Assembly: GCA_017469885.1 (NCBI GenBank)
Contig: JAFUFO010000016.1
Span: 62,001 to 126,000 of the forward strand
DNA length: 64,000 nucleotides
DNA from: Solobacterium sp.
GTDB lineage: Bacteria; Bacillota_I; Bacilli_A; Erysipelotrichales; Erysipelotrichaceae
Reading direction: 5' to 3'
The translations under genes were made by a program, and so were the position numbers. The notes under the pieces are model-generated. The model saw only the letters and a program-made list of their open reading frames with translations. It was not told the DNA's origin and did no database searches. Positions 1 to 64,000 of the stretch are shown here, in pieces. Numbering within the stretch: position 1 is the first letter of the stretch; the number at the start of each line of letters is the position of its first letter.

Positions 1-531
1 TTCGATTTCTTCCACCTTGGCAAGAACCGCAAGCTTGGCTTCCTTGTTTACCTTGATGGCTTCCGCACGCGGTGCGTATTCCGCTGCGGCACGGCCGAAC
101 CGTTTTGCGAGCTCCGCATCCTTCGGTGTGCCCCAGTCCTTGAGGGCATCCCACTTTGCCTTGACCGCATCCAGTTTTTCCTGGCCGTCATCGCCTTCAT
201 AATTGCGCGCAATCTCTTCCGCTTCACGGCACAGGTCTGCCTTCTGTTTCAGCTGGCCTGCCATTACATTCAGCGCGTCGTCCCCGAATTCGGTTCCGTA
301 CTCTGTTTCACCGCCTTCTGCTTTGGAATGCGTCCAGGAGAACATGGTGTATTCTCCGTTACAGTCAATTCCGTACCAGCGTCCGTGTCCGTCGTCCGCA
401 CCTTCGCGCGGTTCAACCGGATTGCCTTCCGCATCGGTTGCGCCATATAAGTATTCGACGACATATCCGCCGAATGTTTTGTGCTCTCTGCGCTTGTCTT
501 TTACGATTCCATTGAACTCAGGTTTCTTCAT
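1..531 (-). CDS. DUF349-type protein, N-terminal part (cut by window edge)
   Basis: The reading frame starts at an ATG at 531 with AAGGGGGC a few bases upstream and runs open to base 1, so the C-terminus lies outside the window. About 177 residues are visible. The N-terminal third is rich in G, D and W (a GRWYGIDCNGEYTMF stretch). The following part has a charged helical repeat with W-x(2)-L-x(2)-WG and a later RFGRAAAEY stretch, which resembles DUF349 helical repeats. Function of that family is poorly defined, so no role is assigned. An upstream TTGCGA and an AAATAAT-like box could form its promoter. The DUF349 assignment is moderately sure. Confidence 0.7.
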   Translation of the reverse strand, partial: MKKPEFNGIVKDKRREHKTFGGYVVEYLYGATDAEGNPVEPREGADDGHGRWYGIDCNGEYTMFSWTHSKAEGGETEYGTEFGDDALNVMAGQLKQKADLCREAEEIARNYEGDDGQEKLDAVKAKWDALKDWGTPKDAELAKRFGRAAAEYAPRAEAIKVNKEAKLAVLAKVEEIE

Positions 532-610
532 AATCTCTGCCCCCTTGACTTCATAACAATAATTATTTCACATTTTTAGTGCATCGTCGCAATAAATTTT
601 ACATGCGTGC

Positions 611-1408
611 TCATCCGACAGTATAGGTAAACAGTATGGTTTCGTGCTCTACGCCCTCGCCGTCCTTTTCAAAGACAGATACCCGGCGCGGATTCGTCTC
701 CGCCGTCTCACTGTACCTTGTGTAATAGTTTTCCTCAATGCCTTCCGCTGTACGTACTGCCGCGCGGTAATACGCTTCCTGCTTATTGGCGCCGGCCTGC
801 TGTTCGACCGGTGTTTCCAGCAGCTGGATGTCAATCAGCCTGACCTCTCCGTTTTCAACGATCATGGTCCGCAGGATGGAGTACACGCCCTGCTTTACAA
901 GTCTTGAGAAATCGTTGTAGATGCCGGGATTGAGCGCCTTCCCGTCCACAATCACAAACCATTCGAGATCCTGTGCTGCTTTCATCGGATCGATTGTCAT
1001 ATCCGCATCTTCCAGTGCGCCGACTTCCCAGGCAACCTCATCATCCAGCGTCCAGCCCTTGCATGCATTGCCTTTCTCAAAGTGATAGGTTACCGCAGAA
1101 GGAAAGCCGTTCTGTACCGTATATCCGGTAAGAGAGACGTCCTTGTCCTCCTGGTAATAATACGTATTGCCGTAGCACTTGATTTCCTCTCCGGAGCGGA
1201 TCGCATTCTCACTGTCCTTTGCCAGTGAGTAGGCGCTTCGGTATCCGGAAAAGGTAATGTCCGTGTCACTCTTTGCCGCAAATGCGGTGCCGAACGGCAC
1301 GCGCCATGTCCGGCCGGCGTCATCCGGTGCCTCAACCGTCACAAACGGCATGAAATACAGAGCCGCAAGCACAACCAGCGCTGTCAGTAATCCCCGGAAC
1401 CGCTTCAT
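611..1408 (-). CDS. Membrane-anchored or secreted protein of unknown function
   Basis: 265 residues. The N-terminus is KR-rich followed by a hydrophobic run of about 18 residues (LLTALVVLAALYFMPFV), a signal anchor or uncleaved signal peptide with no lipobox cysteine. The rest is polar with many acidic and aromatic residues, suggesting an extracytoplasmic domain. I do not recognise the family. Its ATG overlaps the rpiB stop by four bases (ATGA), so it is translationally coupled as the last gene of lgt-rpiB. The coupling is seen; any functional link to lipoprotein maturation or sugar isomerisation would be guesswork. Confidence 0.8.
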   Translation of the reverse strand: MKRFRGLLTALVVLAALYFMPFVTVEAPDDAGRTWRVPFGTAFAAKSDTDITFSGYRSAYSLAKDSENAIRSGEEIKCYGNTYYYQEDKDVSLTGYTVQNGFPSAVTYHFEKGNACKGWTLDDEVAWEVGALEDADMTIDPMKAAQDLEWFVIVDGKALNPGIYNDFSRLVKQGVYSILRTMIVENGEVRLIDIQLLETPVEQQAGANKQEAYYRAAVRTAEGIEENYYTRYSETAETNPRRVSVFEKDGEGVEHETILFTYTVG

Positions 1409-1863
1409 TGTGCCGTCCTGTTTCTGCGCTCGATATCTGTGATCAGATCCACTCTGCGCGCATGGCGTCCGCCTTCAAATTCCGTATCCAGGAATTCATC
1501 AATCAGCATCTTTGCGGTCTCCGGTCCGATGACCCGTGCCCCAAAGCAGAGAATATTGCAATTGTTGTGGAGCCGGGAATACTTTGCGGTATAGGCATCC
1601 GAACATACACACGCACGAATACCGTTCACCTTGTTGCATGCAAGGCTGATGCCAAGTCCCGTTCCGCAGACGGCGATGCCGAAGTCGGCCTTGCCTTCCG
1701 CAACCATATTCGCAACCTTCTCGCCGATGATCGGGTAATCCACGGACTCCGTGGTATCCGTACCGACATTGATCACCTGATATCCCTTGGCTTCGATATA
1801 GGGAATCAGTTCCTTTTTCAGTTCCACACCGCTGTGGTCATTTCCATATACGATTGTCTTCAT
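1405..1863 (-). CDS. rpiB: Ribose-5-phosphate isomerase B
   Basis: 152 residues, the usual size for RpiB/LacAB-type isomerases. It interconverts ribulose 5-phosphate and ribose 5-phosphate in the non-oxidative pentose phosphate pathway in the cytoplasm. Visible signatures are GNDHSGVELK near the N-terminus, CGTGLGISLACNKVNGIRA around residues 66-84 with the family's catalytic cysteine, and SRLHNNCNILCFGARVIG around residue 100. It lies 3 bases after lgt and overlaps the next gene by 4, so it is the middle gene of a three-gene unit. Some relatives act on allose or galactose phosphates, but the context gives no sugar-specific hint. Confidence 0.93.
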   Translation of the reverse strand: MKTIVYGNDHSGVELKKELIPYIEAKGYQVINVGTDTTESVDYPIIGEKVANMVAEGKADFGIAVCGTGLGISLACNKVNGIRACVCSDAYTAKYSRLHNNCNILCFGARVIGPETAKMLIDEFLDTEFEGGRHARRVDLITDIERRNRTAQ

Positions 1864-1866
1864 TTT

Positions 1867-2634
1867 TCAGGCCTCCACTGCCTCCGGACGGGTCCGGTTC
1901 TTCCGGCGGACCGCAAGCAGGATCACGCCGGCGATAAACATGAATATCGAGATGAACTGGGATGTCGAAAGTCCCAGGATGAATCCGCGGATCTCATCGC
2001 CGCGCAGGAATTCCACAAGGAAGCGTCCGATACTGTAAAGAATCAGATACCACGCCGCGGTCTCTTCACGATGTTCGGGATCGTTGTAAATCCGATACAG
2101 GATGAAGAAGAGCGCAAAATCACCGAGCGAGGAAATCAGCTGCGTCGGAATGAGCTTTACGCCGGAGGGCGCAAGCGAACCATGCGGGAATACGATTCCC
2201 GGACCGGTCGTTTCCTTTCCGTAACAGCAGCCCGCAAAGAAGCAGCCGATCCGGCCGAATCCCTGCGCCAGCGCCACAACGGGAATCATCAGATTGAAAT
2301 AGGCCATAAAGTCCAGCTTCCGGATCTTGCACCAGATCCAGCCGCCGATGATACCGCCGATAATGCCGCCCCATACGACCCATCCGTCCGAGCTGATGAA
2401 GGACGCCGGGTTCTGCAGGAATGCCTGCAGGTTTGTCAGAATATATGTGATCTTTGAGCCGAGGAATCCGGTGATCAGACAGATGAAAATCAGATTGCTT
2501 GCCTCATCCGGACTCATGCCGACTTTTTTAGCCTGCCGTTCGCTGACATAAAACGCAGCCAGAATGCCGATCCCGATCATCACGCCATAGCCGTGGATCG
2601 TGAACGGGCCGATTGTTAACCAGTCATTAAACAT
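1867..2634 (-). CDS. lgt: Prolipoprotein diacylglyceryl transferase
   Basis: 255 residues, typical Lgt length. The enzyme transfers diacylglycerol from phosphatidylglycerol to the lipobox cysteine of prolipoproteins at the membrane. The sequence has about seven hydrophobic segments, an early HGYGVMIGIG stretch (the conserved H-x-Y-G region) and the Lgt signature R-x-G-C-F-F-A-G-CCYG near residue 130. A GGAGG lies 13 bases before the ATG, slightly far. It is first in lgt-rpiB-unknown. Several lipoproteins in this window (at 7743, 11369, 34690, 55223 and 58466) would be its substrates. In many Firmicutes lgt sits beside hprK; here hprK is 13 kb away. Confidence 0.95.
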   Translation of the reverse strand: MFNDWLTIGPFTIHGYGVMIGIGILAAFYVSERQAKKVGMSPDEASNLIFICLITGFLGSKITYILTNLQAFLQNPASFISSDGWVVWGGIIGGIIGGWIWCKIRKLDFMAYFNLMIPVVALAQGFGRIGCFFAGCCYGKETTGPGIVFPHGSLAPSGVKLIPTQLISSLGDFALFFILYRIYNDPEHREETAAWYLILYSIGRFLVEFLRGDEIRGFILGLSTSQFISIFMFIAGVILLAVRRKNRTRPEAVEA

Positions 2635-2728
2635 AAACTACAAATGACCTCCGCCTCACTATTTTAATGAGTTTATATAGGAAAGAAAAGTTTTACGCAT
2701 GACAGTCAGCTGTCAGTGTCATGTCCCC

Positions 2729-2757
2729 AAAAAGAAAAATGCGGATCGCTCCGCATT
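2729..2757 (-). terminator. Rho-independent terminator after the DUF308 gene
   Basis: On the minus strand an 8-bp perfect stem (AATGCGGA/TCCGCATT, loop GCGA) is followed by TTTCTTTTT. It begins 10 bases after the stop of the DUF308 gene and separates it from lgt. Confidence 0.85.
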
Positions 2758-2767
2758 CTCATTCGGG

Positions 2768-3547
2768 TTATTCTGCCGGGTCCGCCGGTTTTTCAACAGG
2801 ATCTGCCGGAGCTTCTTCATTCATCGGAAGTTCCGGGACCTTCGGTCCGTTCAGCGGAATCGGTGCTTCCTCCGGTTCCTCACGGATCACCTCCATGCCT
2901 TCCGCACTGGTATTCCAGTTGACATACTGCGCAGTGCTTTCCGGTTCCTTCGGATCTTTTGCCGGAGTCGGCGCCGGGGCCGGCTGAGGTTTTACAACCC
3001 CGCCGTTTTTCAGGAATTTATTGATCTTGTTTGTCAGGAACAGGGTTGCGTAAAGATCGGTGATACCGCTGTAAAGCAGCGCCGCACCTGCCACCTGCAG
3101 TAACATGCTTTCTTCCTTGATAAAACCGGCCATCAGGACAACACCGCAGATGATGGAAATCGCCGCCATGATGACAAACTGCCATCCGCTCGGGAATCCG
3201 ATGCGTGCAGAATCCACGCCGTCCTGCAGTTTGGAAAATCCGCTGGAGATCACCGCGATGCCAAGCATGAACGGAATCATTTCACGGAAGATTTCCTTAT
3301 GATAGATCACCATTACGCCAAGCAGGATCTTGATGATGCCGGAAGAAAAGTCATTGCGGAATAAAGACTCTCTGATGTCGATCAGGAAATAAACCACAAT
3401 GTTGATGATGCCGTAAACAATCAGCGCAATTCCGAACAGATCACAGAACATGGCGCTGATCTGTCCCGGATACAGCAGAGACGCGATACCGGCAATAATA
3501 TAAACTGCCGCAGATGCGATGGATGACCACTTAACTTTATTCTGCAT
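2768..3547 (-). CDS. DUF308/HdeD-like membrane protein with proline-rich tail
   Basis: 259 residues. Residues 1-180 contain about six hydrophobic segments in three hairpin-like pairs, the layout of the DUF308 (HdeD-type) family. Residues 185-259 form a cytoplasmic or surface tail rich in P, A and E (PAPAPTPAKDP, then PADPVEKPADPAE). The start has a TATAAT box about 30 bases upstream (minus-strand GGTATAATATT). It is followed by a clean terminator and is probably monocistronic. HdeD relatives are associated with acid stress in enterobacteria, but no such role can be claimed here. Confidence 0.75.
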   Translation of the reverse strand: MQNKVKWSSIASAAVYIIAGIASLLYPGQISAMFCDLFGIALIVYGIINIVVYFLIDIRESLFRNDFSSGIIKILLGVMVIYHKEIFREMIPFMLGIAVISSGFSKLQDGVDSARIGFPSGWQFVIMAAISIICGVVLMAGFIKEESMLLQVAGAALLYSGITDLYATLFLTNKINKFLKNGGVVKPQPAPAPTPAKDPKEPESTAQYVNWNTSAEGMEVIREEPEEAPIPLNGPKVPELPMNEEAPADPVEKPADPAE

Positions 3548-3615
3548 AGGTTTTCCCCCAAAACATTGATAAGAATATTATACCCCTTTCAGACAGGCCC
3601 TGGCAGGACAACTCC

Positions 3616-5076
3616 CTAATCCAGAATCTCAATCCGGCCCTCCACATGCGCATCCAGCCCCGGATGGGTAGAAAAGTATTCTTCCACGATGTTGTTTACG
3701 GAGGTTGCGACAACGCGCGGCTTGCGGTTGAGGCTCACTTCCTGAAACGGCACATTGAAGAATTTCTCAAAATTGACGTAGTGATAGTCCTGCAGCGCAA
3801 TCGTGATGTGCCGGTCATCCGTAATCGCTTCCCCATGGAAACGGAATTCTTCCAGTTCGTGCGTGGATTTCCGGTAACGGATCTTCAGCCCTTTTGAAAA
3901 CTGATAGAACTCGGTATGCCCTTCCCATGCCTCATCCCGCAGCACATACAGCACCATGCGGCGCAGCTGTTCTCCGGTCACTTCCAGCATCCAGAGAGAA
4001 TCATCAAACGGGGTGTTTTCTATCATGTCCTGATATTCCACGATCGGCCCGAGTTCCTCCTTCCGGATCGAACCGGAGCCCATGAGCATCAGGTCAAAAC
4101 TGCTTTCATCCTGCAGGATGTCCGCATACAGATTGCCGAGTTCCGTTTCCTGATTCCGGCACGGATGCGTCAGTTTGCGGGCAAAGGTTGTCACAACCCG
4201 CCGGTATTTCTGATCCGTCACCGACCGATAGGAATCCAGAAGTTCTTCCATGATCGGATCAGGCTGTGCGGTTTCGGGACTGATTGGAACGCACTCCCAG
4301 CGCAGGCTGGTAATGCGATGCCACCAGGTGTCATAGACAATGTCAAAACGTCCGATCTGTGAGGTGCCCATATATGCATGCACGATCGGAATGCCGTTGA
4401 CATATTCCGGTTCACTCATCGCGGTATGCGAATGTCCGCCGATGATCATATTCACACCCCAGTCCGGATTCAGCCGTTCCGCCAGTTTCCGGTCTTCTTC
4501 AATTCCGATATGCGTAAGCAGTACCGTCATGGAAGTGTCCTTCGTGCGGTAGTTGTCACAGATCACGCCGACTTCCTTTGCGGCTTCATCGATATCGATG
4601 AAGCTTCCGATCACCTTTTCCGTCTTTGTGGAGCTGATGACTTCCTCCGTCAGGATGCCGATGAACAGCACCCGCATCCCGTCAATTTCCACATTGAGAT
4701 ACGGCCGGAACAGCCGGGTATTGTTCAGCGTCACAAACAGATTGGCATTGATCATCGGAAACCGCGCGCACTTCTCCAGAAAGAGCAGATGTGCAACGCC
4801 GTAATCCACCTCATGATTGCCGGGCGTCACGACATCCGGACGCAGGAGGCTGACCATGTCAATCGTGGAAAGCCCGAGATACTCCGAATCGATGACCGAT
4901 CCCCGGAACAGGTCGCCGGCGATCGCATAGATCACATTTTTTTCAGAAGCACGTACCTGGTTGATATAGCCGCAGAGATACGGCAGACCGCCGCGAAGAT
5001 TTCCGTTTTCTTCCGACGGCAAAAAGTCTCCGTGCATGTCATTGGAATGCAGGAGCGTAAGCTTCTTCTTCGCCAT
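3616..5076 (-). CDS. 5'-nucleotidase/2',3'-cyclic phosphodiesterase-type metallophosphoesterase
   Basis: 486 residues. The N-terminal calcineurin-like domain shows the metal-binding motifs in order: LLHSNDMHGDF (residues 8-18), GDLFRGS (about 54), GNHEVDYG (about 86), and GGHSHTAMS (about 215). The C-terminal half matches the 5'-nucleotidase substrate domain (ENTPFDDSLW, then TGEQLRRMVLYVLRD). There is no signal peptide, so unlike UshA it looks cytoplasmic. Family members hydrolyse nucleotides or nucleotide sugars. AGAGGAC lies before the ATG at 5076. It stands alone between terminators. The exact substrate is not deducible. Confidence 0.88.
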   Translation of the reverse strand: MAKKKLTLLHSNDMHGDFLPSEENGNLRGGLPYLCGYINQVRASEKNVIYAIAGDLFRGSVIDSEYLGLSTIDMVSLLRPDVVTPGNHEVDYGVAHLLFLEKCARFPMINANLFVTLNNTRLFRPYLNVEIDGMRVLFIGILTEEVISSTKTEKVIGSFIDIDEAAKEVGVICDNYRTKDTSMTVLLTHIGIEEDRKLAERLNPDWGVNMIIGGHSHTAMSEPEYVNGIPIVHAYMGTSQIGRFDIVYDTWWHRITSLRWECVPISPETAQPDPIMEELLDSYRSVTDQKYRRVVTTFARKLTHPCRNQETELGNLYADILQDESSFDLMLMGSGSIRKEELGPIVEYQDMIENTPFDDSLWMLEVTGEQLRRMVLYVLRDEAWEGHTEFYQFSKGLKIRYRKSTHELEEFRFHGEAITDDRHITIALQDYHYVNFEKFFNVPFQEVSLNRKPRVVATSVNNIVEEYFSTHPGLDAHVEGRIEILD

Positions 5077-5150
5077 GATGGTTGTCCTCTTCTATGTACC
5101 TTCATCATGCCATAAAAAGGTTACGTATGACATTGCCTGCGGCGGCAAAG

Positions 5151-5174
5151 AAAAAAGGATGCCCGCAGGCATCC
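5151..5174 (-). terminator. Terminator of the rpmG-secE-nusG unit
   Basis: Minus-strand stem GGATGCC/GGGCATCC with a TGC loop followed by six T residues, 14 bases after the nusG stop. It shows that the ribosomal rplK-rplA genes do not follow nusG here. Confidence 0.88.
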
Positions 5175-5187
5175 CTCAGTTACGGAT

Positions 5188-5775
5188 TCAGTCTGTTACT
5201 CTCTGCAGATCGTTGTAGCTGATGTCGGTCGGTGTCTCACGTCCGAACAGCATGGTCAGTACGCTTGCGGTCTGGGTCTGGTCGTTCATCGCATTGACAC
5301 GGCCTTCCATACCGGAGAACGGTCCGGCAAGAATACGGACGGTGTCGCCGACTGCGAAGTCGACAACGACCTTCTTCTCGCTCTGGCCCATCCGGCGCAG
5401 AATGGATTCCATTTCAACCGGAGAAACCGGGAACGGCTTGGCGCCGCCGCCGGAAGATCCGATAAATCCGGTAACACCCGGGGTGTTACGGACGACATAC
5501 CATGCGTCATCCGTCATGATCATCTCAACGAACACATAGCCCGGAAACATGTTCTGCATGCGTTCCACCTGCTTGTTGTTCTTGACGTCGATGACCGGCT
5601 CTTCCGCCACAAGAATGCGGAACAGGGAGTCCTGAATGCCCATGGATTCCACACGCTTTTCAAGATTTTCCTTGACCCGGTTTTCATGGCCGGAATAGGT
5701 ATTTACGACATACCAGCGCTTTTCATGTTCATCGTCAATCACCGGATTGACTGCTTTCTTCTCTGTATCACTCAT
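5188..5775 (-). CDS. nusG: Transcription termination/antitermination factor NusG
   Basis: 195 residues. The NGN domain begins at KRWYVVNTYSGHENRVKENL (residues 20-39) and contains the MFPGYVFVEM motif near residue 80. A C-terminal KOW domain carries VGDTVRILAGPFSGMEGRV around residues 143-161. NusG binds RNA polymerase and couples it to Rho, ribosomes or pausing signals. It follows secE by 7 bases, the near-universal order. A glycine-rich SSGGGAKPFPV insert joins the domains. Confidence 0.96.
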   Translation of the reverse strand: MSDTEKKAVNPVIDDEHEKRWYVVNTYSGHENRVKENLEKRVESMGIQDSLFRILVAEEPVIDVKNNKQVERMQNMFPGYVFVEMIMTDDAWYVVRNTPGVTGFIGSSGGGAKPFPVSPVEMESILRRMGQSEKKVVVDFAVGDTVRILAGPFSGMEGRVNAMNDQTQTASVLTMLFGRETPTDISYNDLQRVTD

Positions 5776-5782
5776 AGGTCTC

Positions 5783-5968
5783 TTACGCTCCGATTCCGAT
5801 CAGACGCAGGATTCCGGTCACAATGAATTCGCACAGAACAAAGTACAGTGCGAAAAATGCCGTGAAAGTAAGTACTTCACCGGTATTGTTTGCGATATCC
5901 TTGCGCTTCGGCCAGCGAACACGCTTGGCCTCTTTTTTTACACCGCTCCAGGTAAATGTCTTGTCCAT
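5783..5968 (-). CDS. secE: Preprotein translocase subunit SecE
   Basis: 61 residues, the short single-span SecE of Gram-positive bacteria. The amphipathic segment WSGVKKEAKRVRWPKRKDIA is followed by one membrane segment (about residues 30-55). It clamps SecY in the SecYEG channel. It is in the rpmG-secE-nusG arrangement, 12 bases after rpmG. Confidence 0.95.
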   Translation of the reverse strand: MDKTFTWSGVKKEAKRVRWPKRKDIANNTGEVLTFTAFFALYFVLCEFIVTGILRLIGIGA

Positions 5969-5980
5969 CGTATCAATCTC

Positions 5981-6133
5981 CTACTTGGTTTCTTTATGAA
6001 GCGTTTTTCTGCCGCACTTCGGGCAGTATTTGTTCAGCTCCAGTCGTTTTGCGGTGTTTTTTCTGCGGTTTGTCGTATAGTTCCGCGACAGGCATTCGGA
6101 ACATGCCAGAATCACTTTTCCGTCCTTTGCCAT
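5981..6133 (-). CDS. rpmG: 50S ribosomal protein L33
   Basis: A 50-codon gene with ATG at 6133 and TAG at 5981-5983. The product begins [20 protein letters not shown] and ends with [16 protein letters not shown]. It has two CxxC pairs (ACSEC and YCPKC), so it is the zinc-binding form. A GAGGAG precedes the start. Together with secE and nusG it forms a textbook translation/secretion/transcription unit with its own promoter just upstream. Confidence 0.95.
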
Positions 6134-6161
6134 AATGAAAAAACTCCTCAAATGCCTAATT

Positions 6162-6191
6162 AATTTAGCACAACGATAACTTTTCCGTCAA
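6162..6191 (-). promoter_or_regulatory. Promoter of rpmG-secE-nusG
   Basis: On the minus strand TTGACG (6191-6186) and TAAATT (6167-6162) are separated by 18 bases, with TG-C directly before the -10 (extended -10). The -35 box overlaps the stop codon of the upstream phosphoglycerate-mutase-like gene. Confidence 0.65.
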
Positions 6192-6862
6192 TCGGTATGC
6201 GACATCCTGGGATAATCCGTAACGATCTGCGTGCTGTCGGTGAACCGTTCCGGCTCACACGGCAGCTCCAGCAGCTCCCAGACGCCGTCCCGGCGCTGGA
6301 ACTTCATGATGCCGCAGTTGGGAAACATGTACTGATGCGGGTCAATCTTCCGGCGGATTTTCTGGAACTCCCAGATATCCATTCCGAACAGGATCTGAAG
6401 CGTATGCATGCCGAAGGCGCCGTGAGAAACAACGAGCACCCGTTCTTTGTCCAATGCGGAATCCGCGATCATATTGAAGGTACCGGTGATCCGCTTCCGG
6501 ATGCTTTCCCCGGAATCACCTCCGATATCACCGAAGGAATCATCCATTTTCCGGCGGTCGTATTCTTCCTGAATCTCATCGATCAGATGTCCGTCCAGTT
6601 CCCCGAAGTCAATTTCCTTCAGCTGCTTCATCGGCCGGGCTTTCACATTGTGGCGCTCCAGCACAATCGCGGCGGTATCGATGCAGCGCTCACTGCTGGA
6701 ACAGTAAGCGCGGTCAAACGGAATCTTCCGCAGGGCAAGTTCTGCCCGACGGGCATCCGAGATTCCCTTTTCGGTCAGCGGACTGTCACACGTTCCCTGA
6801 AGCCGGCGGCGCAGATTGAACATCGTCTGTCCGTGGCGTACGTAATAAAATGTCACTGCCAT
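6188..6862 (-). CDS. Histidine phosphatase (phosphoglycerate mutase-like)
   Basis: 224 residues. The RHG active-site motif is at residues 8-14 (VRHGQTMFN), with the second-half catalytic glutamate region KEIDFGELDG and VVSHGAFG near residue 145 supplying the second histidine. Such enzymes dephosphorylate small phosphomonoesters or act as cofactor-dependent phosphoglycerate mutases; the substrate is not deducible. It starts 3 bases after the HAD gene at 6866, so the two are an operon of phosphatases. The length suits the broad-specificity phosphatase branch. Confidence 0.88.
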   Translation of the reverse strand: MAVTFYYVRHGQTMFNLRRRLQGTCDSPLTEKGISDARRAELALRKIPFDRAYCSSSERCIDTAAIVLERHNVKARPMKQLKEIDFGELDGHLIDEIQEEYDRRKMDDSFGDIGGDSGESIRKRITGTFNMIADSALDKERVLVVSHGAFGMHTLQILFGMDIWEFQKIRRKIDPHQYMFPNCGIMKFQRRDGVWELLELPCEPERFTDSTQIVTDYPRMSHTD

Positions 6863-6865
6863 AAT

Positions 6866-7678
6866 TTACTTCCTCACCCAGTCTTCAATCCGGTTCTTTC
6901 CGGCAAGCACTTCTCTGATCGCATCCTCCACGGAAGAAACCACCACATCCGCACAGGCCAGAATTTCCGGCACGGCGGTTTCCACTGCCGCACCGATCCC
7001 GGCCGCTTCCAGCATTTCGAAGTCATTCAGATTATCTCCGAAGACCATGGTCTCTTCCGGCCGGATGCCGAGGTATTCCAGCAGGACCTTCATTGCGGTC
7101 TGCTTGTTTACACCTTTCGGCATGATGTCGATCCACTGCGGACCGCCGCTCACAACTGCACACCGGTTACCGAATTTCTTCTGCCAGTACGGCAGCCGCT
7201 CTTCGGTCCCGTCTTCTTTATAGATCGAGATTTTCGAACATCCCGGAATGACGGAACAGATATCCGGTACCATTTTCGATTTCAGCCGGACCACGTCCCG
7301 CACATGCGCAAAGAAGGCGTCTCTTCCCTCTTCCACGTAACTGCAGTCAAACTGACTCACAAATACATTCAGCTCCGGGAAGCGTTTTACTTCTGCCACG
7401 ATCTCCCTGCCGAGCGCTTCATCCATCGGAAAGAAACAGAGACGTTTTCCATCCGCAACCGCTCCGGCACCGTTCTGGCACACATAGGTAATTTCATCCT
7501 TCACCGGTTCAAACAGCAGGTGCAGGTTGTCCAGCTGGCGGCCCGATGCCGGCGCAAACCGGATTCCCTGTTCATTCAGTTTTTTTATCAGACCGCATAC
7601 CTCCGGTCCAAGCTCCGTTGTCCCGTACGGAAGCAATGTTCCGTCAAGATCGGATGCGATCAGTTTTATCTTCGTCAT
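6866..7678 (-). CDS. HAD-superfamily Cof-type phosphatase
   Basis: 270 residues. Motif I is IASDLDGTLLPYG near the N-terminus (nucleophile Asp plus acid Asp), a C2-type cap lies in the middle, and motif IV is VFGDNLNDFEMLEAAG near residue 207. Cof-type enzymes hydrolyse sugar phosphates, flavin precursors or pyridoxal phosphate. No ribosome binding site is visible; TATAAT ends only 9 bases before the ATG, so the message would have a leader of only about 2 bases. It is followed at 3 bases by the histidine phosphatase gene. Confidence 0.88.
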   Translation of the reverse strand: MTKIKLIASDLDGTLLPYGTTELGPEVCGLIKKLNEQGIRFAPASGRQLDNLHLLFEPVKDEITYVCQNGAGAVADGKRLCFFPMDEALGREIVAEVKRFPELNVFVSQFDCSYVEEGRDAFFAHVRDVVRLKSKMVPDICSVIPGCSKISIYKEDGTEERLPYWQKKFGNRCAVVSGGPQWIDIMPKGVNKQTAMKVLLEYLGIRPEETMVFGDNLNDFEMLEAAGIGAAVETAVPEILACADVVVSSVEDAIREVLAGKNRIEDWVRK

Positions 7679-7693
7679 ACGGTGCTAATTATA
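7679..7693 (-). promoter_or_regulatory. -10 box 9 bases before the HAD start (near-leaderless)
   Basis: A consensus TATAAT (minus strand, 7693-7688) is separated from the ATG at 7678 by TAGCACCGT. With a normal start point about 7 bases after the box the leader would be about 2 bases. No Shine-Dalgarno sequence is present. Confidence 0.5.
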
Positions 7694-7696
7694 CAG

Positions 7697-7724
7697 AAAA
7701 TCCGGAGGACGCATCCTCCGGATT
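7697..7724 (-). terminator. Terminator after the amino-acid binding protein gene
   Basis: An 11-bp stem (AATCCGGAGGA/TCCTCCGGATT, loop TGCG) followed on the minus strand by TTTTCTGTATAATT, 18 bases after the stop at 7743. It lies directly against the -10 box of the next gene. Confidence 0.85.
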
Positions 7725-7742
7725 CATATTGTGATTCAAAAC

Positions 7743-8543
7743 TCAGTTGTTTGTGAGGTCGGCACCGAAATACTTCTCAGAGAGCTCTGCCAGCTTTCCG
7801 CTGTCACGCATCTGTTTGAGCGCATCATTGATTGCGGCACGCAGACTGTCATTGTCGCTTCCCTTGACGAGCGGGATCGCATAGGCGGTTGCCTCATCCA
7901 GCTGGTCAATGACCGCAAGCTTTGTCTCACCGGTTGTATGCAGGTAATCCTGAACGGATGTCGCCGCATTGATCGTTGCGTCAACCTGATCATTCAGAAC
8001 CATGGACATGGTCTCCGCAAGGGTATCGACACCCTTGACGTCTGCGCCGTAGGATTCACCGATCTCCATGTAGGTGGAACCGATGGAGTTCGCGGTTGTC
8101 TTGCCGGAAAGATCTTCGAATGCCTTGATATCCGTATTTCCTTCCTTTGTGACAAGAACGGTATGGTCATAGGCATACGGATCCGTGAAATCATAGGTCT
8201 TCTGACGCTCTTCTGTAACGTCAACGCCGTTGACAACCATATCATAGGTTCCGGCACTCATACCTGCGAACAGGCCGTCCCACGGTGCTTCAATGATTTC
8301 CGCTTCAACACCGAGGATCTCCGCTACATTCTGTGCAACCTCAACATCGAATCCGATCAGCTTATCGCTGGAATCATGGAATGAGAACGGCTGCCAGTCG
8401 CCTTCGAGACCGACTGTGATCTTGCCGGCTTTCTGAATCCGCGCAAGATGATCTTCGCCGGATGTATTGGAAGAACCGCAGCCTCCCATCACAAGTGCGC
8501 CGGCAAGCAGCGCCGCAAGCGCTGTAGACGTGTACTTCTTCAT
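7743..8543 (-). CDS. Amino-acid ABC transporter substrate-binding lipoprotein
   Basis: 266 residues. The start at 8543 is chosen because GGAGGAGGG precedes it and it begins a proper lipoprotein signal (MKKYTSTALAALLAG, lipobox VMGGC). The mature part matches the solute-binding protein family 3: GKITVGLEGDWQPFSFHD, LIGFDVEVAQNVAEILG, and a GTYDMVVNGVDVTEERQKTY segment. It would capture a polar amino acid outside the membrane for an ABC importer. No permease or ATPase gene is adjacent, so the partner genes must be elsewhere. Confidence 0.92.
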   Translation of the reverse strand: MKKYTSTALAALLAGALVMGGCGSSNTSGEDHLARIQKAGKITVGLEGDWQPFSFHDSSDKLIGFDVEVAQNVAEILGVEAEIIEAPWDGLFAGMSAGTYDMVVNGVDVTEERQKTYDFTDPYAYDHTVLVTKEGNTDIKAFEDLSGKTTANSIGSTYMEIGESYGADVKGVDTLAETMSMVLNDQVDATINAATSVQDYLHTTGETKLAVIDQLDEATAYAIPLVKGSDNDSLRAAINDALKQMRDSGKLAELSEKYFGADLTNN

Positions 8544-8626
8544 ATATAATTTCCCTCCTCCTGTTTTTACAAGGATGTGTGCATTATATCTGTTTGATCG
8601 GATATTGGAAACTGATTTGCCCGCGC

Positions 8627-9562
8627 TCACTTATGACCGCGCATTTCGGGAATCTCGGTCAGATCATACGGCGTGGACTGATAGACAAAATAATTCAGCC
8701 AGTTGGAATAGATCAGGTTTGCGCTTGAGCGCCAGGTATTGAGCGGACGCTTTGTGTCATCGTCATCCGGATAATAGTTTTCCGGCACATGGATCGGCAG
8801 GCCGGCGTTCTTGTCTCTGAGATATTCCTTTTCCAGGGTCTCGGTATCGTATTCCGAGTGTCCGGTGATGAAGATCTGCGTACCGCCGTTGGTGGACGCC
8901 GCATAGACCCCAGCCTGTTCACTCTCCGCAAGAATCTTCAGTTCATCCACAGCTGCGATATCTTCCCTCCGGACCGTCGTATGACGGGAGTGCGGTACCA
9001 GAAAGACGTCGTCGAACCCGCGGAACAGAATCGAACGCTTGTGCGTGATCGTATGCGGATAGACGCCGAACAGCTTTTCCTTCAGCGGATACTTTCTGAT
9101 TCCGTAATGGTAGTAGAGGGCAGCCTGTGCGCCCCAGCAGATATGAAAGGTGCTGTACACATGGCTCTTGGTCCACTCCATGATCTCACAGAGCTCATCC
9201 CAGTACTCCACTTCCTCAAACGGCATCTGTTCCACCGGCGCTCCGGTGATGACCATGCCGTCATAGTAGCGGTCCTTTACCTCATCAAAAGTCTGATAGT
9301 AGGTAATCATATGTTCTGCGGATGTATTCTTCGCGGTATGCGTGCTCACTCTGAGCAGTTCCATCTCCACCTGGAGCGGCGTATTGCCGAGCAGCCGGGC
9401 AAGCTGGGTTTCGGTAACGATCTTGGTCGGCATCAGATTCAGAATCAGAATGTGAAGCGGACGGATGCGCTGCGATGTCGCACGCTCCGTATCCATGACA
9501 AAGATGTTCTCAGATTCAAGCACCTGACGGGCCGGCAGACCGGCGGGAATTTTAATCGGCAT
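8627..9562 (-). CDS. metA: Homoserine O-acyltransferase, predicted acetyl-CoA specific
   Basis: 311 residues. The start at 9562 ([11 protein letters not shown]) matches the family's usual N-terminus and has AGAGGTG upstream; an ATG further up falls inside the -10 box. The catalytic cysteine lies in [16 protein letters not shown], the His-Glu pair in [15 protein letters not shown] and TGHSEYD. The acyl-donor region reads TGAPVEQM, with Glu where E. coli MetA has Gly (TGAPLG). In this family Glu predicts use of acetyl-CoA rather than succinyl-CoA. The product feeds methionine synthesis. Confidence 0.95.
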
Positions 9563-9875
9563 AACGGTATGCACCTCTCTTTCCGTTTTCTGCGATGGAA
9601 TCATTGTAGCATTCTTCGCCGCGGATTTGTTTTTCTGCGCCCGCGTGATTCATCATGCAAAAACTGCACGAATTATGCACGCATGTGTTTCCATATATTT
9701 TGATTTAACAATGGCTTATTCAAGCCTTTTCGAAACATTCATGCACGCATGTAATGAAAGCGTTTTCGGATGTAACCGCTTAATTTTGTGATGTTTTTCT
9801 CTTTGTTGACGGGGCTGTTTTTCGGGGGTTAAACTGCCCCCTGTGCTTTGAAAAACACACGAAAGGAGCTTCAAA
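9563..9875. other. Divergent intergenic region between metA and the CHAP gene
   Basis: The metA side has an extended -10 (TGCTACAAT, minus strand) giving a leader of only about 30 bases, so there is no room for a SAM riboswitch or T-box. Two copies of ATGCACGCATGT lie at 9675-9686 and 9741-9752, 66 bases apart. The CHAP promoter is annotated separately. No further gene is seen. Confidence 0.6.
9806..9835 (+). promoter_or_regulatory. Promoter of the CHAP gene
   Basis: TTGACG at 9806-9811 and TAAACT at 9830-9835 are separated by 18 bases. The -10 box sits in the loop of a GGGGG/CCCCC inverted repeat (9824-9828 with 9837-9841). Confidence 0.65.
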
Positions 9876-10358
9876 ATGAAGAAATCAGGTATCAGAAAAC
9901 TGATGAGCGCAATTCTTTCAGTCGGTATTCTTGCGGGAACCACAGCCGCGGTCAAGGCGGAAGGATGGGAGGAATTCCCAACTCAGGAATGGACTGATGA
10001 AGCCACCTGGCAGAACGTTCAGGCATACAACCCCTACTTCGGAGGATATTCGAACTGCACATGGTCCGCATGGCAGATTGCATATGAAACAACCGGCATC
10101 GCCCTTCCCGACTTCGGCGTCTCGGGAAACTGGATGAATGCCGCAGCCCGTATGGGCTATACGGTGTCAAGGACACCGGCGGTCAACAGCATCGTCTGCT
10201 GGTCGAACCACGTCGGCTTTGTCTCTGCCGTCAGTGAAGACGGCTCGATGGTCTACATCAAAGAGGGAGGCTACTGCGGCGGTTACCACGAAGGCTGGTT
10301 TCCGGCATACTATTCCCGTTCCTGGCAGCCTCTCTACGGATACATCTGGCTCTGGTAA
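9876..10358 (+). CDS. Secreted CHAP-domain protein (peptidoglycan amidase/endopeptidase)
   Basis: 160 residues with an AAAGGAGC ribosome binding site. Residues 1-28 form a signal peptide (KKSGIRKLMSAILSVGILAG). The mature protein is a minimal CHAP domain: the catalytic cysteine is in GGYSNCTWSAW (about residue 54), and NHVGFVSAV supplies the histidine near residue 110, followed by a YIKEGGY strand. CHAP enzymes cleave cell-wall cross-bridges or the N-acetylmuramoyl-alanine bond. There is no separate wall-binding domain. It is monocistronic, ended by a bidirectional terminator. Confidence 0.9.
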   Translation: MKKSGIRKLMSAILSVGILAGTTAAVKAEGWEEFPTQEWTDEATWQNVQAYNPYFGGYSNCTWSAWQIAYETTGIALPDFGVSGNWMNAAARMGYTVSRTPAVNSIVCWSNHVGFVSAVSEDGSMVYIKEGGYCGGYHEGWFPAYYSRSWQPLYGYIWLW

Positions 10359-10389
10359 CAATACAGACTCAAAGAATTGCGTGAATCAC

Positions 10390-10415
10390 AAAAGCGCGGC
10401 TGCGGCCGCGCTTTT
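10390..10415. terminator. Bidirectional terminator between convergent genes
   Basis: AAAAGCGCGGC TGCG GCCGCGCTTTT gives a near-perfect stem with T runs on both strands. It serves the CHAP gene (plus) and the HAD gene at 10439 (minus). Confidence 0.88.
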
Positions 10416-10438
10416 CTTATATCTCATTCTGATAATGA

Positions 10439-11269
10439 TTATTCGATCACGCCGAGATGCAGGAAGGCATTGCGGATCCCGTCCTCCAGGATCGGGGTCG
10501 TCACCCAGTCCGCCTTCTGTTTCACTGCCTCCATGGCATTGCCCATGGCGATACCGGTTCCGCAGTATTCAATCATCGGAATATCATTCTCACTGTCGCC
10601 GATTCCGACGGAATCTTCCACCCCGGCACCGTAGTGTTCCAGGATCCGGGCGATTCCGGTCGCTTTGGTGATGGACGCATTTGTGATTTCCCCGCAGTCA
10701 TCGAAGTCCGGATCACGGACCGTGACCGTCAGATTGAACTCCTCCGGAAGACGGCGGCGCAGCGTATCGAAATCTCTGCCGTGCTGCACATAGGCACAGA
10801 CCTTGTAGATCTTTTCATCCGGGTGTTCATAGAATTCCGGATAGAAGGCATTGTCGCTGACGCGGGCACGCTGTACCTCTTCAGTGGATGTAAGACCGCC
10901 GAAATAACGGCTCAGCACATCATAGCCGAAGGAATCACAGTAGCCCCCGGCCTGTCCTTCCGCCGCATATCCCATCCCTTCCTCATGGATGATATGTTTG
11001 ATCAGGTTTTCATCATCCTTGGCAAGCGGGTGATCATAGATCCGCTTCTGGTCTGCATATACCATTGCGCCTGCGGCGAACACAAAGCCGTCGATATCCA
11101 TTGTCAGGTATTTGTTGCAGCCGGCAAGGGAGCGGCCGGTGCACAGGAATACTTTCGATCCGTTTGCACGGGCCTGCTTTACCGCTTCCTCCGCACTCTC
11201 GGGAATTCTGCCGATCTGCGGGCTGAAAAGCGTTCCGTCAATATCCAGGAAAATATACTTCTTATTCAT
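10439..11269 (-). CDS. HAD-superfamily Cof-type phosphatase
   Basis: 276 residues. Motif I FLDIDGTLFSPQ near the N-terminus, motif II FLCTGRS near residue 41, and motif IV GIGDSENDIPMIEYCG near residue 221, followed by GIAMGNA. The domain order and size are those of Cof/YidA-like hydrolases acting on small phosphorylated metabolites. AGAGGAAAC precedes the ATG, and TAGTAT lies about 30 bases upstream. It is single, between two terminators. It is a different branch from the HAD protein at 6866. Confidence 0.88.
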   Translation of the reverse strand: MNKKYIFLDIDGTLFSPQIGRIPESAEEAVKQARANGSKVFLCTGRSLAGCNKYLTMDIDGFVFAAGAMVYADQKRIYDHPLAKDDENLIKHIIHEEGMGYAAEGQAGGYCDSFGYDVLSRYFGGLTSTEEVQRARVSDNAFYPEFYEHPDEKIYKVCAYVQHGRDFDTLRRRLPEEFNLTVTVRDPDFDDCGEITNASITKATGIARILEHYGAGVEDSVGIGDSENDIPMIEYCGTGIAMGNAMEAVKQKADWVTTPILEDGIRNAFLHLGVIE

Positions 11270-11308
11270 AATCTTGTTTCCTCTGCGCCCATCATACTAC
11301 AGGACCGT

Positions 11309-11343
11309 AAAAAACACCCTGTTTCTTTATCAAAACAGGGTGT
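11309..11343 (-). terminator. Terminator after the lipoprotein gene
   Basis: Minus-strand stem ACACCCTGTTT/AAACAGGGTGT with an 8-base loop followed by TTTTTTAC, 25 bases after the stop codon. Confidence 0.9.
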
Positions 11344-11368
11344 CAGTGAATATGTTCCGTTATACCGG

Positions 11369-12148
11369 TCAGTCAACCAGTGCCCAGCCGAATACGGTAT
11401 CGTCTGCGATGTGCTCCTTCTCATCCTTCCAGGTGAGAGAATTCCCTTCCTGACTGAATGTGAAGCTGCCGGTACCGTCTTCATAGACAACGGTCTCGGA
11501 TTCCACAGAACCGTCTTCCTTGAAGACGACGTCCTTCTTGACCGCATTTTCATAGCTGACGGTGAGGGTTTCCGGATCGAAGGTTCCGGTCATATCCCAC
11601 TCGGAATGTTCCGCAGCGCTGGAACCCCACGTGATGTGGAATTTTGCGCCGTCTTTGTCATCCGCTGCGCTGACTTCAATCAGTGCCCGGTCCTTTGCGT
11701 AAGAGCCGACAAAGTTCATGATCGGATTCTGTCCGTCTGCCGCAGGTTCCTCTGCACTTTCAAACGGCTTCTTTGTCACGGTTACGGTTCCGGTTGTACC
11801 TTTTTCCACTGCGGTAAAGTCAACGTTGTAGGTTCCCGGCGCAAGATCATATTCGATTTCCTGGTTTTCTCCGTTAAGCGTCCACTCCGCAGCCGGCGTC
11901 TCAGCTCCGTCCTGCGCAATGCGGAAGCTTACCGCACCCTTTGTAATGTTTCCTGTGACAACGACATGCTCACCTTCCGCAACATCGATTCCGGACGAGG
12001 AACCGCTGTCCTTGTCCGCATTTTCCGCCGTGAGCTGAATTCCGTCACCATCGGTCAGCGCCGTGCCGAATATCGTTGTTTCTGTTGTACATGCGGCCAG
12101 TGATCCTGCCAGCACTGCAGCACAGAGAATCTCTGTAAATTTCTTCAT
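11369..12148 (-). CDS. Lipoprotein of unknown function, beta-rich
   Basis: 259 residues from the ATG at 12148, which follows GGAGGT. The signal peptide ends in the lipobox LAGSLAAC. The mature part is dominated by alternating hydrophobic and polar residues with many E, T and G, suggesting beta structure. It contains two similar stretches with W in HITWGSSAAEHSEWDMTG and SLTWKDEKEHIADDT. I do not recognise the family. Surface location follows from the lipobox and the lgt gene present here. A weak promoter with TATAAT and a hairpin overlapping the leader lie upstream. Confidence 0.8.
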   Translation of the reverse strand: MKKFTEILCAAVLAGSLAACTTETTIFGTALTDGDGIQLTAENADKDSGSSSGIDVAEGEHVVVTGNITKGAVSFRIAQDGAETPAAEWTLNGENQEIEYDLAPGTYNVDFTAVEKGTTGTVTVTKKPFESAEEPAADGQNPIMNFVGSYAKDRALIEVSAADDKDGAKFHITWGSSAAEHSEWDMTGTFDPETLTVSYENAVKKDVVFKEDGSVESETVVYEDGTGSFTFSQEGNSLTWKDEKEHIADDTVFGWALVD

Positions 12149-12168
12149 CAGTAAAATACCTCCTGTCC

Positions 12169-12187
12169 ATGCTGTGTGACACAGCAT
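12169..12187 (-). promoter_or_regulatory. Perfect inverted repeat in the leader of the lipoprotein gene
   Basis: ATGCTGTG TGA CACAGCAT (8-bp arms, 3-base loop) lies between the TATAAT box and the GGAGGT of the gene starting at 12148. It could be an operator or an RNA hairpin that affects translation. There is no T run, so it is not a terminator. Confidence 0.5.
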
Positions 12188-12240
12188 ACAAGTTCCTATT
12201 ATAAATACTTTAAATATGTTTTAAAGCCCTTCATCCGCCA

Positions 12241-12400
12241 TGAGAAAAGGCCCTTCCGGACCTTCGCTCATTCTTATTTGCCTGTTCGGCTGTCTTAGGG
12301 GATAGAATCTCTGAATCACTTGCTAAAGGGGGAGCAGGTGTTCAGGGCAAGTTATCTGCTTGCACCTTTATAGTACAAAGTGCTATACGCATAAATATGT
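12241..12400 (-). ncRNA. Candidate structured RNA or long leader, minus strand
   Basis: This stretch has no convincing gene. Read on the minus strand it carries a hairpin AGGTG..CACCT (12367-12336) enclosing CAAG/CTTG, and ends in a 7-bp stem AAGGTCC/GGGCCTT with a GGAA loop followed by TTTTCTC (12264-12242). TTGACA boxes occur upstream on that strand, but no well-spaced -10 was found. It could be a small RNA upstream of the lipoprotein gene, or an attenuator in its leader. No known RNA family was recognised. Confidence 0.3.
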
Positions 12401-12426
12401 CAAAAAAATGTGAAACTATGTGAATT

Positions 12427-12470
12427 AAGTACCCTTTTGAAATATAGTGTCAAAATTGGCATTATCGGAA
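12427..12470 (+). promoter_or_regulatory. Possible promoter for the recombinase-like gene
   Basis: In an A/T-rich stretch, TTGAAA and CATTAT are separated by 17 bases on the plus strand. The leader to the mini-frame at 12602 would be about 130 bases. Other weak pairs exist nearby, so this is tentative. Confidence 0.35.
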
Positions 12471-12601
12471 TATTTGTTGATATTTCTTGAAAAAAACATG
12501 CTGTACAAGTATATTTTTACTATTCATATCACCAAATGACTTCGGAAGACTTGTTTCAGGTCAATCACTCTTTCACCGTCGTGAAGGAAGAAAGGAAAAA
12601 C

Positions 12602-12622
12602 ATGTTCAGATACTTCCGCTGA
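12602..12622 (+). CDS. Six-codon upstream frame (MFRYFR)
   Basis: The best ribosome binding site of the region (GGAAGAAAGGAAAAAC) precedes an ATG at 12602 that reads MFRYFR and stops at TGA 12620-12622. The likely start of the recombinase-like gene, ATG 12625, lies 2 bases later in another frame. This is either a coupled leader peptide or a one-base frameshift that removed the natural start of the larger gene. Confidence 0.4.
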   Translation: MFRYFR

Positions 12623-12624
12623 AT

Positions 12625-13764
12625 ATGCATGGATTCTTCATGAAAAACAGGACTCCGGAAGGCCTCACATCCGGACAATGGGGTGCCGTCATCGAAGGGC
12701 TGGAAAACCGCCCATCCACCGTGAACGACTATCGCAAAGTCCTAAATCTGCTTCACTCCTACGGCAACGGTGCGTACCATATCAGTTCTCTTACCAAAGA
12801 GCAGGCGTCAGAATATTTTTCGTATCTTGACCGCCGCGGAACTGACGGGACGCTGTCCGAAAATACAATTCATCGATACAAGGCAACTCTCCGTTCCATC
12901 GGCACACGCATCGAGAACCATCCGTCCCTGTGGCCCGGATATATCAACCCGTTCAGCGGTCTTGTCACAAATGAAAACCGCAAACGCACGGAATACCGGG
13001 CGGATATGTTCGCCGATCCTGCCGCGATTGCCAAGATCCGCGCTGTCATCCCTTCTCTTGACAGAGAAGAGCAGCTGATTCTGTATTTCATGATGTATCT
13101 CGGATTCACTCCGGCACAGATCCAGAATCTGAAAATCAGTGATTTTTTCACGGTCGCCGGTGAACACAAACAGATCGGTCTGCGGATCAAGAACGGTACG
13201 TTCCTTGAATCCACCAGCAAATCCTGGAAGGAAAGTCATTACTACCTCGAGAACTATCCGGTCCACTATGTCCGGAAGTCTCCGAACCGTTCCATCACCT
13301 GGGAATATACCGGCACTGCATTATTTACAGAGGAGTTTGAGAAGAAGCTTCGTGAATTCTATGAGTTCACCGGCATTTCCACTGACACCCGGTCCTTCTT
13401 CCTTACCGCGCGTCATCTGGAGTTCAACTATCGTGCCATGCATCATATGATTCTCAACGTCTGCCAGGCAGCACAGGTCAACCCAAAGGAAATCACACCC
13501 AATATGATTTCCCGCTACGGCATGATCCACAGCTACCTGCTCAGCGAGAACCGCGCCTGTGCACAGCAGTTATCCGCGCTGGAAACACGCACCCCGGAAC
13601 AGGACGAAGAACTGGCTGCCGCAGAACGGAAAATCCATCAGCTCACTTCAATCGGCGAGATCGGATACTGGACAGAACGCTATCCCGTTCCCCTGCAGGA
13701 GCGGATTGATTCCGTCATCAGTTATCTCGGCAAAGACTTCCTCTATAAGGCAGTCGGCCTTTAA
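12625..13764 (+). CDS. Tyrosine-recombinase-fold protein with degenerate active site
   Basis: 379 residues from ATG 12625; the frame is open further upstream to a TTG at 12487, but that extension has no ribosome binding site and unlikely composition. An N-terminal SAM-like DNA-binding half (STVNDYRKVLNLLHSYG, ENTIHRYKATLRSIG) is followed by a catalytic-like half. The box-I region reads YLGFTPAQIQNLKISDF where active integrases have GLR-x-x-E, and box II reads ITPNMISRYGMIHSYLL instead of H-x-x-R. The catalytic Arg, His and Arg are therefore not apparent. It may bind DNA without cutting. No att-like repeats were found. A T-rich hairpin terminator follows. Confidence 0.6.
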   Translation: MHGFFMKNRTPEGLTSGQWGAVIEGLENRPSTVNDYRKVLNLLHSYGNGAYHISSLTKEQASEYFSYLDRRGTDGTLSENTIHRYKATLRSIGTRIENHPSLWPGYINPFSGLVTNENRKRTEYRADMFADPAAIAKIRAVIPSLDREEQLILYFMMYLGFTPAQIQNLKISDFFTVAGEHKQIGLRIKNGTFLESTSKSWKESHYYLENYPVHYVRKSPNRSITWEYTGTALFTEEFEKKLREFYEFTGISTDTRSFFLTARHLEFNYRAMHHMILNVCQAAQVNPKEITPNMISRYGMIHSYLLSENRACAQQLSALETRTPEQDEELAAAERKIHQLTSIGEIGYWTERYPVPLQERIDSVISYLGKDFLYKAVGL

Positions 13765-13776
13765 ATCCAGACACAG

Positions 13777-13807
13777 AAAAGAAGAGCCAGATCAGCTCTT
13801 CTTTTTT
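13777..13807. terminator. Bidirectional terminator
   Basis: AAAAGAAGAGC CAGATCA GCTCTTCTTTTTT has a 7-bp stem with A and T runs on both sides. It ends the recombinase-like gene and also the mutS-to-CpXC operon, whose last stop codon touches the T run. Confidence 0.88.
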
Positions 13808-14459
13808 AACTTGCGAAGGTACCTTCCGGTTCCTGAAACAGACTGATGATCCAGTCGGCATTGATCACAGGGAATGTACTGTCGTCCACCGCATAGCGGT
13901 CCGCATCCTGGTTCAGCTCCTCTTCAACCATGGATACCGGAATCAGGAAGGACATTCCCTTGTCCGCTGTACGGACATTGATCTTCATGACGCCGTTTTC
14001 AGTCTTCTGATAATCGATCGACGTAACATCTTCAGCCGTGCCTTTGCGGTTGTCGATGAATTCGATCAGGGAATCATACTTGGCCAGTTCCACCAGCCGG
14101 TCATCCACTTCATCCTCAAAGATCTGGATCTTTTCGACGAATTCCTGCAGGGTGGTCACTCTGCGCAGACGGTACCCCGCCGGCGCAAGCGGCCCGGCCA
14201 GCGCCTTTACGGTCTCGGCGCCGGGTTCCTCTTCCTTCAGCCAGATGACAAAGCGGTGCCTGCGGTCCACATAGACCAGCGGATACTGAATCATGAACTC
14301 CCGCTTGCATTTCGGGCAGGAAATCCGAAACAGATCACCGCTCACACAGCGGTCCCGCAGATCTTCATCGGTATCGGCGGTCACACTGTCATAGATTTCG
14401 GTTTCAAATGCTTTTCCACAGTACGGACACGTATAGCGGATCATTCTTGACTGACTCAT
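13806..14459 (-). CDS. CpXC-domain protein
   Basis: 217 residues. Two CPxC knuckles, YTCPYCGKAFE (residues 9-19) and ISCPKCKREF (about 48-57), followed by YPLVYVDRRHRFVIW, are the hallmark of the CpXC family, probably a zinc site. The C-terminal part is helical and acidic. Its biochemical role is unknown in general. It overlaps the upstream HAD gene by 4 bases (ATGA) and is the last gene of the operon beginning with mutS. Confidence 0.82.
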   Translation of the reverse strand: MSQSRMIRYTCPYCGKAFETEIYDSVTADTDEDLRDRCVSGDLFRISCPKCKREFMIQYPLVYVDRRHRFVIWLKEEEPGAETVKALAGPLAPAGYRLRRVTTLQEFVEKIQIFEDEVDDRLVELAKYDSLIEFIDNRKGTAEDVTSIDYQKTENGVMKINVRTADKGMSFLIPVSMVEEELNQDADRYAVDDSTFPVINADWIISLFQEPEGTFAS

Positions 14460-15121
14460 ATTCTGTCACTTCCTTTTATTACAGCCTGAATCACTGCGGG
14501 CAGCTCGGTCAGCGACTCAATCACATAATCCGGCTGTGCCGCAAGCAGCTGCGTCCGTTTGCCTTCATTGGACGGGTACGCAATACTCACTGCGCCGGCA
14601 TTCTTTCCGGCCTGCACATCCATGACGCTGTCGCCGACATAGATGACCCGGTCCACGTTCATTGCGGCCTGTGCCTTCAGGATCCCCTCCGGATCCGGTT
14701 TTCCTTTCTTCACGGAATCATTTCCAAGCACGACGTTCATGAATCCGTCCATATGGGCAGCTTCCATCAGCTCCATCAGGGATTTGAAATAACGGGTACT
14801 GACAACCGCACACGGAATGCCCATCGCGCTCAGCTTTGCGAGCATTTCCATGGCGCCTTTCATCGGATGAATCAGGTTTCTTGCATGTTCACGCTGAAAT
14901 CTGCGGTATTCCTCCACACACTCCCATGGATCACGGTCCGGAAAAAACTCTGCCATCATCTTATCGAGGGCAGGTCCGAGAACGGCAATCCGCCGCTCCG
15001 GTGTAAACTCCTCCGGTGATGCATAGACCTCAAACACGTGTTCATAACTTGCCATGATGGCAGGTTCGGTATCCATCAGGGTGCCGTCAAAATCAAAGAC
15101 TGCCCCGATCGTCTCAGCCAT
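14456..15121 (-). CDS. HAD phosphatase, PpaX/phosphoglycolate phosphatase-like
   Basis: 221 residues. Motif I VFDFDGTLMDTEP (residues 8-20), motif II VVSTRYF (about 113), motif III KKGKPDPEGI and motif IV YVGDSVMDVQAG (about 168-179). A helical cap lies between motifs I and II. It overlaps hprK by 8 bases. In Bacillus the pyrophosphatase PpaX, which hydrolyses pyrophosphate made by HprK phosphorylase activity, is encoded with hprK, so that role is likely here. A phosphoglycolate phosphatase role cannot be excluded from motifs alone. Confidence 0.85.
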   Translation of the reverse strand: MAETIGAVFDFDGTLMDTEPAIMASYEHVFEVYASPEEFTPERRIAVLGPALDKMMAEFFPDRDPWECVEEYRRFQREHARNLIHPMKGAMEMLAKLSAMGIPCAVVSTRYFKSLMELMEAAHMDGFMNVVLGNDSVKKGKPDPEGILKAQAAMNVDRVIYVGDSVMDVQAGKNAGAVSIAYPSNEGKRTQLLAAQPDYVIESLTELPAVIQAVIKGSDRI

Positions 15122-16070
15122 TGTGATCCCGGCTCTTTTTCATCAGTTCCGTATGGAGCCGCTCCTTGAATTCTTCGGTGCTGTTGTACCCCTCCTGTTT
15201 CAGGATGAAGTTTGAGACCGCCGTTTCAATCAGTGCACACATGGAACGTCCGGGACTGACCGGCAGAGACATCGCCGGAATACTGACACCCATGATTCTT
15301 GTAAAGGAGGTCATCTCATCCCCGATCCGTTCATACTCTTCACTGGCATCGTAACGAACCAGATTGATCACCAGATCGATATGATGGCGCTTGGCAAGGC
15401 GGTTTGCGCCGAACATGCGCTCAACATCGATGATGCCGATACCACGGATCTCCAGCATGCCCCGAAGCAGCTCCGGCGCATGGCCGTACAGGCTGTTATG
15501 GATCTTCTGCACATCGACCCGGTCATCGGCGACGAATACCTGTCCGTCACGGACCAGTTCCATCGCGATTTCCGATTTACCCATTCCGCTTTCACCGGTG
15601 ATCAGTACCCCCTTGCCGTAAACGACAATGAGGTCTCCGGAAAGGGTTTCCTCCGGCGCCAGTTTTTCGTCCAGGAAGGTAATCAGGTCGACCATCATCC
15701 GGTACGTATCCGATCCGCTGCGGAAAATCGGGAAGTTGCGTTCAATCGCGACTTCCTTCAGAATGGGCGGAATCTCGTTGTTTTTGGTAATGATGATCAT
15801 CGGTGTCAGGCCGTCGGTAATGGAATCAAACCGTTCCCGCTGTTCCTGTTCGCCGAGATGACTGATATATTCAATTTCCTTGTTTCCGATAATTACCACG
15901 CGACGCGGTTCGGTCGGTTTGAAATAACCGGAAAGCTCAAAACCCGGACGGTTCACATCCGGTATTACAACCCAGCGGTTGAGAGCGTCGGCATTTCCCG
16001 TCAGCTGTTCAAGCCCGAAGAAATCAACGATCTCCTGGATCATTACTTTCTTTTCATCGTTATCAACCAT
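15114..16070 (-). CDS. hprK: HPr(Ser) kinase/phosphorylase
   Basis: 318 residues from ATG 16070, which has AGAGGAAC upstream; a further in-frame start at 16118 would overlap the rhomboid gene and lacks a site. The P-loop reads GESGMGKSE (about residue 155-163), and the HprK signature LEIRGIGIIDVERMFG lies near residue 205. The enzyme phosphorylates HPr on a serine under high glycolytic intermediates and reverses it by phosphorolysis, the core of carbon catabolite control in Firmicutes. A PTS permease is encoded at 52328. Its operon partner downstream is a PpaX-like phosphatase. Confidence 0.96.
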   Translation of the reverse strand: MVDNDEKKVMIQEIVDFFGLEQLTGNADALNRWVVIPDVNRPGFELSGYFKPTEPRRVVIIGNKEIEYISHLGEQEQRERFDSITDGLTPMIIITKNNEIPPILKEVAIERNFPIFRSGSDTYRMMVDLITFLDEKLAPEETLSGDLIVVYGKGVLITGESGMGKSEIAMELVRDGQVFVADDRVDVQKIHNSLYGHAPELLRGMLEIRGIGIIDVERMFGANRLAKRHHIDLVINLVRYDASEEYERIGDEMTSFTRIMGVSIPAMSLPVSPGRSMCALIETAVSNFILKQEGYNSTEEFKERLHTELMKKSRDHNG

Positions 16071-16092
16071 TCTGCTGTTCCTCTTGTCCCGA

Positions 16093-16632
16093 TTATAGCA
16101 TGAACATTGCAATCGCAAATCCGGTCAGAAAGCCGCCTGCGTGACCCATCCGCGAAACATTCGGCATAAAGTTGATCAGCAGGTTGACTCCCAGCACACG
16201 AAGCAGGGAGAACCGGACGGAAGGATCGGCCAGAAGCCCGAGTTTAAACAGATATACAAGGTATGCCGCAAGCAGTCCGTACAGACCGCCCGAGATGCCG
16301 AGCGTCACGGTGGTGTCGTTTCCTTCCAGCAGAAAACTGAGCAGGTTTCCGCCGATGATCGACGCAAGGAGAATCACCGCAAACAGCCCATGCCCGAATA
16401 CCAGTTCCAGTGAGCTGAGGTTATACAGCGACAGCATGTTCATCACAAGATGCCAGATCTGAATGTGCAGAAACCCTGCGGTAAGCAGCCGCCAGTATTC
16501 GCCGCGCTTTACGCGCAGCGGCATCAGGGCGCCGTACTTTACCGCCGCATCCACCGGATAATCACTGCGGTTGAGCAGGATGTACATGATGACGCAGACA
16601 GCGATCGCGGCATAACTGACAATGTTGATCAT
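16093..16632 (-). CDS. Rhomboid-family intramembrane serine protease
   Basis: 179 residues with about six membrane segments. The catalytic serine lies in TLGISGGLYGLLAAY (GxSG, about residue 116) and the catalytic histidine in SRMGHAGGFLTGFA near residue 165. The L1-loop region contains EYWRLLTAGFLH, and HLVMNMLSLYN follows. Rhomboids cleave single-span membrane proteins; the substrate is unknown. Its start overlaps the uvrA stop (ATGA), and it is third in the mutS operon. Confidence 0.92.
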   Translation of the reverse strand: MINIVSYAAIAVCVIMYILLNRSDYPVDAAVKYGALMPLRVKRGEYWRLLTAGFLHIQIWHLVMNMLSLYNLSSLELVFGHGLFAVILLASIIGGNLLSFLLEGNDTTVTLGISGGLYGLLAAYLVYLFKLGLLADPSVRFSLLRVLGVNLLINFMPNVSRMGHAGGFLTGFAIAMFML

Positions 16633-19481
16633 TTACCGTTCTCCTTCCCGCGCTCTGCGGTCCACTCCAGTGCCTTCTTCAGGTACTGTCCGGTCCAGGA
16701 ATCCGGGTTGGCCGCGATCTGTTCGGGGGTTCCTTCCGCAATCACGGTGCCTCCGTTGTCGCCGCCTTCCGGTCCAAGGTCAATGATCCAGTCCGCACAC
16801 TTGATCACATCCAGGTTATGTTCAATGACAATGACCGTATTGCCGGTCTCCACGATGCGGTCAAGCACGGCAATCAGCCGGCGTACGTCATCCGTATGCA
16901 GACCGGTGGTCGGTTCATCGAGAATATAGACGGTCTTGCCGGTCGGCTTTTTCTGCAGTTCGGACGCAAGCTTGACACGCTGCGCCTCACCGCCGGACAG
17001 CGTCGTGGACGACTGTCCGAGTTTCAGATATCCCAGGCCGACATCACACAGGGTCTGCAGTTTGTTTTTGATCTTCGGCTGATTGGCGAACAGGTCACGC
17101 GCCTCCTCAATCGTCATTTCCAGAACATCATAGATATTCTTTCCCTTGAAGGTGCACTGCAGGGTTTCTTCGTTATAGCGTTTGCCGTGGCAGATCTCAC
17201 ACGGCACATAGACGTCCGGAAGGAAGTTCATGGAGATGACCTTCACGCCGTCGCCCCAGCACGCTTCACAGCGGCCGCCCTTGACGTTGAAGGAGAATCT
17301 TCCCTTGTCATAGCCGCGCAGCCGGGCTTCCGGGGTATTTGCGAATACCGCACGGATATCATCAAATACCGATGTATAGGTTGCCGGGTTGGAACGCGGG
17401 GTCCGGCCGATCGGATTCTGGTCGATCTGGACTAGCTTGTCGATATTGTCGAGACCCTTCACCTTGTCCACCTTGCCCGGATGCACTTTGGTGTATCCGA
17501 GATTCTGCTGGACGGATTTCATGAAGCACTCGTTGACGAGCGTGGACTTTCCGCTGCCGGAAACACCCGTTACCGCAATAAAGCGGCCGAGCGGGAACTT
17601 CACATTGATCTTCTTCAGGTTATGTTCGGAAGCGCCGATCAGTTCCACGGTCTTTCCGGTTCCCTTGCGGCGGGTCTTCGGTACATCGATGCGCATCCGG
17701 CCGGACAGATATTTACCGGTAATGGAGTCTTCCGATTTCAGGATCTCCTGCGGGGTGCCGCTGAAGATCACCTCACCGCCGTGAACACCGGCACCCGGGC
17801 CGATATCCACGATCCAGTCGGAACTCATCATGGTCTCTTCATCGTGTTCTACGACGATGAGCGAGTTGCCGAGATCACGCATGTTTTTCAGTGTATCGAT
17901 CAGCTTGGCATTGTCACGCTGATGGAGGCCGATGCTGGGTTCATCCAGAACATAAAGCACACCGGACAGCCTTGATCCGATCTGCGTCGCAAGACGGATC
18001 CGCTGCGATTCGCCGCCGCTGAGCGTACCGGCAAGCCGGTCGAGCGTCAGATAGTCCAGTCCAACATCCTTCAGGAACTGGAGGCGGCTGCGGATTTCCC
18101 TGACCACCTGTTCGGCAATCTTGGCCTGGCTTTCGCTCAGTTCCACATGGTCCAGCCATTCCAGGGCATGCGTCACGGAAAGCTCGGTGAAGCCGATGAT
18201 ACTGCGGTCACCGACGCGTACCGAAAGCGCCTGTTCATTGAGACGTTTTCCGCCGCAGGTCGGACACCGGCTTTCAACCATGAAGGAATGGTACCAGTCC
18301 TTGGACATGGCAGAGCTTGTCTCCACATAGCGGCGCTCGATCATATCCTTGACGCCTTCAATATAGTCATTGCGCAGATAGGTGTTTCCGCCTGCGCTGG
18401 TGATGCGGTATTTGATCGGTTTGTCCGAACCGTGCAGAATGATTTCCATCTGCTTTTTGGTCAGTTTCTTCACCGGCACATCGAGCGGAATCTTATACGC
18501 ATTCATCAGTGTTTCGAATGTCTGCCACTCAATGTTTTCCGTGCCGACAATGTTCTTGTAGAACCGGATCGCCCCTTCATTGATGGAAAGGTTCTTGTCC
18601 GGAATCAGCTGATCGATATCCACTTCCTCGGTAAAACCGAGGCCCTTGCAGGTATCGCAGGCACCGAGCGGCGCATTGAAGGAAAACAGACGCGGCTCGA
18701 GTTTGGGAACCGAGAAGCCGCAGATCCGGCAGGCATAGTTGCTGGAGAAGAGCTCTTCCTGATCGCCTTCCAGTACGATCGCCATGCCCTGCGCAAGATT
18801 CAGCGCTGTTTCGAGCGAATCATGAATACGACCGCGTGCTTCCGGCTTCTTGATGATGCGGTCCACGACGACATCGATATTGTGACGTTTGTTCTTTTCA
18901 AGCTCGATGTCGTCTTCCAGCATCTTCACTTCGCCGTCGACCCGCACACGTACATAGCCGTCCTTCATCAGTTTGGAGAACTGATCCTTGAACGTTCCCT
19001 TTTTATTGCGGATGATCGGCGCCATGACCGTAAGGCGGGTGCCGTCGTCCAGGCTCATCACCTGATTCACCATCTCGCTGATATCCTGTCCGGTAATCGG
19101 AATGTTGTGATTCGGGCAGTACGGAACACCGCAGCGCGCATACAGAAGACGCAGATAGTCATAGATCTCCGTAACGGTTCCGACCGTCGAACGGGGATTG
19201 TTGGAGGTTGTTTTCTGGTCAATGGAGATCGCCGGGGAAAGACCTTCGATCAGTTCCACATCCGGCTTGTCCACGCCGCCGAGAAACATGCGGGCATATG
19301 CGCTGAGCGATTCCACGTAACGGCGCTGTCCTTCCGCATAAATCGTGTCAAAGGCAAGACTCGTTTTGCCGGATCCGGAAAGGCCGGTCATGACGACCAT
19401 CTTGTTGCGGGGAATCTCGAGGTTTATGTTTTTCAGATTGTTTTCGCGGGCTCCGCGAATAATAAGCTTATCCAGTTCCAT
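16629..19481 (-). CDS. uvrA: UvrABC system protein A
   Basis: 950 residues, full length. There are two ABC modules: Walker [13 protein letters not shown] (about 32-43) and [13 protein letters not shown] (about 640). Signatures are [12 protein letters not shown] and [12 protein letters not shown]. Zinc sites are visible as CRICGF..CDTCKG (first module) and [17 protein letters not shown] (second). UvrA dimers scan DNA for damage and load UvrB in nucleotide excision repair. It follows mutS by 6 bases, so mismatch and excision repair are co-transcribed. uvrB and uvrC are not in the window. Confidence 0.98.
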
Positions 19482-19487
19482 CGTTTT

Positions 19488-22022
19488 CTATTCCTTTCCG
19501 CGGCGTGCCTCCTCCGCAAGGTCTGCCAGCATGGTCCAGGCCTCACGCGGAGAAAGATCATCCGGGTTTACCGCATTCAGCTGTTCGAGGATCGCCTTCG
19601 CCTTCGGATCCTCCCGTTCCATTTCGACCAGCTGATAACTCTGCTGGACGACGCGCTTTTTGGACTCCAGTTCCTTCTGCAGTCCCTTTGCACGGTCAAT
19701 CACCGCTTCCGGAAGTCCGGCAAGCCGTGCAACATTGACACCGTAGGAGCGGTCTGCCCTTCCGTCTTTCACCTTGTACAGGAAGGTCACCTTTTCCGCA
19801 TCTTCTTTCACCACGACATGCACATTGCGCACGACCCCGATGGAGTCCGTCAGGGACGTCAGTTCATGATAGTGCGTGCTGAAGAGTGTCTTGGCATGAA
19901 CGCATGCGGCGATGTATTCGATCATCGCCTGTGCCAGGGCCATGCCGTCATAGGTGGACGTGCCGCGTCCGATCTCATCAAACAGAATCAGAGAGGACGC
20001 AGTCGCATTCTGCAGGGCATGATTTGCCTCGGACATCTCCACCATGAAGGTGGACTGACCCGCAAGAATATCATCACTTGCGCCGATCCGCGTAAAGATC
20101 TTGTCAAAGACGGGCATGCGCACTGCCTTTGCGGGCACATAGCATCCCATCTGGGCAAGAATCACGATCAGCGCGGTCTGCCGCATGTAGGTGGATTTAC
20201 CGCCCATATTCGGACCGGTGATAAGCAGGATGGATTCCTGCTTATTCATATTCAGACTGTTGGCGATATAGCGGCTGTTCTTCATCCGTTCCGCAAGGAT
20301 CGGATGTTTTCCCTGTTCGATGATGAATTCATCATCCGTAAACTCCGGCCGCACATACCCATAGGAGGAGCTGACCTCCGCAAGTGCCGCATAGCAGTCC
20401 AGTTCCGCCAGGGCAACCGAAAGACGCTGCAGCTTTGAAAGCTGTCCGCGGATCTCCGCAAGCAGTTTTGCGAAGAGCTGCTTTTCGATGCGGATCGCAT
20501 TTTCCTCCGCATGCAGGATCTTGTCTTCCTTTTCCTTCAGTTCCGGGGAGATGAAGCGTTCATTGTTTACCAGTGTCTGCCGGCGCACATAGCCCCACTC
20601 TTCCTTCACCTGTGCCGCTGCGGCCTTGGAAATATCAATATAGTAGCCGAATACCTTGTTGTATCCGATGCGCAGATTCTTGATTCCGGTACGCTCGCGT
20701 TCCTTTGCCTCAAGGTCGAGGATAAACTGCCGTCCGTTGCGCTGAATACTGCGCGCCTGATCAAGTGCTTCGTCATAGCCGTCACGGAACGCACCGCCGT
20801 CCGACAGCGATGCCGGTGGATTATCCACAAATGCCCCGTCCAGCAGTTCCCGCAGGGAGCTCATGGGGTCCAGTGAACGGTATTCCGCAAAGGCCTCATG
20901 TTTGAGGCTGTTCAGAATCTCCGGTACCTCATTCAGTGTCTTTGACAGTCTGAGCAGGTCCTGCGCGTTGGCGCTGTTCATGGCGCAGCGGCCGATCAGT
21001 CTCTGCAGGTCATATATCCCGCCGAGATGTTCCCGCAGGGATCTGCGAGTCATGAAGTCTGCCCGCAGCGCTTCAAGCTTATCGTAGCGGGCAAGGATCT
21101 CTTCCTTCCGCACGAGCGGTTTTTCGATCCACTTTCGGAGCAGACGGGATCCCATCGCGCTTTTGCATTCATCCAGAAACATCCACAGGGATTCGCCCTT
21201 GCTTTCACGATGCATCGGTTCCACAAGTTCCAGATTGCGGATCGTCGCAAAGTCCATATACAGCACTTCCGACTCACTCTCGATCCGGACCACGGACAGA
21301 TGATCGAGGGCATGTTTCTGGGTTGCCTCAAGATAATTCAGCATCCGTCCGCAGGAGGTCCGCTGATAATCTTTCCGCAGTGCCTCGCATAGCGGCGCAT
21401 AGCGCTCTTTGATATCCGTTTCATCGCAGAAGGAAATGACGATCTGCATTTCCCGCAGCCGTTTGAGCATCGCATTGTCAAAGGAGGAGGAAACGACCGC
21501 CTCCCGGACATTGTTTCGCAGAAGATTCTGAACCAGTGCCGCCGTCGTATGCGGAATATCCGCAAGAATTGCCTCACCGGTGCTCAGTTCCGCCATGGAA
21601 AGTGAGAATCCGTATCCGTAATCCTCAATGGCACAGAGATAGACGGATGCTTTTTCATCCGTAATCTCTTCCATCACCGTTCCCGGAGTAATGATCCGGA
21701 TCACATCACGCTCAACGATGCCTTTGGCCTCTTTCGGGTCTTCCATCTGTTCAACGATTGCGATCTTATAGCCGCGCATGACAAGGCGCTGCACATAGGA
21801 CTGCACCGCATGATGCGGCACGCCGCACATCGGAATGCGTTCTTCGACGCCGGCGCTCTTTCCGGTCAGAACAAGATCAAGTTCCCGGCTTGCGGTTTTC
21901 GCGTCGTCAAAGAACATTTCATAAAAATCCCCGACACGGTAAAACACCAGCGTGTCCGGATACTGTTCCTTGACGCTGAGATATTGCTGGATCATCGGGG
22001 AATACATCGGTTCTTTCGCCAT
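19488..22022 (-). CDS. mutS: DNA mismatch repair protein MutS
   Basis: 844 residues. The mismatch-reading domain shows [15 protein letters not shown] (about 29-43) with the Phe-x-Glu wedge. The ATPase has [16 protein letters not shown] (about 600), [14 protein letters not shown], and STHYHEL. It recognises mispaired bases as a dimer and recruits MutL. It is the first gene of a six-gene operon; its promoter has an extended -10 (TGCTATAAT). The AAAGAGAAAAAA before the ATG is a weak ribosome binding site. mutL is not adjacent, unlike in many Firmicutes. Confidence 0.98.
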
Positions 22023-22049
22023 TTTTTTCTCTTTTCTGAATGCCTAGAC

Positions 22050-22058
22050 ATTATAGCA
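22050..22058 (-). promoter_or_regulatory. Extended -10 box of the mutS operon
   Basis: TGCTATAAT on the minus strand, a consensus -10 with the TGn extension, about 27 bases before the mutS start. Confidence 0.65.
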
Positions 22059-22114
22059 GAATACGCATTAATCTATGATTGGAATACCTATTACAGGGAG
22101 AAAGGAAACAGGCT

Positions 22115-23146
22115 ATGAGCGGAAAGAATTCCATCGACATCAAAGCAACCGCGGATCTTGTGGAAAACGAGAGTACTGCAAAGCGGAAAAAGGAAGCCGA
22201 ATCGATTGAAACCCAGCAGAAGGAAGCGGCGAAAAAAGCAGAGGAGGCACGCGAAGAGGCGAAGCGGCAAGAACAGGAGCGCCTGGAGAAGGAACTTGCG
22301 GAAAAGAAAGCCCGTGAGGAACAGCGCGCAAAAGAAGCTGCCGCCGCAAAGGAAGCGGAAGAAGCACGGCTTGCGGCCGCAAAACAGAAGGAAGAACTGA
22401 TCGGCGCAGGACTTGCGCTGGCAGGCACTGCCATTGCGGGCGCAGCAGGCAAAAAGAATTCCGGCGGATCCTGGAAAACATTCCTGCTTGGACTCATCGT
22501 CGGAGCCCTCGGTCTCTGGTTTTTAATGCCAAAACAGACCGCACCGGCTGCGCCGGATCCTACACCGGTCCCGATTGAAGACGCGGAAGTGACCGTAGAC
22601 AATAACGGATTCCTCGGCTATACCGCCGCAGACTTCCAGAATGCAGTACTCGGGGCAGCGTCCGAACATCAGGAACTGATCGTTATGGAACAGCCGCTGT
22701 CCATCGCAACCACAATCACAAAGGCAGGACTCGGAAATCTGCCGATCTTCGCAAAGATGAAAGACGTGACATATTACGGAACCGGGGTGTATACAGTCGA
22801 CCTGTCCGGAATGGATGCATCGAGAATCCTTGTGGATGAAGAAACCTGCACGGTCACCGTCAAAATTCCGCATACGGTGCTTCAGTACGTCAATCCGGAG
22901 CTTTCCAGAACCGAATTTGAGGATACGGAAAAAGGACTTCTTGCCTTCGGCGACATCAAGCTGACCGCGGAAGAAACCAATCAGCTCGAACAGTCGGTCT
23001 ATGACGCCATGAGGGAACGGCTTGATTCGGATGATCTTTATGAAGAAGCGGACCGCTTTGCGAAACTGAAGACCTGGGAGATCTTCCAGCCGCTGGTGAC
23101 CGCGGTATCACCGATGTATAAAGTGGAAATGGAGTTTATCGACTAG
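22115..23146 (+). CDS. DUF4230-type membrane-anchored protein, copy 1
   Basis: 343 residues from ATG 22115 (GGGAGAAAGGAAAC upstream). Residues about 18-100 are a highly charged A/E/K/R-rich helix, probably a coiled coil. A hydrophobic segment follows (TFLLGLIVGALGLWFLM, about 130-147), then a proline-rich linker and a C-terminal domain that matches the protein at 27438 (shared GYTAADF, VYTVDL, KIPH, KGLLAFGDIKLT). The DUF4230 assignment is moderately sure; the function is unknown. It is divergent from mutS. Confidence 0.75.
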   Translation: MSGKNSIDIKATADLVENESTAKRKKEAESIETQQKEAAKKAEEAREEAKRQEQERLEKELAEKKAREEQRAKEAAAAKEAEEARLAAAKQKEELIGAGLALAGTAIAGAAGKKNSGGSWKTFLLGLIVGALGLWFLMPKQTAPAAPDPTPVPIEDAEVTVDNNGFLGYTAADFQNAVLGAASEHQELIVMEQPLSIATTITKAGLGNLPIFAKMKDVTYYGTGVYTVDLSGMDASRILVDEETCTVTVKIPHTVLQYVNPELSRTEFEDTEKGLLAFGDIKLTAEETNQLEQSVYDAMRERLDSDDLYEEADRFAKLKTWEIFQPLVTAVSPMYKVEMEFID

Positions 23147-23172
23147 TCACATTACAGATGCTTTCACCACGG

Positions 23173-23204
23173 AAAAAGGACCGCTTGTATTCAGGCGGTC
23201 CTTT
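23173..23204. terminator. Terminator between convergent genes
   Basis: AAAGGACCGC TTGTATTCAG GCGGTCCTTT, a 10-bp stem with A residues before and a short T run after it. It sits between the DUF4230 gene and RNase Z and may serve both. Confidence 0.8.
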
Positions 23205-23221
23205 AATGTTGATCAGTTGTT

Positions 23222-24157
23222 TCAGGCTTCCGTGCCGTCCTCATCATCCGGATAGTTCAGCACCGTGTGCATCCCGCACGTTCCGCAGTGACTGTTGGGA
23301 AACAGGATGCGGGCGTTGTCGATCCACTGTTCGGGATTGGTTTCCGAAGGCGAGAAATGGGTCAGCCAGAGTTCTTTTGCGCCGGCCGCAGCCGCAAGCG
23401 CTGCCGCCTCGGAAAAGATCATGTGGTGTTTGACCTTTGCGGCCTCCAGCCGTTCATCATCTCCGTACATGCCTTCAAAGATCGCAAGATCTGCGTCTTT
23501 TGCCGCGCTCGAGATTACATCCGTCGGACGGGTATCCGTACAGTAGGTAACCTTGATGCCGCGGCGTTCTTCACCCAGCACCATGTCCGGAGTATAGACG
23601 AGTCCCTGATCACGGATCACTTCATTTTTCTGAAGCCGGCTCCAGTATTTGATCGGGATATGATACTTTGCGGCCTGTTCCGGATCAAACCGGCGGCGGC
23701 GCTGCAGTTCTATGGAATACCCGTAGGTGCGCACGCTGTGCTTTACCGCAAAGGCATGGATATGCAGGAGCGAACCGTCCGGAAACGGAAAGCGGTATTC
23801 CGGCTTTTTCAGTTCCACGGTCTGCACTTCAAACGGGATGCCGGCCGCAATGCACAGGCCGGACACCACCTGAAGCAGGTTCTCCGGGCCGACGATCGTC
23901 ACCGGCTCCGTACGTCCCGACATTCCCATCGACATGAGAATTCCCGGCAGACCCATGACATGGTCGCCATGAAAATGGGTCAGGAGTATCAGATCGATAT
24001 TGTGCGCGCTGCATCCGGCTTCCTTCATCGCGATCTGGGTGCCCTCGCCGCAGTCGATCAGGATTCCCCTGCCGTTGTACTGCACGTAGAGCGATGTCAG
24101 CCAGCGATCCGGAAGCGGCATGGTTCCGCCGCATCCAAGCAATGTCACATCAAGCAT
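23222..24157 (-). CDS. rnz: Ribonuclease Z
   Basis: 311 residues, the short RNase Z form. The metallo-beta-lactamase motif LLTHFHGDHVMGLPG lies near residues 58-72, with GCGGTMPLPDRWLTS at the N-terminus, YCTDTRPTDV and ELWLTHFSPSE as further metal ligands. It trims the 3' ends of pre-tRNAs. AAGGACTG precedes the ATG and a TAAAAT/TATAAA region lies upstream. The protein ends in a divergent C-terminus with extra Cys (CGTCGMH) of unknown meaning. Confidence 0.94.
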   Translation of the reverse strand: MLDVTLLGCGGTMPLPDRWLTSLYVQYNGRGILIDCGEGTQIAMKEAGCSAHNIDLILLTHFHGDHVMGLPGILMSMGMSGRTEPVTIVGPENLLQVVSGLCIAAGIPFEVQTVELKKPEYRFPFPDGSLLHIHAFAVKHSVRTYGYSIELQRRRRFDPEQAAKYHIPIKYWSRLQKNEVIRDQGLVYTPDMVLGEERRGIKVTYCTDTRPTDVISSAAKDADLAIFEGMYGDDERLEAAKVKHHMIFSEAAALAAAAGAKELWLTHFSPSETNPEQWIDNARILFPNSHCGTCGMHTVLNYPDDEDGTEA

Positions 24158-24220
24158 AAGTATCAGTCCTTGTTTAAAGCAGTTTATATTTTAGCACGCT
24201 GTTGAGTGTCCGGACACAAT

Positions 24221-24246
24221 AAGAAAAGCCGGCAGTGTCTGCCGGC
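24221..24246 (-). terminator. Terminator of the serC-serA operon
   Basis: An 8-bp perfect stem GCCGGCAG/CTGCCGGC with an ACA loop followed by TTTTCTT, 9 bases after the serA stop. Confidence 0.9.
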
Positions 24247-24254
24247 ATGTGTGA

Positions 24255-25418
24255 TTATTTGATGACACGGACCCGGTAAACACCGTCAAGCCCGCAGAGC
24301 TTTGCGACCGTGATGGCATCCGCAGCGCTGTCAAGATCCACCATGGTATATGCGACGTCACCGCGTGACTTGTTCGCCATTTCCGCAATGTTCAGACCTG
24401 CATCACCGAGGATCGAAGTGAATCCGGTAATCATGTTCTTCTGATTCTTGTGGAAAATACCGATCCGGCTCACGGTTGAGCAGACGCCCATATCGCATGC
24501 AGGATAGTTTACGGAATTGCGGATGTTTCCGTTCTCAAGATATTCCTGCAGTTCATCGACCGCCATCTTTGCGCAGTTGTCCTCCGACTCTGCGGTGGAT
24601 GCGCCGAGGTGCGGTGTGGTAATGCAGTTGGGATGACCGGCAACCGTCGTATTCGGGAAATCACTGACATAGCGGTGAACCTTGCCGGAATCGAGCGCCT
24701 TGAGCATTGCCTCTTCATCAACCAGCGCATCTCTTGCCATATTGATGATGACAACGCCGTCTTTCATCATATCGATGGCTTCCGCATTGATCATCTTTTT
24801 TGTCTGATCCATCAGCGGTACATGAATCGTGATGTAATCACAGTTGCGGTAAATATCCTCAACATTCACAACATGCGTGATCTTGCGGGACAGATGCCAT
24901 GCATGCTCGACCGAAACATAAGGGTCATAGCCGTATACATCCATATCCATATAGACCGCGGAGTTGGCAACCTGAACACCGATTGCGCCAAGACCGATAA
25001 TGCCGAGTTTCTTGCCCTTCAGTTCGGTACCGGCAAACTGTTTCTTCTGCTTTTCGGTATCGGCAGCGATGTCCGCATCGCCCTTGTTCTCTCTGACCCA
25101 GTTGATTCCTTCGACGATGTCGCGGCTCGCCAGCAGCATCCCCGCAAAGACGAGTTCCTTGACACCGTTGGCATTGGCACCCGGCGTATTGAATACGACG
25201 ATGCCCTGTTCGGAACAGCGGTCAAGCGGAATGTTGTTTACGCCGGCACCGGCACGGGCAATCGCAAGAAGCTTATCGCCGAATTCCATGTCATGGAGCC
25301 GGGCAGACCGTACGAGCAGCCCGGCTGCCTCATTGACATCTTTCGTCGGTTCAAAGCCCGCATGGAAGCGTTTGAGACCGACTTCCGCAATATTGTTCAG
25401 GCATGCATACTTAGGCAT
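24255..25418 (-). CDS. serA: D-3-phosphoglycerate dehydrogenase
   Basis: 387 residues. The NAD-binding GLGAIGVQVANSAVYM near residue 145, the catalytic Arg/Glu/His set in RDALVDEEAM and TTPHLGASTAESEDNC, and a short C-terminal ACT domain from about residue 320 are visible. It oxidises 3-phosphoglycerate to 3-phosphohydroxypyruvate, the first step of serine synthesis; the ACT domain normally senses serine. It overlaps serC by 8 bases, so both steps are translated together. Confidence 0.96.
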   Translation of the reverse strand: MPKYACLNNIAEVGLKRFHAGFEPTKDVNEAAGLLVRSARLHDMEFGDKLLAIARAGAGVNNIPLDRCSEQGIVVFNTPGANANGVKELVFAGMLLASRDIVEGINWVRENKGDADIAADTEKQKKQFAGTELKGKKLGIIGLGAIGVQVANSAVYMDMDVYGYDPYVSVEHAWHLSRKITHVVNVEDIYRNCDYITIHVPLMDQTKKMINAEAIDMMKDGVVIINMARDALVDEEAMLKALDSGKVHRYVSDFPNTTVAGHPNCITTPHLGASTAESEDNCAKMAVDELQEYLENGNIRNSVNYPACDMGVCSTVSRIGIFHKNQKNMITGFTSILGDAGLNIAEMANKSRGDVAYTMVDLDSAADAITVAKLCGLDGVYRVRVIK

Positions 25419-26511
25419 TGTTCACATCCTCCGCATGTTCTTCTTCGAATTTCTTCATGAAGGCAACGAGCGCTTCCACGCCTTCCTTCGGCATCGCATT
25501 GTAGAGCGACGCACGCATTCCGCCGACAGAACGGTGACCCTTCAGGGATACAAGACCCGCAGCTTCCGCTTCCTTGACGAACAGCTTGTCGAGATCTTCG
25601 TTTCCCGTCACAAACGGAACATTCATCAGCGAGCGGTCTTCCTTTACGACCGTGCCCTTGAAGAGTTTTGACTGATCAAGGAAGTCGTAGAGGATCTTCG
25701 CCTTTTCTTCGTTATGCTTTGCCATCGCTTCCAGGCCGCCCTGTTCCTTCAGCCACTTGAAGACCAGGCCGCAGACATAGATATTCCAGCACGGCGGCGT
25801 GTTGTACAGGCTGCCCGCATCCGCATGCGTCTTGTATCTCAGCATTGTCGGAACCCAGTCCGGAAGCTCATCCGGAATCAGATCCCTGCGCACGATGACA
25901 ATGGTCACACCGGCCGGACCGACATTCTTCTGAACACCGCCGTAAAGCATGCCGTACTTTGTGACATCGACCGGACGGCTCAGGAAGTTACTGGAAATAT
26001 CCGCCACAAGAATGTGACCCTTGGTGTCCGGCAGTGTCTTGTATTCCGTACCGTAAATCGTGTTGTTTTCACAGATGTAGACATAATCCGCGTCCTCCGG
26101 AATCGGAAGATCCGTGCAGTCCGGCAGATACGAGAAAGTCTTGTCTGCGGAAGATGCGACCACGACCGCTTCTCCGTACTTGGACGCTTCCGCGCAGGCT
26201 TTCTTTGCCCACTGACCGGTTACGATAAACGCTGCCTTATGATTCTTCATCAGATTCATGGGAATCATTGCGAACTGTGTAGACGCGCCTCCCTGCAGGA
26301 ACATCACGGCATAATCATCAGGAATTCCCATCAGATCACGCAGATCCTGTTCTGCTTCCTTGATAATCGCATCGTAGACTTTTCCGCGGTGGGACATCTC
26401 CATAACGGACATTCCGCTGCCCTTGTAGTCCAGCATATCGGCTGCGCATTGTTTCAGCACGGTTTCCGGAAGCACTGCCGGACCGGCTGAGAAGTTATAA
26501 ACACGGCTCAT
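25411..26511 (-). CDS. serC: Phosphoserine aminotransferase
   Basis: 366 residues from ATG 26511, preceded by GCAGGGGGAAAC. It starts with RVYNFSAGPAVLPE, the canonical SerC N-terminus. The PLP lysine is expected in VADISSNFLSRPVDVTKYG..GGVQKNVGPAG (around residue 190). It converts 3-phosphohydroxypyruvate and glutamate to phosphoserine. It is first in serC-serA, with a complex palindromic region upstream. No serB phosphatase is in the operon, although several HAD genes are nearby. Confidence 0.97.
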   Translation of the reverse strand: MSRVYNFSAGPAVLPETVLKQCAADMLDYKGSGMSVMEMSHRGKVYDAIIKEAEQDLRDLMGIPDDYAVMFLQGGASTQFAMIPMNLMKNHKAAFIVTGQWAKKACAEASKYGEAVVVASSADKTFSYLPDCTDLPIPEDADYVYICENNTIYGTEYKTLPDTKGHILVADISSNFLSRPVDVTKYGMLYGGVQKNVGPAGVTIVIVRRDLIPDELPDWVPTMLRYKTHADAGSLYNTPPCWNIYVCGLVFKWLKEQGGLEAMAKHNEEKAKILYDFLDQSKLFKGTVVKEDRSLMNVPFVTGNEDLDKLFVKEAEAAGLVSLKGHRSVGGMRASLYNAMPKEGVEALVAFMKKFEEEHAEDVNNA

Positions 26512-26543
26512 ATTTGTTTCCCCCTGCCACAATAACGAGACCT

Positions 26544-26549
26544 ATTATA
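26544..26549 (-). promoter_or_regulatory. -10 box of serC-serA
   Basis: A perfect TATAAT (minus strand) about 33 bases before the serC start. No good -35 is found 16-18 bases upstream, so an activator is possible. GTGAAC occurs twice upstream of the box on the minus strand, about two helical turns apart. Confidence 0.6.
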
Positions 26550-26583
26550 GGTGATTTTGTTCACAAATCGAGAGAAAAGTTCA

Positions 26584-26641
26584 CGGAATTCCGAAAAATG
26601 TTTCAAAATATGAAACTCTTTATGAAAATTGTTTCATAAAG
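26584..26641. repeat. Three tandem palindromes upstream of serC
   Basis: CGGAATTCCG at 26584-26593, GTTTCA-AAATA-TGAAAC at 26600-26616, and CTTTATGAAA-ATTG-TTTCATAAAG at 26618-26641. The last two share TGAAA/TTTCA half-sites. They lie between the terminator of the gene at 26655 and the serC promoter, so they look like an operator cluster, although the longest one could also act with the terminator. Confidence 0.6.
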
Positions 26642-26668
26642 AAAAAGCCTCCGCTCAGCCGCGGAAGC
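26641..26668 (-). terminator. Terminator overlapping the 3' end of the gene at 26655
   Basis: Minus-strand stem GCTTCCGC/GCGGAGGC (one T-G pair) with loop GGCTGA, followed by TTTTTCTTT. The TGA stop codon lies in the loop, so the last codons of the gene form the left arm. Confidence 0.8.
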
Positions 26669-27326
26669 CGCCTTTGACCATTCTGACCCGGTCACCTTCC
26701 TCCGAACGCTTCATTTTGTCGGAGCCGATGGACTGCGTATAAATGATTCCGGTCTCAATCGGTTCATCGCTTACCTTCTCGATATCCGCAATGGCACCGT
26801 TAAGATACTCACAGTTGTTGAAATTGCCGCTGGACGCAAGTCCGTTGGCACCGCCGAAGTAGGCAATCGCCTTATCCGTATCAATGACAAACTCCAGCAC
26901 ATGCCCGTTGGAGTCGGCACTGCATCCGTTGGACGCATGGACCGATGCCTTGGCATCCACTTTTACAACAGGAATCGTGATGCCGGTATCCAGAATGAAG
27001 TAATAGCGGGAGCCGATTTCCCCAAACGAATATGCCAGCGCCACCCCGATAAACCCGTCCTCATCGATCAGGAAGCCGGTTTCCTCATCCACCGTGCAGT
27101 GGTTATGAATGTACTGGTACTGCGCACTTCCGACACTCGTGATCATGCGGTAGTCTTCATAAGTTTTGATGTCGCTGGTGGAACAGGCACCGATGCTTTC
27201 CGACTTGAATTCCTTTTTATAGTTCTTCAGCCGGCCAAGTGAAAAATCCTCCGGAGAATAACCCGTGAGAAGCAGCGATGCGCCTGTGCATGCGAGCAGG
27301 CATGTAAAAAGACGTTTTATCTTCAT
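26655..27326 (-). CDS. Secreted protein of unknown function with mutated lipobox
   Basis: 223 residues from ATG 27326 with GGAGCTGG upstream. The N-terminus is a lipoprotein-like signal (KIKRLFTCLLACTGA) but the expected lipobox LLLTGC reads LLLTGY: the codon is TAT, one base from TGT. Without the cysteine it cannot be lipidated at that position. The mature part begins SPEDFSLGRLKNYKKEF and has several Cys and a GSAQYQYIH stretch. The family is not recognised. It lies between serC and the second DUF4230 gene, with its own terminator. Confidence 0.7.
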   Translation of the reverse strand: MKIKRLFTCLLACTGASLLLTGYSPEDFSLGRLKNYKKEFKSESIGACSTSDIKTYEDYRMITSVGSAQYQYIHNHCTVDEETGFLIDEDGFIGVALAYSFGEIGSRYYFILDTGITIPVVKVDAKASVHASNGCSADSNGHVLEFVIDTDKAIAYFGGANGLASSGNFNNCEYLNGAIADIEKVSDEPIETGIIYTQSIGSDKMKRSEEGDRVRMVKGGFRG

Positions 27327-27394
27327 AAAACCAGCTCCATTGTACGCTGTGCGCTGATTTTGCGTCAAATAATGCCCCTGCCAGATCTGTCACC

Positions 27395-27428
27395 AGAAAA
27401 AAATCCGGACTGCCGTACAGCCCGGATT
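27395..27428 (-). terminator. Terminator of the second DUF4230 gene
   Basis: An 11-bp stem AATCCGGGCTG/CAGTCCGGATT (one G-T pair) with loop TACGG followed by TTTTTTT, 10 bases after the stop codon. Confidence 0.9.
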
Positions 27429-27437
27429 CAATGGTGA

Positions 27438-28241
27438 TTAACGGAATACCACTTCCAGAGAATAGTCTTTTGCGACGCCTTTGATGATCGGGGAGTACAT
27501 CTCCCAGACGGACAGGATCGCGAAGCGGTCGGCATTGTCCAGCACGTTGGAAGTATCCAGTTTTTCCTGCATCTTCTGGCGTGCCTCCGCCTGGATATCG
27601 CGGTTCTGTTCGGGTGTCAGTTTGATATCCCCGAACGCAAGCAGGCCGTTGGTCGTATCACCGAACATGATCTGATCTTCCGGAATATTGAGCGGTTCCT
27701 GTCTTGGGTGCGGGATCTTCAGCGTAATCAGCTTTTCTTCTTCATTGAACGAGATATCCGATTTCCGCAGCTGTCCAAGATCCACCGTATACACTGCCGT
27801 TCCCGTGAATGTGATTACCTTCATCTTTGTGAATGCGCCCCAGTTCAGAAAGCCGGTATCCGTAACGGTTACCGCATCGGATACTTCCTGAGAGAAGACT
27901 TCGAGCTTCTTAAGCTTGGCGGAATCACCGAGGATTGCCTCCTCAAAGTCCGCGGCGGTATAGCCGAAAATGCTGTTGTCTTCCAGCACAAGATCATGCG
28001 ATTGAGCTTCTTCCGAGAATGTGGTAAGTGACTGAAATCCCTGATGCATTGCGTTGATCTTCGGGAGAATCAGACCGGCGATGAGGCCAATGACAATCAG
28101 GGACGGAAGAATCTGAAGCCACGCGCCGGATTTTCCGCCTTTTTTGGCGCCGCGGGCAGCGGCCTGTTCCACACGCTTGAGAAATTCTTCTTCGTGTTCC
28201 TGGGTGCTGCGTTCATTCTGTACATTCTTTTCCTCACTCAT
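27438..28241 (-). CDS. DUF4230-type membrane-anchored protein, copy 2
   Basis: 267 residues. Residues 1-40 are charged (KNVQNERSTQEHEEEFLK), then one hydrophobic segment (LQILPSLIVIGLIAGLILP, about 43-61) and the same C-terminal domain as the protein at 22115: FGYTAADFEEAILGD, TAVYTVDLG, LKIPHP, NGLLAFGDIKLT, NADRFAILSVWEMYSPII. The long coiled coil of copy 1 is absent. AAGGAGGGATG lies before the ATG, and a GTTCCG/CGGAAC palindrome sits further up. The function is unknown. Confidence 0.77.
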   Translation of the reverse strand: MSEEKNVQNERSTQEHEEEFLKRVEQAAARGAKKGGKSGAWLQILPSLIVIGLIAGLILPKINAMHQGFQSLTTFSEEAQSHDLVLEDNSIFGYTAADFEEAILGDSAKLKKLEVFSQEVSDAVTVTDTGFLNWGAFTKMKVITFTGTAVYTVDLGQLRKSDISFNEEEKLITLKIPHPRQEPLNIPEDQIMFGDTTNGLLAFGDIKLTPEQNRDIQAEARQKMQEKLDTSNVLDNADRFAILSVWEMYSPIIKGVAKDYSLEVVFR

Positions 28242-28282
28242 TGTTCATCCCTCCTTACGGATTATGATATCGTTTTCCGATC

Positions 28283-28297
28283 GTTCCGTTACGGAAC
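28283..28297. promoter_or_regulatory. GTTCCG-TTA-CGGAAC palindrome
   Basis: A perfect 6-bp inverted repeat with 3-base spacer, extended imperfectly by GATC on each side. It lies between the GNAT stop and the DUF4230 start, near the -35 region expected for a CATAAT box at about 28265, so an operator is plausible. No T run follows it on either strand. Confidence 0.4.
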
Positions 28298-28300
28298 GGA

Positions 28301-28891
28301 TCAGTCGGTATGAATATTGTCCCGAAACAGTGTTTCCGGGAGAATATGCCGGTAAAGGGTCTCATAATTGCGGATCACATCTTTCCGGTGATGCGGACCA
28401 TGGGATCCCGCCTCCAGAATGCGGAAGTCCACTCCAAAGCAGCGAGCATCAATGCCGGTATCCAGAATTCCGTTGCGGAGGTAAAACTCCATGCGGCGTT
28501 TCCGCAGTGCCGCTTCATCCTCATCTCTACCGGAATCCGGAAGTTCCACTTCAATAATTACATATTCCTTATCCTTCAGCCAGTTTCCCAGCAGCCGCAG
28601 CATTTCACTTCCGGCACCGCTGCTGCGCCGTTCGGGAATCACCGCAAGGTAGTCAATCAGGCATGCGTCTTTCACATCGATCAGACATGCATAGCCGATG
28701 ATTTCCTCATGATCCAGAAGACCGAGAAACCGGTAATACCCTTCTGCGATTCCCCGTTCGATCATTTCCAGCGGTTTCAGTTCGGAAGAAGGAAAATCTT
28801 CTTTCATGTGTTCGAGGTAAATCCTGCGCTGCTGTTCTTCATCAAGCAGTGCAAGGCGCAGATTCTTCTGCTGTGTTCTGTGTTCCGGCAT
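28301..28891 (-). CDS. GNAT-family N-acetyltransferase
   Basis: 196 residues. The central GNAT strand and acetyl-CoA loop read DYLAVIPERRSSGAGSEMLR (R-x-x-G-x-G/A, about residues 95-105), preceded by GYACLIDVKDACLID. The acceptor substrate is unknown. The start is 2 bases after the stop of a small membrane-protein gene, whose last codons contain the AGGAGAA ribosome binding site. The two therefore form a coupled pair. Confidence 0.85.
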   Translation of the reverse strand: MPEHRTQQKNLRLALLDEEQQRRIYLEHMKEDFPSSELKPLEMIERGIAEGYYRFLGLLDHEEIIGYACLIDVKDACLIDYLAVIPERRSSGAGSEMLRLLGNWLKDKEYVIIEVELPDSGRDEDEAALRKRRMEFYLRNGILDTGIDARCFGVDFRILEAGSHGPHHRKDVIRNYETLYRHILPETLFRDNIHTD

Positions 28892-28893
28892 TC

Positions 28894-29058
28894 TTATTCT
28901 CCTGCCGTTCGGCGTTCATTTCTCGCGTCGAGAAGCCCGCGGATATAGGGTCGGATCAGCTTATCAATGGGAAGTTTGTATTTCCGGCACATGGCAGTGC
29001 CGAACAGAATCAGAATCAGACTGATTCCGATAAATATAAGATGTCCCTGACTGTACAT
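28894..29058 (-). CDS. 54-residue single-span membrane protein
   Basis: ATG at 29058 with AGGGGA 7 bases upstream and TAA at 28894-28896. The product begins MYSQGHLIFIGISLILILF, one hydrophobic helix, followed by a basic cytoplasmic tail (CRKYKLPIDKLIRPYIRG, then RNERR). The good ribosome binding site, the plausible membrane topology and the coupling to the GNAT gene make it a likely real gene. No family is recognised. Confidence 0.65.
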   Translation of the reverse strand: MYSQGHLIFIGISLILILFGTAMCRKYKLPIDKLIRPYIRGLLDARNERRTAGE

Positions 29059-29158
29059 GATAATCCCCTGTTACCGAAACCGGCATTACATATTATTATA
29101 CGAATGGATATCCTTTAAGTAACATCCATGCAGTGATTTTTCAGAAAGGCGAACGACG

Positions 29159-29893
29159 ATGAGCTATCAGACACAGAACAGGCCGGAATACCCGACAGTT
29201 CCCGAAGAGGAAACCGAACAGACCGCTGCATCCGCCGGAACCGCAGAAACGCAGAAATCTGGTACACTGCGCATTCTTGCGGTAATCCTGGTCAGCGTGC
29301 TGTGTTTTTCTGCCGGCGTCTTTCTCCGTACCCGGACAAATGACCCGTTCCGCATGACCGCCGAACCGGGAAGACTGCCGCTTTCGGAATATGTGCTGCG
29401 GGACTGTGATACCGGAGAACCGGTTCAGGGATACCGTGTGGAAGGCTTCAGTGACACCTATACCTTTACCTTCAGTCTGAATCACTATGAGACATCCCGC
29501 GGAATCGGAATCGGCAGTTCCTGGAATGACTTCGTGGAAGCTTACGGGGACATTTATGTTTATGAGGCGGAATCCGGCAGCACCCTTATTCATCCGGATG
29601 AGCCTATGACTGTGCAGGAGTTTCATGATACGTATGTCACGACCGGAGAGATGGACCCGGCGGTCTCTGAACTTAAGATCTCGTTCATGACCGGTACGGA
29701 CGGAAAGAATCTCTATTACACGGATGGGGATATGCTGAGGGCGAAGAATAACTATGAACACATGCCCGGACTTTTCAAGCCGGTTCTTGAAGAGGATGAA
29801 CGTCCTTCCCGCTTCTTCCTGGACTTCACCTTCCAGCCGAAAGACGGAGGCACACTTGACTTTATGTACTCCGGTTCATATCCCGAATACTGA
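29159..29893 (+). CDS. Membrane-anchored extracytoplasmic protein, paralogue of the protein at 54394
   Basis: 244 residues with AAAGGCG upstream. A polar N-terminus (about 40 residues) is followed by one membrane segment (LRILAVILVSVLCFSAGVF) and an external domain. That domain shares ordered motifs with the protein at 54394: SEYVL, HYETSRGI-x-x-GSSW-x-x-FVEAYGD, F-x-x-x-YVTTGEMDP, and a final RFFLDFTFQP..MYSGSY. The function is unknown. It ends in a strong terminator and is separate from the ABC genes downstream. Confidence 0.8.
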   Translation: MSYQTQNRPEYPTVPEEETEQTAASAGTAETQKSGTLRILAVILVSVLCFSAGVFLRTRTNDPFRMTAEPGRLPLSEYVLRDCDTGEPVQGYRVEGFSDTYTFTFSLNHYETSRGIGIGSSWNDFVEAYGDIYVYEAESGSTLIHPDEPMTVQEFHDTYVTTGEMDPAVSELKISFMTGTDGKNLYYTDGDMLRAKNNYEHMPGLFKPVLEEDERPSRFFLDFTFQPKDGGTLDFMYSGSYPEY

Positions 29894-29897
29894 CTGA

Positions 29898-29922
29898 CAT
29901 CCCCGCAGAGGGGATGTTTTTA
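29898..29922 (+). terminator. Terminator after the gene at 29159
   Basis: CATCCCC GCAGA GGGGATG followed by TTTTTAT, 4 bases after the stop codon. Confidence 0.9.
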
Positions 29923-29996
29923 TGACGCAGTATTGTTTTTTATTTAAAATAATTGATATAAGTATTTTTTATTTACTGCAGTTCGGAGGACAGCGA

Positions 29997-32180
29997 ATGA
30001 GAATTCCGATTCAGATACAGATGACCGCAGGCGAAAACGGGGCTACCGCCCTTTTGATGATGCTTGGATACTTCGGGAAATATGTACCGATCCAGGAAGT
30101 CCGTGATGTCTGCATCACCTCGCGCAACGGAACCAGTCCCGAACAGATGAAGGATGCGGCGGAACACTATGGTCTTGAGGCGGAGATTCTGAGGCTGTCT
30201 GTCGAGGAGCTGAAGGATGCGCAGCTGCCGCTTCTGATCTGCTGGAAGAAACGCTATTACGCAATTGTCACAAAGTATTCCGACAGTATTGTCGAAGTAA
30301 TCGATCCGGCCAAGGGAATGTACAAGAGCCCGATGAATGCATTTAAAAAGCATTATTCCGGAACGGCGATCCGCCTGTCAAAAGGCCCGGGCTTCGAACC
30401 CGGCGGAAAGCGGGAATCGCTTTATACGCTCCTGAAAGACCGCGTGAAGTCACTGAAGAAACCGATGTTCGGGCTGCTTGTGTTCTCCCTGCTCTGTATC
30501 TGGCTGGATATGGCACTGTCCCGCGGGCAGAAGACCATGATGGACAACGTTGTCAGCACCGACGGTGATCTGTCCTTCCTGACGCCGTTTCTGAACCTGT
30601 TTGGAAAAACCGCAGCGGACCGTCCCTCTGCGGCAGTGATCATGATGGCCATCCTGCTGGGCGGAATTCTGCTGTATGCGGTATTTACGATCCTGAAGGA
30701 AACCATCATCAATAACGCCACAAGGAATATGCTGGCGGAATCCGGCAGTGATATGTTCAAGCATCTGTTCGGACAGCCGCTTCGCTTCTTTGAACAGTAC
30801 AGCGCCGGCGAACTGATGCAGCGGATGAGCGGCAATCAGAAGCTTGCCCATACGCTGGTAAGTTCTCTGGTGCCCCGCCTGATCAACGCGGTCATGACCG
30901 TGTTCTATTTCGGTCTGCTTCTGTCCTACAATAAGACCATTGCCCTGCTCTGTATCGGCATTGAACTCATAAATTCCTTCATTGTGCTGCGCCTGCAGGA
31001 ACGCACTGCGATCATCTCCCGCTCCATGGCAACCAGCACCGGTGCATTGAATTCCTCCGTGCTCAACGGTATGAGCATGATCGATACAATCAAATCCACC
31101 GGTTCGGAAAAAGCTTTCTTCAACATGTGGTATGAGTCGCAGTCTCAGGTCAATGAATCGAAGATCGCGACCTTCCAGATCAATCAGGTGATCCGGGCGG
31201 TATCCGATGTCCACAATTATCTCCTTCAGGGCATCCAGCTGTTTCTCGGTGCGTACTTCATCACGCAGGGTCAGTTCACGCTCGGAACAATCGCACTGTT
31301 CCGAAGCGTGCTCGGAAATCTGCGCGGTTCTCTGAATAATGTGCTTACCTCCGTCAATACCCTGCAGTCCATGCGTACAAACATTGAGCGTGTGGAAGAT
31401 ATCAACCGCCGGCCAGTACCGGAAGAAATCCCGCTGGAAGACGGAAAGGTATATGACAAACTGCCGGGACATATCGAAGTATCCCATGTGAATTACCGGT
31501 ACAATCCGGGTGATGACCTGGCAGTCGATGATGTCAGCATGGAAGTCAGTCCCGGTCAGATTGTCGCAATTGTCGGCGGCACCGGATGCGGCAAGAGCAC
31601 CCTTCTGAAACTCATGGCGGATCTGTATAGACCGGAATCCGGTGAGATCCTTTACTCCGGACTGAAGCGGGAAGAGATCCCGGATGTCGTGTTCCATTCT
31701 TCGATCATGACCGTCGATCAGGAATCGGTCGTCTTTGAGGATTCTGTCTATTCCAATATCCGGATGTGGGACAGCACGATTGAGGATTATGAAATCTACC
31801 TCGCCGCACGGGATGCGCAGATCCATGACCGCATCATGCGTGATCCGGCAGGCTATGCCACCGAGATACTTGAAAACGGACGGAACTTCTCCGGCGGAGA
31901 ACTGCAGCGCCTGGAACTGGCGCGGGCACTGGCGCATGAGCCGACCGTTCTGTTTCTTGATGAATTCACGTCTGCCCTGGATGCCCTTACCGAAAGCAAG
32001 GTCATTCAGGCGATCCGCGACAAGCGCACGACCTGCGTGATCGTCGCACACCGTCTTTCCACGATCGTAGACTGTGACCGCATCTATGTCATGGATAAAG
32101 GCAAAATCGTTCAGGAAGGAACCCACAGTGAACTGTACAGCCAGGAAGGTCTGTACCGTCAGCTGATCGGGTCACAGTAA
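29997..32180 (+). CDS. ABC exporter with N-terminal inactive C39-like domain (bacteriocin-export type)
   Basis: 727 residues from ATG 29997 (CGGAGGACAGC upstream). Residues 1-130 match a C39 peptidase fold (IQIQMTAGENGATALLMMLG) but the catalytic Cys position is Asn (ENGATAL instead of DCGAACL), and the His position reads RYYAIV. Residues 140-440 are a six-span ABC membrane domain; 470-727 is the ATPase with VGGTGCGKST, SGGELQRLELARAL and LFLDEFTSALD. The layout resembles NHLM/NHLP-type bacteriocin exporters. A second transporter follows 12 bases later. No precursor or modification gene is nearby. Confidence 0.85.
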   Translation: MRIPIQIQMTAGENGATALLMMLGYFGKYVPIQEVRDVCITSRNGTSPEQMKDAAEHYGLEAEILRLSVEELKDAQLPLLICWKKRYYAIVTKYSDSIVEVIDPAKGMYKSPMNAFKKHYSGTAIRLSKGPGFEPGGKRESLYTLLKDRVKSLKKPMFGLLVFSLLCIWLDMALSRGQKTMMDNVVSTDGDLSFLTPFLNLFGKTAADRPSAAVIMMAILLGGILLYAVFTILKETIINNATRNMLAESGSDMFKHLFGQPLRFFEQYSAGELMQRMSGNQKLAHTLVSSLVPRLINAVMTVFYFGLLLSYNKTIALLCIGIELINSFIVLRLQERTAIISRSMATSTGALNSSVLNGMSMIDTIKSTGSEKAFFNMWYESQSQVNESKIATFQINQVIRAVSDVHNYLLQGIQLFLGAYFITQGQFTLGTIALFRSVLGNLRGSLNNVLTSVNTLQSMRTNIERVEDINRRPVPEEIPLEDGKVYDKLPGHIEVSHVNYRYNPGDDLAVDDVSMEVSPGQIVAIVGGTGCGKSTLLKLMADLYRPESGEILYSGLKREEIPDVVFHSSIMTVDQESVVFEDSVYSNIRMWDSTIEDYEIYLAARDAQIHDRIMRDPAGYATEILENGRNFSGGELQRLELARALAHEPTVLFLDEFTSALDALTESKVIQAIRDKRTTCVIVAHRLSTIVDCDRIYVMDKGKIVQEGTHSELYSQEGLYRQLIGSQ

Positions 32181-32192
32181 GGAGGTGCCGTT

Positions 32193-34414
32193 ATGGGTAT
32201 TTACAGTGATCTGATCCGCAAAAAAGAAGAAAACAACAAGCTCATGGAGCAGTACGCCGATGAGGCGCTGTTTCATGACCAGCATATCCGGCGCATGGAG
32301 AGTGACATCGATGACATGCAGAGTGCGCTGATCTTTATTCTGGATAAATTTCACATTCCGGCAGTTCGCCGTTATGGCTATCATTCCGTGGATGCGGTGA
32401 TGGAGTCCATGCTTGATCCGCACGGCATCATGTACCGCTATGCGGAGTCTGTCGCAGACGAAGCAAAAGAACGCACCGAATACATTCTTGCGTACCGTGA
32501 GGACGGCAAAGTCGTGGCACTGACTCCGACTCTGCTTGGCTATCAGTGGTACTGCCCGCATGATTCTTCCCGCGGGCAGGCAACCCGGAAATACTGCCGG
32601 TCGCTGAAACCGGGCTGTTATGTCATCAATCAGCCGATGCAGGTATCGAAGTCCATCGTCTGGACCTTCATCCGCAATACGCTGAAGTACATGACCATAT
32701 ACGATGCGGCGTATCTTGTGATATCCACTGCGCTTGTGTCGGGACTTGGTCTGCTTCTGCCGCGTATCAGCAACTGGGTGTACAACACGTTCCTGACGGA
32801 TCCCAATGCGGATACGGCGATGCTGAAAACGGTGTTTGCGATGTTCATGACCCTGAATATCGTCCGCGGTCTGATCACGCTTCTGAAGCAGCGGGTGCTC
32901 AATATGCTGAAGAACCGGGTGTCCATCCGGATTCAGGCAGATGTCATGGCACGCATTCTTCACCTGCCCCGCTCCTTCTTCTCGGAGAACTCTTCCGGAA
33001 AGCTGTCAAAGCGGATTTCCAACTGTACGAATCTCTCCGCAATGATCATCAATATCTTCCTGGATATCCTGCTGAACTTTTCGTTCTCGGGTGTCTATCT
33101 TGCCCAGATGAAACGGCTTGCGCCGGAACTGTTCCTGCCGGCAGTCTTCTTCATTCTTCTGAAGATCATTGCGGCGATTCTTGCGGCGATCGGAAACGCC
33201 TTCATTGACCGCAAATCCATGGAAGTGGAGATGGAGAGCAGCAGCTTCTTCTATTCCGTTGTCCGCGGCATTCAGAAGATCAAAGGCATGGGGCAGAAAA
33301 AGCCGTCTATGCCAAGTGGGCTGAAAACTACCGCAACATTCTGCATTATCAGTACAACCAGCCATTCTTCCTGCGGCATCAGGGCGCGATTATCACCATG
33401 CTTACCAGCGCCGCTACTGTTACGCTGATGGGACTGACCGCGGTGAACGGACTGACCCGTGAAAGCTACATGGTATTTACCACTTCCTACTCCATGGTCA
33501 TCTCGGTTGCTTCAACGGTCACCGGTGTCATGAGCAATCTCTTCCGGATGAAAAACCTTGCGGACAATGTCCGTCCGATCTTCGCATCGAAATCCGATAC
33601 AAAACCGAATCTCGAATATGTCCGTCATCTCAATGGCCGCATCCGGGCAGAGAATATTCACTTTTCCTACGAAGATGAATCCCGCGGCTGTCTGCGCGGC
33701 GTTTCGCTGAATGTTCGTGCCGGTGAAAAGATCGCCATCGTCGGCGAAAGCGGATGCGGAAAGAGCACACTGCTCAAAATACTCATGGGCATGGAAACAC
33801 CGGATTCCGGCGCTGTCTATTTTGACGACAAGGACATCACCCTGCTCAATCAGAAATCTCTGCGTCAGCGGATCGGATCGGTCTTCCAGTTCAGCAAGCT
33901 CTTCCCCGGCACCATCTTCAGCAACGTCACCTTCGGCGCAACGGAAGAGGTCAGCGAAGAGGAAGTATGGAGCGCACTGGATAAAGCATGTATCGGTGAT
34001 TACATCCGTACGCTTCCGCTCGGCATCAACACGGAGATCTCCGAGTCCAATTCCTGCGGTTTCTCCGGCGGTCAGCGGCAGCGGATCCTGATTGCCCGTG
34101 CACTGATCGGCAAACCAGGCGTACTGATTCTGGACGAGGCAACGTCGGCGCTTGACAACATGACGCAGAAGAAGGTTCTTGAGGCTGTCAACGGACTCTC
34201 CTGCACCGTGATCATGGTCGCCCATCGTCTTTCCACCGTTGAAAACTGCGACAAGATCATCATGCTGGAAAACGGCGTAATCGCAGAAGAAGGAACCTAC
34301 AGCGAACTGATGGAACGCGGCGGAAAATTCGCAAAGCTGGTCGAGAAACAGCTGATCAAAGAAGAGGAAGAAAAACAGAAAAAAGCCCGGCCGGAGCCGG
34401 TGCTCATCGCCTGA
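32193..34414 (+). pseudogene. Second ABC exporter subunit, split by a frameshift at about 33290
   Basis: Two overlapping frames together encode one 740-residue transporter: 32193-about 33290 gives an N-terminal domain (about 150 residues, no peptidase motif) plus the membrane domain, and about 33290-34414 gives the rest with GESGCGKST, SGGQRQRILIARAL and LILDEATSALD. The first frame runs out at 33428. One base added to the GGGG at 33290-33293 would restore GMGAEKAVYAKWAENY. Alternatively the ribosome slips back one base on the A-run just after. AAGGAGG precedes the start. The family is that of the NHLM-type partner lacking a C39 domain. Confidence 0.75.
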
Positions 34415-34422
34415 AACGATAC

Positions 34423-34455
34423 AGGAGCCATTCCGATGAGGAACGGCTCCTTTTC
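34423..34455 (+). terminator. Terminator after the ABC exporter pair
   Basis: AGGAGCCaTTCC GATGA GGAAcGGCTCCT followed by TTTTCATT, about 9 bases after the stop of the second transporter. Confidence 0.88.
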
Positions 34456-34459
34456 ATTA

Positions 34460-34688
34460 TCATGCCTGCAGTTTTTCCTGCTGGATCTCGACAATGGTTT
34501 TCTCTGTCATGGTCATGCCCGGTGAAGCAATCCGTCCCATATTGTGCATGGTATCTTCCGGTGTGAACCCGTTGATGCCGTGCACACTGTCAATATGCAC
34601 GCCGCTGAGCGCAAGCTCCACGCTTTCAAACGCCCGCAGCACAGGCGGCGATGCCTTTCATCGTGCATCCCTGATTTCCGCCGTGTTT
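34460..34688 (-). pseudogene. C-terminal remnant of a dehydratase/desulfidase-like gene
   Basis: On the minus strand the first frame (from about 34688) reads LTEEDKKHGGNQGCTMKGIA and then stops; a frame one base off continues from 34642 with VELALSGVHIDSVHG, FTPEDTMHNMGRIASPGM and TEKTIVEI to 34460. Deleting one C near 34644 joins them. The conserved-looking end resembles the C-terminus of the iron-sulfur L-serine dehydratase/L-cysteine desulfidase (UPF0597) type, but the family call is tentative. The 5' part is gone, replaced by the lipoprotein gene ending at 34690. Confidence 0.5.
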
Positions 34689-34689
34689 C

Positions 34690-35643
34690 TTATCCTCTTC
34701 GGTCAAAGCGCAAGCAGACAGAATCATCGGTTCTGCGCAGCACCAGCTGCATTCCTTCGGTATATATCACCCATTCACTGTCATTCTCATCACGTAACAG
34801 AACATGCCATCCGGTATCCGCGTCTTTATACGGTTCATGAATCGTATCTGTAACCGTATAGCTCATTTCACTGCGGCCCGGATCATTGATTACGTCCACA
34901 TCGACCGTATCCCGCAGTCCGTAACTGTAGATGATGTATTGTGTGCCGCTGTCATTGCAGACCCAGTATCCGGAGACCAGGGCACTGATCTCCATATCCG
35001 TATTGTCCGTGTCTCTTCCGGTTACGATCCGGCTGCCGTCATATACGAACCCGCTGCTGATGAGATTTTCTTCGCGAATCCCGGACTGAAGCGTCTCAGC
35101 AAATTCATTCAGGATCTCATATCTGCCTTCCGGGATCACATTGTCATAACTGATCCGGCAGTATTCCCGCCTGTATCCGCCGGTTTCCGAGTCATCAAAG
35201 TACATTCCGATCGATGTGGAAGGTCCGTCCAGCGCAATATGTTCCTCATCAAACGGAAGATCTTCCCAGACAGAAAGATTGTTTCTGTCGATGCGCTCGC
35301 GCAGTGCGTCAAACAGCTGCTCATCCGCCGTGTATTCCTTCTCGATCAGAGAAAAGGAATGTTCCGCAGCATGGGATGTCCTTATCATTGCCCTGCCGTC
35401 CTTGTCCCGGTACAGCTCGATCAGATTCGTGTCTCCCTGCATTCCGCCGCCGTGAGAATACTGCACTCCCGTCAGCGGTCCGTGCGACACTTCAACACCC
35501 CGCAGTTCTTCCAGAGTGACATCCTTTCGGAATTTATGATTACTGTCATACAGCGGCTTCTTACAGGAACTTAATCCGGGCATCAGAACACCTCCTGTCA
35601 GAATCATTAATAAAAGACGATTGTATAAATTATGCCGTTTCAT
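34690..35643 (-). CDS. Lipoprotein of unknown function
   Basis: 317 residues from ATG 35643 (AGGAACGC upstream). The signal peptide ends in a lipobox-like GLSSC, so it should be surface-anchored. The mature domain is acidic and rich in D, E, R, Y and T, with two or three similar beta-like stretches (GMYFDDSETGGYRREYCRI, YWVCNDSGTQYIIYSYG, and WHVLLRDENDSEWVIYT). I do not recognise the family. TACAAT lies about 20 bases before the start. Its stop touches the frameshifted remnant downstream, so its own terminator may have been lost. Confidence 0.75.
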   Translation of the reverse strand: MKRHNLYNRLLLMILTGGVLMPGLSSCKKPLYDSNHKFRKDVTLEELRGVEVSHGPLTGVQYSHGGGMQGDTNLIELYRDKDGRAMIRTSHAAEHSFSLIEKEYTADEQLFDALRERIDRNNLSVWEDLPFDEEHIALDGPSTSIGMYFDDSETGGYRREYCRISYDNVIPEGRYEILNEFAETLQSGIREENLISSGFVYDGSRIVTGRDTDNTDMEISALVSGYWVCNDSGTQYIIYSYGLRDTVDVDVINDPGRSEMSYTVTDTIHEPYKDADTGWHVLLRDENDSEWVIYTEGMQLVLRRTDDSVCLRFDRRG

Positions 35644-35699
35644 AACATGCGTTCCTGTTTTCATTGTAACGTATATCATCATGATTCGGGCATCAGACA

Positions 35700-35736
35700 G
35701 AAAAAGATCCTCTCAGGCATCTGCCCAAGAGGATCT
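35700..35736 (-). terminator. Terminator of gap
   Basis: A 9-bp stem AGATCCTCT/AGAGGATCT on the minus strand followed by TTTTTCTG, about 35 bases after the gap stop codon. Confidence 0.88.
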
Positions 35737-35770
35737 CTTTTTCTTAATCTCTTCTGTTAAGACGTTTTAA

Positions 35771-36811
35771 TTACTTAACGTTGGAGAAGTACTTGATGGT
35801 ACGAACCATCTGAGAAGTATAGGAGTTCTCGTTGTCATACCAAGCAACTACCTGAACGAGGTACTCGCCGTCCGCAACCTTGGAAACCATTGTCTGGTTA
35901 GCATCAAAGAGGGAACCAAACTTCATGCCGATGATATCGGAGGAAACGAGCTTCTCGGTTGTGTAACCGAAGGACTCGTTAGCAGCAGCCTTCATAGCAG
36001 CGTTGATTTCATCAACAGTTACTTCATCCTTCTTAACAACTGCGTGCAGGATTGTTGTGGAACCTGTAGGGGTCGGAACACGCTGTGCAGCACCGATGAG
36101 CTTGCCGTTGAGCTCAGGGATAACAAGGCCGATTGCCTTAGCAGCACCTGTGCTGTTCGGAACGATGTTCGCAGCACCGGCACGAGCTCTCTGAACGTCA
36201 CCCTTTCTCTGCGGGCCGTCGAGAATCATCTGGTCGCCTGTGTAAGCGTGAACAGTTGTCATGATACCGCTCTGAATCGGAGCATAGTCATTGAGTGCCT
36301 TTGTCATCGGAGCCAGGCAGTTTGTTGTGCAGGAAGCAGCGGAGATAACTGTGTCTTCCGGCTTCAGTGTTTCGTGGTTTACGTTGTAAACGATTGTCGG
36401 AAGATCGTTTCCTGCCGGAGCAGAGATAACAACCTTACGAGCGCCTGCCTTAATGTGAGCAGAAGCCTTTTCCTTGCTGGTGTAGAAACCTGTGCACTCG
36501 AGAACAACATCGATCTTCAGATCGCCCCAAGGAAGGTTGTTTGCATCAGCTTCCTTGTAGATCTGCAGTGTCTTGCCGTCTACAGTGATTGTGTTTGCTT
36601 CGTCATCAGCAGTAACGGTGTGAAGGTTCTCACCGATCTTTCCGCAGTAGCCGCCCTGTGCTGTGTCATACTTCAGCAGGTGAGCAAGCATGGAAGGCTT
36701 TGTCAGGTCGTTGATAGCTACTACTTCGTAGCCTTCAGCGCCGAACATCTGGCGGAAAGCAAGACGTCCAATACGTCCGAATCCATTAATCGCAACTCTT
36801 ACATCTGTCAT
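35771..36811 (-). CDS. gap: Glyceraldehyde-3-phosphate dehydrogenase, type I
   Basis: 346 residues. The NAD-binding motif [12 protein letters not shown] is at residues 8-19, the active site [11 protein letters not shown] near residue 158, and the C-terminus [18 protein letters not shown] is canonical. It oxidises glyceraldehyde 3-phosphate in glycolysis. Codon choice differs from its neighbours (more GCT, GGT, CGT, AAC, fewer G/C-ending rare choices), as expected for very high expression. AGGAGG precedes the ATG. It is monocistronic with a strong promoter and terminator. Confidence 0.98.
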
Positions 36812-36840
36812 TATAGTTATTTTGACCTCCTATTTTGTTG

Positions 36841-36877
36841 CGTATAAATTATACGTTTTTGGGGCTTATACAGTCAA
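36841..36877 (-). promoter_or_regulatory. Promoter of gap with palindromic -10
   Basis: TTGACT (36877-36872) and TATAAT (36853-36848) are separated by 18 bases on the minus strand. The -10 lies in a perfect palindrome CGTATAA-A-TTATACG (36841-36855), a possible repressor site. Confidence 0.75.
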
Positions 36878-37003
36878 TTGATAAGTGAATCTTTTCACCG
36901 GTTTTCCACATGCATTTTTATACCTGCGTCTTAATCGCAGAAAAACAGCAGCATTTTTCCGTTTTCTGCATAGTTATGCGCATATTTTCCATCCCTGCCC
37001 AGA

Positions 37004-37030
37004 CAAAAACGGATGCCGAAACGGCATCCG
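37004..37030 (-). terminator. Terminator of the rapZ-to-GNAT operon
   Basis: A 9-bp stem CGGATGCCG/CGGCATCCG with a TTT loop followed by TTTTTGT on the minus strand, 25 bases after the last gene. Confidence 0.9.
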
Positions 37031-37054
37031 CTGGTCTGAGTGATTCTGACCGGA

Positions 37055-37969
37055 TCAGACGGTTTCCACCATCATCAGCGGCTTCGTGCTGATGCGGTAC
37101 GCTTCCTGAATTGTCCGTGCTTCACAGCTGAACAGTTTTGAGAACAGACGCGGTTCATTGAGACGGGCCATGACAACCGGATATGTGCGCTGTTTCGCGT
37201 TCGGAAACAGCCGGCTCAGGTTTTCCGCCTGTGAAACGTGAAGCGTTACCGTTGCACGCTCCTGCATTGCGGCATGAACAAGTTTCATGATCGCCGTGGA
37301 ATCCTGATAGATCATTTCCTCGATCTTTGCTTCGCGGCCTTCCAGCAGCACCGTCGCATAACCGCGGATATTGTTCTTCTCATCAAAGTACGCCACGACC
37401 TTGCCGCCGCGGGTATTGATCTCCCGCTTCAGATTTTCAAAATCCTTCGGTGTTCTTGCGACATAACCGTTGAAGCGGTGCATGGAAGAACTGTATACCT
37501 TTAACATATCCACCGGATGCGGTTCAAACATACATCCATAGGTGCTGAGACGTGCGCCCTCTTCCCGCTCCAGCGTATAGGCTGTACGGTAATAGATCGG
37601 CTCAAATCCAAACGGACGGTACGATTCACCGTAAGCCGCCGGAACCAGCGTGATCAGCTCGCGGTGCGAACAGACATCCACTGCCGTTTCAATCAGTTTC
37701 TTCATTCGTCCTTCGTTCCGGTAAGCCGGCATCGTGCATGCATGACTCAGCATGCTCATGCGGAGAATCCGGCCGTTGAACATCACATCATGCGGAATCA
37801 TACAGATGGAAGCCGCAATATTGTTTCCTTCCGTATCCACATAAAAGTACTCCGGCCGGCAGATCTGACGGAAGAAGAAATCCGCATACCGTGGATCATC
37901 CAGCGTAAAACATACCCGCCAGTTTTCCCGGATTCCGGGAATCATTGTTTTATCAGCCTGCTGTATCAT
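37055..37969 (-). CDS. Eis-like GNAT acetyltransferase
   Basis: 304 residues. The N-terminal GNAT domain contains ASICMIPHDV and the acetyl-CoA loop PAYRNEGRMKKLIETA (about residues 80-95); a second GNAT-like half and a C-terminal sterol-carrier-like region follow, the layout of Eis-type enhanced intracellular survival proteins. The substrate is unknown. Its ATG overlaps the stop of the upstream small gene by 4 bases. It is last in the rapZ-yvcK-whiA operon, an unusual partner for that conserved cluster. Confidence 0.8.
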   Translation of the reverse strand: MIQQADKTMIPGIRENWRVCFTLDDPRYADFFFRQICRPEYFYVDTEGNNIAASICMIPHDVMFNGRILRMSMLSHACTMPAYRNEGRMKKLIETAVDVCSHRELITLVPAAYGESYRPFGFEPIYYRTAYTLEREEGARLSTYGCMFEPHPVDMLKVYSSSMHRFNGYVARTPKDFENLKREINTRGGKVVAYFDEKNNIRGYATVLLEGREAKIEEMIYQDSTAIMKLVHAAMQERATVTLHVSQAENLSRLFPNAKQRTYPVVMARLNEPRLFSKLFSCEARTIQEAYRISTKPLMMVETV

Positions 37970-38265
37970 ATGCTCTGCCTCTTTTCTTCATTATCATCCT
38001 TACGGGTGAATTCCACATCTATTACTTCCGCATCTTCTGTGCGTTTCAGCCGGGCCGCCTGTTCCTGAAACAGGTCATCCTGCCAGGTTGGCTGCGGCTG
38101 TTCCTTCAGTTCCCGTTCCATCTGCTTCTTCACCTTCCGGACCCGTAGCCACAGATACAGTGCGATACCCGCAACGATCAGCAGCAGCGGCGGAAACAGA
38201 ATGATAAGCAGAAAGCTCATTGCGACAAGTGCCAGAAAACCGGCAAACGGATTATTCTTCCCCAT
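37966..38265 (-). CDS. 99-residue membrane protein
   Basis: One or two hydrophobic segments (FLALVAMSFLLIILF and PPLLLIVAGIALYLWL, residues 9-42) are followed by a basic, then mixed-charge helical tail (RKVKKQMERELKEQ). Topology suggests a cytoplasmic coil anchored in the membrane. The family is not recognised. It overlaps whiA by 14 bases and the GNAT gene by 4, so it is firmly in the operon. Confidence 0.75.
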   Translation of the reverse strand: MGKNNPFAGFLALVAMSFLLIILFPPLLLIVAGIALYLWLRVRKVKKQMERELKEQPQPTWQDDLFQEQAARLKRTEDAEVIDVEFTRKDDNEEKRQSI

Positions 38266-39202
38266 GCTGTTTCCTCAGTTCCTCCGCAAGATCGCGGATT
38301 TTCACAAACCGGTGCTTCATGCCGGACTTGGTTACCGAAGATCCGGTTTCACGGTTATACAGATCTGCCAGTTCACTCAGTGTCGCGTCCGGATTGCGCA
38401 GCCGGAGATCCGCAGCTTCCTGCACTTTGATATCCAGTTTCTTCAGACGGTCATACTTCTGAAGCAGTTCGATATCCGCAATCTGCTTGTTGCTGGCATG
38501 GATCGATTTTACTTCATTGGCGACATCCACGTTGTTCAGCCGCTGCATGTTATTCATGAAATCCCTTGAGATCCGCTCATTTTCAAATTCCAGCAGACAA
38601 CGGTCGGCACCGCACACCCGCAGGAAATCCGAAATCCGGTCGCTTGCTTTAAGATATACCACATGCTTGGAACGCCGGGTAATGGAACGGGCAGGAATAT
38701 CGAACCGCGCCATCAGATCAATCAGAAACTCCGCATGCTTTTCATTGCATGCCTTGATTTCAAGGTGATAACCGCTCGTCTGGGGGGAGTTGACGCTGCC
38801 GTCTGCCATAAAGGCTCCCGCAAGATATGCTCTTGCCCAGGAATCTTTCTGAACCACTTTCTGAAGCGGCCGGTCCTGCAGACCGCGGGCGCTGTAGATG
38901 CAGAGATCCTTCAGAATTTCCGTGACCGGTCCGTAGATCTTCATGGAATAGATCAGGTTCTTGTTCAGATTCATACGGCGGCGTACTGATGTCTCAATAT
39001 TGACGGTATAACGCCCCTTCATCATCCGGTAAATTGCCCGGGACACCGGGGCATTCTCGGTTGTTACGGCGATCGCCATGCCGCGGGAGGACACTGAAAT
39101 GGAAGAGGTCATCTGAATCAGCGCAGAAAGCTCTGCCCGCTCCTCTCCGCCGGTGACACTCTTCAGTGATAACTCCTGTTTTACATCAGATGTAAATGAC
39201 AT
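38252..39202 (-). CDS. whiA: DNA-binding protein WhiA
   Basis: 316 residues. The N-terminal part begins SFTSDVKQELSLKS and contains the LAGLIDADG-type segment AYLAGAFMADGSVNSP near residue 125. A C-terminal helix-turn-helix is seen in DLRLRNPDATLSELADLY near residue 265. In Firmicutes WhiA affects cell division and chromosome segregation; in actinomycetes it regulates sporulation. GGAAACGGAGA precedes the ATG. It follows yvcK in the conserved rapZ-yvcK-whiA order. Confidence 0.96.
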   Translation of the reverse strand: MSFTSDVKQELSLKSVTGGEERAELSALIQMTSSISVSSRGMAIAVTTENAPVSRAIYRMMKGRYTVNIETSVRRRMNLNKNLIYSMKIYGPVTEILKDLCIYSARGLQDRPLQKVVQKDSWARAYLAGAFMADGSVNSPQTSGYHLEIKACNEKHAEFLIDLMARFDIPARSITRRSKHVVYLKASDRISDFLRVCGADRCLLEFENERISRDFMNNMQRLNNVDVANEVKSIHASNKQIADIELLQKYDRLKKLDIKVQEAADLRLRNPDATLSELADLYNRETGSSVTKSGMKHRFVKIRDLAEELRKQHGEE

Positions 39203-39233
39203 GCTGTCTCCGTTTCCAACCTGGCTGTTTTAT

Positions 39234-40172
39234 TTAAAGAATGGATTCAACCGCAGCCTGAATCTTCTGCGGGTCATGGCGCACCAGTCCCTTTTCAAAG
39301 TTGAGCAGTTCCCGCGGAATGATCCGGTACGGGTGCTCGCTCTGGGTGACGGTAACGGCAGTGCTTCCCATGTTTGCATAGCGGTCCATGACTGCTTCAG
39401 GAATCGTATCGGACGATACGATGACCGCATCCACCGGCGCTCCGTGATCAAGCAGTGCCTGCACATGCGCTTCCACATCATAGCCGTCGGTTTCACCGGG
39501 CTGCGTCATCGCATTGCAGAAGTAGACCCGCTCCGCCTTTGTGTTCTGAAGAGCCTCCCGGATTTCGGGAATGATCACATTCGGAAGAATGGACGTATAC
39601 ACAGATCCGATTCCATAAATGATCAGATCTGCGTTCTTGATCGCATTCACTGCGGCCGGAGTTGCCTTGACATCACAGTCATAGAACACCTTCTGAATAT
39701 GGTTCATCACGGTCGGTATATTCGCCTCGCCGCGCACAATGACGCCGTCATTCATCCGGGCATACAATGTAATAACCTGCGCAGTGGCAGGGATAATCGA
39801 TCCTTTCACCTTCAGGACATTTCCGATGGTTTCCACTGCTTCCAGAAAGGAACCGCACTGCTGGGTCATCGCTGTCAGGATCAGGTTTCCGAGGTTATGC
39901 CCGGAAACATCAGTCTCATCCCCGGAAGGATCCTCAAACCGGTAATTCATCAGATCCCCCAGCATGGTCTCACTTTCCGCAAGGGCGATCATGACATTCC
40001 GGATATCCCCCATTGCCGGGATATGAAACTGCCGGCGCAGACGGCCTGTACTTCCTCCGTCATCCGCAACCGTAACGATTGCGGAGATATCGATATGTTC
40101 AATATGTTTGATGCCGCGGCAGATCGCAGCCTGTCCATGTCCGCCGCCGATAATGACAACACGTTTATTCAT
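39234..40172 (-). CDS. yvcK: YvcK/GlmR-type gluconeogenesis factor (CofD-like)
   Basis: 312 residues from ATG 40172 (MNKRVVIIGGGHGQ). The nucleotide-sugar binding GGGHGQAAICRG at the start, TVADDGGSTGRLRR near residue 43 and YGIGSVYTSILPN near residue 180 are family motifs. In Bacillus the protein binds UDP-GlcNAc and controls cell-wall precursor supply on gluconeogenic carbon sources. The start overlaps the end of rapZ by 8 bases. Confidence 0.94.
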   Translation of the reverse strand: MNKRVVIIGGGHGQAAICRGIKHIEHIDISAIVTVADDGGSTGRLRRQFHIPAMGDIRNVMIALAESETMLGDLMNYRFEDPSGDETDVSGHNLGNLILTAMTQQCGSFLEAVETIGNVLKVKGSIIPATAQVITLYARMNDGVIVRGEANIPTVMNHIQKVFYDCDVKATPAAVNAIKNADLIIYGIGSVYTSILPNVIIPEIREALQNTKAERVYFCNAMTQPGETDGYDVEAHVQALLDHGAPVDAVIVSSDTIPEAVMDRYANMGSTAVTVTQSEHPYRIIPRELLNFEKGLVRHDPQKIQAAVESIL

Positions 40173-41034
40173 GACCGATCCATTCCTTCTCATCACGATG
40201 CTGTTTGTAGCATCGGTACTGATTCCTGTAATGGTCGTACAGGAAGTTGGTGATGGTGACGGAACGGTGCTGTCCGCCCGTGCAGCCAATAGCGACAGTG
40301 AAATGGTTTTTCCCTTCCTTTACGTATTCGGTAAAGGCATAGTCCAGAAAGGACAGCAGCCTGCGGCAGAATTCCTTTGTCTCTTCCTTATCCATGACAT
40401 AGTCATAAACCTGCGGATCATTTCCGGAGTAAACTCTCAGATCCGGCACCCAGAACGGATTGGGAAGGAAACGGACATCAATCATGAGATCCGCATCCAT
40501 CGGCACACCGTATTTATAACCGAATGACAGGAAGGAAATGGAAAAGGACGGTGCGGCACTTTTTGCGAAATACTGTTCCAGCACACGCTTGACTTCCTTT
40601 GTCGTGAGATAGGACGTATCTACGGTCACAAAGGAGGACATGTCGGTTCTGGCGAGCATCTGCCGTTCCACCGCGATCGCTTCTTCCAGCGTGTTGGCGG
40701 TGTTGCTCAGAAGCAGCGGATGCATCCGGCGCGTACTCTTGTAGCGGCGGATAAGAACGATGTCTGAGGCATCAAGAAACAGCACCCGTACATCCATGCC
40801 TTCGCCTTTGATTCCGCGCAGGAATTCCGGGAAGTCATTCGCATTCGTGGAAAGCGCAATGTAGTTATACCTGGGGTCAACACTGTTCTCGATGATGTCC
40901 ACAAGCAGACTGAGCAGCTGAACCGGGTAATTTTCAATGATGTGGTAGCCCATATCCTCCAGAATGGAAGTGGCTGTGCTCTTTCCGGCACCGCTCATTC
41001 CACTGACCAGGATGACCTTTTTAACTTTTTCCAT
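40165..41034 (-). CDS. rapZ: RNase adapter/nucleotide-binding protein RapZ (YvcJ)
   Basis: 289 residues. The P-loop VSGMSGAGKSTATSILEDMG is near residues 11-30, and the C-terminal domain has the GCTGGQHRSV motif near residue 260. The ATG at 41034 is preferred to 41067 because an extended -10 (TGATAAAAT) lies at 41063-41055, inside the longer reading. In E. coli RapZ controls glmS mRNA decay; in Bacillus YvcJ binds nucleotides. It heads rapZ-yvcK-whiA-membrane protein-GNAT. Confidence 0.93.
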   Translation of the reverse strand: MEKVKKVILVSGMSGAGKSTATSILEDMGYHIIENYPVQLLSLLVDIIENSVDPRYNYIALSTNANDFPEFLRGIKGEGMDVRVLFLDASDIVLIRRYKSTRRMHPLLLSNTANTLEEAIAVERQMLARTDMSSFVTVDTSYLTTKEVKRVLEQYFAKSAAPSFSISFLSFGYKYGVPMDADLMIDVRFLPNPFWVPDLRVYSGNDPQVYDYVMDKEETKEFCRRLLSFLDYAFTEYVKEGKNHFTVAIGCTGGQHRSVTITNFLYDHYRNQYRCYKQHRDEKEWIGHE

Positions 41035-41054
41035 ATGCAGTAACCGCCGGAAAT

Positions 41055-41063
41055 ATTTTATCA
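41055..41063 (-). promoter_or_regulatory. Extended -10 of the rapZ operon
   Basis: TGATAAAAT on the minus strand, 20 bases before the preferred rapZ start. The same nonamer lies just before addB. Confidence 0.55.
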
Positions 41064-41135
41064 TCATATGCCTGCTTCTTGCAGAGACACGCTAAAAAAC
41101 AATGCGCAAAAAGAAACCGCCGAACTGTCTCCGGC

Positions 41136-41170
41136 AAAAAGAAAACCCGCTCCGCAGAATACGGAGCAGG
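41136..41170 (-). terminator. Terminator of the AAA+ gene
   Basis: A 9-bp stem CCTGCTCCG/CGGAGCGGG (one T-G pair) with loop TATTCTG, followed by TTTTCTTTTT on the minus strand. Confidence 0.88.
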
Positions 41171-41180
41171 TCATTCAGAT

Positions 41181-43367
41181 TCAGTCTTCTGTCTGTCCTT
41201 TCAGCATCTCACTGAATTCACGGAGATCAGCGAATTCATCCTTCGGTTTGACTTTTACCGTAAAGTCAAAGTCTTCCAGTTTGAGTTCATCGATCTTCGC
41301 TTCCGGATCGTTGACAACACGTCCGGACTGCTTGAGAATTGCGTCTTCAATGACATTGCGTGCCAGACGTCCGTTGCCGGCTTCCGCCGCATTCGTTGCC
41401 TGTACTTCATTGAAGTATTCTTCCAGTTTCGGCAGCGCTTCCGCTTCGATCATATAGCCCTTGGACTTTGCCTGGATCTCCGCAATCTTGCGCAGCTCTT
41501 CTCCGGTGTAGTCCGGGAAGTGAATCGTATTCGGGAAACGGGACTTGAGACCGGAGTTGGACTCCAGGAAGGTCTTCATTTCCTTGCTGTAACCGGCAAG
41601 AATGACGATCAGGTTGTCGCGGTTGTCTTCCATCGCCTTGACGATCGTATCAATACATTCAAGGCCGAAGGAGTCGTCCTTTCCGCGGTACAGGGAATAT
41701 GCCTCATCGATAAAGAGAACACCGCCGAGCGCGGACTTGATGACGGACATGGTAAGCGGTGCCGTCTGACCGACATACTGTGCGACAAGATCGGCTCGGG
41801 TCACTTCCACAAGCTGGCCCTGGCTGAGTGCACCGATGGCTTTCATATACCGGGAGATCAGACGCGCAATGGTCGTTTTTCCGGTTCCGGGGTTTCCGGT
41901 GAAGATCATATGCTTGGAAATCTCGCTGGTCTTCATGCCCTGTGCTTTCCGGACCTCCTGCATGCGGATGTGATTCTGCAGGGAACGGATATATGCCTTG
42001 ATCGTCTCAAGACCGACGATCTGATCAAGCTCCTTGTTGACTGCCTCAATCTCTTCCGCACTGGTCTTGGACCGTGTCAGAGTAACCGCAGTATCGCTGA
42101 TCAGCGCAGAGGGAACACCATCCTGCAGAGTCAGAATCGCGGAGGTTCCGGCAGAGAAGTTGTGCGTCAGTGCCGCCTGGCTCAGGGAAATGTAGAAGTC
42201 ATCAAACAGACCGGTCAGGGAATCGGAACCGTTGGTCTTGTCATAGTTTGCGACAACCCAGCCGCGCAGTTCCGGGCTTACCGTCACCGCAAGTTTCAGG
42301 TTCTTGTTTGCCTTGTCGATCAGGGCTTTGCTCAGGCGGTCGGTAAACTCCCCTGCGTCCGCTTCGGTAAACGGTGTAAGGGTAATCGTATCGAGCACGT
42401 GATACAGGAAGTTGGCACCGAATGCGTCCTGAACAGCCTTTGTGCCGTTGTTTGTGATGAAGACGAGGAATTTGCCGGATGCGGACAGAGAGTCCACCGC
42501 ATCCTTCACCAGTCCGGTCTGGTTCTCCACAAGAATGCCCTTGTTCAGAACATACCGCTTGGAGAGCGTTACCTTTCCGGTGCATACCAGAGAGTCCACC
42601 ATCCGCAGGAAGCCCGGGAAACCGGTCTCAAAGTTTTCAAAGCAGATGATCTGGCCTCTGCCGGAAAGATCCTTGTAGAGGTCCTGCAGGAAGATCTGTT
42701 CCTGCGCGCCGCTCTGATAAAGACTCATATCAATGGTATAGACATCATCACTGCCGATTACACGGTGCTCAAAGAGCGACTTTGCCATGCGGGTCACGCA
42801 GGCATGACGTCCGCTTCCGTTGGGGCCGGTCACGAGAATGACATTCTTTGCCTTACCTTCTTCCGCACCCATGACATAGGGACGGCGGAAGGCAACACAG
42901 AACTGACGCAGCGCATCATCCTGTCCGACGATTTCCTCATCCATCTCGACAAGGATCTCATCGAACACCTTCTGGGTATCAAACATGGTAAGTACGCCAG
43001 GATTCTTCGCCTCTTGCGGCGACAGATTGTAGTCCTGCTCGATTTCCCGCTGAACGCGTTCCATATCCGCCTGATTGAAGCCGTTGTCCTTTGACAATTC
43101 TTCCAGTTCCTTCTGCTGGCCGGTGAGCAGCTTGCGCAGCTCCTCAAAGGAACGGTCGGCATTTTTCAGAAGATCGGACGTTGCTTTGGATGCGGAATTG
43201 ATCATGTTCGACATCGTCGAAACATCCTCTGCGGTTTTATCGATAGAGTCTTCGCCTTTGCCTGTCACGAGCACCACATCATCCGTCTTCACGGTTCCGG
43301 ATGTGCGGTCCTTGTTCAGGATTTCCCGCATCAGGCGTTCTTTTTCTTCGGTACGTTTATCTGACAT
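41181..43367 (-). CDS. Double AAA+ ATPase: degenerate Clp-like module plus CbxX/SpoVK-like module
   Basis: 728 residues. Residues 1-125 are polar and helical with coiled-coil tendency. Residues 145-330 resemble a Clp-type AAA+ module (IVGQDDALRQFCVAF), but its Walker A is GPNGSGRHA (Lys replaced by Arg) and its Walker B is IICFENFE, so it probably does not hydrolyse ATP. Residues 450-690 are a CbxX/CfqX-type module with intact GNPGTGKTTIARL, GGVLFIDEAYSL and AGYSKEM. Such ATPases remodel protein complexes. The XpaC-like gene lies just upstream with a 6-base gap. The target is unknown. Confidence 0.85.
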   Translation of the reverse strand: MSDKRTEEKERLMREILNKDRTSGTVKTDDVVLVTGKGEDSIDKTAEDVSTMSNMINSASKATSDLLKNADRSFEELRKLLTGQQKELEELSKDNGFNQADMERVQREIEQDYNLSPQEAKNPGVLTMFDTQKVFDEILVEMDEEIVGQDDALRQFCVAFRRPYVMGAEEGKAKNVILVTGPNGSGRHACVTRMAKSLFEHRVIGSDDVYTIDMSLYQSGAQEQIFLQDLYKDLSGRGQIICFENFETGFPGFLRMVDSLVCTGKVTLSKRYVLNKGILVENQTGLVKDAVDSLSASGKFLVFITNNGTKAVQDAFGANFLYHVLDTITLTPFTEADAGEFTDRLSKALIDKANKNLKLAVTVSPELRGWVVANYDKTNGSDSLTGLFDDFYISLSQAALTHNFSAGTSAILTLQDGVPSALISDTAVTLTRSKTSAEEIEAVNKELDQIVGLETIKAYIRSLQNHIRMQEVRKAQGMKTSEISKHMIFTGNPGTGKTTIARLISRYMKAIGALSQGQLVEVTRADLVAQYVGQTAPLTMSVIKSALGGVLFIDEAYSLYRGKDDSFGLECIDTIVKAMEDNRDNLIVILAGYSKEMKTFLESNSGLKSRFPNTIHFPDYTGEELRKIAEIQAKSKGYMIEAEALPKLEEYFNEVQATNAAEAGNGRLARNVIEDAILKQSGRVVNDPEAKIDELKLEDFDFTVKVKPKDEFADLREFSEMLKGQTED

Positions 43368-43373
43368 GATTCA

Positions 43374-44417
43374 TCACCCCTCAAGTGTGCTGCTTTCTTC
43401 AGCAGCAGTCTGCTGTTTCAGAGCCATCATGATATCGTCATCTGTCGTCATGCCGTCTTTCCGCAGCATCGCTTCGAGCGTTGACATATCTGCGGACAGA
43501 TTGATCGAATCACTCTCGGACATTGCCGGAATCAGACGATCCTTCATGGCGCTGTTGATATGACTGATCGTGTCTTTCAGACTCTGAACATTCTTTTCAT
43601 AATTCGCATCGGTCTGCACATTCTGCATTCTTGTGTACTGCTGGAGAATACCGATGAGATACGGGAGATAGTTGCTGTAAAGCTTCTTGAGCTTGCCCTT
43701 CTGTTTCGGGAAGGTCCGCTCCAGATCATCCAGCTGTTTCAGCAGCGCAGCGGTCTCATACAGCCCGTTGGAGATTTCCTCATCGGGAATCCCGTCATTC
43801 AGCGCGGTGATCTGTTCACGGAAGGAAACCGCATCATTCGGCTTTTCCGGTTCCTTCGGTTTTTCCTGTTTCGGCTTCTTAGCCTGCTGTGCTGTTCCGG
43901 TCTTCGGAACATAGTCCACATCGACGATCTCCGGCGAAACAACCGCGACATCGTTCTGTTCCATTGTCAGAAGCGTGTCAAACATCTGGTCATAGATTTC
44001 CCCGTAGTTTCTCCGGAAGTCCGCAACCGTACGGAAATAATGACCGTCGCAGTCGACCTCAAGCGCATCAAGGCTCGAGAATCTGCCGCCTTTGAGCGTC
44101 AGAACGAGGTTATGACTGCCGCTGGTCAGGGTAATCGCCCGTTCCCCGCTGCGGAACCGCTTCAGAAGATAAGAGTTTACACGGGCTTTCTTATCTGCGG
44201 AATGGCGGGTATCACTCATGCCGTAACGGTGCACCGTATCCCGGCGGGAGCTCGCATTGGAGCTGGTATATGTATTTTGTCTGGATGCCCTTACTGCCTG
44301 CGTCATGATATAGGTAACCGCTCCGAAAATAAGCAGGAGCGGAATGATGCTGTCAAAGAAGCCAAAGACAAAGAACAGCAGAAATAAGATCCAGAATCCG
44401 TTGGGTGAATGTCTCAT
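43374..44417 (-). CDS. XpaC-like membrane protein
   Basis: 347 residues. A hydrophobic N-terminal hairpin (FWILFLLFFVFGFF and IIPLLLIFGAVTYIM) is followed by a basic linker, a central domain, a K/P/E-rich stretch (QAKKPKQEKPKEPEKP) and a helical C-terminal domain with LYSNYLPYLIGILQQYTRMQ, which resembles the XpaC (5-bromo-4-chloroindolyl phosphate hydrolysis) family. The family name comes from an assay and not a known activity. It is co-transcribed with the AAA+ gene downstream and has an extended -10 (TGCTATAAT) upstream. Confidence 0.72.
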   Translation of the reverse strand: MRHSPNGFWILFLLFFVFGFFDSIIPLLLIFGAVTYIMTQAVRASRQNTYTSSNASSRRDTVHRYGMSDTRHSADKKARVNSYLLKRFRSGERAITLTSGSHNLVLTLKGGRFSSLDALEVDCDGHYFRTVADFRRNYGEIYDQMFDTLLTMEQNDVAVVSPEIVDVDYVPKTGTAQQAKKPKQEKPKEPEKPNDAVSFREQITALNDGIPDEEISNGLYETAALLKQLDDLERTFPKQKGKLKKLYSNYLPYLIGILQQYTRMQNVQTDANYEKNVQSLKDTISHINSAMKDRLIPAMSESDSINLSADMSTLEAMLRKDGMTTDDDIMMALKQQTAAEESSTLEG

Positions 44418-44455
44418 GTTTCATCAATCCTCTTAATAAAAGAAATTATAGCATT

Positions 44456-44480
44456 AAAAAGGACGCCTAAACGGGCGTCT
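44456..44480 (-). terminator. Terminator of the gene at 44513
   Basis: GACGCC CGTTTA GGCGTC followed by CTTTTTAATG on the minus strand. It separates the 44513 gene from the XpaC-AAA pair, whose -10 begins only a few bases later. Confidence 0.85.
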
Positions 44481-44512
44481 CTTTCACAAATCTGTCTCTG
44501 TCCGGTCAGCGA

Positions 44513-45322
44513 TTACTCGTTTTCCGCTTCTGTTCCTGCCGTCCACATGGAACGGTAGCTCATAAACGGAATCTCATCGGCGTTGATCCGCGCCTGATTG
44601 CGCTGCTTGTGAATATCCCCGTCATGAATCGAGGAACGGATATTCTTGTTGACCATGTACTGGACATAGACCAGCTTCTTGAGCAGGAACCAGCGGACAA
44701 CATAGGACGCGATCAGCGGTGCCTTGTCTTCTGCCTCAACCAGTTCTGCGGCTGCACGTGCCTTGAGTGCTTCGCCTGCTTCAATTGCCTTGGTTTTCAG
44801 CTCATCATAGTTTTTGAAGCATGTCCGGTCCAGCTGACGCTGAATCAGTCCTGCCTTTTCCTTCTTGAGACGCTCCCAGGACTGGACGATTTCGTCCGCA
44901 TTGGGTGTGCAGATTTCAAGAATTTCATTGCGGTCTTCGTAGAACAGACTGCCTGCTTCGCTCATGCAGTAATAATATCCGCGTGCATACAGGTATCCGC
45001 CCTCTTCATACGGAAGCACCAGCATTGCCTGATCCGATTCGCCGTAGCGTGCGTAAATCAGATAGGGATAAACCACGGGGTTCCCTACAAGTTTACTGAT
45101 GTCCCGATAATGAATAATACGGTTACTGATGTTGTCAAGCTTGACGCTCCCCTTCAGATCGGTGACGATCCGAACATCAGGATCCGTGCTGCTGATGGTT
45201 GTAAATGCCTGCAGGAGTGCTTCATCCGCCACTTCATTTTCCTTCAGATAATCGCTCAGCATTCCGTTATAAGAACACTGCTGACCGGCGGTCATTCCTG
45301 CGAGACCATCAAATACTGCCAT
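44513..45322 (-). CDS. Protein of unknown function upstream of the XpaC-AAA pair
   Basis: 269 residues from ATG 45322, chosen because GGAGGGGAG lies just upstream; an ATG at 45349 has none and sits next to the -10 box. No signal peptide or membrane segment is seen. The middle is aromatic-rich (GGYLYARGYYYCMSEAG) and the C-terminal half is helical and charged, with a hydrophobic patch LIASYVVRWFLLKKLVYVQY. I do not recognise the family. It has its own promoter and terminator. Same-strand proximity suggests, but does not show, a link with the XpaC-like and AAA+ proteins. Confidence 0.7.
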   Translation of the reverse strand: MAVFDGLAGMTAGQQCSYNGMLSDYLKENEVADEALLQAFTTISSTDPDVRIVTDLKGSVKLDNISNRIIHYRDISKLVGNPVVYPYLIYARYGESDQAMLVLPYEEGGYLYARGYYYCMSEAGSLFYEDRNEILEICTPNADEIVQSWERLKKEKAGLIQRQLDRTCFKNYDELKTKAIEAGEALKARAAAELVEAEDKAPLIASYVVRWFLLKKLVYVQYMVNKNIRSSIHDGDIHKQRNQARINADEIPFMSYRSMWTAGTEAENE

Positions 45323-45351
45323 ACTCCCCTCCGATAATGCATGTTTCATTT

Positions 45352-45381
45352 ATTATATTCACAAAATCAATGCCCATTCAA
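45352..45381 (-). promoter_or_regulatory. Promoter of the gene at 44513
   Basis: TTGAAT (45381-45376) and TATAAT (45357-45352) separated by 18 bases on the minus strand, about 30 bases before the start codon. Confidence 0.7.
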
Positions 45382-45499
45382 TGCACAGAATGCGTATTTT
45401 CTTTGTTTTTTTTAACATGCACACATGTATGTAAACTATTCTGATTGTTTTTCCGCACTCAACCCGTTCCGGTCTGTTCCAGGGCTCTGTGTTCTGCCG

Positions 45500-45514
45500 T
45501 GATAAAATAATTCC
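45500..45514 (+). promoter_or_regulatory. Extended -10 abutting the addB start (leaderless)
   Basis: TGATAAAAT (45500-45508) is followed by AATTCC and then the ATG at 45515. A normal start point 7 bases after the box is the A of ATG. No Shine-Dalgarno sequence exists upstream and no good -35 is seen. Confidence 0.6.
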
Positions 45515-48118
45515 ATGAAAACAATTATCTGCAGTGAAGAACAGAAGAATCTGATCTGGCACCGTCTGCTGAGCCAGTCCGGCGGTCCGATCATCACCGA
45601 TATACAGCTTCTTTCGCCATCCAATATCCTTCGTCAGGAGGAACCGGCTGACGAAAAGGCTGATGCACTCCGGCTTTCCAGACAGCTTAAGACAAAGGCT
45701 GACGCCTTCCCGATCTACCGCGCAATGTTTCGTTTCCCGGCCTTCATTCAGGAAATCCTTTCGTTCGCAAGAGAATGCGCCCTTTACGGGATATCCACTG
45801 CCACGCTGCCCGGAGACACCGCAAGCGAGCGGGAGCTGGCAGGGATTCTTTCTGAAGCGCTGACACTTCCGCTGAAAGAAAAAACGATTGCGGCGAACTA
45901 TTCCCGGATCCTTTCGGATGCGGCCCGGCTGTCTCCGGCAGAATTTGAAGTCCGGTTTGAAGCGGATCCGTTCCGTTCCCGATTTCTGAATGATCTCCGT
46001 CAGGCGATTCCGGATTCCAGGGAAATCCATCAGGAGCGGCTCTGCAGAAATACAGAACTGCGCTATGCGCCGGGCGTGCGCCAGGAAATCGAAGCCTGCG
46101 CGCAGGACATCATCCGCCGCGGCACATCATGCGCTGTTGTTCTGTGCGATTATGAATCACAGCTTCCGGTTCTGCGTCAGGTATTTGAACGATATGCAAT
46201 TCCATGTTCTGCCATCCGTGAATCGTTCCGGCCTGCGGTTATCGATGCCTATCTGAGCCTTGCACATTTTGCATTGTTCAAAGACCGTGATTCATTTCTT
46301 GCATGTCTTGAAACGGATGCGTTCTCCGCGCATGCGGACAGCCGCCTGATCCGGCATTTCAGCGCTGCCATGACGGAAGAGGGATTCCATCCGCTTACCG
46401 GACAGATTGATAAGATACAGTTCAAACGTGATCACAAAAACGCGGAAACAATGGATCAGAATGCAGAACGCTTTCTTTCTGCAATCGAACCGGTTTTCAC
46501 AGATCTGCGCAGTACAGATTCCCCTGCCGCAGCGCTGTCTGCGGCATTTGAGGCACTCCGTTCCTCCCGCATCGCATCTGATCCGAAAGAACTCGGTGCT
46601 GCGCTTGCACTTCGAAACCGCCTGAATCAGACACTTCCGCTTGTAGAGACCGAAGAAGACGCCCGATTCGTGCTGCAGGAAATCGATTCGATTACCTCTT
46701 CGATCAGTGAACCGCAGCCTTCCTTCTGCATGGTGACCGATCTGTCCCATCCGGCCGAACCGGTTGATACGCTGTATGTTCTCGGCTGTTCGGGAAAACA
46801 GTATCCGGGTGTCCCCCTGCGCAAGGGACTTTTTGACGAGCCATACACTGCCAAGGTTCCCGGTTATCCGACCATGGAAGAACGGCATGCCCTGTGGGTC
46901 AGCCAGCTTTCCTGGCTGGAAAACAGTTCCGATACGGTTATCTATTCCTATGCCGCAAGCGACTATCAGGGCCGGGAAATTCAGCCGGCGTTCGACATCA
47001 CCTCAAAGCCGGTCACAGCGGTTCCATGGAAAGTGGAAAAAGTTAAACCGGCAGAGCCCCGCAGGCATTCTATCCTGCCGGAAACCGCACAGGCGCTTTA
47101 TGAAACGGACGGACAGATTCATTCATCCGTCTCCCGGATTGAACGCTGGTTCAACTGTCCCTATTCCTGGTTTCTGCAGTCCGGTCTTAAGATCCGCAGG
47201 GAACAGCGCGGCGGTCTGGAACAGTCCGATATCGGAACTCTCCAGCATGCCGTCATGGAACATGCGGTAAAGACGTATAAAAAAGATTATTTTATGATCA
47301 GTGAAGCAGAGATCCGGGAGTTCCTGAAGCCGGCATTTGCGTCACTGCGCGCAATGCATCCGGATGAGGAAGTCCGGGCAAACCTCAGTGAAGAGCGGAT
47401 GGTTTACAGTATCCTTCAGACCATGCAGTTTCTGAAGGAGACGGAAGAAGCCGCTCCTTCCTGGAAACCGGAAAAGGCAGAGGAACACTTTGAGGAGCCC
47501 ATCACAGAACATGTGATGCTGAACGGAAGTATTGACCGGATCGATTATTCCGGTCCTTCTCTGCGGATTCTGGACTACAAGTCTTCCAAAAAAACGCTAT
47601 CGGAAAAGAAGATCAAAGCCGGTCTGCAGCTTCAGCTGCTCTCCTATCTGATCGTTGCCTGCCGCAGAGAGCACCGTAAACCGGCAGGAGCGTTCTATAT
47701 TTCGCTGAAATCCGAAAACGGCAAATCCGAAGCCGGCAGTTTTGCCAAGACCAACAAAAACGGTGTCCTTAACGATGCATGCGGAAATGATGCATCCCTG
47801 CATGATGCCATGGTAAAGGAACGCCGTATCAACGGATGGTCCTTCGATGATCCGCTGATCAGCGATGAAGACTACAAGCGGCTGTTTTCACCCGGCACAG
47901 GCCAGTATTCCTATGAAGCGGTGGAACAGTGTATCTCTGAACTGTATGAATACTTCCACGAACACGCCTGTAGCGGAGACATCGATGTGGATCCGGTTGC
48001 CGGCGCATGCACATTCTGCGATTACAAAGCCATCTGCCGGTATCATCTGCCGCCGCGTGCTTCCCGGGAAGTTGTAATGAAAGACATCTCTCTGAAAAAG
48101 GGAAAGGAGGCTGACTGA
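45515..48118 (+). CDS. addB: ATP-dependent nuclease subunit B (AddB/RexB-like)
   Basis: 867 residues, shorter than Bacillus AddB (about 1160). The N-terminus (MKTIICSEEQKNLIW) lacks a Walker A motif, so helicase function is degenerate as in RexB. The C-terminal RecB-type nuclease has NGSIDRIDYSGPSLRILDYK near residue 670-690, and an iron-sulfur cluster is suggested by FNCPYSW (about 547) with ACTFCDYKAICRY (about 830). With AddA it resects double-strand breaks up to Chi. Its stop is one base before the addA ATG. The message appears leaderless. Confidence 0.9.
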   Translation: MKTIICSEEQKNLIWHRLLSQSGGPIITDIQLLSPSNILRQEEPADEKADALRLSRQLKTKADAFPIYRAMFRFPAFIQEILSFARECALYGISTATLPGDTASERELAGILSEALTLPLKEKTIAANYSRILSDAARLSPAEFEVRFEADPFRSRFLNDLRQAIPDSREIHQERLCRNTELRYAPGVRQEIEACAQDIIRRGTSCAVVLCDYESQLPVLRQVFERYAIPCSAIRESFRPAVIDAYLSLAHFALFKDRDSFLACLETDAFSAHADSRLIRHFSAAMTEEGFHPLTGQIDKIQFKRDHKNAETMDQNAERFLSAIEPVFTDLRSTDSPAAALSAAFEALRSSRIASDPKELGAALALRNRLNQTLPLVETEEDARFVLQEIDSITSSISEPQPSFCMVTDLSHPAEPVDTLYVLGCSGKQYPGVPLRKGLFDEPYTAKVPGYPTMEERHALWVSQLSWLENSSDTVIYSYAASDYQGREIQPAFDITSKPVTAVPWKVEKVKPAEPRRHSILPETAQALYETDGQIHSSVSRIERWFNCPYSWFLQSGLKIRREQRGGLEQSDIGTLQHAVMEHAVKTYKKDYFMISEAEIREFLKPAFASLRAMHPDEEVRANLSEERMVYSILQTMQFLKETEEAAPSWKPEKAEEHFEEPITEHVMLNGSIDRIDYSGPSLRILDYKSSKKTLSEKKIKAGLQLQLLSYLIVACRREHRKPAGAFYISLKSENGKSEAGSFAKTNKNGVLNDACGNDASLHDAMVKERRINGWSFDDPLISDEDYKRLFSPGTGQYSYEAVEQCISELYEYFHEHACSGDIDVDPVAGACTFCDYKAICRYHLPPRASREVVMKDISLKKGKEAD

Positions 48119-48119
48119 T

Positions 48120-51100
48120 ATGAAAATGGATCCCCGCCAGGCTCAGGCTGTTGAAACAACGGGTTCCGATATTCTGGTCAGCGCTTCTGCCGGTGCCGGA
48201 AAGACACGGGTCCTTGTAGAACGTCTGGTTTCCCTCTGCGCCGCAAAACATATCGGTATGAATGAGATCCTTGCGGTCACCTTCACCGAAGCCGCCGCAA
48301 GTGAAATGAAAAACCGTGTAGCCGCACGGCTTCAGGAACTCGCGGCCGCGGAACAGAATGAAGAACAGAAGCGGTGGCTGACCTCCCAGATGGTGCTGCT
48401 CGCCGATGCGGACATCACCACCATCGACAGTTTCTGTCTGAACCTCATCCGCAAGTATTTCAGTGTCATAGGCCTCGATCCCGCGACCGCCGAAAACATC
48501 CTTGAAGAAAGCCTTCGAAAGCAGATGCTGGAAGATGCCTTCAATGAAGCACTGGCGGAATATGACCTCGTTGACCATAACGGGCTGATGAAGCTTCTGG
48601 AAGCGTACAGTCCCCGCCCGGAAAGTTACGAAGAAATCCGCACGATGGTCAATTCCCTCCGGGATCTTGCGGAGCGAAGCGGCAATGCGGAGGAATATCT
48701 GCGGACCAATGCGGAGACCTTCCGCAATATCCGTGCCATGGCGGATGTTCCTCCGGTCATTCTCGATGCGTTTTATGAACGGCTCACCATGCTGTGGGAA
48801 ACCGCAGAGCATGCATTTCAGGAGATGGAAGAAATTGCGGACAGCGCAGCCGATGAAATCAGAAAACCCGAACAGATCACGGAATCTTTCAATCGCTTCC
48901 GCAGTACGGAACAGGCGCTGCGGGAACGGAATTATGATCACTTCCGGGTACTGTTCGATGTCTTCGGAACCGAGATCAAAACCCCGGCCTGCAAAAAAAT
49001 TTCTGCATATGAGAATGCAAGAAACGCGATGTACGGCGCCTGCGAGAAGATGACCGCAATGCTTTACAGCAGTGAAGTGCTTCTCGGGGACATGCGTGAC
49101 ATGTATCCGTATGCGCATGTGCTCAGTGAACTGACAATTCTTACCATGCAGAATTTCCAGAAGGCAAAACAGGAAAACGCATGTATGGATTTCACAGATA
49201 TGGAACAATATGCCTGGGAGATCCTCAACCGGAATGACCAGGAAGTCGCAAAGCTGTACCGCGCCCGCCTGAAGGAAGTCATGGTCGACGAATTTCAGGA
49301 TACCTCGTGGCTTCAGAACGAAATCATCCGCACCGTCGCGGCACCGGGAACCATTTTCCGTGTCGGTGATGTCAAGCAGTCCATCTACCGTTTCCGCGGC
49401 GCAAAGCCAGCACTGATGCGCGGCCTTGCGGAGGATCCCGCGATGTGCAGAATCACGCTCGATCATAACTATCGTTCTTCTTCCAGAATCATCGAATTTT
49501 CCAATCTGCTCTTTCAGCGTCTGATGAATATTGAAGGCGGCGAGGATGTATACGGAGAAGAAGATATCGTTTCTCCGGGTGTCCCTGCACAGACTTCCCC
49601 GGATGATCCGCCGATCCGGATGATCCTTTTGGAAGCGCCGGAACAGCCTGCGGATGAGGACACCGAGAGCGACGAAGAAAGCTTCAGCGCAAAGGAACGA
49701 AAGGCCGGATGGATTGCCTCCAAGATGATCGAGCTTCATGACGAGGGAAACCGCTGGAACAGCTTCTGTGTGCTTGTCCGCTCGCATGCCGAAAAGATCA
49801 CGCTGGCACGGATGTTCGAACACTGCGGTATCCCGTATGACATCGATACGCGTCAGGGTTTCTATAACAGTGATCTGTGCATGTATATCCTTGCATTGCT
49901 GCAGGTGCTGGCAGACCCCCAGGATGAGCTTTCCCTTCTCACGGTGCTGAGCGGTGAACTGTTTGAGATGGATGATGAAATGCTTGCCCAGCTTCACCTG
50001 AAACACGGTTCGCTGCGCAGGGCAGTTTCCGAGGATTATCCGGACATCACCGCCTGGTTTGATTCCCTCCGGAATCAGTTTTCCAAAGGCATGCCGGCTC
50101 TTCTGGACCGCATTGCGCTTTATCATGGCTTTTATGAAAAACTCACAGATGCCGGGAAAGCCAACTTCGATTTTCTCTATGAAAAAACCGTGCGCTGTGC
50201 ACGGAAATGCTTTACTGTCTATGATCTGATCCGGATGATGACCGCCGGCGCAGATGAGAAATCCTCCAATGCGACCTGCCGCAGTAAGGATGATGATGTG
50301 GTGACGGTCACCACCATTCATCAGTCCAAAGGCCTTCAGTATCCGGTTGTCTTCCTCTGGAGCAGTTCCTCCAACAAACTGATGGATTCCCAGAATGCAC
50401 TGATTCCGGATACGGAGATTCCGTTCAGTCTGAAACACTTTGATCTCCCCTGGCGGACCGGCCGCTCCACCATGGCACGCATGGCCGCCGAACACCGTCA
50501 GAGCATCGCGGACATCGCAGAGTATATCCGCGTCCTGTATGTCGCTCTGACCCGGGCTGAAAAGACCATGTTCATCGTGGATCTTGCCAAGGCAGAACAG
50601 CCGTACCGGAAGGTCATGACACTTGCCGAGCTCAGCCGCCGCAAGGGCATTACCGGATACATTACCGCAGCGCTCAGAGAAGTGCCTGACCTGTATCGGG
50701 TGGAACATATTCCTCCCGAGGAATTCCGGACCGTCCCTGAGACCCTGCCCTCTTACGTCAGGGAACTGCCGCGGTGCACAGCCCCAAAGACTCTGACACA
50801 GACAGTGATGCGTCCGAGCGAAACGGAATTCACTTCCCTTCCGCCGCTGAATCCGGGATCTGCCTCCCGCGGCACACGATACGGAACCCTGATCCATGAA
50901 ACCATTGCGGCACTTCCGAACCGGATGTGGACTGCGGATGACTTTGATCATACGGTGCTCCGTCCGGGTGACATCGATTCGATCCTGCATTTTTCGGAAT
51001 CGGATCTGTATCAGAAAGCGCTGACCATGGACATCCGGAAAGAACTGCCGTTCTATATGGAAGATCCGTCTTCCGGACAGCCGGTCACAGGTGTGATGGA

Positions 51101-51302
51101 CTTTGTCGCATTCGGTCCGGATGAGACTCTGCTCATCGACTTCAAAACCGATGCGATGACACCGGAGGCAATCCGGCGTCATTACAGTCCGCAGCTGAAC
51201 GTTTACCGGCAGGCACTCCGGCTTCTGAAGCCGGGCATCCCGGTACATGCATGGGCATGGAGTTTCCATAACCGCACGGCAGTGGAAATCCCGGAGCCCT
51301 GA
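48120..51302 (+). CDS. addA: ATP-dependent helicase/nuclease subunit A
   Basis: 1060 residues. The UvrD-type helicase has Walker A VSASAGAGKTRVLVERL (about 19-35), ADITTIDSFCLNLI, VDEFQDTSWLQNEII, GDVKQSIYRFRGA, TIHQSKGLQYPVVFLW and VLYVALTRAEK. The C-terminal RecB nuclease motif is TLLIDFKTD near residue 1000. It drives the AddAB motor and cuts one strand. AAAGGAGG precedes the start. It is shorter than the Bacillus protein (1232) but has all motifs. A long-stem terminator follows. Confidence 0.97.
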   Translation: MKMDPRQAQAVETTGSDILVSASAGAGKTRVLVERLVSLCAAKHIGMNEILAVTFTEAAASEMKNRVAARLQELAAAEQNEEQKRWLTSQMVLLADADITTIDSFCLNLIRKYFSVIGLDPATAENILEESLRKQMLEDAFNEALAEYDLVDHNGLMKLLEAYSPRPESYEEIRTMVNSLRDLAERSGNAEEYLRTNAETFRNIRAMADVPPVILDAFYERLTMLWETAEHAFQEMEEIADSAADEIRKPEQITESFNRFRSTEQALRERNYDHFRVLFDVFGTEIKTPACKKISAYENARNAMYGACEKMTAMLYSSEVLLGDMRDMYPYAHVLSELTILTMQNFQKAKQENACMDFTDMEQYAWEILNRNDQEVAKLYRARLKEVMVDEFQDTSWLQNEIIRTVAAPGTIFRVGDVKQSIYRFRGAKPALMRGLAEDPAMCRITLDHNYRSSSRIIEFSNLLFQRLMNIEGGEDVYGEEDIVSPGVPAQTSPDDPPIRMILLEAPEQPADEDTESDEESFSAKERKAGWIASKMIELHDEGNRWNSFCVLVRSHAEKITLARMFEHCGIPYDIDTRQGFYNSDLCMYILALLQVLADPQDELSLLTVLSGELFEMDDEMLAQLHLKHGSLRRAVSEDYPDITAWFDSLRNQFSKGMPALLDRIALYHGFYEKLTDAGKANFDFLYEKTVRCARKCFTVYDLIRMMTAGADEKSSNATCRSKDDDVVTVTTIHQSKGLQYPVVFLWSSSSNKLMDSQNALIPDTEIPFSLKHFDLPWRTGRSTMARMAAEHRQSIADIAEYIRVLYVALTRAEKTMFIVDLAKAEQPYRKVMTLAELSRRKGITGYITAALREVPDLYRVEHIPPEEFRTVPETLPSYVRELPRCTAPKTLTQTVMRPSETEFTSLPPLNPGSASRGTRYGTLIHETIAALPNRMWTADDFDHTVLRPGDIDSILHFSESDLYQKALTMDIRKELPFYMEDPSSGQPVTGVMDFVAFGPDETLLIDFKTDAMTPEAIRRHYSPQLNVYRQALRLLKPGIPVHAWAWSFHNRTAVEIPEP

Positions 51303-51319
51303 ACCCCGAAGATGAAATA

Positions 51320-51376
51320 AAGAACTGCGTCTGTATGCGCTGATCCTGATCATGCATACCGGCCGCAGTTCTTTTT
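51320..51376 (+). terminator. Terminator of addBA
   Basis: A 10-bp outer stem AAGAACTGCG/CGCAGTTCTT with a long loop containing a TATGC/GCATA inner stem, followed by TTTTTC. Confidence 0.8.
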
Positions 51377-51399
51377 CATTGTCTGTAATGATGAGCGCT

Positions 51400-52221
51400 T
51401 CAGATCTTTCCCTCTTTGAACTTCTTCATCATCTCATTTGTCAGGCTGTAGTCATTGCTTTGAAGAACCACATCTTCCCGCTTCACCCATTCGGCTGTGC
51501 GCAGTTCACTGTAGTCCACCGTGATGGTATCATCCCCGTCCACATCGCAGTAATAGCCGGCAAGAATATCGGATGCCGGTCCCCAGGGCTGCGACTTGTA
51601 GTACCGGATGTTTTTCACACTGATCCCGGCTTCTTCCATCACTTCCCGCGCAACAGTTTCCTCAAAGGTTTCGCCGATCTCCGTAAAGCCGGCAATCAGT
51701 GCGTTTCCGCCATAGCCTCTCGCATAGCGTGTGATCAGAATCCTCTCTCCGTTAAGAACACCGACGATGACGGCAGGATTGATCCGCGGATAAATAAGAT
51801 TTCCGCAGGCAGGACAGCGCATGGCGCGTTCGTTTTCATCATGCTTGGTTTTATGTCCGCATCTTCCGCAGTACTGACTTGTGGTATACCATACCGCAAG
51901 ATGATATGCCGTAAAGATCGCATAAACGGTTTCTTCCGGCTGAAGGTTCTGTCTTCGGATTTCGTTGAAACTCACATATGCAAAGCCATCCGCCTCAGCT
52001 TCCTCGAGGCAGAGGAACAGCGGTTTTGAATCCAGTGAAAACAGATAAATAAGATTGTCTGGATTGACGTTCAGCTGACCAAGCAGCGGAAAGGAAAGAT
52101 GGTTTCCTTCTGAACACAGAAGAATGGATTCGTCCCGGAAACAGAAAACAGGGTCCTGTTCGTTCGGCCTTATGTTCTGGTATTGGTTCTGGAGAATATG
52201 CGGTGCGATGTCCTGAATCAT
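51400..52221 (-). CDS. nudC: NADH pyrophosphatase/decapping-type Nudix hydrolase
   Basis: 273 residues from ATG 52221 (GGAGGACTCCGTT upstream). A zinc ribbon CGRCGHKTKHDENERAMRC (about 115-133) continues with PACG. The Nudix box reads GFTEIGETFEETVAREVMEE, and the NudC-specific SQPWG follows. These enzymes cleave NADH to NMNH and AMP and in E. coli remove NAD caps from RNA. The canonical SQPWPFPxS is altered to SQPWGPASD. It stands alone, convergent with addBA. Confidence 0.9.
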   Translation of the reverse strand: MIQDIAPHILQNQYQNIRPNEQDPVFCFRDESILLCSEGNHLSFPLLGQLNVNPDNLIYLFSLDSKPLFLCLEEAEADGFAYVSFNEIRRQNLQPEETVYAIFTAYHLAVWYTTSQYCGRCGHKTKHDENERAMRCPACGNLIYPRINPAVIVGVLNGERILITRYARGYGGNALIAGFTEIGETFEETVAREVMEEAGISVKNIRYYKSQPWGPASDILAGYYCDVDGDDTITVDYSELRTAEWVKREDVVLQSNDYSLTNEMMKKFKEGKI

Positions 52222-52276
52222 AACGGAGTCCTCCGAGTGCAACCATCATAGCATAACAGATTCTGCGCTCATTTAT

Positions 52277-52302
52277 TGAAAAGGACAGCTTCCGCTGTCC
52301 TT
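52277..52302 (-). terminator. Terminator of the PTS gene
   Basis: A 9-bp stem AAGGACAGC/GCTGTCCTT with a GGAA loop followed by TTC on the minus strand. The T run is short. Confidence 0.7.
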
Positions 52303-52327
52303 ATACTTCATTCAGAATCGGAGTGTT

Positions 52328-53674
52328 TTATTTCTGAGCAGGTGCCTCCCGCTCAACCCCGACAAAGAAGGTCACGGCACAGGAAACCGCAAATCCGATC
52401 ACGGCAGAGATGATGCCGTTGATTACATTCATGGAAGTGCCGCCGACATAATTCAGAAAACAAAGGAAGCTGGCACTCGGAATGAAGTTGTATGCCTGAA
52501 TGTACGTGATTCCGGCGTACAGGCCGCCCATAAACGCTCCTGCCACAAGTCCGATGAACGGTTTGCGGTATCGGAAGCCCACTCCGTAGAGCGCCGGCTC
52601 GGTAACGCCGCCGATCATCTGGGCAATGACCGTGCTGACCGCAGCGGAACGTTCGGATTTGTTTTTCAGGCGCAGGAAGGCACCGAATGCCATTCCGCCC
52701 ACCGCAAACGCAGAGGCAGCACACTGCGGAGTTATAATGGTTTCCACGCCGTTCTGCGCCAGTACAACGAAGATGGAGGAGATGAACAGCCAGTGCAGAC
52801 CGCCCATGATTATGAATTCCCAGAGCGCCGCAAGCACCGCAATCGTAAGGACCGTTACGATTCCGCCCTTGTTTCCAAGGGTGATCAGAAGATTGCACAG
52901 CGCCTCACCGATGATGGAGCCGGCAGGTGCCAGTACAAGCAAGGCAATCGGAAGAATAATCGCAATCGTCAGAAACGGCGCAAAGACTGCGCGCAGTGCC
53001 TCCGGTATGATCCGGTTCATCGCCTTTTCGATATAAGACATCACCCAGTTTGACAGAATGATCGGAAGAATGGTCGCGGAATAGTTCAGCGGGCGTGCCG
53101 GAATGCCGTAAACCGAGAACGGCGCGCCGGATTCGGCAATCGAGACAAACACCGGATGAATCAGAATACCGCCGAGAAACATTCCAAGGATCGGCGTGGT
53201 ACCGAACACTTTCGAACTGGTATAACCGACCGCAATCGGGAAGAAGTAGAATCCGGCATCCCCGACAAAGGAGAGCAGCGTATACAGATCACTGTCTTCC
53301 GCCAGCACCTTCAACATGTTCGGCCCAAGTACAGAAGCCACAGTTTTGAACATCGCCGCTGCCATTAACATCGGCAGAAGCGGAACCAGCGAACCGGACA
53401 GCGCATCCATGATCTTATTCAGAATCAGACGGATATTCAGCGGCTCTTTTTCGTTCATACGGGCAGTCAGTTCCCGATACAGTTCTTCCGTTCCGGACGA
53501 AAGGATCAGTTCCAGTTCCTTTCCCTCCGATACGGCACGTACAATCCGTGCATCTTCCGGAAGGGAGACTGCTTCATCACTCCGGCGGTAAATCAGAAGA
53601 CCCGCCGGTGTTTTTATGACGGAATCAATTCCGCCGCAGCTGTTCAGAAGTTCAAATAATTCATTGCCGCTCAT
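52328..53674 (-). CDS. PTS EIIBC-type sugar permease with degenerate EIIB
   Basis: 448 residues from ATG 53674 (GAGGTGG upstream). Residues 1-75 resemble an EIIB domain (FELLNSCGGIDSVIKTPAG) but the phosphocysteine motif C-x-TRLR is missing: the site reads TPAGLLI. Residues 90-440 are an EIIC domain of the glucose/beta-glucoside superfamily with about ten membrane segments, FGTTPILGMFLGGILIHP and AQMIGGVTEPALYGVG. The sugar is unknown. Without the Cys, phosphate must come from another EIIB, or the protein transports or senses without phosphorylation. Confidence 0.85.
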   Translation of the reverse strand: MSGNELFELLNSCGGIDSVIKTPAGLLIYRRSDEAVSLPEDARIVRAVSEGKELELILSSGTEELYRELTARMNEKEPLNIRLILNKIMDALSGSLVPLLPMLMAAAMFKTVASVLGPNMLKVLAEDSDLYTLLSFVGDAGFYFFPIAVGYTSSKVFGTTPILGMFLGGILIHPVFVSIAESGAPFSVYGIPARPLNYSATILPIILSNWVMSYIEKAMNRIIPEALRAVFAPFLTIAIILPIALLVLAPAGSIIGEALCNLLITLGNKGGIVTVLTIAVLAALWEFIIMGGLHWLFISSIFVVLAQNGVETIITPQCAASAFAVGGMAFGAFLRLKNKSERSAAVSTVIAQMIGGVTEPALYGVGFRYRKPFIGLVAGAFMGGLYAGITYIQAYNFIPSASFLCFLNYVGGTSMNVINGIISAVIGFAVSCAVTFFVGVEREAPAQK

Positions 53675-53715
53675 AACCACCTCAGCGTAATGCAATACAT
53701 GCATTACTTAATTCA

Positions 53716-54354
53716 CTATATTCCAGTTATCTCTGTTCTGTCCTGTTCCCCGCTTCGCATCAGCCAGCGGAGTGCTTTTGCGATACGGACCGATTCATCG
53801 CAGAAATGGCCGCCCTCATTCCACTCAAATACCGCCATGCCGGTTTTCACCGCAAGATCCCGGCATTCCATGGTTTTATCCCCGACTGTCTTCATCAGCG
53901 GATGCTTTGTCTTCGGTTCCCTGTTCCCAAGCGAAAAGTAGACATCCGCACACTGGATCGGATGTTCCTCAACCCAGTCTGTCCACCCCGGATACCAGAG
54001 AGATCCGGACACGGAAGCACAGCCGTCAAACAGATCATGTTTCGTACAGACATACAGCGAAAATAGCCCGGCAAGCGAATAGCCGCACAGAAACAGACGT
54101 CCCGGATGCGATTCCTTCGCCGCCAGAATCTGCGGACGCAGTGATTCAAAATACGCATCTGCCCCGCCTTCAAAATCCGGTGTTCCGCGGAATACCGCCT
54201 TAGCAGGCCAGGGACTGAGATCTTTGTTCCAGCGGGATTCCTCCACCGGACATGCCAGTATGCTGAGACCGCATCCGGCAAGCCCCTCCGTGCTTTGTGC
54301 ACCGATAATTACAGCCAGATCCGGTCCGTTTTCCAGAAGAAGTTTTTCAGTCAT
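53716..54354 (-). CDS. Alpha/beta-hydrolase esterase
   Basis: 212 residues. The nucleophile elbow LFLCGYSLAGLFSLY (G-x-S-x-A/G, about residue 93) and the C-terminal FEWNEGGHF supplying the catalytic His are visible. Similar proteins include siderophore and feruloyl-type esterases, but the substrate is unknown. No ribosome binding site precedes the ATG at 54354; an extended -10 (TGCTAAACT) ends 7 bases before it, so the message is probably leaderless. It is divergent from the gene at 54394, whose -10 lies 40 bases away. Confidence 0.82.
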   Translation of the reverse strand: MTEKLLLENGPDLAVIIGAQSTEGLAGCGLSILACPVEESRWNKDLSPWPAKAVFRGTPDFEGGADAYFESLRPQILAAKESHPGRLFLCGYSLAGLFSLYVCTKHDLFDGCASVSGSLWYPGWTDWVEEHPIQCADVYFSLGNREPKTKHPLMKTVGDKTMECRDLAVKTGMAVFEWNEGGHFCDESVRIAKALRWLMRSGEQDRTEITGI

Positions 54355-54393
54355 CAGTTTCAGTTTAGCACAGCTTTGTTTTACAATAGCGGT
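54355..54393. promoter_or_regulatory. Divergent leaderless promoters
   Basis: Minus: TGCTAAACT (54370-54362), 7 bases before the ATG at 54354. Plus: TACAAT (54382-54387), 6 bases before the ATG at 54394. The 39-base gap holds both -10 boxes and no Shine-Dalgarno sequence on either side. Confidence 0.6.
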
Positions 54394-55167
54394 ATGGCAG
54401 TACAGACACAGCAGGAAACAAAACGTTTCAATCCGTTTGAATCGGACGACGATTCAAAACAAAACAAAGGAAAGAAGCAGACAGCTCAGAAAAAAGAAGC
54501 GAAGCCGCTCCGGCCGTTCCAGATCGGAATCGCTGTTTTGGCATGCATTGTATCGCTGGCTGTCGGGCGCCATCTCCGCTACGGCACCACTCTCTTTATG
54601 GAACACCGGACGCTGGACGGATATCTTCCGATTGAAGAATATGTACTGAACTATTCCGATAACCACGAACCGACACAGGATGTCCGCACAGTCCATTTTG
54701 ATTCTTACAACATCTACAGTGAGCGGGACCATTACGAAACCTCACGCGGCATCAAATATGGCAGCACCTGGGAGGAATTTGTGGAGGCATATGGTGATGA
54801 AACCATCTACAGCGCCTCTTCCCACCCATATAAAGAGGACGGTTATATCGACTGGGATGCGGAAGGTCAGTACTTTAACGGAATCTATACCGTAAGGCAA
54901 TTCGACGAGCAGTTTGTCAAAACCGGCCAGATCGACCCTTCCACAGACGGTATCGATCTGGAATTCGACGCCGAAACCGACGGTTTCAAAATTATGTACT
55001 CCGATTCCGAAAAGGAGCGGTATTACCGGGACTTCGATCATTCCCATGTACTTCGTTCGTATCCAAATACGCGGCGGTTCTATCTTGAATTTGATTTCAA
55101 ACCGTCCATCGCGACCGGAGAGCCCGGGCTTACAGTCGATACCATTTATTCAAGCAGTTACCGTTGA
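54394..55167 (+). CDS. Membrane-anchored extracytoplasmic protein, paralogue of the protein at 29159
   Basis: 257 residues. A basic N-terminus (about 45 residues, KKQTAQKKEAKPLRP) precedes one membrane segment (FQIGIAVLACIVSLAVG) and an external domain sharing with the 29159 protein IEEYVLNYSDNHEP, HYETSRGIKYGSTWEEF, VEAYGDE, VKTGQIDP and RRFYLEFDFKP, with a similar YSSSY ending. The function is unknown. TACAAT ends 6 bases before the ATG and no ribosome binding site exists, so it appears leaderless. Confidence 0.8.
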   Translation: MAVQTQQETKRFNPFESDDDSKQNKGKKQTAQKKEAKPLRPFQIGIAVLACIVSLAVGRHLRYGTTLFMEHRTLDGYLPIEEYVLNYSDNHEPTQDVRTVHFDSYNIYSERDHYETSRGIKYGSTWEEFVEAYGDETIYSASSHPYKEDGYIDWDAEGQYFNGIYTVRQFDEQFVKTGQIDPSTDGIDLEFDAETDGFKIMYSDSEKERYYRDFDHSHVLRSYPNTRRFYLEFDFKPSIATGEPGLTVDTIYSSSYR

Positions 55168-55191
55168 TGATCACAGTATTGCAGATCCAGT

Positions 55192-55215
55192 AAAAAAGGC
55201 CGTATGGCCTTTTTT
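55192..55215. terminator. Bidirectional terminator
   Basis: AAAAAAGGCC GTAT GGCCTTTTTT, with A and T runs on both sides, between convergent genes ending at 55167 and 55223. Confidence 0.9.
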
Positions 55216-55222
55216 GTTGTAA

Positions 55223-55825
55223 TTACTGTTTTGCGGCGGAATCGTTCTGAAGCTGGGCGCACATTCCGCGGTAGGTATTCAGCAGTTCTTCCCGTTCTTC
55301 CGGTGTCATAGGACGGTTGCGCGCGTTGTGATCGGGAACGGTGCCTTCATGGAATCCGACAACTTCCCCATCCTTGATAAAGATTGCGGTTGGGGTATAG
55401 AGATGACGGACACCGTCGGAGTCGTATTCCAGATAGCCGCCGATGGCCTCAATCAGCATGTCGTAATCTGTGATCTCTGTGTTCTTCTGCCACTCCGGAT
55501 TACTGCGAGTATTGATATATCCCACTTCCATTCCGTATTCCGTTGCGGCCTGGTTCAGTACCGGAACCGCTTCGGCACACCACTCGCAGGCCGGATAGCC
55601 GAACATGACCGCAAATGTCTTCTTTGCCTTCATGGCTTTGACCATCGTCTCGACATCCAGATCGTAGTACACGTGCTCCACCCCGTCGAGAAGAATATAG
55701 TCGCTCATATCACTGTGTTCTCCGCTCAGCGTACCGCCGGCAGAACCGGAACCGCATCCTGCAGTAAGCAGGCAGACGGCAAGCAGAATCGCCCGGAGAA
55801 CTTTCTTCCATGTTTCTGTAATCAT
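55223..55825 (-). CDS. Thioredoxin-fold lipoprotein
   Basis: 200 residues from ATG 55825. The signal peptide ends in lipobox LLTAGC. The mature domain has FAVMFGYPACEWCAEAVPVL near residue 95: a CxxC with E-W between the cysteines, then GYINTRSNPEW and the cis-Pro region LYTPTAIFIKDGEVVG. It is an extracytoplasmic thiol-disulfide protein. A TATAAT box lies 9 bases before the start with no ribosome binding site. A rhodanese-thioredoxin lipoprotein at 58466 and a glutathione peroxidase at 55951 make a local redox set. Confidence 0.88.
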   Translation of the reverse strand: MITETWKKVLRAILLAVCLLTAGCGSGSAGGTLSGEHSDMSDYILLDGVEHVYYDLDVETMVKAMKAKKTFAVMFGYPACEWCAEAVPVLNQAATEYGMEVGYINTRSNPEWQKNTEITDYDMLIEAIGGYLEYDSDGVRHLYTPTAIFIKDGEVVGFHEGTVPDHNARNRPMTPEEREELLNTYRGMCAQLQNDSAAKQ

Positions 55826-55840
55826 ACAGACACCATTATA
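55826..55840 (-). promoter_or_regulatory. -10 box 9 bases before the thioredoxin-like gene
   Basis: TATAAT (55840-55835, minus strand) is followed by GGTGTCTGT and the ATG at 55825. The leader would be about 2 bases; no Shine-Dalgarno sequence is present. Confidence 0.5.
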
Positions 55841-55950
55841 AATGATAAACGCCGCTCCCGAAGTCCGACCTTCACCCTGAGCATCCCGATTGACTCCGAA
55901 TTTATATTTGATACAATTCAATTGTACAAAATTTAAAGGAGATTATGATT

Positions 55951-56496
55951 ATGAGCAGCATTTATGATTACACCCTTCCGACACCTTCCGGTGATACAGT
56001 CAGTCTGAACGACTTTGCGGGCAAAGTTCTGGTTATCGTCAATACCGCTACCGGCTGTGGATTCACACCGCAGTACAAGGAACTCGAGGAACTGCATGAA
56101 GCATTCCATGACAAAGGCCTCGAGATCATCGATGTTCCGTGCAATCAGTTTGCCGGTCAGACACCGGGCACGGATGATGAGATCCATGAGTTCTGCACAC
56201 TGCATTACAATACACAGTTCCCGCAGTACAAGAAGTCCGATGTCAACGGTGAGAATGAGCTCCCGCTTTACACCTATCTGAAGTCCCAGCAGGGATTCAA
56301 GGGCTTCGGCAAGGGCGTCAAGGCACTTGCCATGGGCGCGATGCTCAGCAAGATCGACAAGGATTACAAGAACAATCCGAACATCAAATGGAACTTCACA
56401 AAGTTCGTCGTTGACCGCGAAGGCAATGTCGTTGCACGCTTTGAGCCGACCGCGGATATGAACGAGCTGAAGAAATGTGTTGAGGCACTGATCTGA
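55951..56496 (+). CDS. Glutathione peroxidase-family thiol peroxidase
   Basis: 181 residues. ATG 55951 is preferred over 55945 for its spacing to AAAGGAGA. The peroxidatic cysteine lies in VNTATGCGFTPQYKELE (residue 36), the glutamine in DVPCNQFAGQ (about 70), and WNFTKFVVDREG near residue 148 carries the conserved Trp-Asn. In bacteria without glutathione these enzymes use thioredoxin. It overlaps the ohrR-like regulator by one base, so it is a regulated peroxide-defence pair. Confidence 0.94.
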   Translation: MSSIYDYTLPTPSGDTVSLNDFAGKVLVIVNTATGCGFTPQYKELEELHEAFHDKGLEIIDVPCNQFAGQTPGTDDEIHEFCTLHYNTQFPQYKKSDVNGENELPLYTYLKSQQGFKGFGKGVKALAMGAMLSKIDKDYKNNPNIKWNFTKFVVDREGNVVARFEPTADMNELKKCVEALI

Positions 56497-56930
56497 TGAA
56501 GGAACAGCTGTGTTTGGATAACCAGCTCTGTTTCCCGCTCTACACCTGTGCGCGGAAAGTAACGGGGTTATACACCCCGTTTTTCAAGCCGCTCGGCATT
56601 ACCTACACCCAGTACATCGTATTTCTTGCATTATGGGAGAAAGATGATGTATCGGTCAGTGACCTCTGCGCCAGGCTGTATCTTGACAGCGGAACGCTGA
56701 CCCCGCTGTTGAAGAAAATGGAACAGGAAGGTTATATTAACAGAGCACGCTCTGCCAGCGATGAACGCATCGTCCGGATCACGCTTACCGAAAAAGGCCG
56801 GGAAATGGAAGAACGTGCCGCAGACATTCCCATGCAGGTAGGCAGCTGCATTCCGCTCAATCCGGAGGAAGCTGTTACCCTGTATGCTCTGCTCAACAAA
56901 ATACTCACAAAGGAGACTACTCATGAGTGA
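56496..56930 (+). CDS. ohrR: OhrR-type MarR-family peroxide-sensing repressor
   Basis: 144 residues. The N-terminal LDNQLCFPLYTCARK places the peroxide-reactive Cys at residue 12, matching Cys15 of Bacillus OhrR. The winged helix shows LYLDSGTLTPLLKKMEQEG and the wing ERIVRITLTEKG. It is encoded in the GPx-OhrR-CDF operon, so it may repress its own operon, although no inverted repeat was spotted at the 55.9 kb promoter with certainty. No ohr gene is in the window. Confidence 0.9.
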   Translation: MKEQLCLDNQLCFPLYTCARKVTGLYTPFFKPLGITYTQYIVFLALWEKDDVSVSDLCARLYLDSGTLTPLLKKMEQEGYINRARSASDERIVRITLTEKGREMEERAADIPMQVGSCIPLNPEEAVTLYALLNKILTKETTHE

Positions 56931-58047
56931 ACAGAATGGACTTGCCGCACGGTCCGGTGAAATTGTCCGTGCAAGCATTGTCGGCATCGGTGTCAACGTA
57001 CTGCTTGCGGCCCTGAAAGCCGTAATCGGATTACTGACGCATTCGATTGCCGTTATTCTCGATGCGGTAAATAATCTGTCGGACGCATTATCGTCCCTGA
57101 TTACCATCATCGGCACACGTCTGGCAGGCAAGAAGCCGGATAAGGAACATCCGCTTGGTTACGGCCGGATCGAATACCTGAGTGCGCTGATTATTTCCGC
57201 CATCGTACTGTATGCCGGAATCACCGCATTCACGGAATCTGTCAAGAAGATCATCCAGCCGGAGACGCCGCAGTATACCGTCGTTTCGCTTCTGCTGCTT
57301 GCGGCGGCTGTCGGCGCAAAGATCTTCCTTGGAACCTATATGAAAAAGGTCGGAGCCCGTGTCAACTCCGGTTCCCTGATCGCAAGCGGATCGGATGCGC
57401 TCAATGATGCGGTCATCTCAACTTCCGTCATTATTTCCGCAATTATTTATCTCATTACCGGCCTCAAGCTGGAAGCGATCGTCGGTGCCGTCATCGCCGT
57501 AATGATCATCAAGTCCGGCTTTGAACTGATCCGCGATACACTGGACGATATTCTCGGAAAGCGTCCGGATGCGGAGCTGTCCAAGGCAGTCAAGGCAACC
57601 GTTGCCTCCCGCCCGGAAGTCATGGGCGCTTATGACCTGATCATCAACAGCTACGGACCGGATACCGCTGTTGCCAGCGTGCACATCGAAGTCCCGGACA
57701 CCATGACCGCAAAGGAACTGGACGATCTGGAACGGAAAATCGCTTCGGATGTCTACCGCGAGCACCACATCGTCATGGGCGGCATCTCCGTTTACTCCGT
57801 GAATACCTCCGGTGATGCGGCCGCAAAACTGCGCGATGATATTACACGCATGGTCGCCTCGCATGACGGTGTCCTGCAGATCCACGGCTTCTATGTGGAT
57901 GAAGCGACAAAGCAGATCTCGTTTGATGTCGTGCTTGATTACGCTTCCGACCGCAAGGCGCTGTATCAGGAAATCATGCGCGAGATTTCTGCCGCCTATC
58001 CGGATTACACCTTTACGGTTCAGCTGGACAATGACCTCAGCGACTGA
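56923..58047 (+). CDS. Cation diffusion facilitator transporter
   Basis: 374 residues from ATG 56923 (AAAGGAGACTACTC upstream), overlapping ohrR by 8 bases. Six membrane segments lie between about 20 and 210. Metal-site motifs are HSIAVILDAVNNLSD (segment 2) and SGSDALNDAVISTSV (segment 5), with HPLGYGRIEY between. A cytoplasmic C-terminal domain follows with VHIEVPDTMTAKELDDLE. It exports Zn, Mn or Fe using protons; the peroxide-regulator context favours Fe or Mn, which is inference. Confidence 0.92.
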   Translation: MSEQNGLAARSGEIVRASIVGIGVNVLLAALKAVIGLLTHSIAVILDAVNNLSDALSSLITIIGTRLAGKKPDKEHPLGYGRIEYLSALIISAIVLYAGITAFTESVKKIIQPETPQYTVVSLLLLAAAVGAKIFLGTYMKKVGARVNSGSLIASGSDALNDAVISTSVIISAIIYLITGLKLEAIVGAVIAVMIIKSGFELIRDTLDDILGKRPDAELSKAVKATVASRPEVMGAYDLIINSYGPDTAVASVHIEVPDTMTAKELDDLERKIASDVYREHHIVMGGISVYSVNTSGDAAAKLRDDITRMVASHDGVLQIHGFYVDEATKQISFDVVLDYASDRKALYQEIMREISAAYPDYTFTVQLDNDLSD

Positions 58048-58089
58048 CGGATATTCCATTCTCCGCCATTGAGTGCTACGATAAAAATT

Positions 58090-58105
58090 GTTCCGGAAAC
58101 GGAAC
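58090..58105 (+). promoter_or_regulatory. GTTCCG-GAAA-CGGAAC hairpin before the GlsB-like gene
   Basis: A perfect 6-bp inverted repeat with a GAAA loop lies between a TACGATAAAAAT region and the GGAGG of the next gene. The arms match the palindrome at 28283-28297. Confidence 0.45.
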
Positions 58106-58121
58106 GAAGGAGGTAGTTTAT

Positions 58122-58370
58122 ATGATTATGAGTCTGCTTTATTTCCTGGTGGTCGGTCTCTGCGCCGGATACCTGTCCGCAAGACTGCTCGGTCTTGACA
58201 GCACAGATATCGCGAAGAATCTCATTACCGGAATCGTCGGCTCCTTTGTGGGCGGCCTCATCGGCAATCTGATCGGTCTGCGCGCAACCGGGCTTATCGG
58301 TTCCATCATCATGGCTGTGATCGGTGCCTGCGCCGCAATCCTGATCTACCGCCGCTTCATCCGCAAGTAA
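58122..58370 (+). CDS. GlsB/YeaQ/YmgE-type stress membrane protein
   Basis: 82 residues with three membrane segments. The glycine-rich pattern GLCAGYLSARLLG, LITGIVGSFVGGLIGNLIG, GSIIMAVIGACAAILIY is characteristic of the transglycosylase-associated (YeaQ/GlsB) family. GGAGGTAGTTT precedes the ATG. Homologues are associated with envelope and general stress. It has its own strong terminator. Confidence 0.88.
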   Translation: MIMSLLYFLVVGLCAGYLSARLLGLDSTDIAKNLITGIVGSFVGGLIGNLIGLRATGLIGSIIMAVIGACAAILIYRRFIRK

Positions 58371-58378
58371 CATGCAAC

Positions 58379-58404
58379 GCCCGCCGCTGTGCGGGCTTTT
58401 TTTT
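58379..58404 (+). terminator. Terminator of the GlsB-like gene
   Basis: GCCCGC CGCTGT GCGGGC followed by eight T residues, 8 bases after the stop codon. Confidence 0.92.
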
Positions 58405-58449
58405 CGGAGCCTCTGTCCCCTGCCGTCACTGAACAATTCCGGCAAAATG

Positions 58450-58465
58450 TGGCATAATTGCTCGT
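58450..58465 (+). promoter_or_regulatory. Extended -10 abutting the start of the rhodanese-thioredoxin gene (leaderless)
   Basis: TGGCATAAT (58450-58458) is followed by TGCTCGT and the ATG at 58466. A weak -35, TGAACA (58430-58435), is 17 bases upstream. No Shine-Dalgarno sequence is present. Confidence 0.6.
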
Positions 58466-59611
58466 ATGAGAACATTCACAAAGAAATTATGCGCTGTCCT
58501 TTCTGTATCAGCGCTTCTTACCGGATGCGGTACTTCTGCGCCGAAGGAAGCACCGCTTCCTTCTCCGGAACCCGAATCCGGTCTGCGTGGGGAACAGTTT
58601 GGAATTGACGCGAATATCAATGAGGCAACGATCGATCAGTACCTCGGACGCACTGATACCGTCTACCGCGACATGCGGATGTTAAAAGATGAAGCGGATT
58701 ATGAAGCGATCGGAGGTGACGCATGGCTTTCCGGTATTGTGGAAGGCTTTGAGGTAGTGCCCTATCCGTATCTCGTCAATGTGGAAGGTCTGCCGCCGGA
58801 AGTCGGAAACAGTTATACCGGAAGCACGCTGTTCACGCACAATGCGTCCGGTTATACCGCAAACTACATGGAATCCATGGACATCCTGGAATATCTGTTT
58901 CCGAAAGACAAAAATATCATCCTGATGTGCGGCGGAGGCGGATATGCAGGCATGACAAAGAACATGCTGGGAGAACTCGGCTGGGATACTTCAAGGATTT
59001 ACAATGCCGGCGGATACTGGTTCTACGAAGGAAGTCATTCCGTTAAGATCAAACGGGAAGAGAACGGGGAAACCTTCTATGATTTTCATAAGCTGAACTA
59101 TCACTACATTGATTTTTCCAGCCTCCACCGGATCACACCGGAAGCGGACGTAAAACCCGAACAGCCTTCAAAGACACCGGAGGCCTCCTCTGCGGTGCCG
59201 GCTATCGATACCGGCGCGCTGAAAACCATGATTCAGAATCAGGAAACCTTCTTCCTGTCGCTGTATCTGCCGGGCTGCTCTGCCTGCGCATCCTTTGCGC
59301 CGGTCGTGGAAGAACTGGCGGCCTCGGATCAGATTCCGTTCTTCTCCCTGTCACTGGCAGATGCGGATCTTTCCGGAACACCGCTTGACGGAAAAGCAAA
59401 ATACACCCCTTCTGCCGCCCTGTTCAAAGACGGGAAACTGATGGGCATGCTGGATCCGAATTCGGATGAAGATACCGATTATTTCCGGAATGCGGAAAAC
59501 CTCTCTTCCTGGATCAATACGATGATCCCGTTTGAAACCGTCACCGGCAGCGCAGAGAATGATACCGATACCTGCGGGGAAGCCTGCACGGCATTCGGTG
59601 ACCTGCAGTAA
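58466..59611 (+). CDS. Lipoprotein with rhodanese-like and thioredoxin-like domains
   Basis: 381 residues. The signal peptide ends in lipobox ALLTGC. Residues about 45-225 match a rhodanese fold with the active cysteine in IILMCGGGGYAGMTKNML (about 153) and IYNAGGYWFYEG. A proline-rich linker leads to a thioredoxin-like domain with LYLPGCSACASFAPVVEEL (CxxC, about 270) and KYTPSAALFKDGKLMG. The fusion suggests extracytoplasmic sulfur or disulfide handling. The tail ends in a pair of Cys (CGEAC). The start codon follows an extended -10 directly. Confidence 0.87.
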   Translation: MRTFTKKLCAVLSVSALLTGCGTSAPKEAPLPSPEPESGLRGEQFGIDANINEATIDQYLGRTDTVYRDMRMLKDEADYEAIGGDAWLSGIVEGFEVVPYPYLVNVEGLPPEVGNSYTGSTLFTHNASGYTANYMESMDILEYLFPKDKNIILMCGGGGYAGMTKNMLGELGWDTSRIYNAGGYWFYEGSHSVKIKREENGETFYDFHKLNYHYIDFSSLHRITPEADVKPEQPSKTPEASSAVPAIDTGALKTMIQNQETFFLSLYLPGCSACASFAPVVEELAASDQIPFFSLSLADADLSGTPLDGKAKYTPSAALFKDGKLMGMLDPNSDEDTDYFRNAENLSSWINTMIPFETVTGSAENDTDTCGEACTAFGDLQ

Positions 59612-59621
59612 CGGACAAACT

Positions 59622-59667
59622 AAAAGCTCAGACAGTCTGAAACAATTGCACTGTCTGAGCTTTTTCA
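59622..59667. terminator. Bidirectional terminator
   Basis: A 15-bp stem AAAAGCTCAGACAGT/ACTGTCTGAGCTTTT with a 13-base loop between convergent genes. Confidence 0.92.
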
Positions 59668-61812
59668 TTATTCGACCGTAATCGTAATGGTGACTTTCTG
59701 GTTTCCTTTTTCGATTGTGACGGTCTGTTTATCGCCGTCCTTACCGGCGGTGAACCGGCGTGTATCGGATCCGCCGCTGCGGTTATTTCCATACGATCTG
59801 GCGCCGCCGTTCTTTGGCTCTGATCCGCTTCCGGGGGGCAGAACGCTCTTTTTGACATCCCCTGCCGCAAGCGGTGCCGGTTTGTCCGCAGGCCTGTCAG
59901 CGGGTTTGTCAGATTTCTCTTCCGGTTTGGATCCGGCACGGATCTCCCGGATTTCATTCGGGAACAGTTTGTGAGCCGCGGTATATGACGAAACTTCTTC
60001 GGGCGGAATCTGATAGGTATTCACCATTTCCTTTACGTATTCACGCATGTATTCCCTTGCGGCATCATACGCTTTTAGGAAGGCGTTGATGCCGTCCCTC
60101 AGAAGAACCAGACTGTCATTTTCCTTCCCGATGTCGATCGTGCGGATATCTTCGCTCTCCGATACTTCGGCGTGATTGATCCGGTTGCGGATATCGCCGA
60201 GGTGGTAATACGTATACAGCACATCTTCCAGCAGATCCTTGCGGTCATACAGGACGGAGAATGCTCTGGTCATCTCCTCCGCCTTGTTATCCAGTTCATC
60301 GATACGGAATTTTGCAAAGTCACGCTGGCGGTCCTTCGAGTTGCGGATGTTGCGGCTGCGGATCTGCGTGCGGCCGTAGTACTTGATGAAGAAATGTGCG
60401 AGATCATTGAAGTTCCAGCGGTCTTTCGGTGCGTAATCCCAGTACAGGAGATTGATTTCCTCCAGGAATTTTGCCCGGCTGTCCGGATCTCCGGCATAGT
60501 AGAAGATACCGCTGTCCACGATATTCTGCGGCAGGCGAGACTCAATGATTGTCAGTGACTGCTGGTAGAACTTTTTCCGCATTGCCCACCGGACGAGTTC
60601 CACCGGATCGACGCTGTCGCCTTCCAGAATTGCACCGTAGTCCTGACGGATCGTATCTTCGAGAATCCGGAAGATATTGCTTTCCACTTCCGGAAGTTCT
60701 TCTTTCGGGGTGTTGGCGAAAACTTTCTTAAGCATATTGATACCGGACTCGAGATCGCCGGTGTTGCACAAGGAGATACCTTCATCCACACGGCGCATCG
60801 CGTAGAGGAGGCTTTCGATATGCGGATTCTCAATGCCGCGGCTGTCCCAGTATGCCTGAATCTCATCAACCTTTCCGTAGCGGATGAATGCATTCATGCC
60901 GGATACGAGATTGTTGATGTCATAACGCTTCATCTCACGGTTATCGATCGGATTGGCAAACCTTCCCGGACGATAGTGACTGGTGATGATTTCACTGATG
61001 CCGATGCGGCTGTTCTGGTCATTGCTCAGCATCGAAAGCACAGCCAGAATCGTATATCCTTCTGCCGAGGCAAGTCCCTGCATATCCATGTAGATATTCA
61101 CTTCCTCCGCATCGATCGCATTGAGAACACTGACGATCTGGGCAACATTCTCTGCCGGCACATAGTCCCGGTTCTGATCATGGGATGTCGGAACGAAGCG
61201 GATGCCGATATCGGTATTGTCTTCCCGGCGGGAAAGCTTCATGGTGTCCGCAAACTGCGTATAGATATAACGTTCCAGCCACAGCAGTTCCTTGTCGGAG
61301 AGATCATCCGGCATGAAGTCCTGAAGTTTCTCGTACAGTTCTTCATTGCTGGAGATGATGTGGAATACCCGGTCCGGACGATAATCGGGGGACGCCGAAA
61401 GTTCTCCGCAGAATTTCCGGTAGCCTTCCCTGATTTCCTCTACACGGACCCCTTCCGTATCTTCCAGTACATCAACGGATTCCATGTCCAGACCATCGAG
61501 GAACTGGGCGATCCGGTACTGGAAGAAACTGTACTCCGAGATTTTCTTCGTATCCATCGAGGTAAAGTCCGACCATTCGCGCAGGACGATGCGGTTGTTT
61601 TCTTCTCCCGGATAATAGGTATTTCCGGAACCTAAGACGATAATCTCATCGATATCGACATTGGAAAGAATATATTTTGCGCCAGCTTCCGCGACACTGA
61701 GTCCGTCGCAGTACTGTGTGCTTCCGTCCTTTTCAAAATAAAAGTACCGATGCGATTTCCGGTCTCCGAGCGTGGAGAGCGATGTTAACAGCAGATTGAC
61801 AGCTGGTTTCAT
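59668..61812 (-). CDS. Orphan CARF-like (TM1812/Csx1-type) protein with HEPN-like domain
   Basis: 714 residues. The N-terminus (LLLTSLSTLGDRKSHRYFYF, then IDEIIVLGSGNTYYPGE) and the segment VNIYMDMQGLASAEGYTI near residue 240, with GRFANPIDNREMKRYDINNL after it, resemble the CARF part of TM1812/Csx1 proteins; the usual D-x-T-H-G is altered. A helical middle part leads to DIRNRINHAE near residues 538-547, an R-x4-H motif of HEPN RNases. From about 640 a low-complexity P/K/G-rich tail ends in beta-like KQTVTIEKGNQKVTITITV. No CRISPR array or cas gene is nearby. AAGGAG lies before the ATG. It could be a cyclic-nucleotide-activated RNase; that is inference. Confidence 0.6.
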   Translation of the reverse strand: MKPAVNLLLTSLSTLGDRKSHRYFYFEKDGSTQYCDGLSVAEAGAKYILSNVDIDEIIVLGSGNTYYPGEENNRIVLREWSDFTSMDTKKISEYSFFQYRIAQFLDGLDMESVDVLEDTEGVRVEEIREGYRKFCGELSASPDYRPDRVFHIISSNEELYEKLQDFMPDDLSDKELLWLERYIYTQFADTMKLSRREDNTDIGIRFVPTSHDQNRDYVPAENVAQIVSVLNAIDAEEVNIYMDMQGLASAEGYTILAVLSMLSNDQNSRIGISEIITSHYRPGRFANPIDNREMKRYDINNLVSGMNAFIRYGKVDEIQAYWDSRGIENPHIESLLYAMRRVDEGISLCNTGDLESGINMLKKVFANTPKEELPEVESNIFRILEDTIRQDYGAILEGDSVDPVELVRWAMRKKFYQQSLTIIESRLPQNIVDSGIFYYAGDPDSRAKFLEEINLLYWDYAPKDRWNFNDLAHFFIKYYGRTQIRSRNIRNSKDRQRDFAKFRIDELDNKAEEMTRAFSVLYDRKDLLEDVLYTYYHLGDIRNRINHAEVSESEDIRTIDIGKENDSLVLLRDGINAFLKAYDAAREYMREYVKEMVNTYQIPPEEVSSYTAAHKLFPNEIREIRAGSKPEEKSDKPADRPADKPAPLAAGDVKKSVLPPGSGSEPKNGGARSYGNNRSGGSDTRRFTAGKDGDKQTVTIEKGNQKVTITITVE

Positions 61813-61903
61813 AGATGGGTTTCTCCTTGTTTTTCATTCCTATTGTATCGTAATTAAAAAAAATCCACCCGCATTCTTGTGCAGACCCTCATTTTCATTT
61901 GCA
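61813..61903 (-). promoter_or_regulatory. Promoter region of the CARF-HEPN candidate
   Basis: On the minus strand TACAAT lies about 38 bases before the start, followed by AAGGAG. A T8 run precedes the box. No good -35 is evident. Nothing else is seen here. Confidence 0.4.
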
Positions 61904-62095
61904 ATCTCTGTTAAAAAGACCGATACTGTAGTTGCCCATATAAACCGGCCGCACTATAAAGACAGTAAATTGCCGACAGCGGAATACCACATTGAAGACA
62001 GACAGCTGGTATACCTTCTTATGCACGGAACGGGTAACGCGGCAGGATGGGCATTCAAGAGTTCAGGGTCCGACGGGATCCTGATTTTTTTATAA
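61904..62095 (+). pseudogene. Possible 3' remnant of an unknown gene
   Basis: An open stretch without a start codon or ribosome binding site codes for about 60 residues including KLPTAEYHIEDRQLVYLL and HGTGNAAGWAFKSSG, with the codon bias of local genes. It ends inside a plus-strand terminator, as a true gene end would. The 5' part seems deleted. I do not recognise the family, and it may be chance. Confidence 0.3.
62065..62092 (+). terminator. Plus-strand terminator of the remnant
   Basis: AGGGTCC GACG GGATCCT (one G-T pair) followed by GATTTTTTT. Confidence 0.6.
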
Positions 62096-62129
62096 AAAAG
62101 CCGCCGTACAGATGTTATGCACAGCGGCT
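62093..62129 (-). terminator. Terminator of lysC-asd
   Basis: Minus-strand stem AGCCGC/GCGGCT enclosing a long loop with partial pairing, followed by TTTTTTAT, 10 bases after the asd stop. Confidence 0.8.
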
Positions 62130-62138
62130 CATATAAAC

Positions 62139-63119
62139 TCAGTGATTCACAATATATTCGAGAATCTGTACGGCATTGGAGGCAGCGCCCTTGCGGATCT
62201 GGTCTCCGCAGCACCACAGTGCAAGTCCGTCCAGCGCCGGATCCTTCCGGATACGGCCCGCAAAGACAAGATCCTGATTGCTGGTATCCAGCGGCATCGG
62301 GTAGCCTTCCGCAAGATAACGGACGCCGTCTGCCGCGTCGATTGCCTTCGCAGCTTCTTCAATTCCGATCTCACGCTCGCAGGCAACGCTGACGGAAATC
62401 GAATGGGAACGAAATACCGGAACACGCACGCATGTGCAGGTAACCTTCATCTCCGGATTGTGCAGAATCTTCCGGCCTTCATTTCCGAGCTTCGCCTCTT
62501 CGGTTGTCACGCCGTTTCCGGTGTCGGAACCGATCCAGGGAATGCAGTTGTACGCAATCTGGGCCGGGAATACCTTCGGCTGAACCGCTTCTCCAGCCGC
62601 AAGTGCCTTTACTTCCTCTTCAAGTTCACGCATACCGTTGATGCCGGCACCGCTGACTGCCTGATAAGTGCTGGCGACCATGCGTTTGATCGGGCTGAGG
62701 CGGTGAATCGGTGCCACTGCCATCAGGGTGATGATCGTGCTGCAGTTCGGATTGGAAATAATACCGTTATGATGCAGTGCATCTTCTCCGTTGATTTCCG
62801 GCACGACCAGCGGTACATCCGGATTCAGACGGAAGGAACTGGAGTTATCAATGAATACCGCTCCGGACTGTTTGATCGCCGGCGCAAATTCCTTTGCGAA
62901 TTCCGCTTCCACAGCACCGAGCACGAAGTCGAGTCCGGCAAATGCACTGTCCTTTGCCTCCTGGATAATCAGCTCGCTGTCCTTGAACTTCACTGCCTTT
63001 CCGGCACTGCGGCTGCTTGCGAGGAGCCGCAGCTCATCACATGCGATATTGCGTTCTTCGATGCATTCCAGCATCTGGCGGCCTACCGCACCGGTCGCTC
63101 CGAGAATTCCGATTTTCAT
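62139..63119 (-). CDS. asd: Aspartate-semialdehyde dehydrogenase
   Basis: 326 residues. The NADP-binding GILGATGAVGRQML at the start, active-site cysteine in ISNPNCSTIITL near residue 126, and VSGAGINGMRELEEE near residue 155 are diagnostic. It reduces aspartyl phosphate to the semialdehyde for lysine, threonine and methionine synthesis. Its ATG overlaps the lysC stop by 4 bases, so aspartate kinase and the next enzyme are coupled. Confidence 0.97.
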   Translation of the reverse strand: MKIGILGATGAVGRQMLECIEERNIACDELRLLASSRSAGKAVKFKDSELIIQEAKDSAFAGLDFVLGAVEAEFAKEFAPAIKQSGAVFIDNSSSFRLNPDVPLVVPEINGEDALHHNGIISNPNCSTIITLMAVAPIHRLSPIKRMVASTYQAVSGAGINGMRELEEEVKALAAGEAVQPKVFPAQIAYNCIPWIGSDTGNGVTTEEAKLGNEGRKILHNPEMKVTCTCVRVPVFRSHSISVSVACEREIGIEEAAKAIDAADGVRYLAEGYPMPLDTSNQDLVFAGRIRKDPALDGLALWCCGDQIRKGAASNAVQILEYIVNH

Positions 63120-64000
63120 GCGTTTTTACCTTCTTCCTTGATAAATCTGTCATAGATGCACTGAATCGATTTTTCAAAATCGCGGTTGTGCACGCCGATG
63201 ATGATGCTGAGCTCATAACTGCTCTGGTTGATGACCTTGATATTGATCTGGTTCTGTCCGAACTCGGAGAGCAGACGTCCGGAAATACCCGGCTGATCCT
63301 TCATTGCCCGGCCGACAATCGCAATCAGGGCAATATGTTCTTCGATCCGGATGTCATCCGGCTTCAGTTCTTCCTTCATCTTTCCGACAATGTCATACAG
63401 ACAGTGGTTGATGAGGTCAGATGCCGCAATTACCGAATAGGTATCAACTGTGGTAGGAACGGATTCAATGGATACGCCGTATTCTTCAAAGATCGAAAGA
63501 ATCTTCCGCAGGAAGCCGACTTCCGTGCTGGAGTGCATTTTCTGCAGGGTAATGCAGGTAAAGTCCTTGCGGCCGCTGATACCGGTAATGATATGCGGCG
63601 GATTGACCGCGTCCTTTTCACTGCAGTCTGCCATGATCAGGGTGCCCGGATTATCCGGATCATTGGTGTTGCGTACATTGATTGGGATATTCTTATCCTT
63701 TACCGGGAAGATTGCGTCATCATGAAGCACATTGGCGCCCATGTAGGACATTTCCCGCAGCTCACTGTAGTTGATGCACGGAATGCCGAGCGGATTCTTT
63801 ACGATCCGCGGATCTGCGACAAGGAAGCCGCTGACATCGGTCCAGTTTTCATACACGTCCGCATCCACAACATTGGCAAGAATTGCGCCGGTGATATCGC
63901 TTCCGCCCCGGCTCATGATACGGATGACACCGTTGGGCAGTGCACCGTAGAATCCCGGCACCACAAGACCGCGATCGGTAACCCGCGCTTCGATCAGCGC
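63116..64000 (-). CDS. lysC: Aspartate kinase, C-terminal part (cut by window edge)
   Basis: The frame is open to base 64000; about 294 residues are visible. The catalytic-domain end has VPGFYGALPNGVIRIMSRGG followed by SDITGAI, and the tail contains two ACT domains (ITGISGRKDFTCITLQ and IALIAIVGRAMKDQPGIS) that normally bind lysine or threonine. It phosphorylates aspartate. The start codon lies outside the window. It is followed by asd with a 4-base overlap. Confidence 0.95.
   Translation of the reverse strand, partial: ALIEARVTDRGLVVPGFYGALPNGVIRIMSRGGSDITGAILANVVDADVYENWTDVSGFLVADPRIVKNPLGIPCINYSELREMSYMGANVLHDDAIFPVKDKNIPINVRNTNDPDNPGTLIMADCSEKDAVNPPHIITGISGRKDFTCITLQKMHSSTEVGFLRKILSIFEEYGVSIESVPTTVDTYSVIAASDLINHCLYDIVGKMKEELKPDDIRIEEHIALIAIVGRAMKDQPGISGRLLSEFGQNQINIKVINQSSYELSIIIGVHNRDFEKSIQCIYDRFIKEEGKNA

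Follow-up and report, generated by a model that had tools for sequence, protein, structure and literature searches.

The window analysed here, a 64,000-nucleotide stretch of a rumen Solobacterium MAG (G000), encodes a 714-residue protein that is best explained as a Csx1/Csm6-type CARF-HEPN RNase that has left type III CRISPR and been domesticated to answer a trigger other than a cyclic oligoadenylate, a reading to which we give a probability of about two in three. To our knowledge, CARF-HEPN RNases are known almost solely as type III CRISPR effectors. The protein looks like a re-used effector of this kind because type III genes are missing, the sensor pocket is changed and STAS and transporter genes lie beside the gene in relatives. 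The observations under this reading are a predicted fold, an R-x4-H motif, purifying selection, absence of type III genes from G000 and 13 relatives, and absence of the GGxR motif. The gene, its parts and its flanking elements are as follows (positions in the window, basis in brackets).

59668..61812, minus strand: CARF-HEPN gene, stop included, 714 aa (translation, PADLOC CARF_HEPN, AF2 model)
61823..61828, minus strand: its ribosome-binding site AAGGAG (sequence)
60928..61812, minus strand: CARF (Rossmann-like) sensor region, residues 1-295 (AF2 model, VIA-align)
61066..61092, minus strand: altered strand-4 CARF motif YMDMQGLAS, residues 241-249 (alignment columns)
60013..60927, minus strand: helical C-terminal half with Csx1-type HEPN, residues 296-600 (separate AF2 model, pLDDT 90)
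60172..60189, minus strand: HEPN active-site motif R542-N-R-I-N-H547 (R, N and H nearly invariant in 28 homologues)
59761..59919, minus strand: disordered low-complexity linker, residues 632-684 (pLDDT <50, composition)
59671..59760, minus strand: C-terminal beta-strand motif, TVTIEKGNQKVTITITVE (AF2 strands 685-712, alignment A1)
62098..62130, minus strand: terminator-like hairpin between asd and the CARF-HEPN gene (scan: 13-pair stem, then a T run)
62139..63119, minus strand: asd, aspartate-semialdehyde dehydrogenase, upstream of the CARF-HEPN gene (ORF list, named by sequence inspection)

The gene starts with ATG and runs on the minus strand from 61812 to 59668. Since a terminator-like hairpin follows asd, it is probably transcribed separately, the total number of such sites in the hairpin scan being barely above chance. 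In two genomes of a second genus (loci L108 and L109), the homologue likewise has an asd-like gene immediately upstream; the adjacency may be ancestral or coincidental, because other genes are found upstream on the G001 and G028 contigs. Elsewhere in the window, a 1164-aa ORF (47859-51353, minus strand) lies antisense to an AddA-like gene (48120-51302) and is almost certainly no gene. The CARF-HEPN ORF itself codes for protein and is subject to purifying selection: comparison with the orthologue L047 (95% identity) gives a dN/dS of 0.097 for the whole gene and of 0.07-0.13 for the folded regions, with a looser tail, and the folded parts of three pairs gave values of 0.07-0.18.

Neither Pfam nor NCBIfam assigned a family to the protein, and sequence searches of the PDB returned no related chain. 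The PADLOC CARF_HEPN and Csx1/Csm6 models match it (best E 2.5e-32, others to 1e-5), the Csx1/Csm6 match spanning residues 297-591. For a full-length AF2 monomer model built with 28 homologues (pLDDT 82), the top Foldseek and VIA-align matches were Marinitoga Csx1-Crn2, Csm6, Csx1, Card1 and ring nucleases; compared with Csx1-Crn2 with bound cA4, the model gave a Foldseek E of 4.2e-8 and a VIA Z of 12.6 over 395 residues. The earlier note had proposed an N-terminal CARF part and a Foldseek search of an AlphaFold model as a check. That search found the CARF fold: a Rossmann-like fold is predicted for residues 1-295, with a helical insert at about residues 77-185, and residues 3-295 match the CARF domains of Card1, Csm6, Csx1, Can2 and ring nucleases in VIA-align (Z 9-12).

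Residues 296-600 were folded separately because the CARF domain alone could yield the match list of the full model. The three Csx1-Crn2 entries ranked first to third (Z 12.9-13.7, 209-217 residues aligned); the rank-4 match (Z 10.2) covered 94 residues, under half the Csx1-Crn2 coverage; Foldseek alone gave a weak match for this part (E 0.15). The motif R-N-x-x-[N/S]-H, including R542 and H547, is present in all group members that span the site. The catalytic HEPN residues of Csx1-Crn2 are R397 and H402, and RNA cleavage is abolished by H402A (PMC7293037); R542 and H547 have the same spacing. The C-terminal HEPN with an R-x4-H motif, as first read from the sequence, is therefore upheld by the separate model and by the conservation of R and H. 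With the CARF fold predicted and R542/H547 conserved, neither of the two outcomes that the earlier note had named as contrary to its reading was found. All together, a CARF plus HEPN architecture is supported by the profile matches, the two structure models and the R/H conservation in homologues.

The sensor half departs from its CRISPR-linked relatives at strand 4. These have D-x-x-G-G-x-R, where the window protein has DMQGLAS; by alignment the altered stretch is Y241-M-D243-M-Q-G-L-A-S249, in agreement with the earlier remark that the canonical CARF motif is changed. GGxR is present in four CRISPR-linked rows and in a pair of proteins on G209:C132, and absent from every group member. The window's branch has DMQGLAS or similar, the second-genus copies DLQGLDI or DLQGFDI, and the third branch ALNSDDM or similar, with S-D-D-M at the loop. 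The strand-1 motif LLTSLS is retained in the alignment, and the conserved K/R that follows strand 4 of the CARF pocket is absent in the window protein. In the view of Makarova and colleagues, this K/R probably contacts the ligand, and CARF families devoid of it, such as RtcR, would have other ligands (PMC4012209). Indeed, the RtcR CARF, which acts outside CRISPR, responds to an RNA-repair-linked signal and not to oligoadenylates (PMC9650030). Loss of GGxR does not prove that cyclic oligoadenylate binding has been lost.

The C-terminal tail was described in the earlier note as low-complexity with a beta-like end, which the AF2 model reproduces: residues 632-684 are disordered and three beta strands are predicted at 685-712. 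In the close branch, a stretch of variable sequence, enriched in N, K, R, G or P, precedes a short I-x-I-type strand motif, and this ending recurs in the close sub-clade and is missing from the third branch. A role of the tail in RNA binding or self-association would be a guess.

About 22 proteins make up the group. They come from 15 Erysipelotrichaceae genomes, of which 13 belong to the window's genus and two to the second genus, and at least 7 of the 15 have two or three copies. Relatives with named records come from Solobacterium MAGs of cattle, sheep and reindeer gut and from one further gut MAG. In the wider class and phylum samples, no convincing member was found beyond the order, two weak partial matches near E 1e-4 being left out of the count. 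In the tree, two degenerate branches (supports 100/98 and 100/100) make up the 22-row group (89/82), itself nested in a 24-row group (98/98) that includes the G209:C132 pair, the closest canonical relatives of the group. With these supports, GGxR may have been lost twice. At the G209:C132 locus (L110, 1776-7721), the two CARF-HEPN proteins carry a canonical GGSR and flank a stand-alone CARF protein. A mobile-element origin was rejected, as the collections of phages, plasmids and viral contigs searched held no match to the CARF-HEPN protein.

In nine related loci, a small STAS gene adjoins the CARF-HEPN gene or lies one gene away, in two gene orders, and six of the nine also have a MATE transporter gene. 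In the window's branch (G031, G032, G124, G021 and G009), STAS is directly 3', with a 4-bp overlap or a 15-27 bp gap, and a MATE gene precedes the CARF-HEPN gene in G021, G009, G028, G001 and G099. The order in the third branch (G016, G010, G098 and G118) is STAS-MATE-CARF/HEPN with gaps of about 14-23 bp, and genes for DnaJ-TPR and DnaK lie downstream. Identity between the two MATE types is low, at about 25%. Given 3-7 STAS genes per genome, two independent STAS placements would arise by chance with a probability of about 1e-4 or less, by a simple estimate that ignores operon structure. The STAS neighbours have an SSAGL/TSAGL motif in all rows except one with SSAAL. We found no description of a STAS-MATE-CARF-HEPN operon in the literature searched, which lay outside the 2020 CARF classification of Makarova et al., and the recurrence of STAS and MATE beside the CARF-HEPN gene in relatives is new here. 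In two genomes, MATE-CARF/HEPN-STAS is followed by genes for a subtilase-like secreted protein (by sequence inspection) and a TIR-domain protein (L060, 4793-9400; L064, 1840-6431).

No STAS or MATE gene adjoins the window copy, so that for the window protein a STAS/MATE pathway is inferred. The nearest STAS relative in G000 lies on another contig, away from the CARF-HEPN gene (G000:C7:143461-143751). In a separate cluster on G000:C15 (L130, 7899-11721), a fusion of STAS with a phosphotransferase is encoded together with a STAS protein, an RsbW-like ATPase and a MATE transporter that carries a fused ATPase domain, also RsbW-like; MATE and STAS thus associate in this lineage anyway. The recurring STAS, MATE and DnaJ-TPR/DnaK neighbours in relatives suggest a role in regulation or stress more than membership of a defence island. 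For a domesticated RNase we propose that the protein would act as a dimer and cleave single-stranded RNA with its HEPN domains, by analogy to Csx1, and that the CARF part would no longer answer cyclic oligoadenylate but another host signal or a partner protein. The outcome would be stress-linked RNA turnover or growth arrest, and as parts of the control pathway the closely spaced STAS (anti-anti-sigma-like) and MATE genes of related loci are the leading candidates. More tentatively, and with the odds against it, STAS-based partner switching may have captured the RNase, a phosphorylatable, MATE-tied STAS protein replacing cyclic oligoadenylate to give a housekeeping stress RNase.

HEPN RNases are common in defence and the family is listed by PADLOC. 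The protein might then be an abortive-infection RNase that protects against phage on its own, switched on without CRISPR by a nucleotide or RNA end made by phage or damage, and the non-oligoadenylate signal of RtcR offers a precedent. This appears unlikely, however, given the lack of matches in phages, plasmids and viral contigs and the presence of up to three paralogues per genome. Moreover, the loci of close orthologues have biosynthetic and transport genes as neighbours, and their overlapping synteny suggests vertical inheritance. The earlier note had suggested that the orphan protein may be a stand-alone defence or stress RNase sensing a nucleotide signal: a CARF-HEPN orphan without type III genes is supported, the role is only a hypothesis, and defence, though possible, is unproven.

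The claim that a type III system is absent was extended from the window, which has no CRISPR-like repeat array, to the whole G000 assembly (49 contigs, 95.7% complete). The search proposed earlier for type III cas genes and CD-NTase-like cyclases found no Cas1, RAMP or SMODS gene and no above-cutoff Cas10 palm there; arrays were sought in the 64-kb window, and the cyclase searches covered the Cas10 palm, SMODS and GGDEF families. The 13 other carriers tested likewise have no RAMP and no Cas10 palm or SMODS above cutoff. The exception among the 15 carriers with respect to RAMPs is G209, which holds group members together with type III genes. By comparison, all five carriers of CRISPR-linked homologues (G004, G014, G055, G101 and G212) have RAMPs, each with at least one homologue within or adjoining cas genes. 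TIGR02578 matches in most genomes cover about the first 100 positions only and were discounted as HD-domain proteins (by inference, RNase Y is the probable identity); sub-cutoff Cas10-palm matches in G021, G028, G124 and G206 coincide with GGDEF domains and were rejected. The sole Cas10-like match among the carriers tested is a C-terminal Csm1/Cas10 fragment with an in-frame stop in G010 (G010:C79:104-595; L072, 80-583; 112 bits), a genome without RAMPs, and it may be left over from a type III system that was lost.

These searches bear on whether the protein is still a cyclic-oligoadenylate-dependent type III effector, with Cas10 missing from the assembly or another cyclase acting in trans. 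Its fold is that of cA4/cA6-activated enzymes, LLTSLS is retained and one relative keeps a Cas10 fragment. Yet cas10 could drop out of one MAG, not plausibly out of all 14 carriers, and the lack of GGxR throughout the group is in keeping with relaxed selection for cyclic oligoadenylate; we consider such dependence improbable. Control by c-di-GMP, with the CARF part binding the product of nearby GGDEF enzymes, is suggested by a GGDEF gene 3' of the homologue in G021, G028 and G009. These three genomes hold 20-49 GGDEF domains, however, so that a single GGDEF neighbour is not striking, and c-di-GMP was rejected as a general ligand since no GGDEF was found in five carriers (G001, G010, G016, G098 and G118), making this reading highly improbable. 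G000 has one GGDEF diguanylate cyclase, on a contig other than the window's; overall, GGDEF domains number 20-64 in G009, G021, G028, G032 and G124 versus 0-1 in G000 and the five carriers without a match, a marked difference among members of a single genus. Finally, a decaying, non-enzymatic remnant without present function would account for the eroded CARF motif but is scarcely credible, since dN/dS is about 0.1 and every spanning member keeps its active-site residues.

The domesticated RNase may be set against known systems. With Csx1 and Csx1-Crn2 (Marinitoga, PDB 8y7g and 8y7f), it has in common the order of CARF, helical linker and HEPN and the R-x4-H motif; unlike Csx1-Crn2, it has no Crn2 domain, no GGxR and no type III genes found in its genome, and it carries a long disordered tail with terminal strands. 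Csm6 of Thermus, Streptococcus and Enterococcus shares the CARF-HEPN fold by Foldseek and VIA-align. Csm6 responds to cA4 or cA6 made by Cas10, whereas no Cas10 was found in the genome of the window protein, the CARF pocket of which is altered. RtcR, likened here by description, has a CARF domain outside CRISPR in a family whose members mostly have no positive residue following strand 4 in the pocket (PMC4012209), but it is a sigma-54 transcription activator and not an RNase such as the window protein is predicted to be. In partner switching of the SpoIIAA/RsbV type, the parallel is the small neighbour of the relatives, a STAS protein with the serine motif; in contrast to these systems, no RsbW-type kinase was seen beside the CARF-HEPN loci. 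A conserved chromosomal group outside CRISPR, with an altered sensor and STAS/MATE neighbours, would show that such an effector can be domesticated to serve other signalling, and would give a tractable system in which to look for a CARF signal other than an oligoadenylate.
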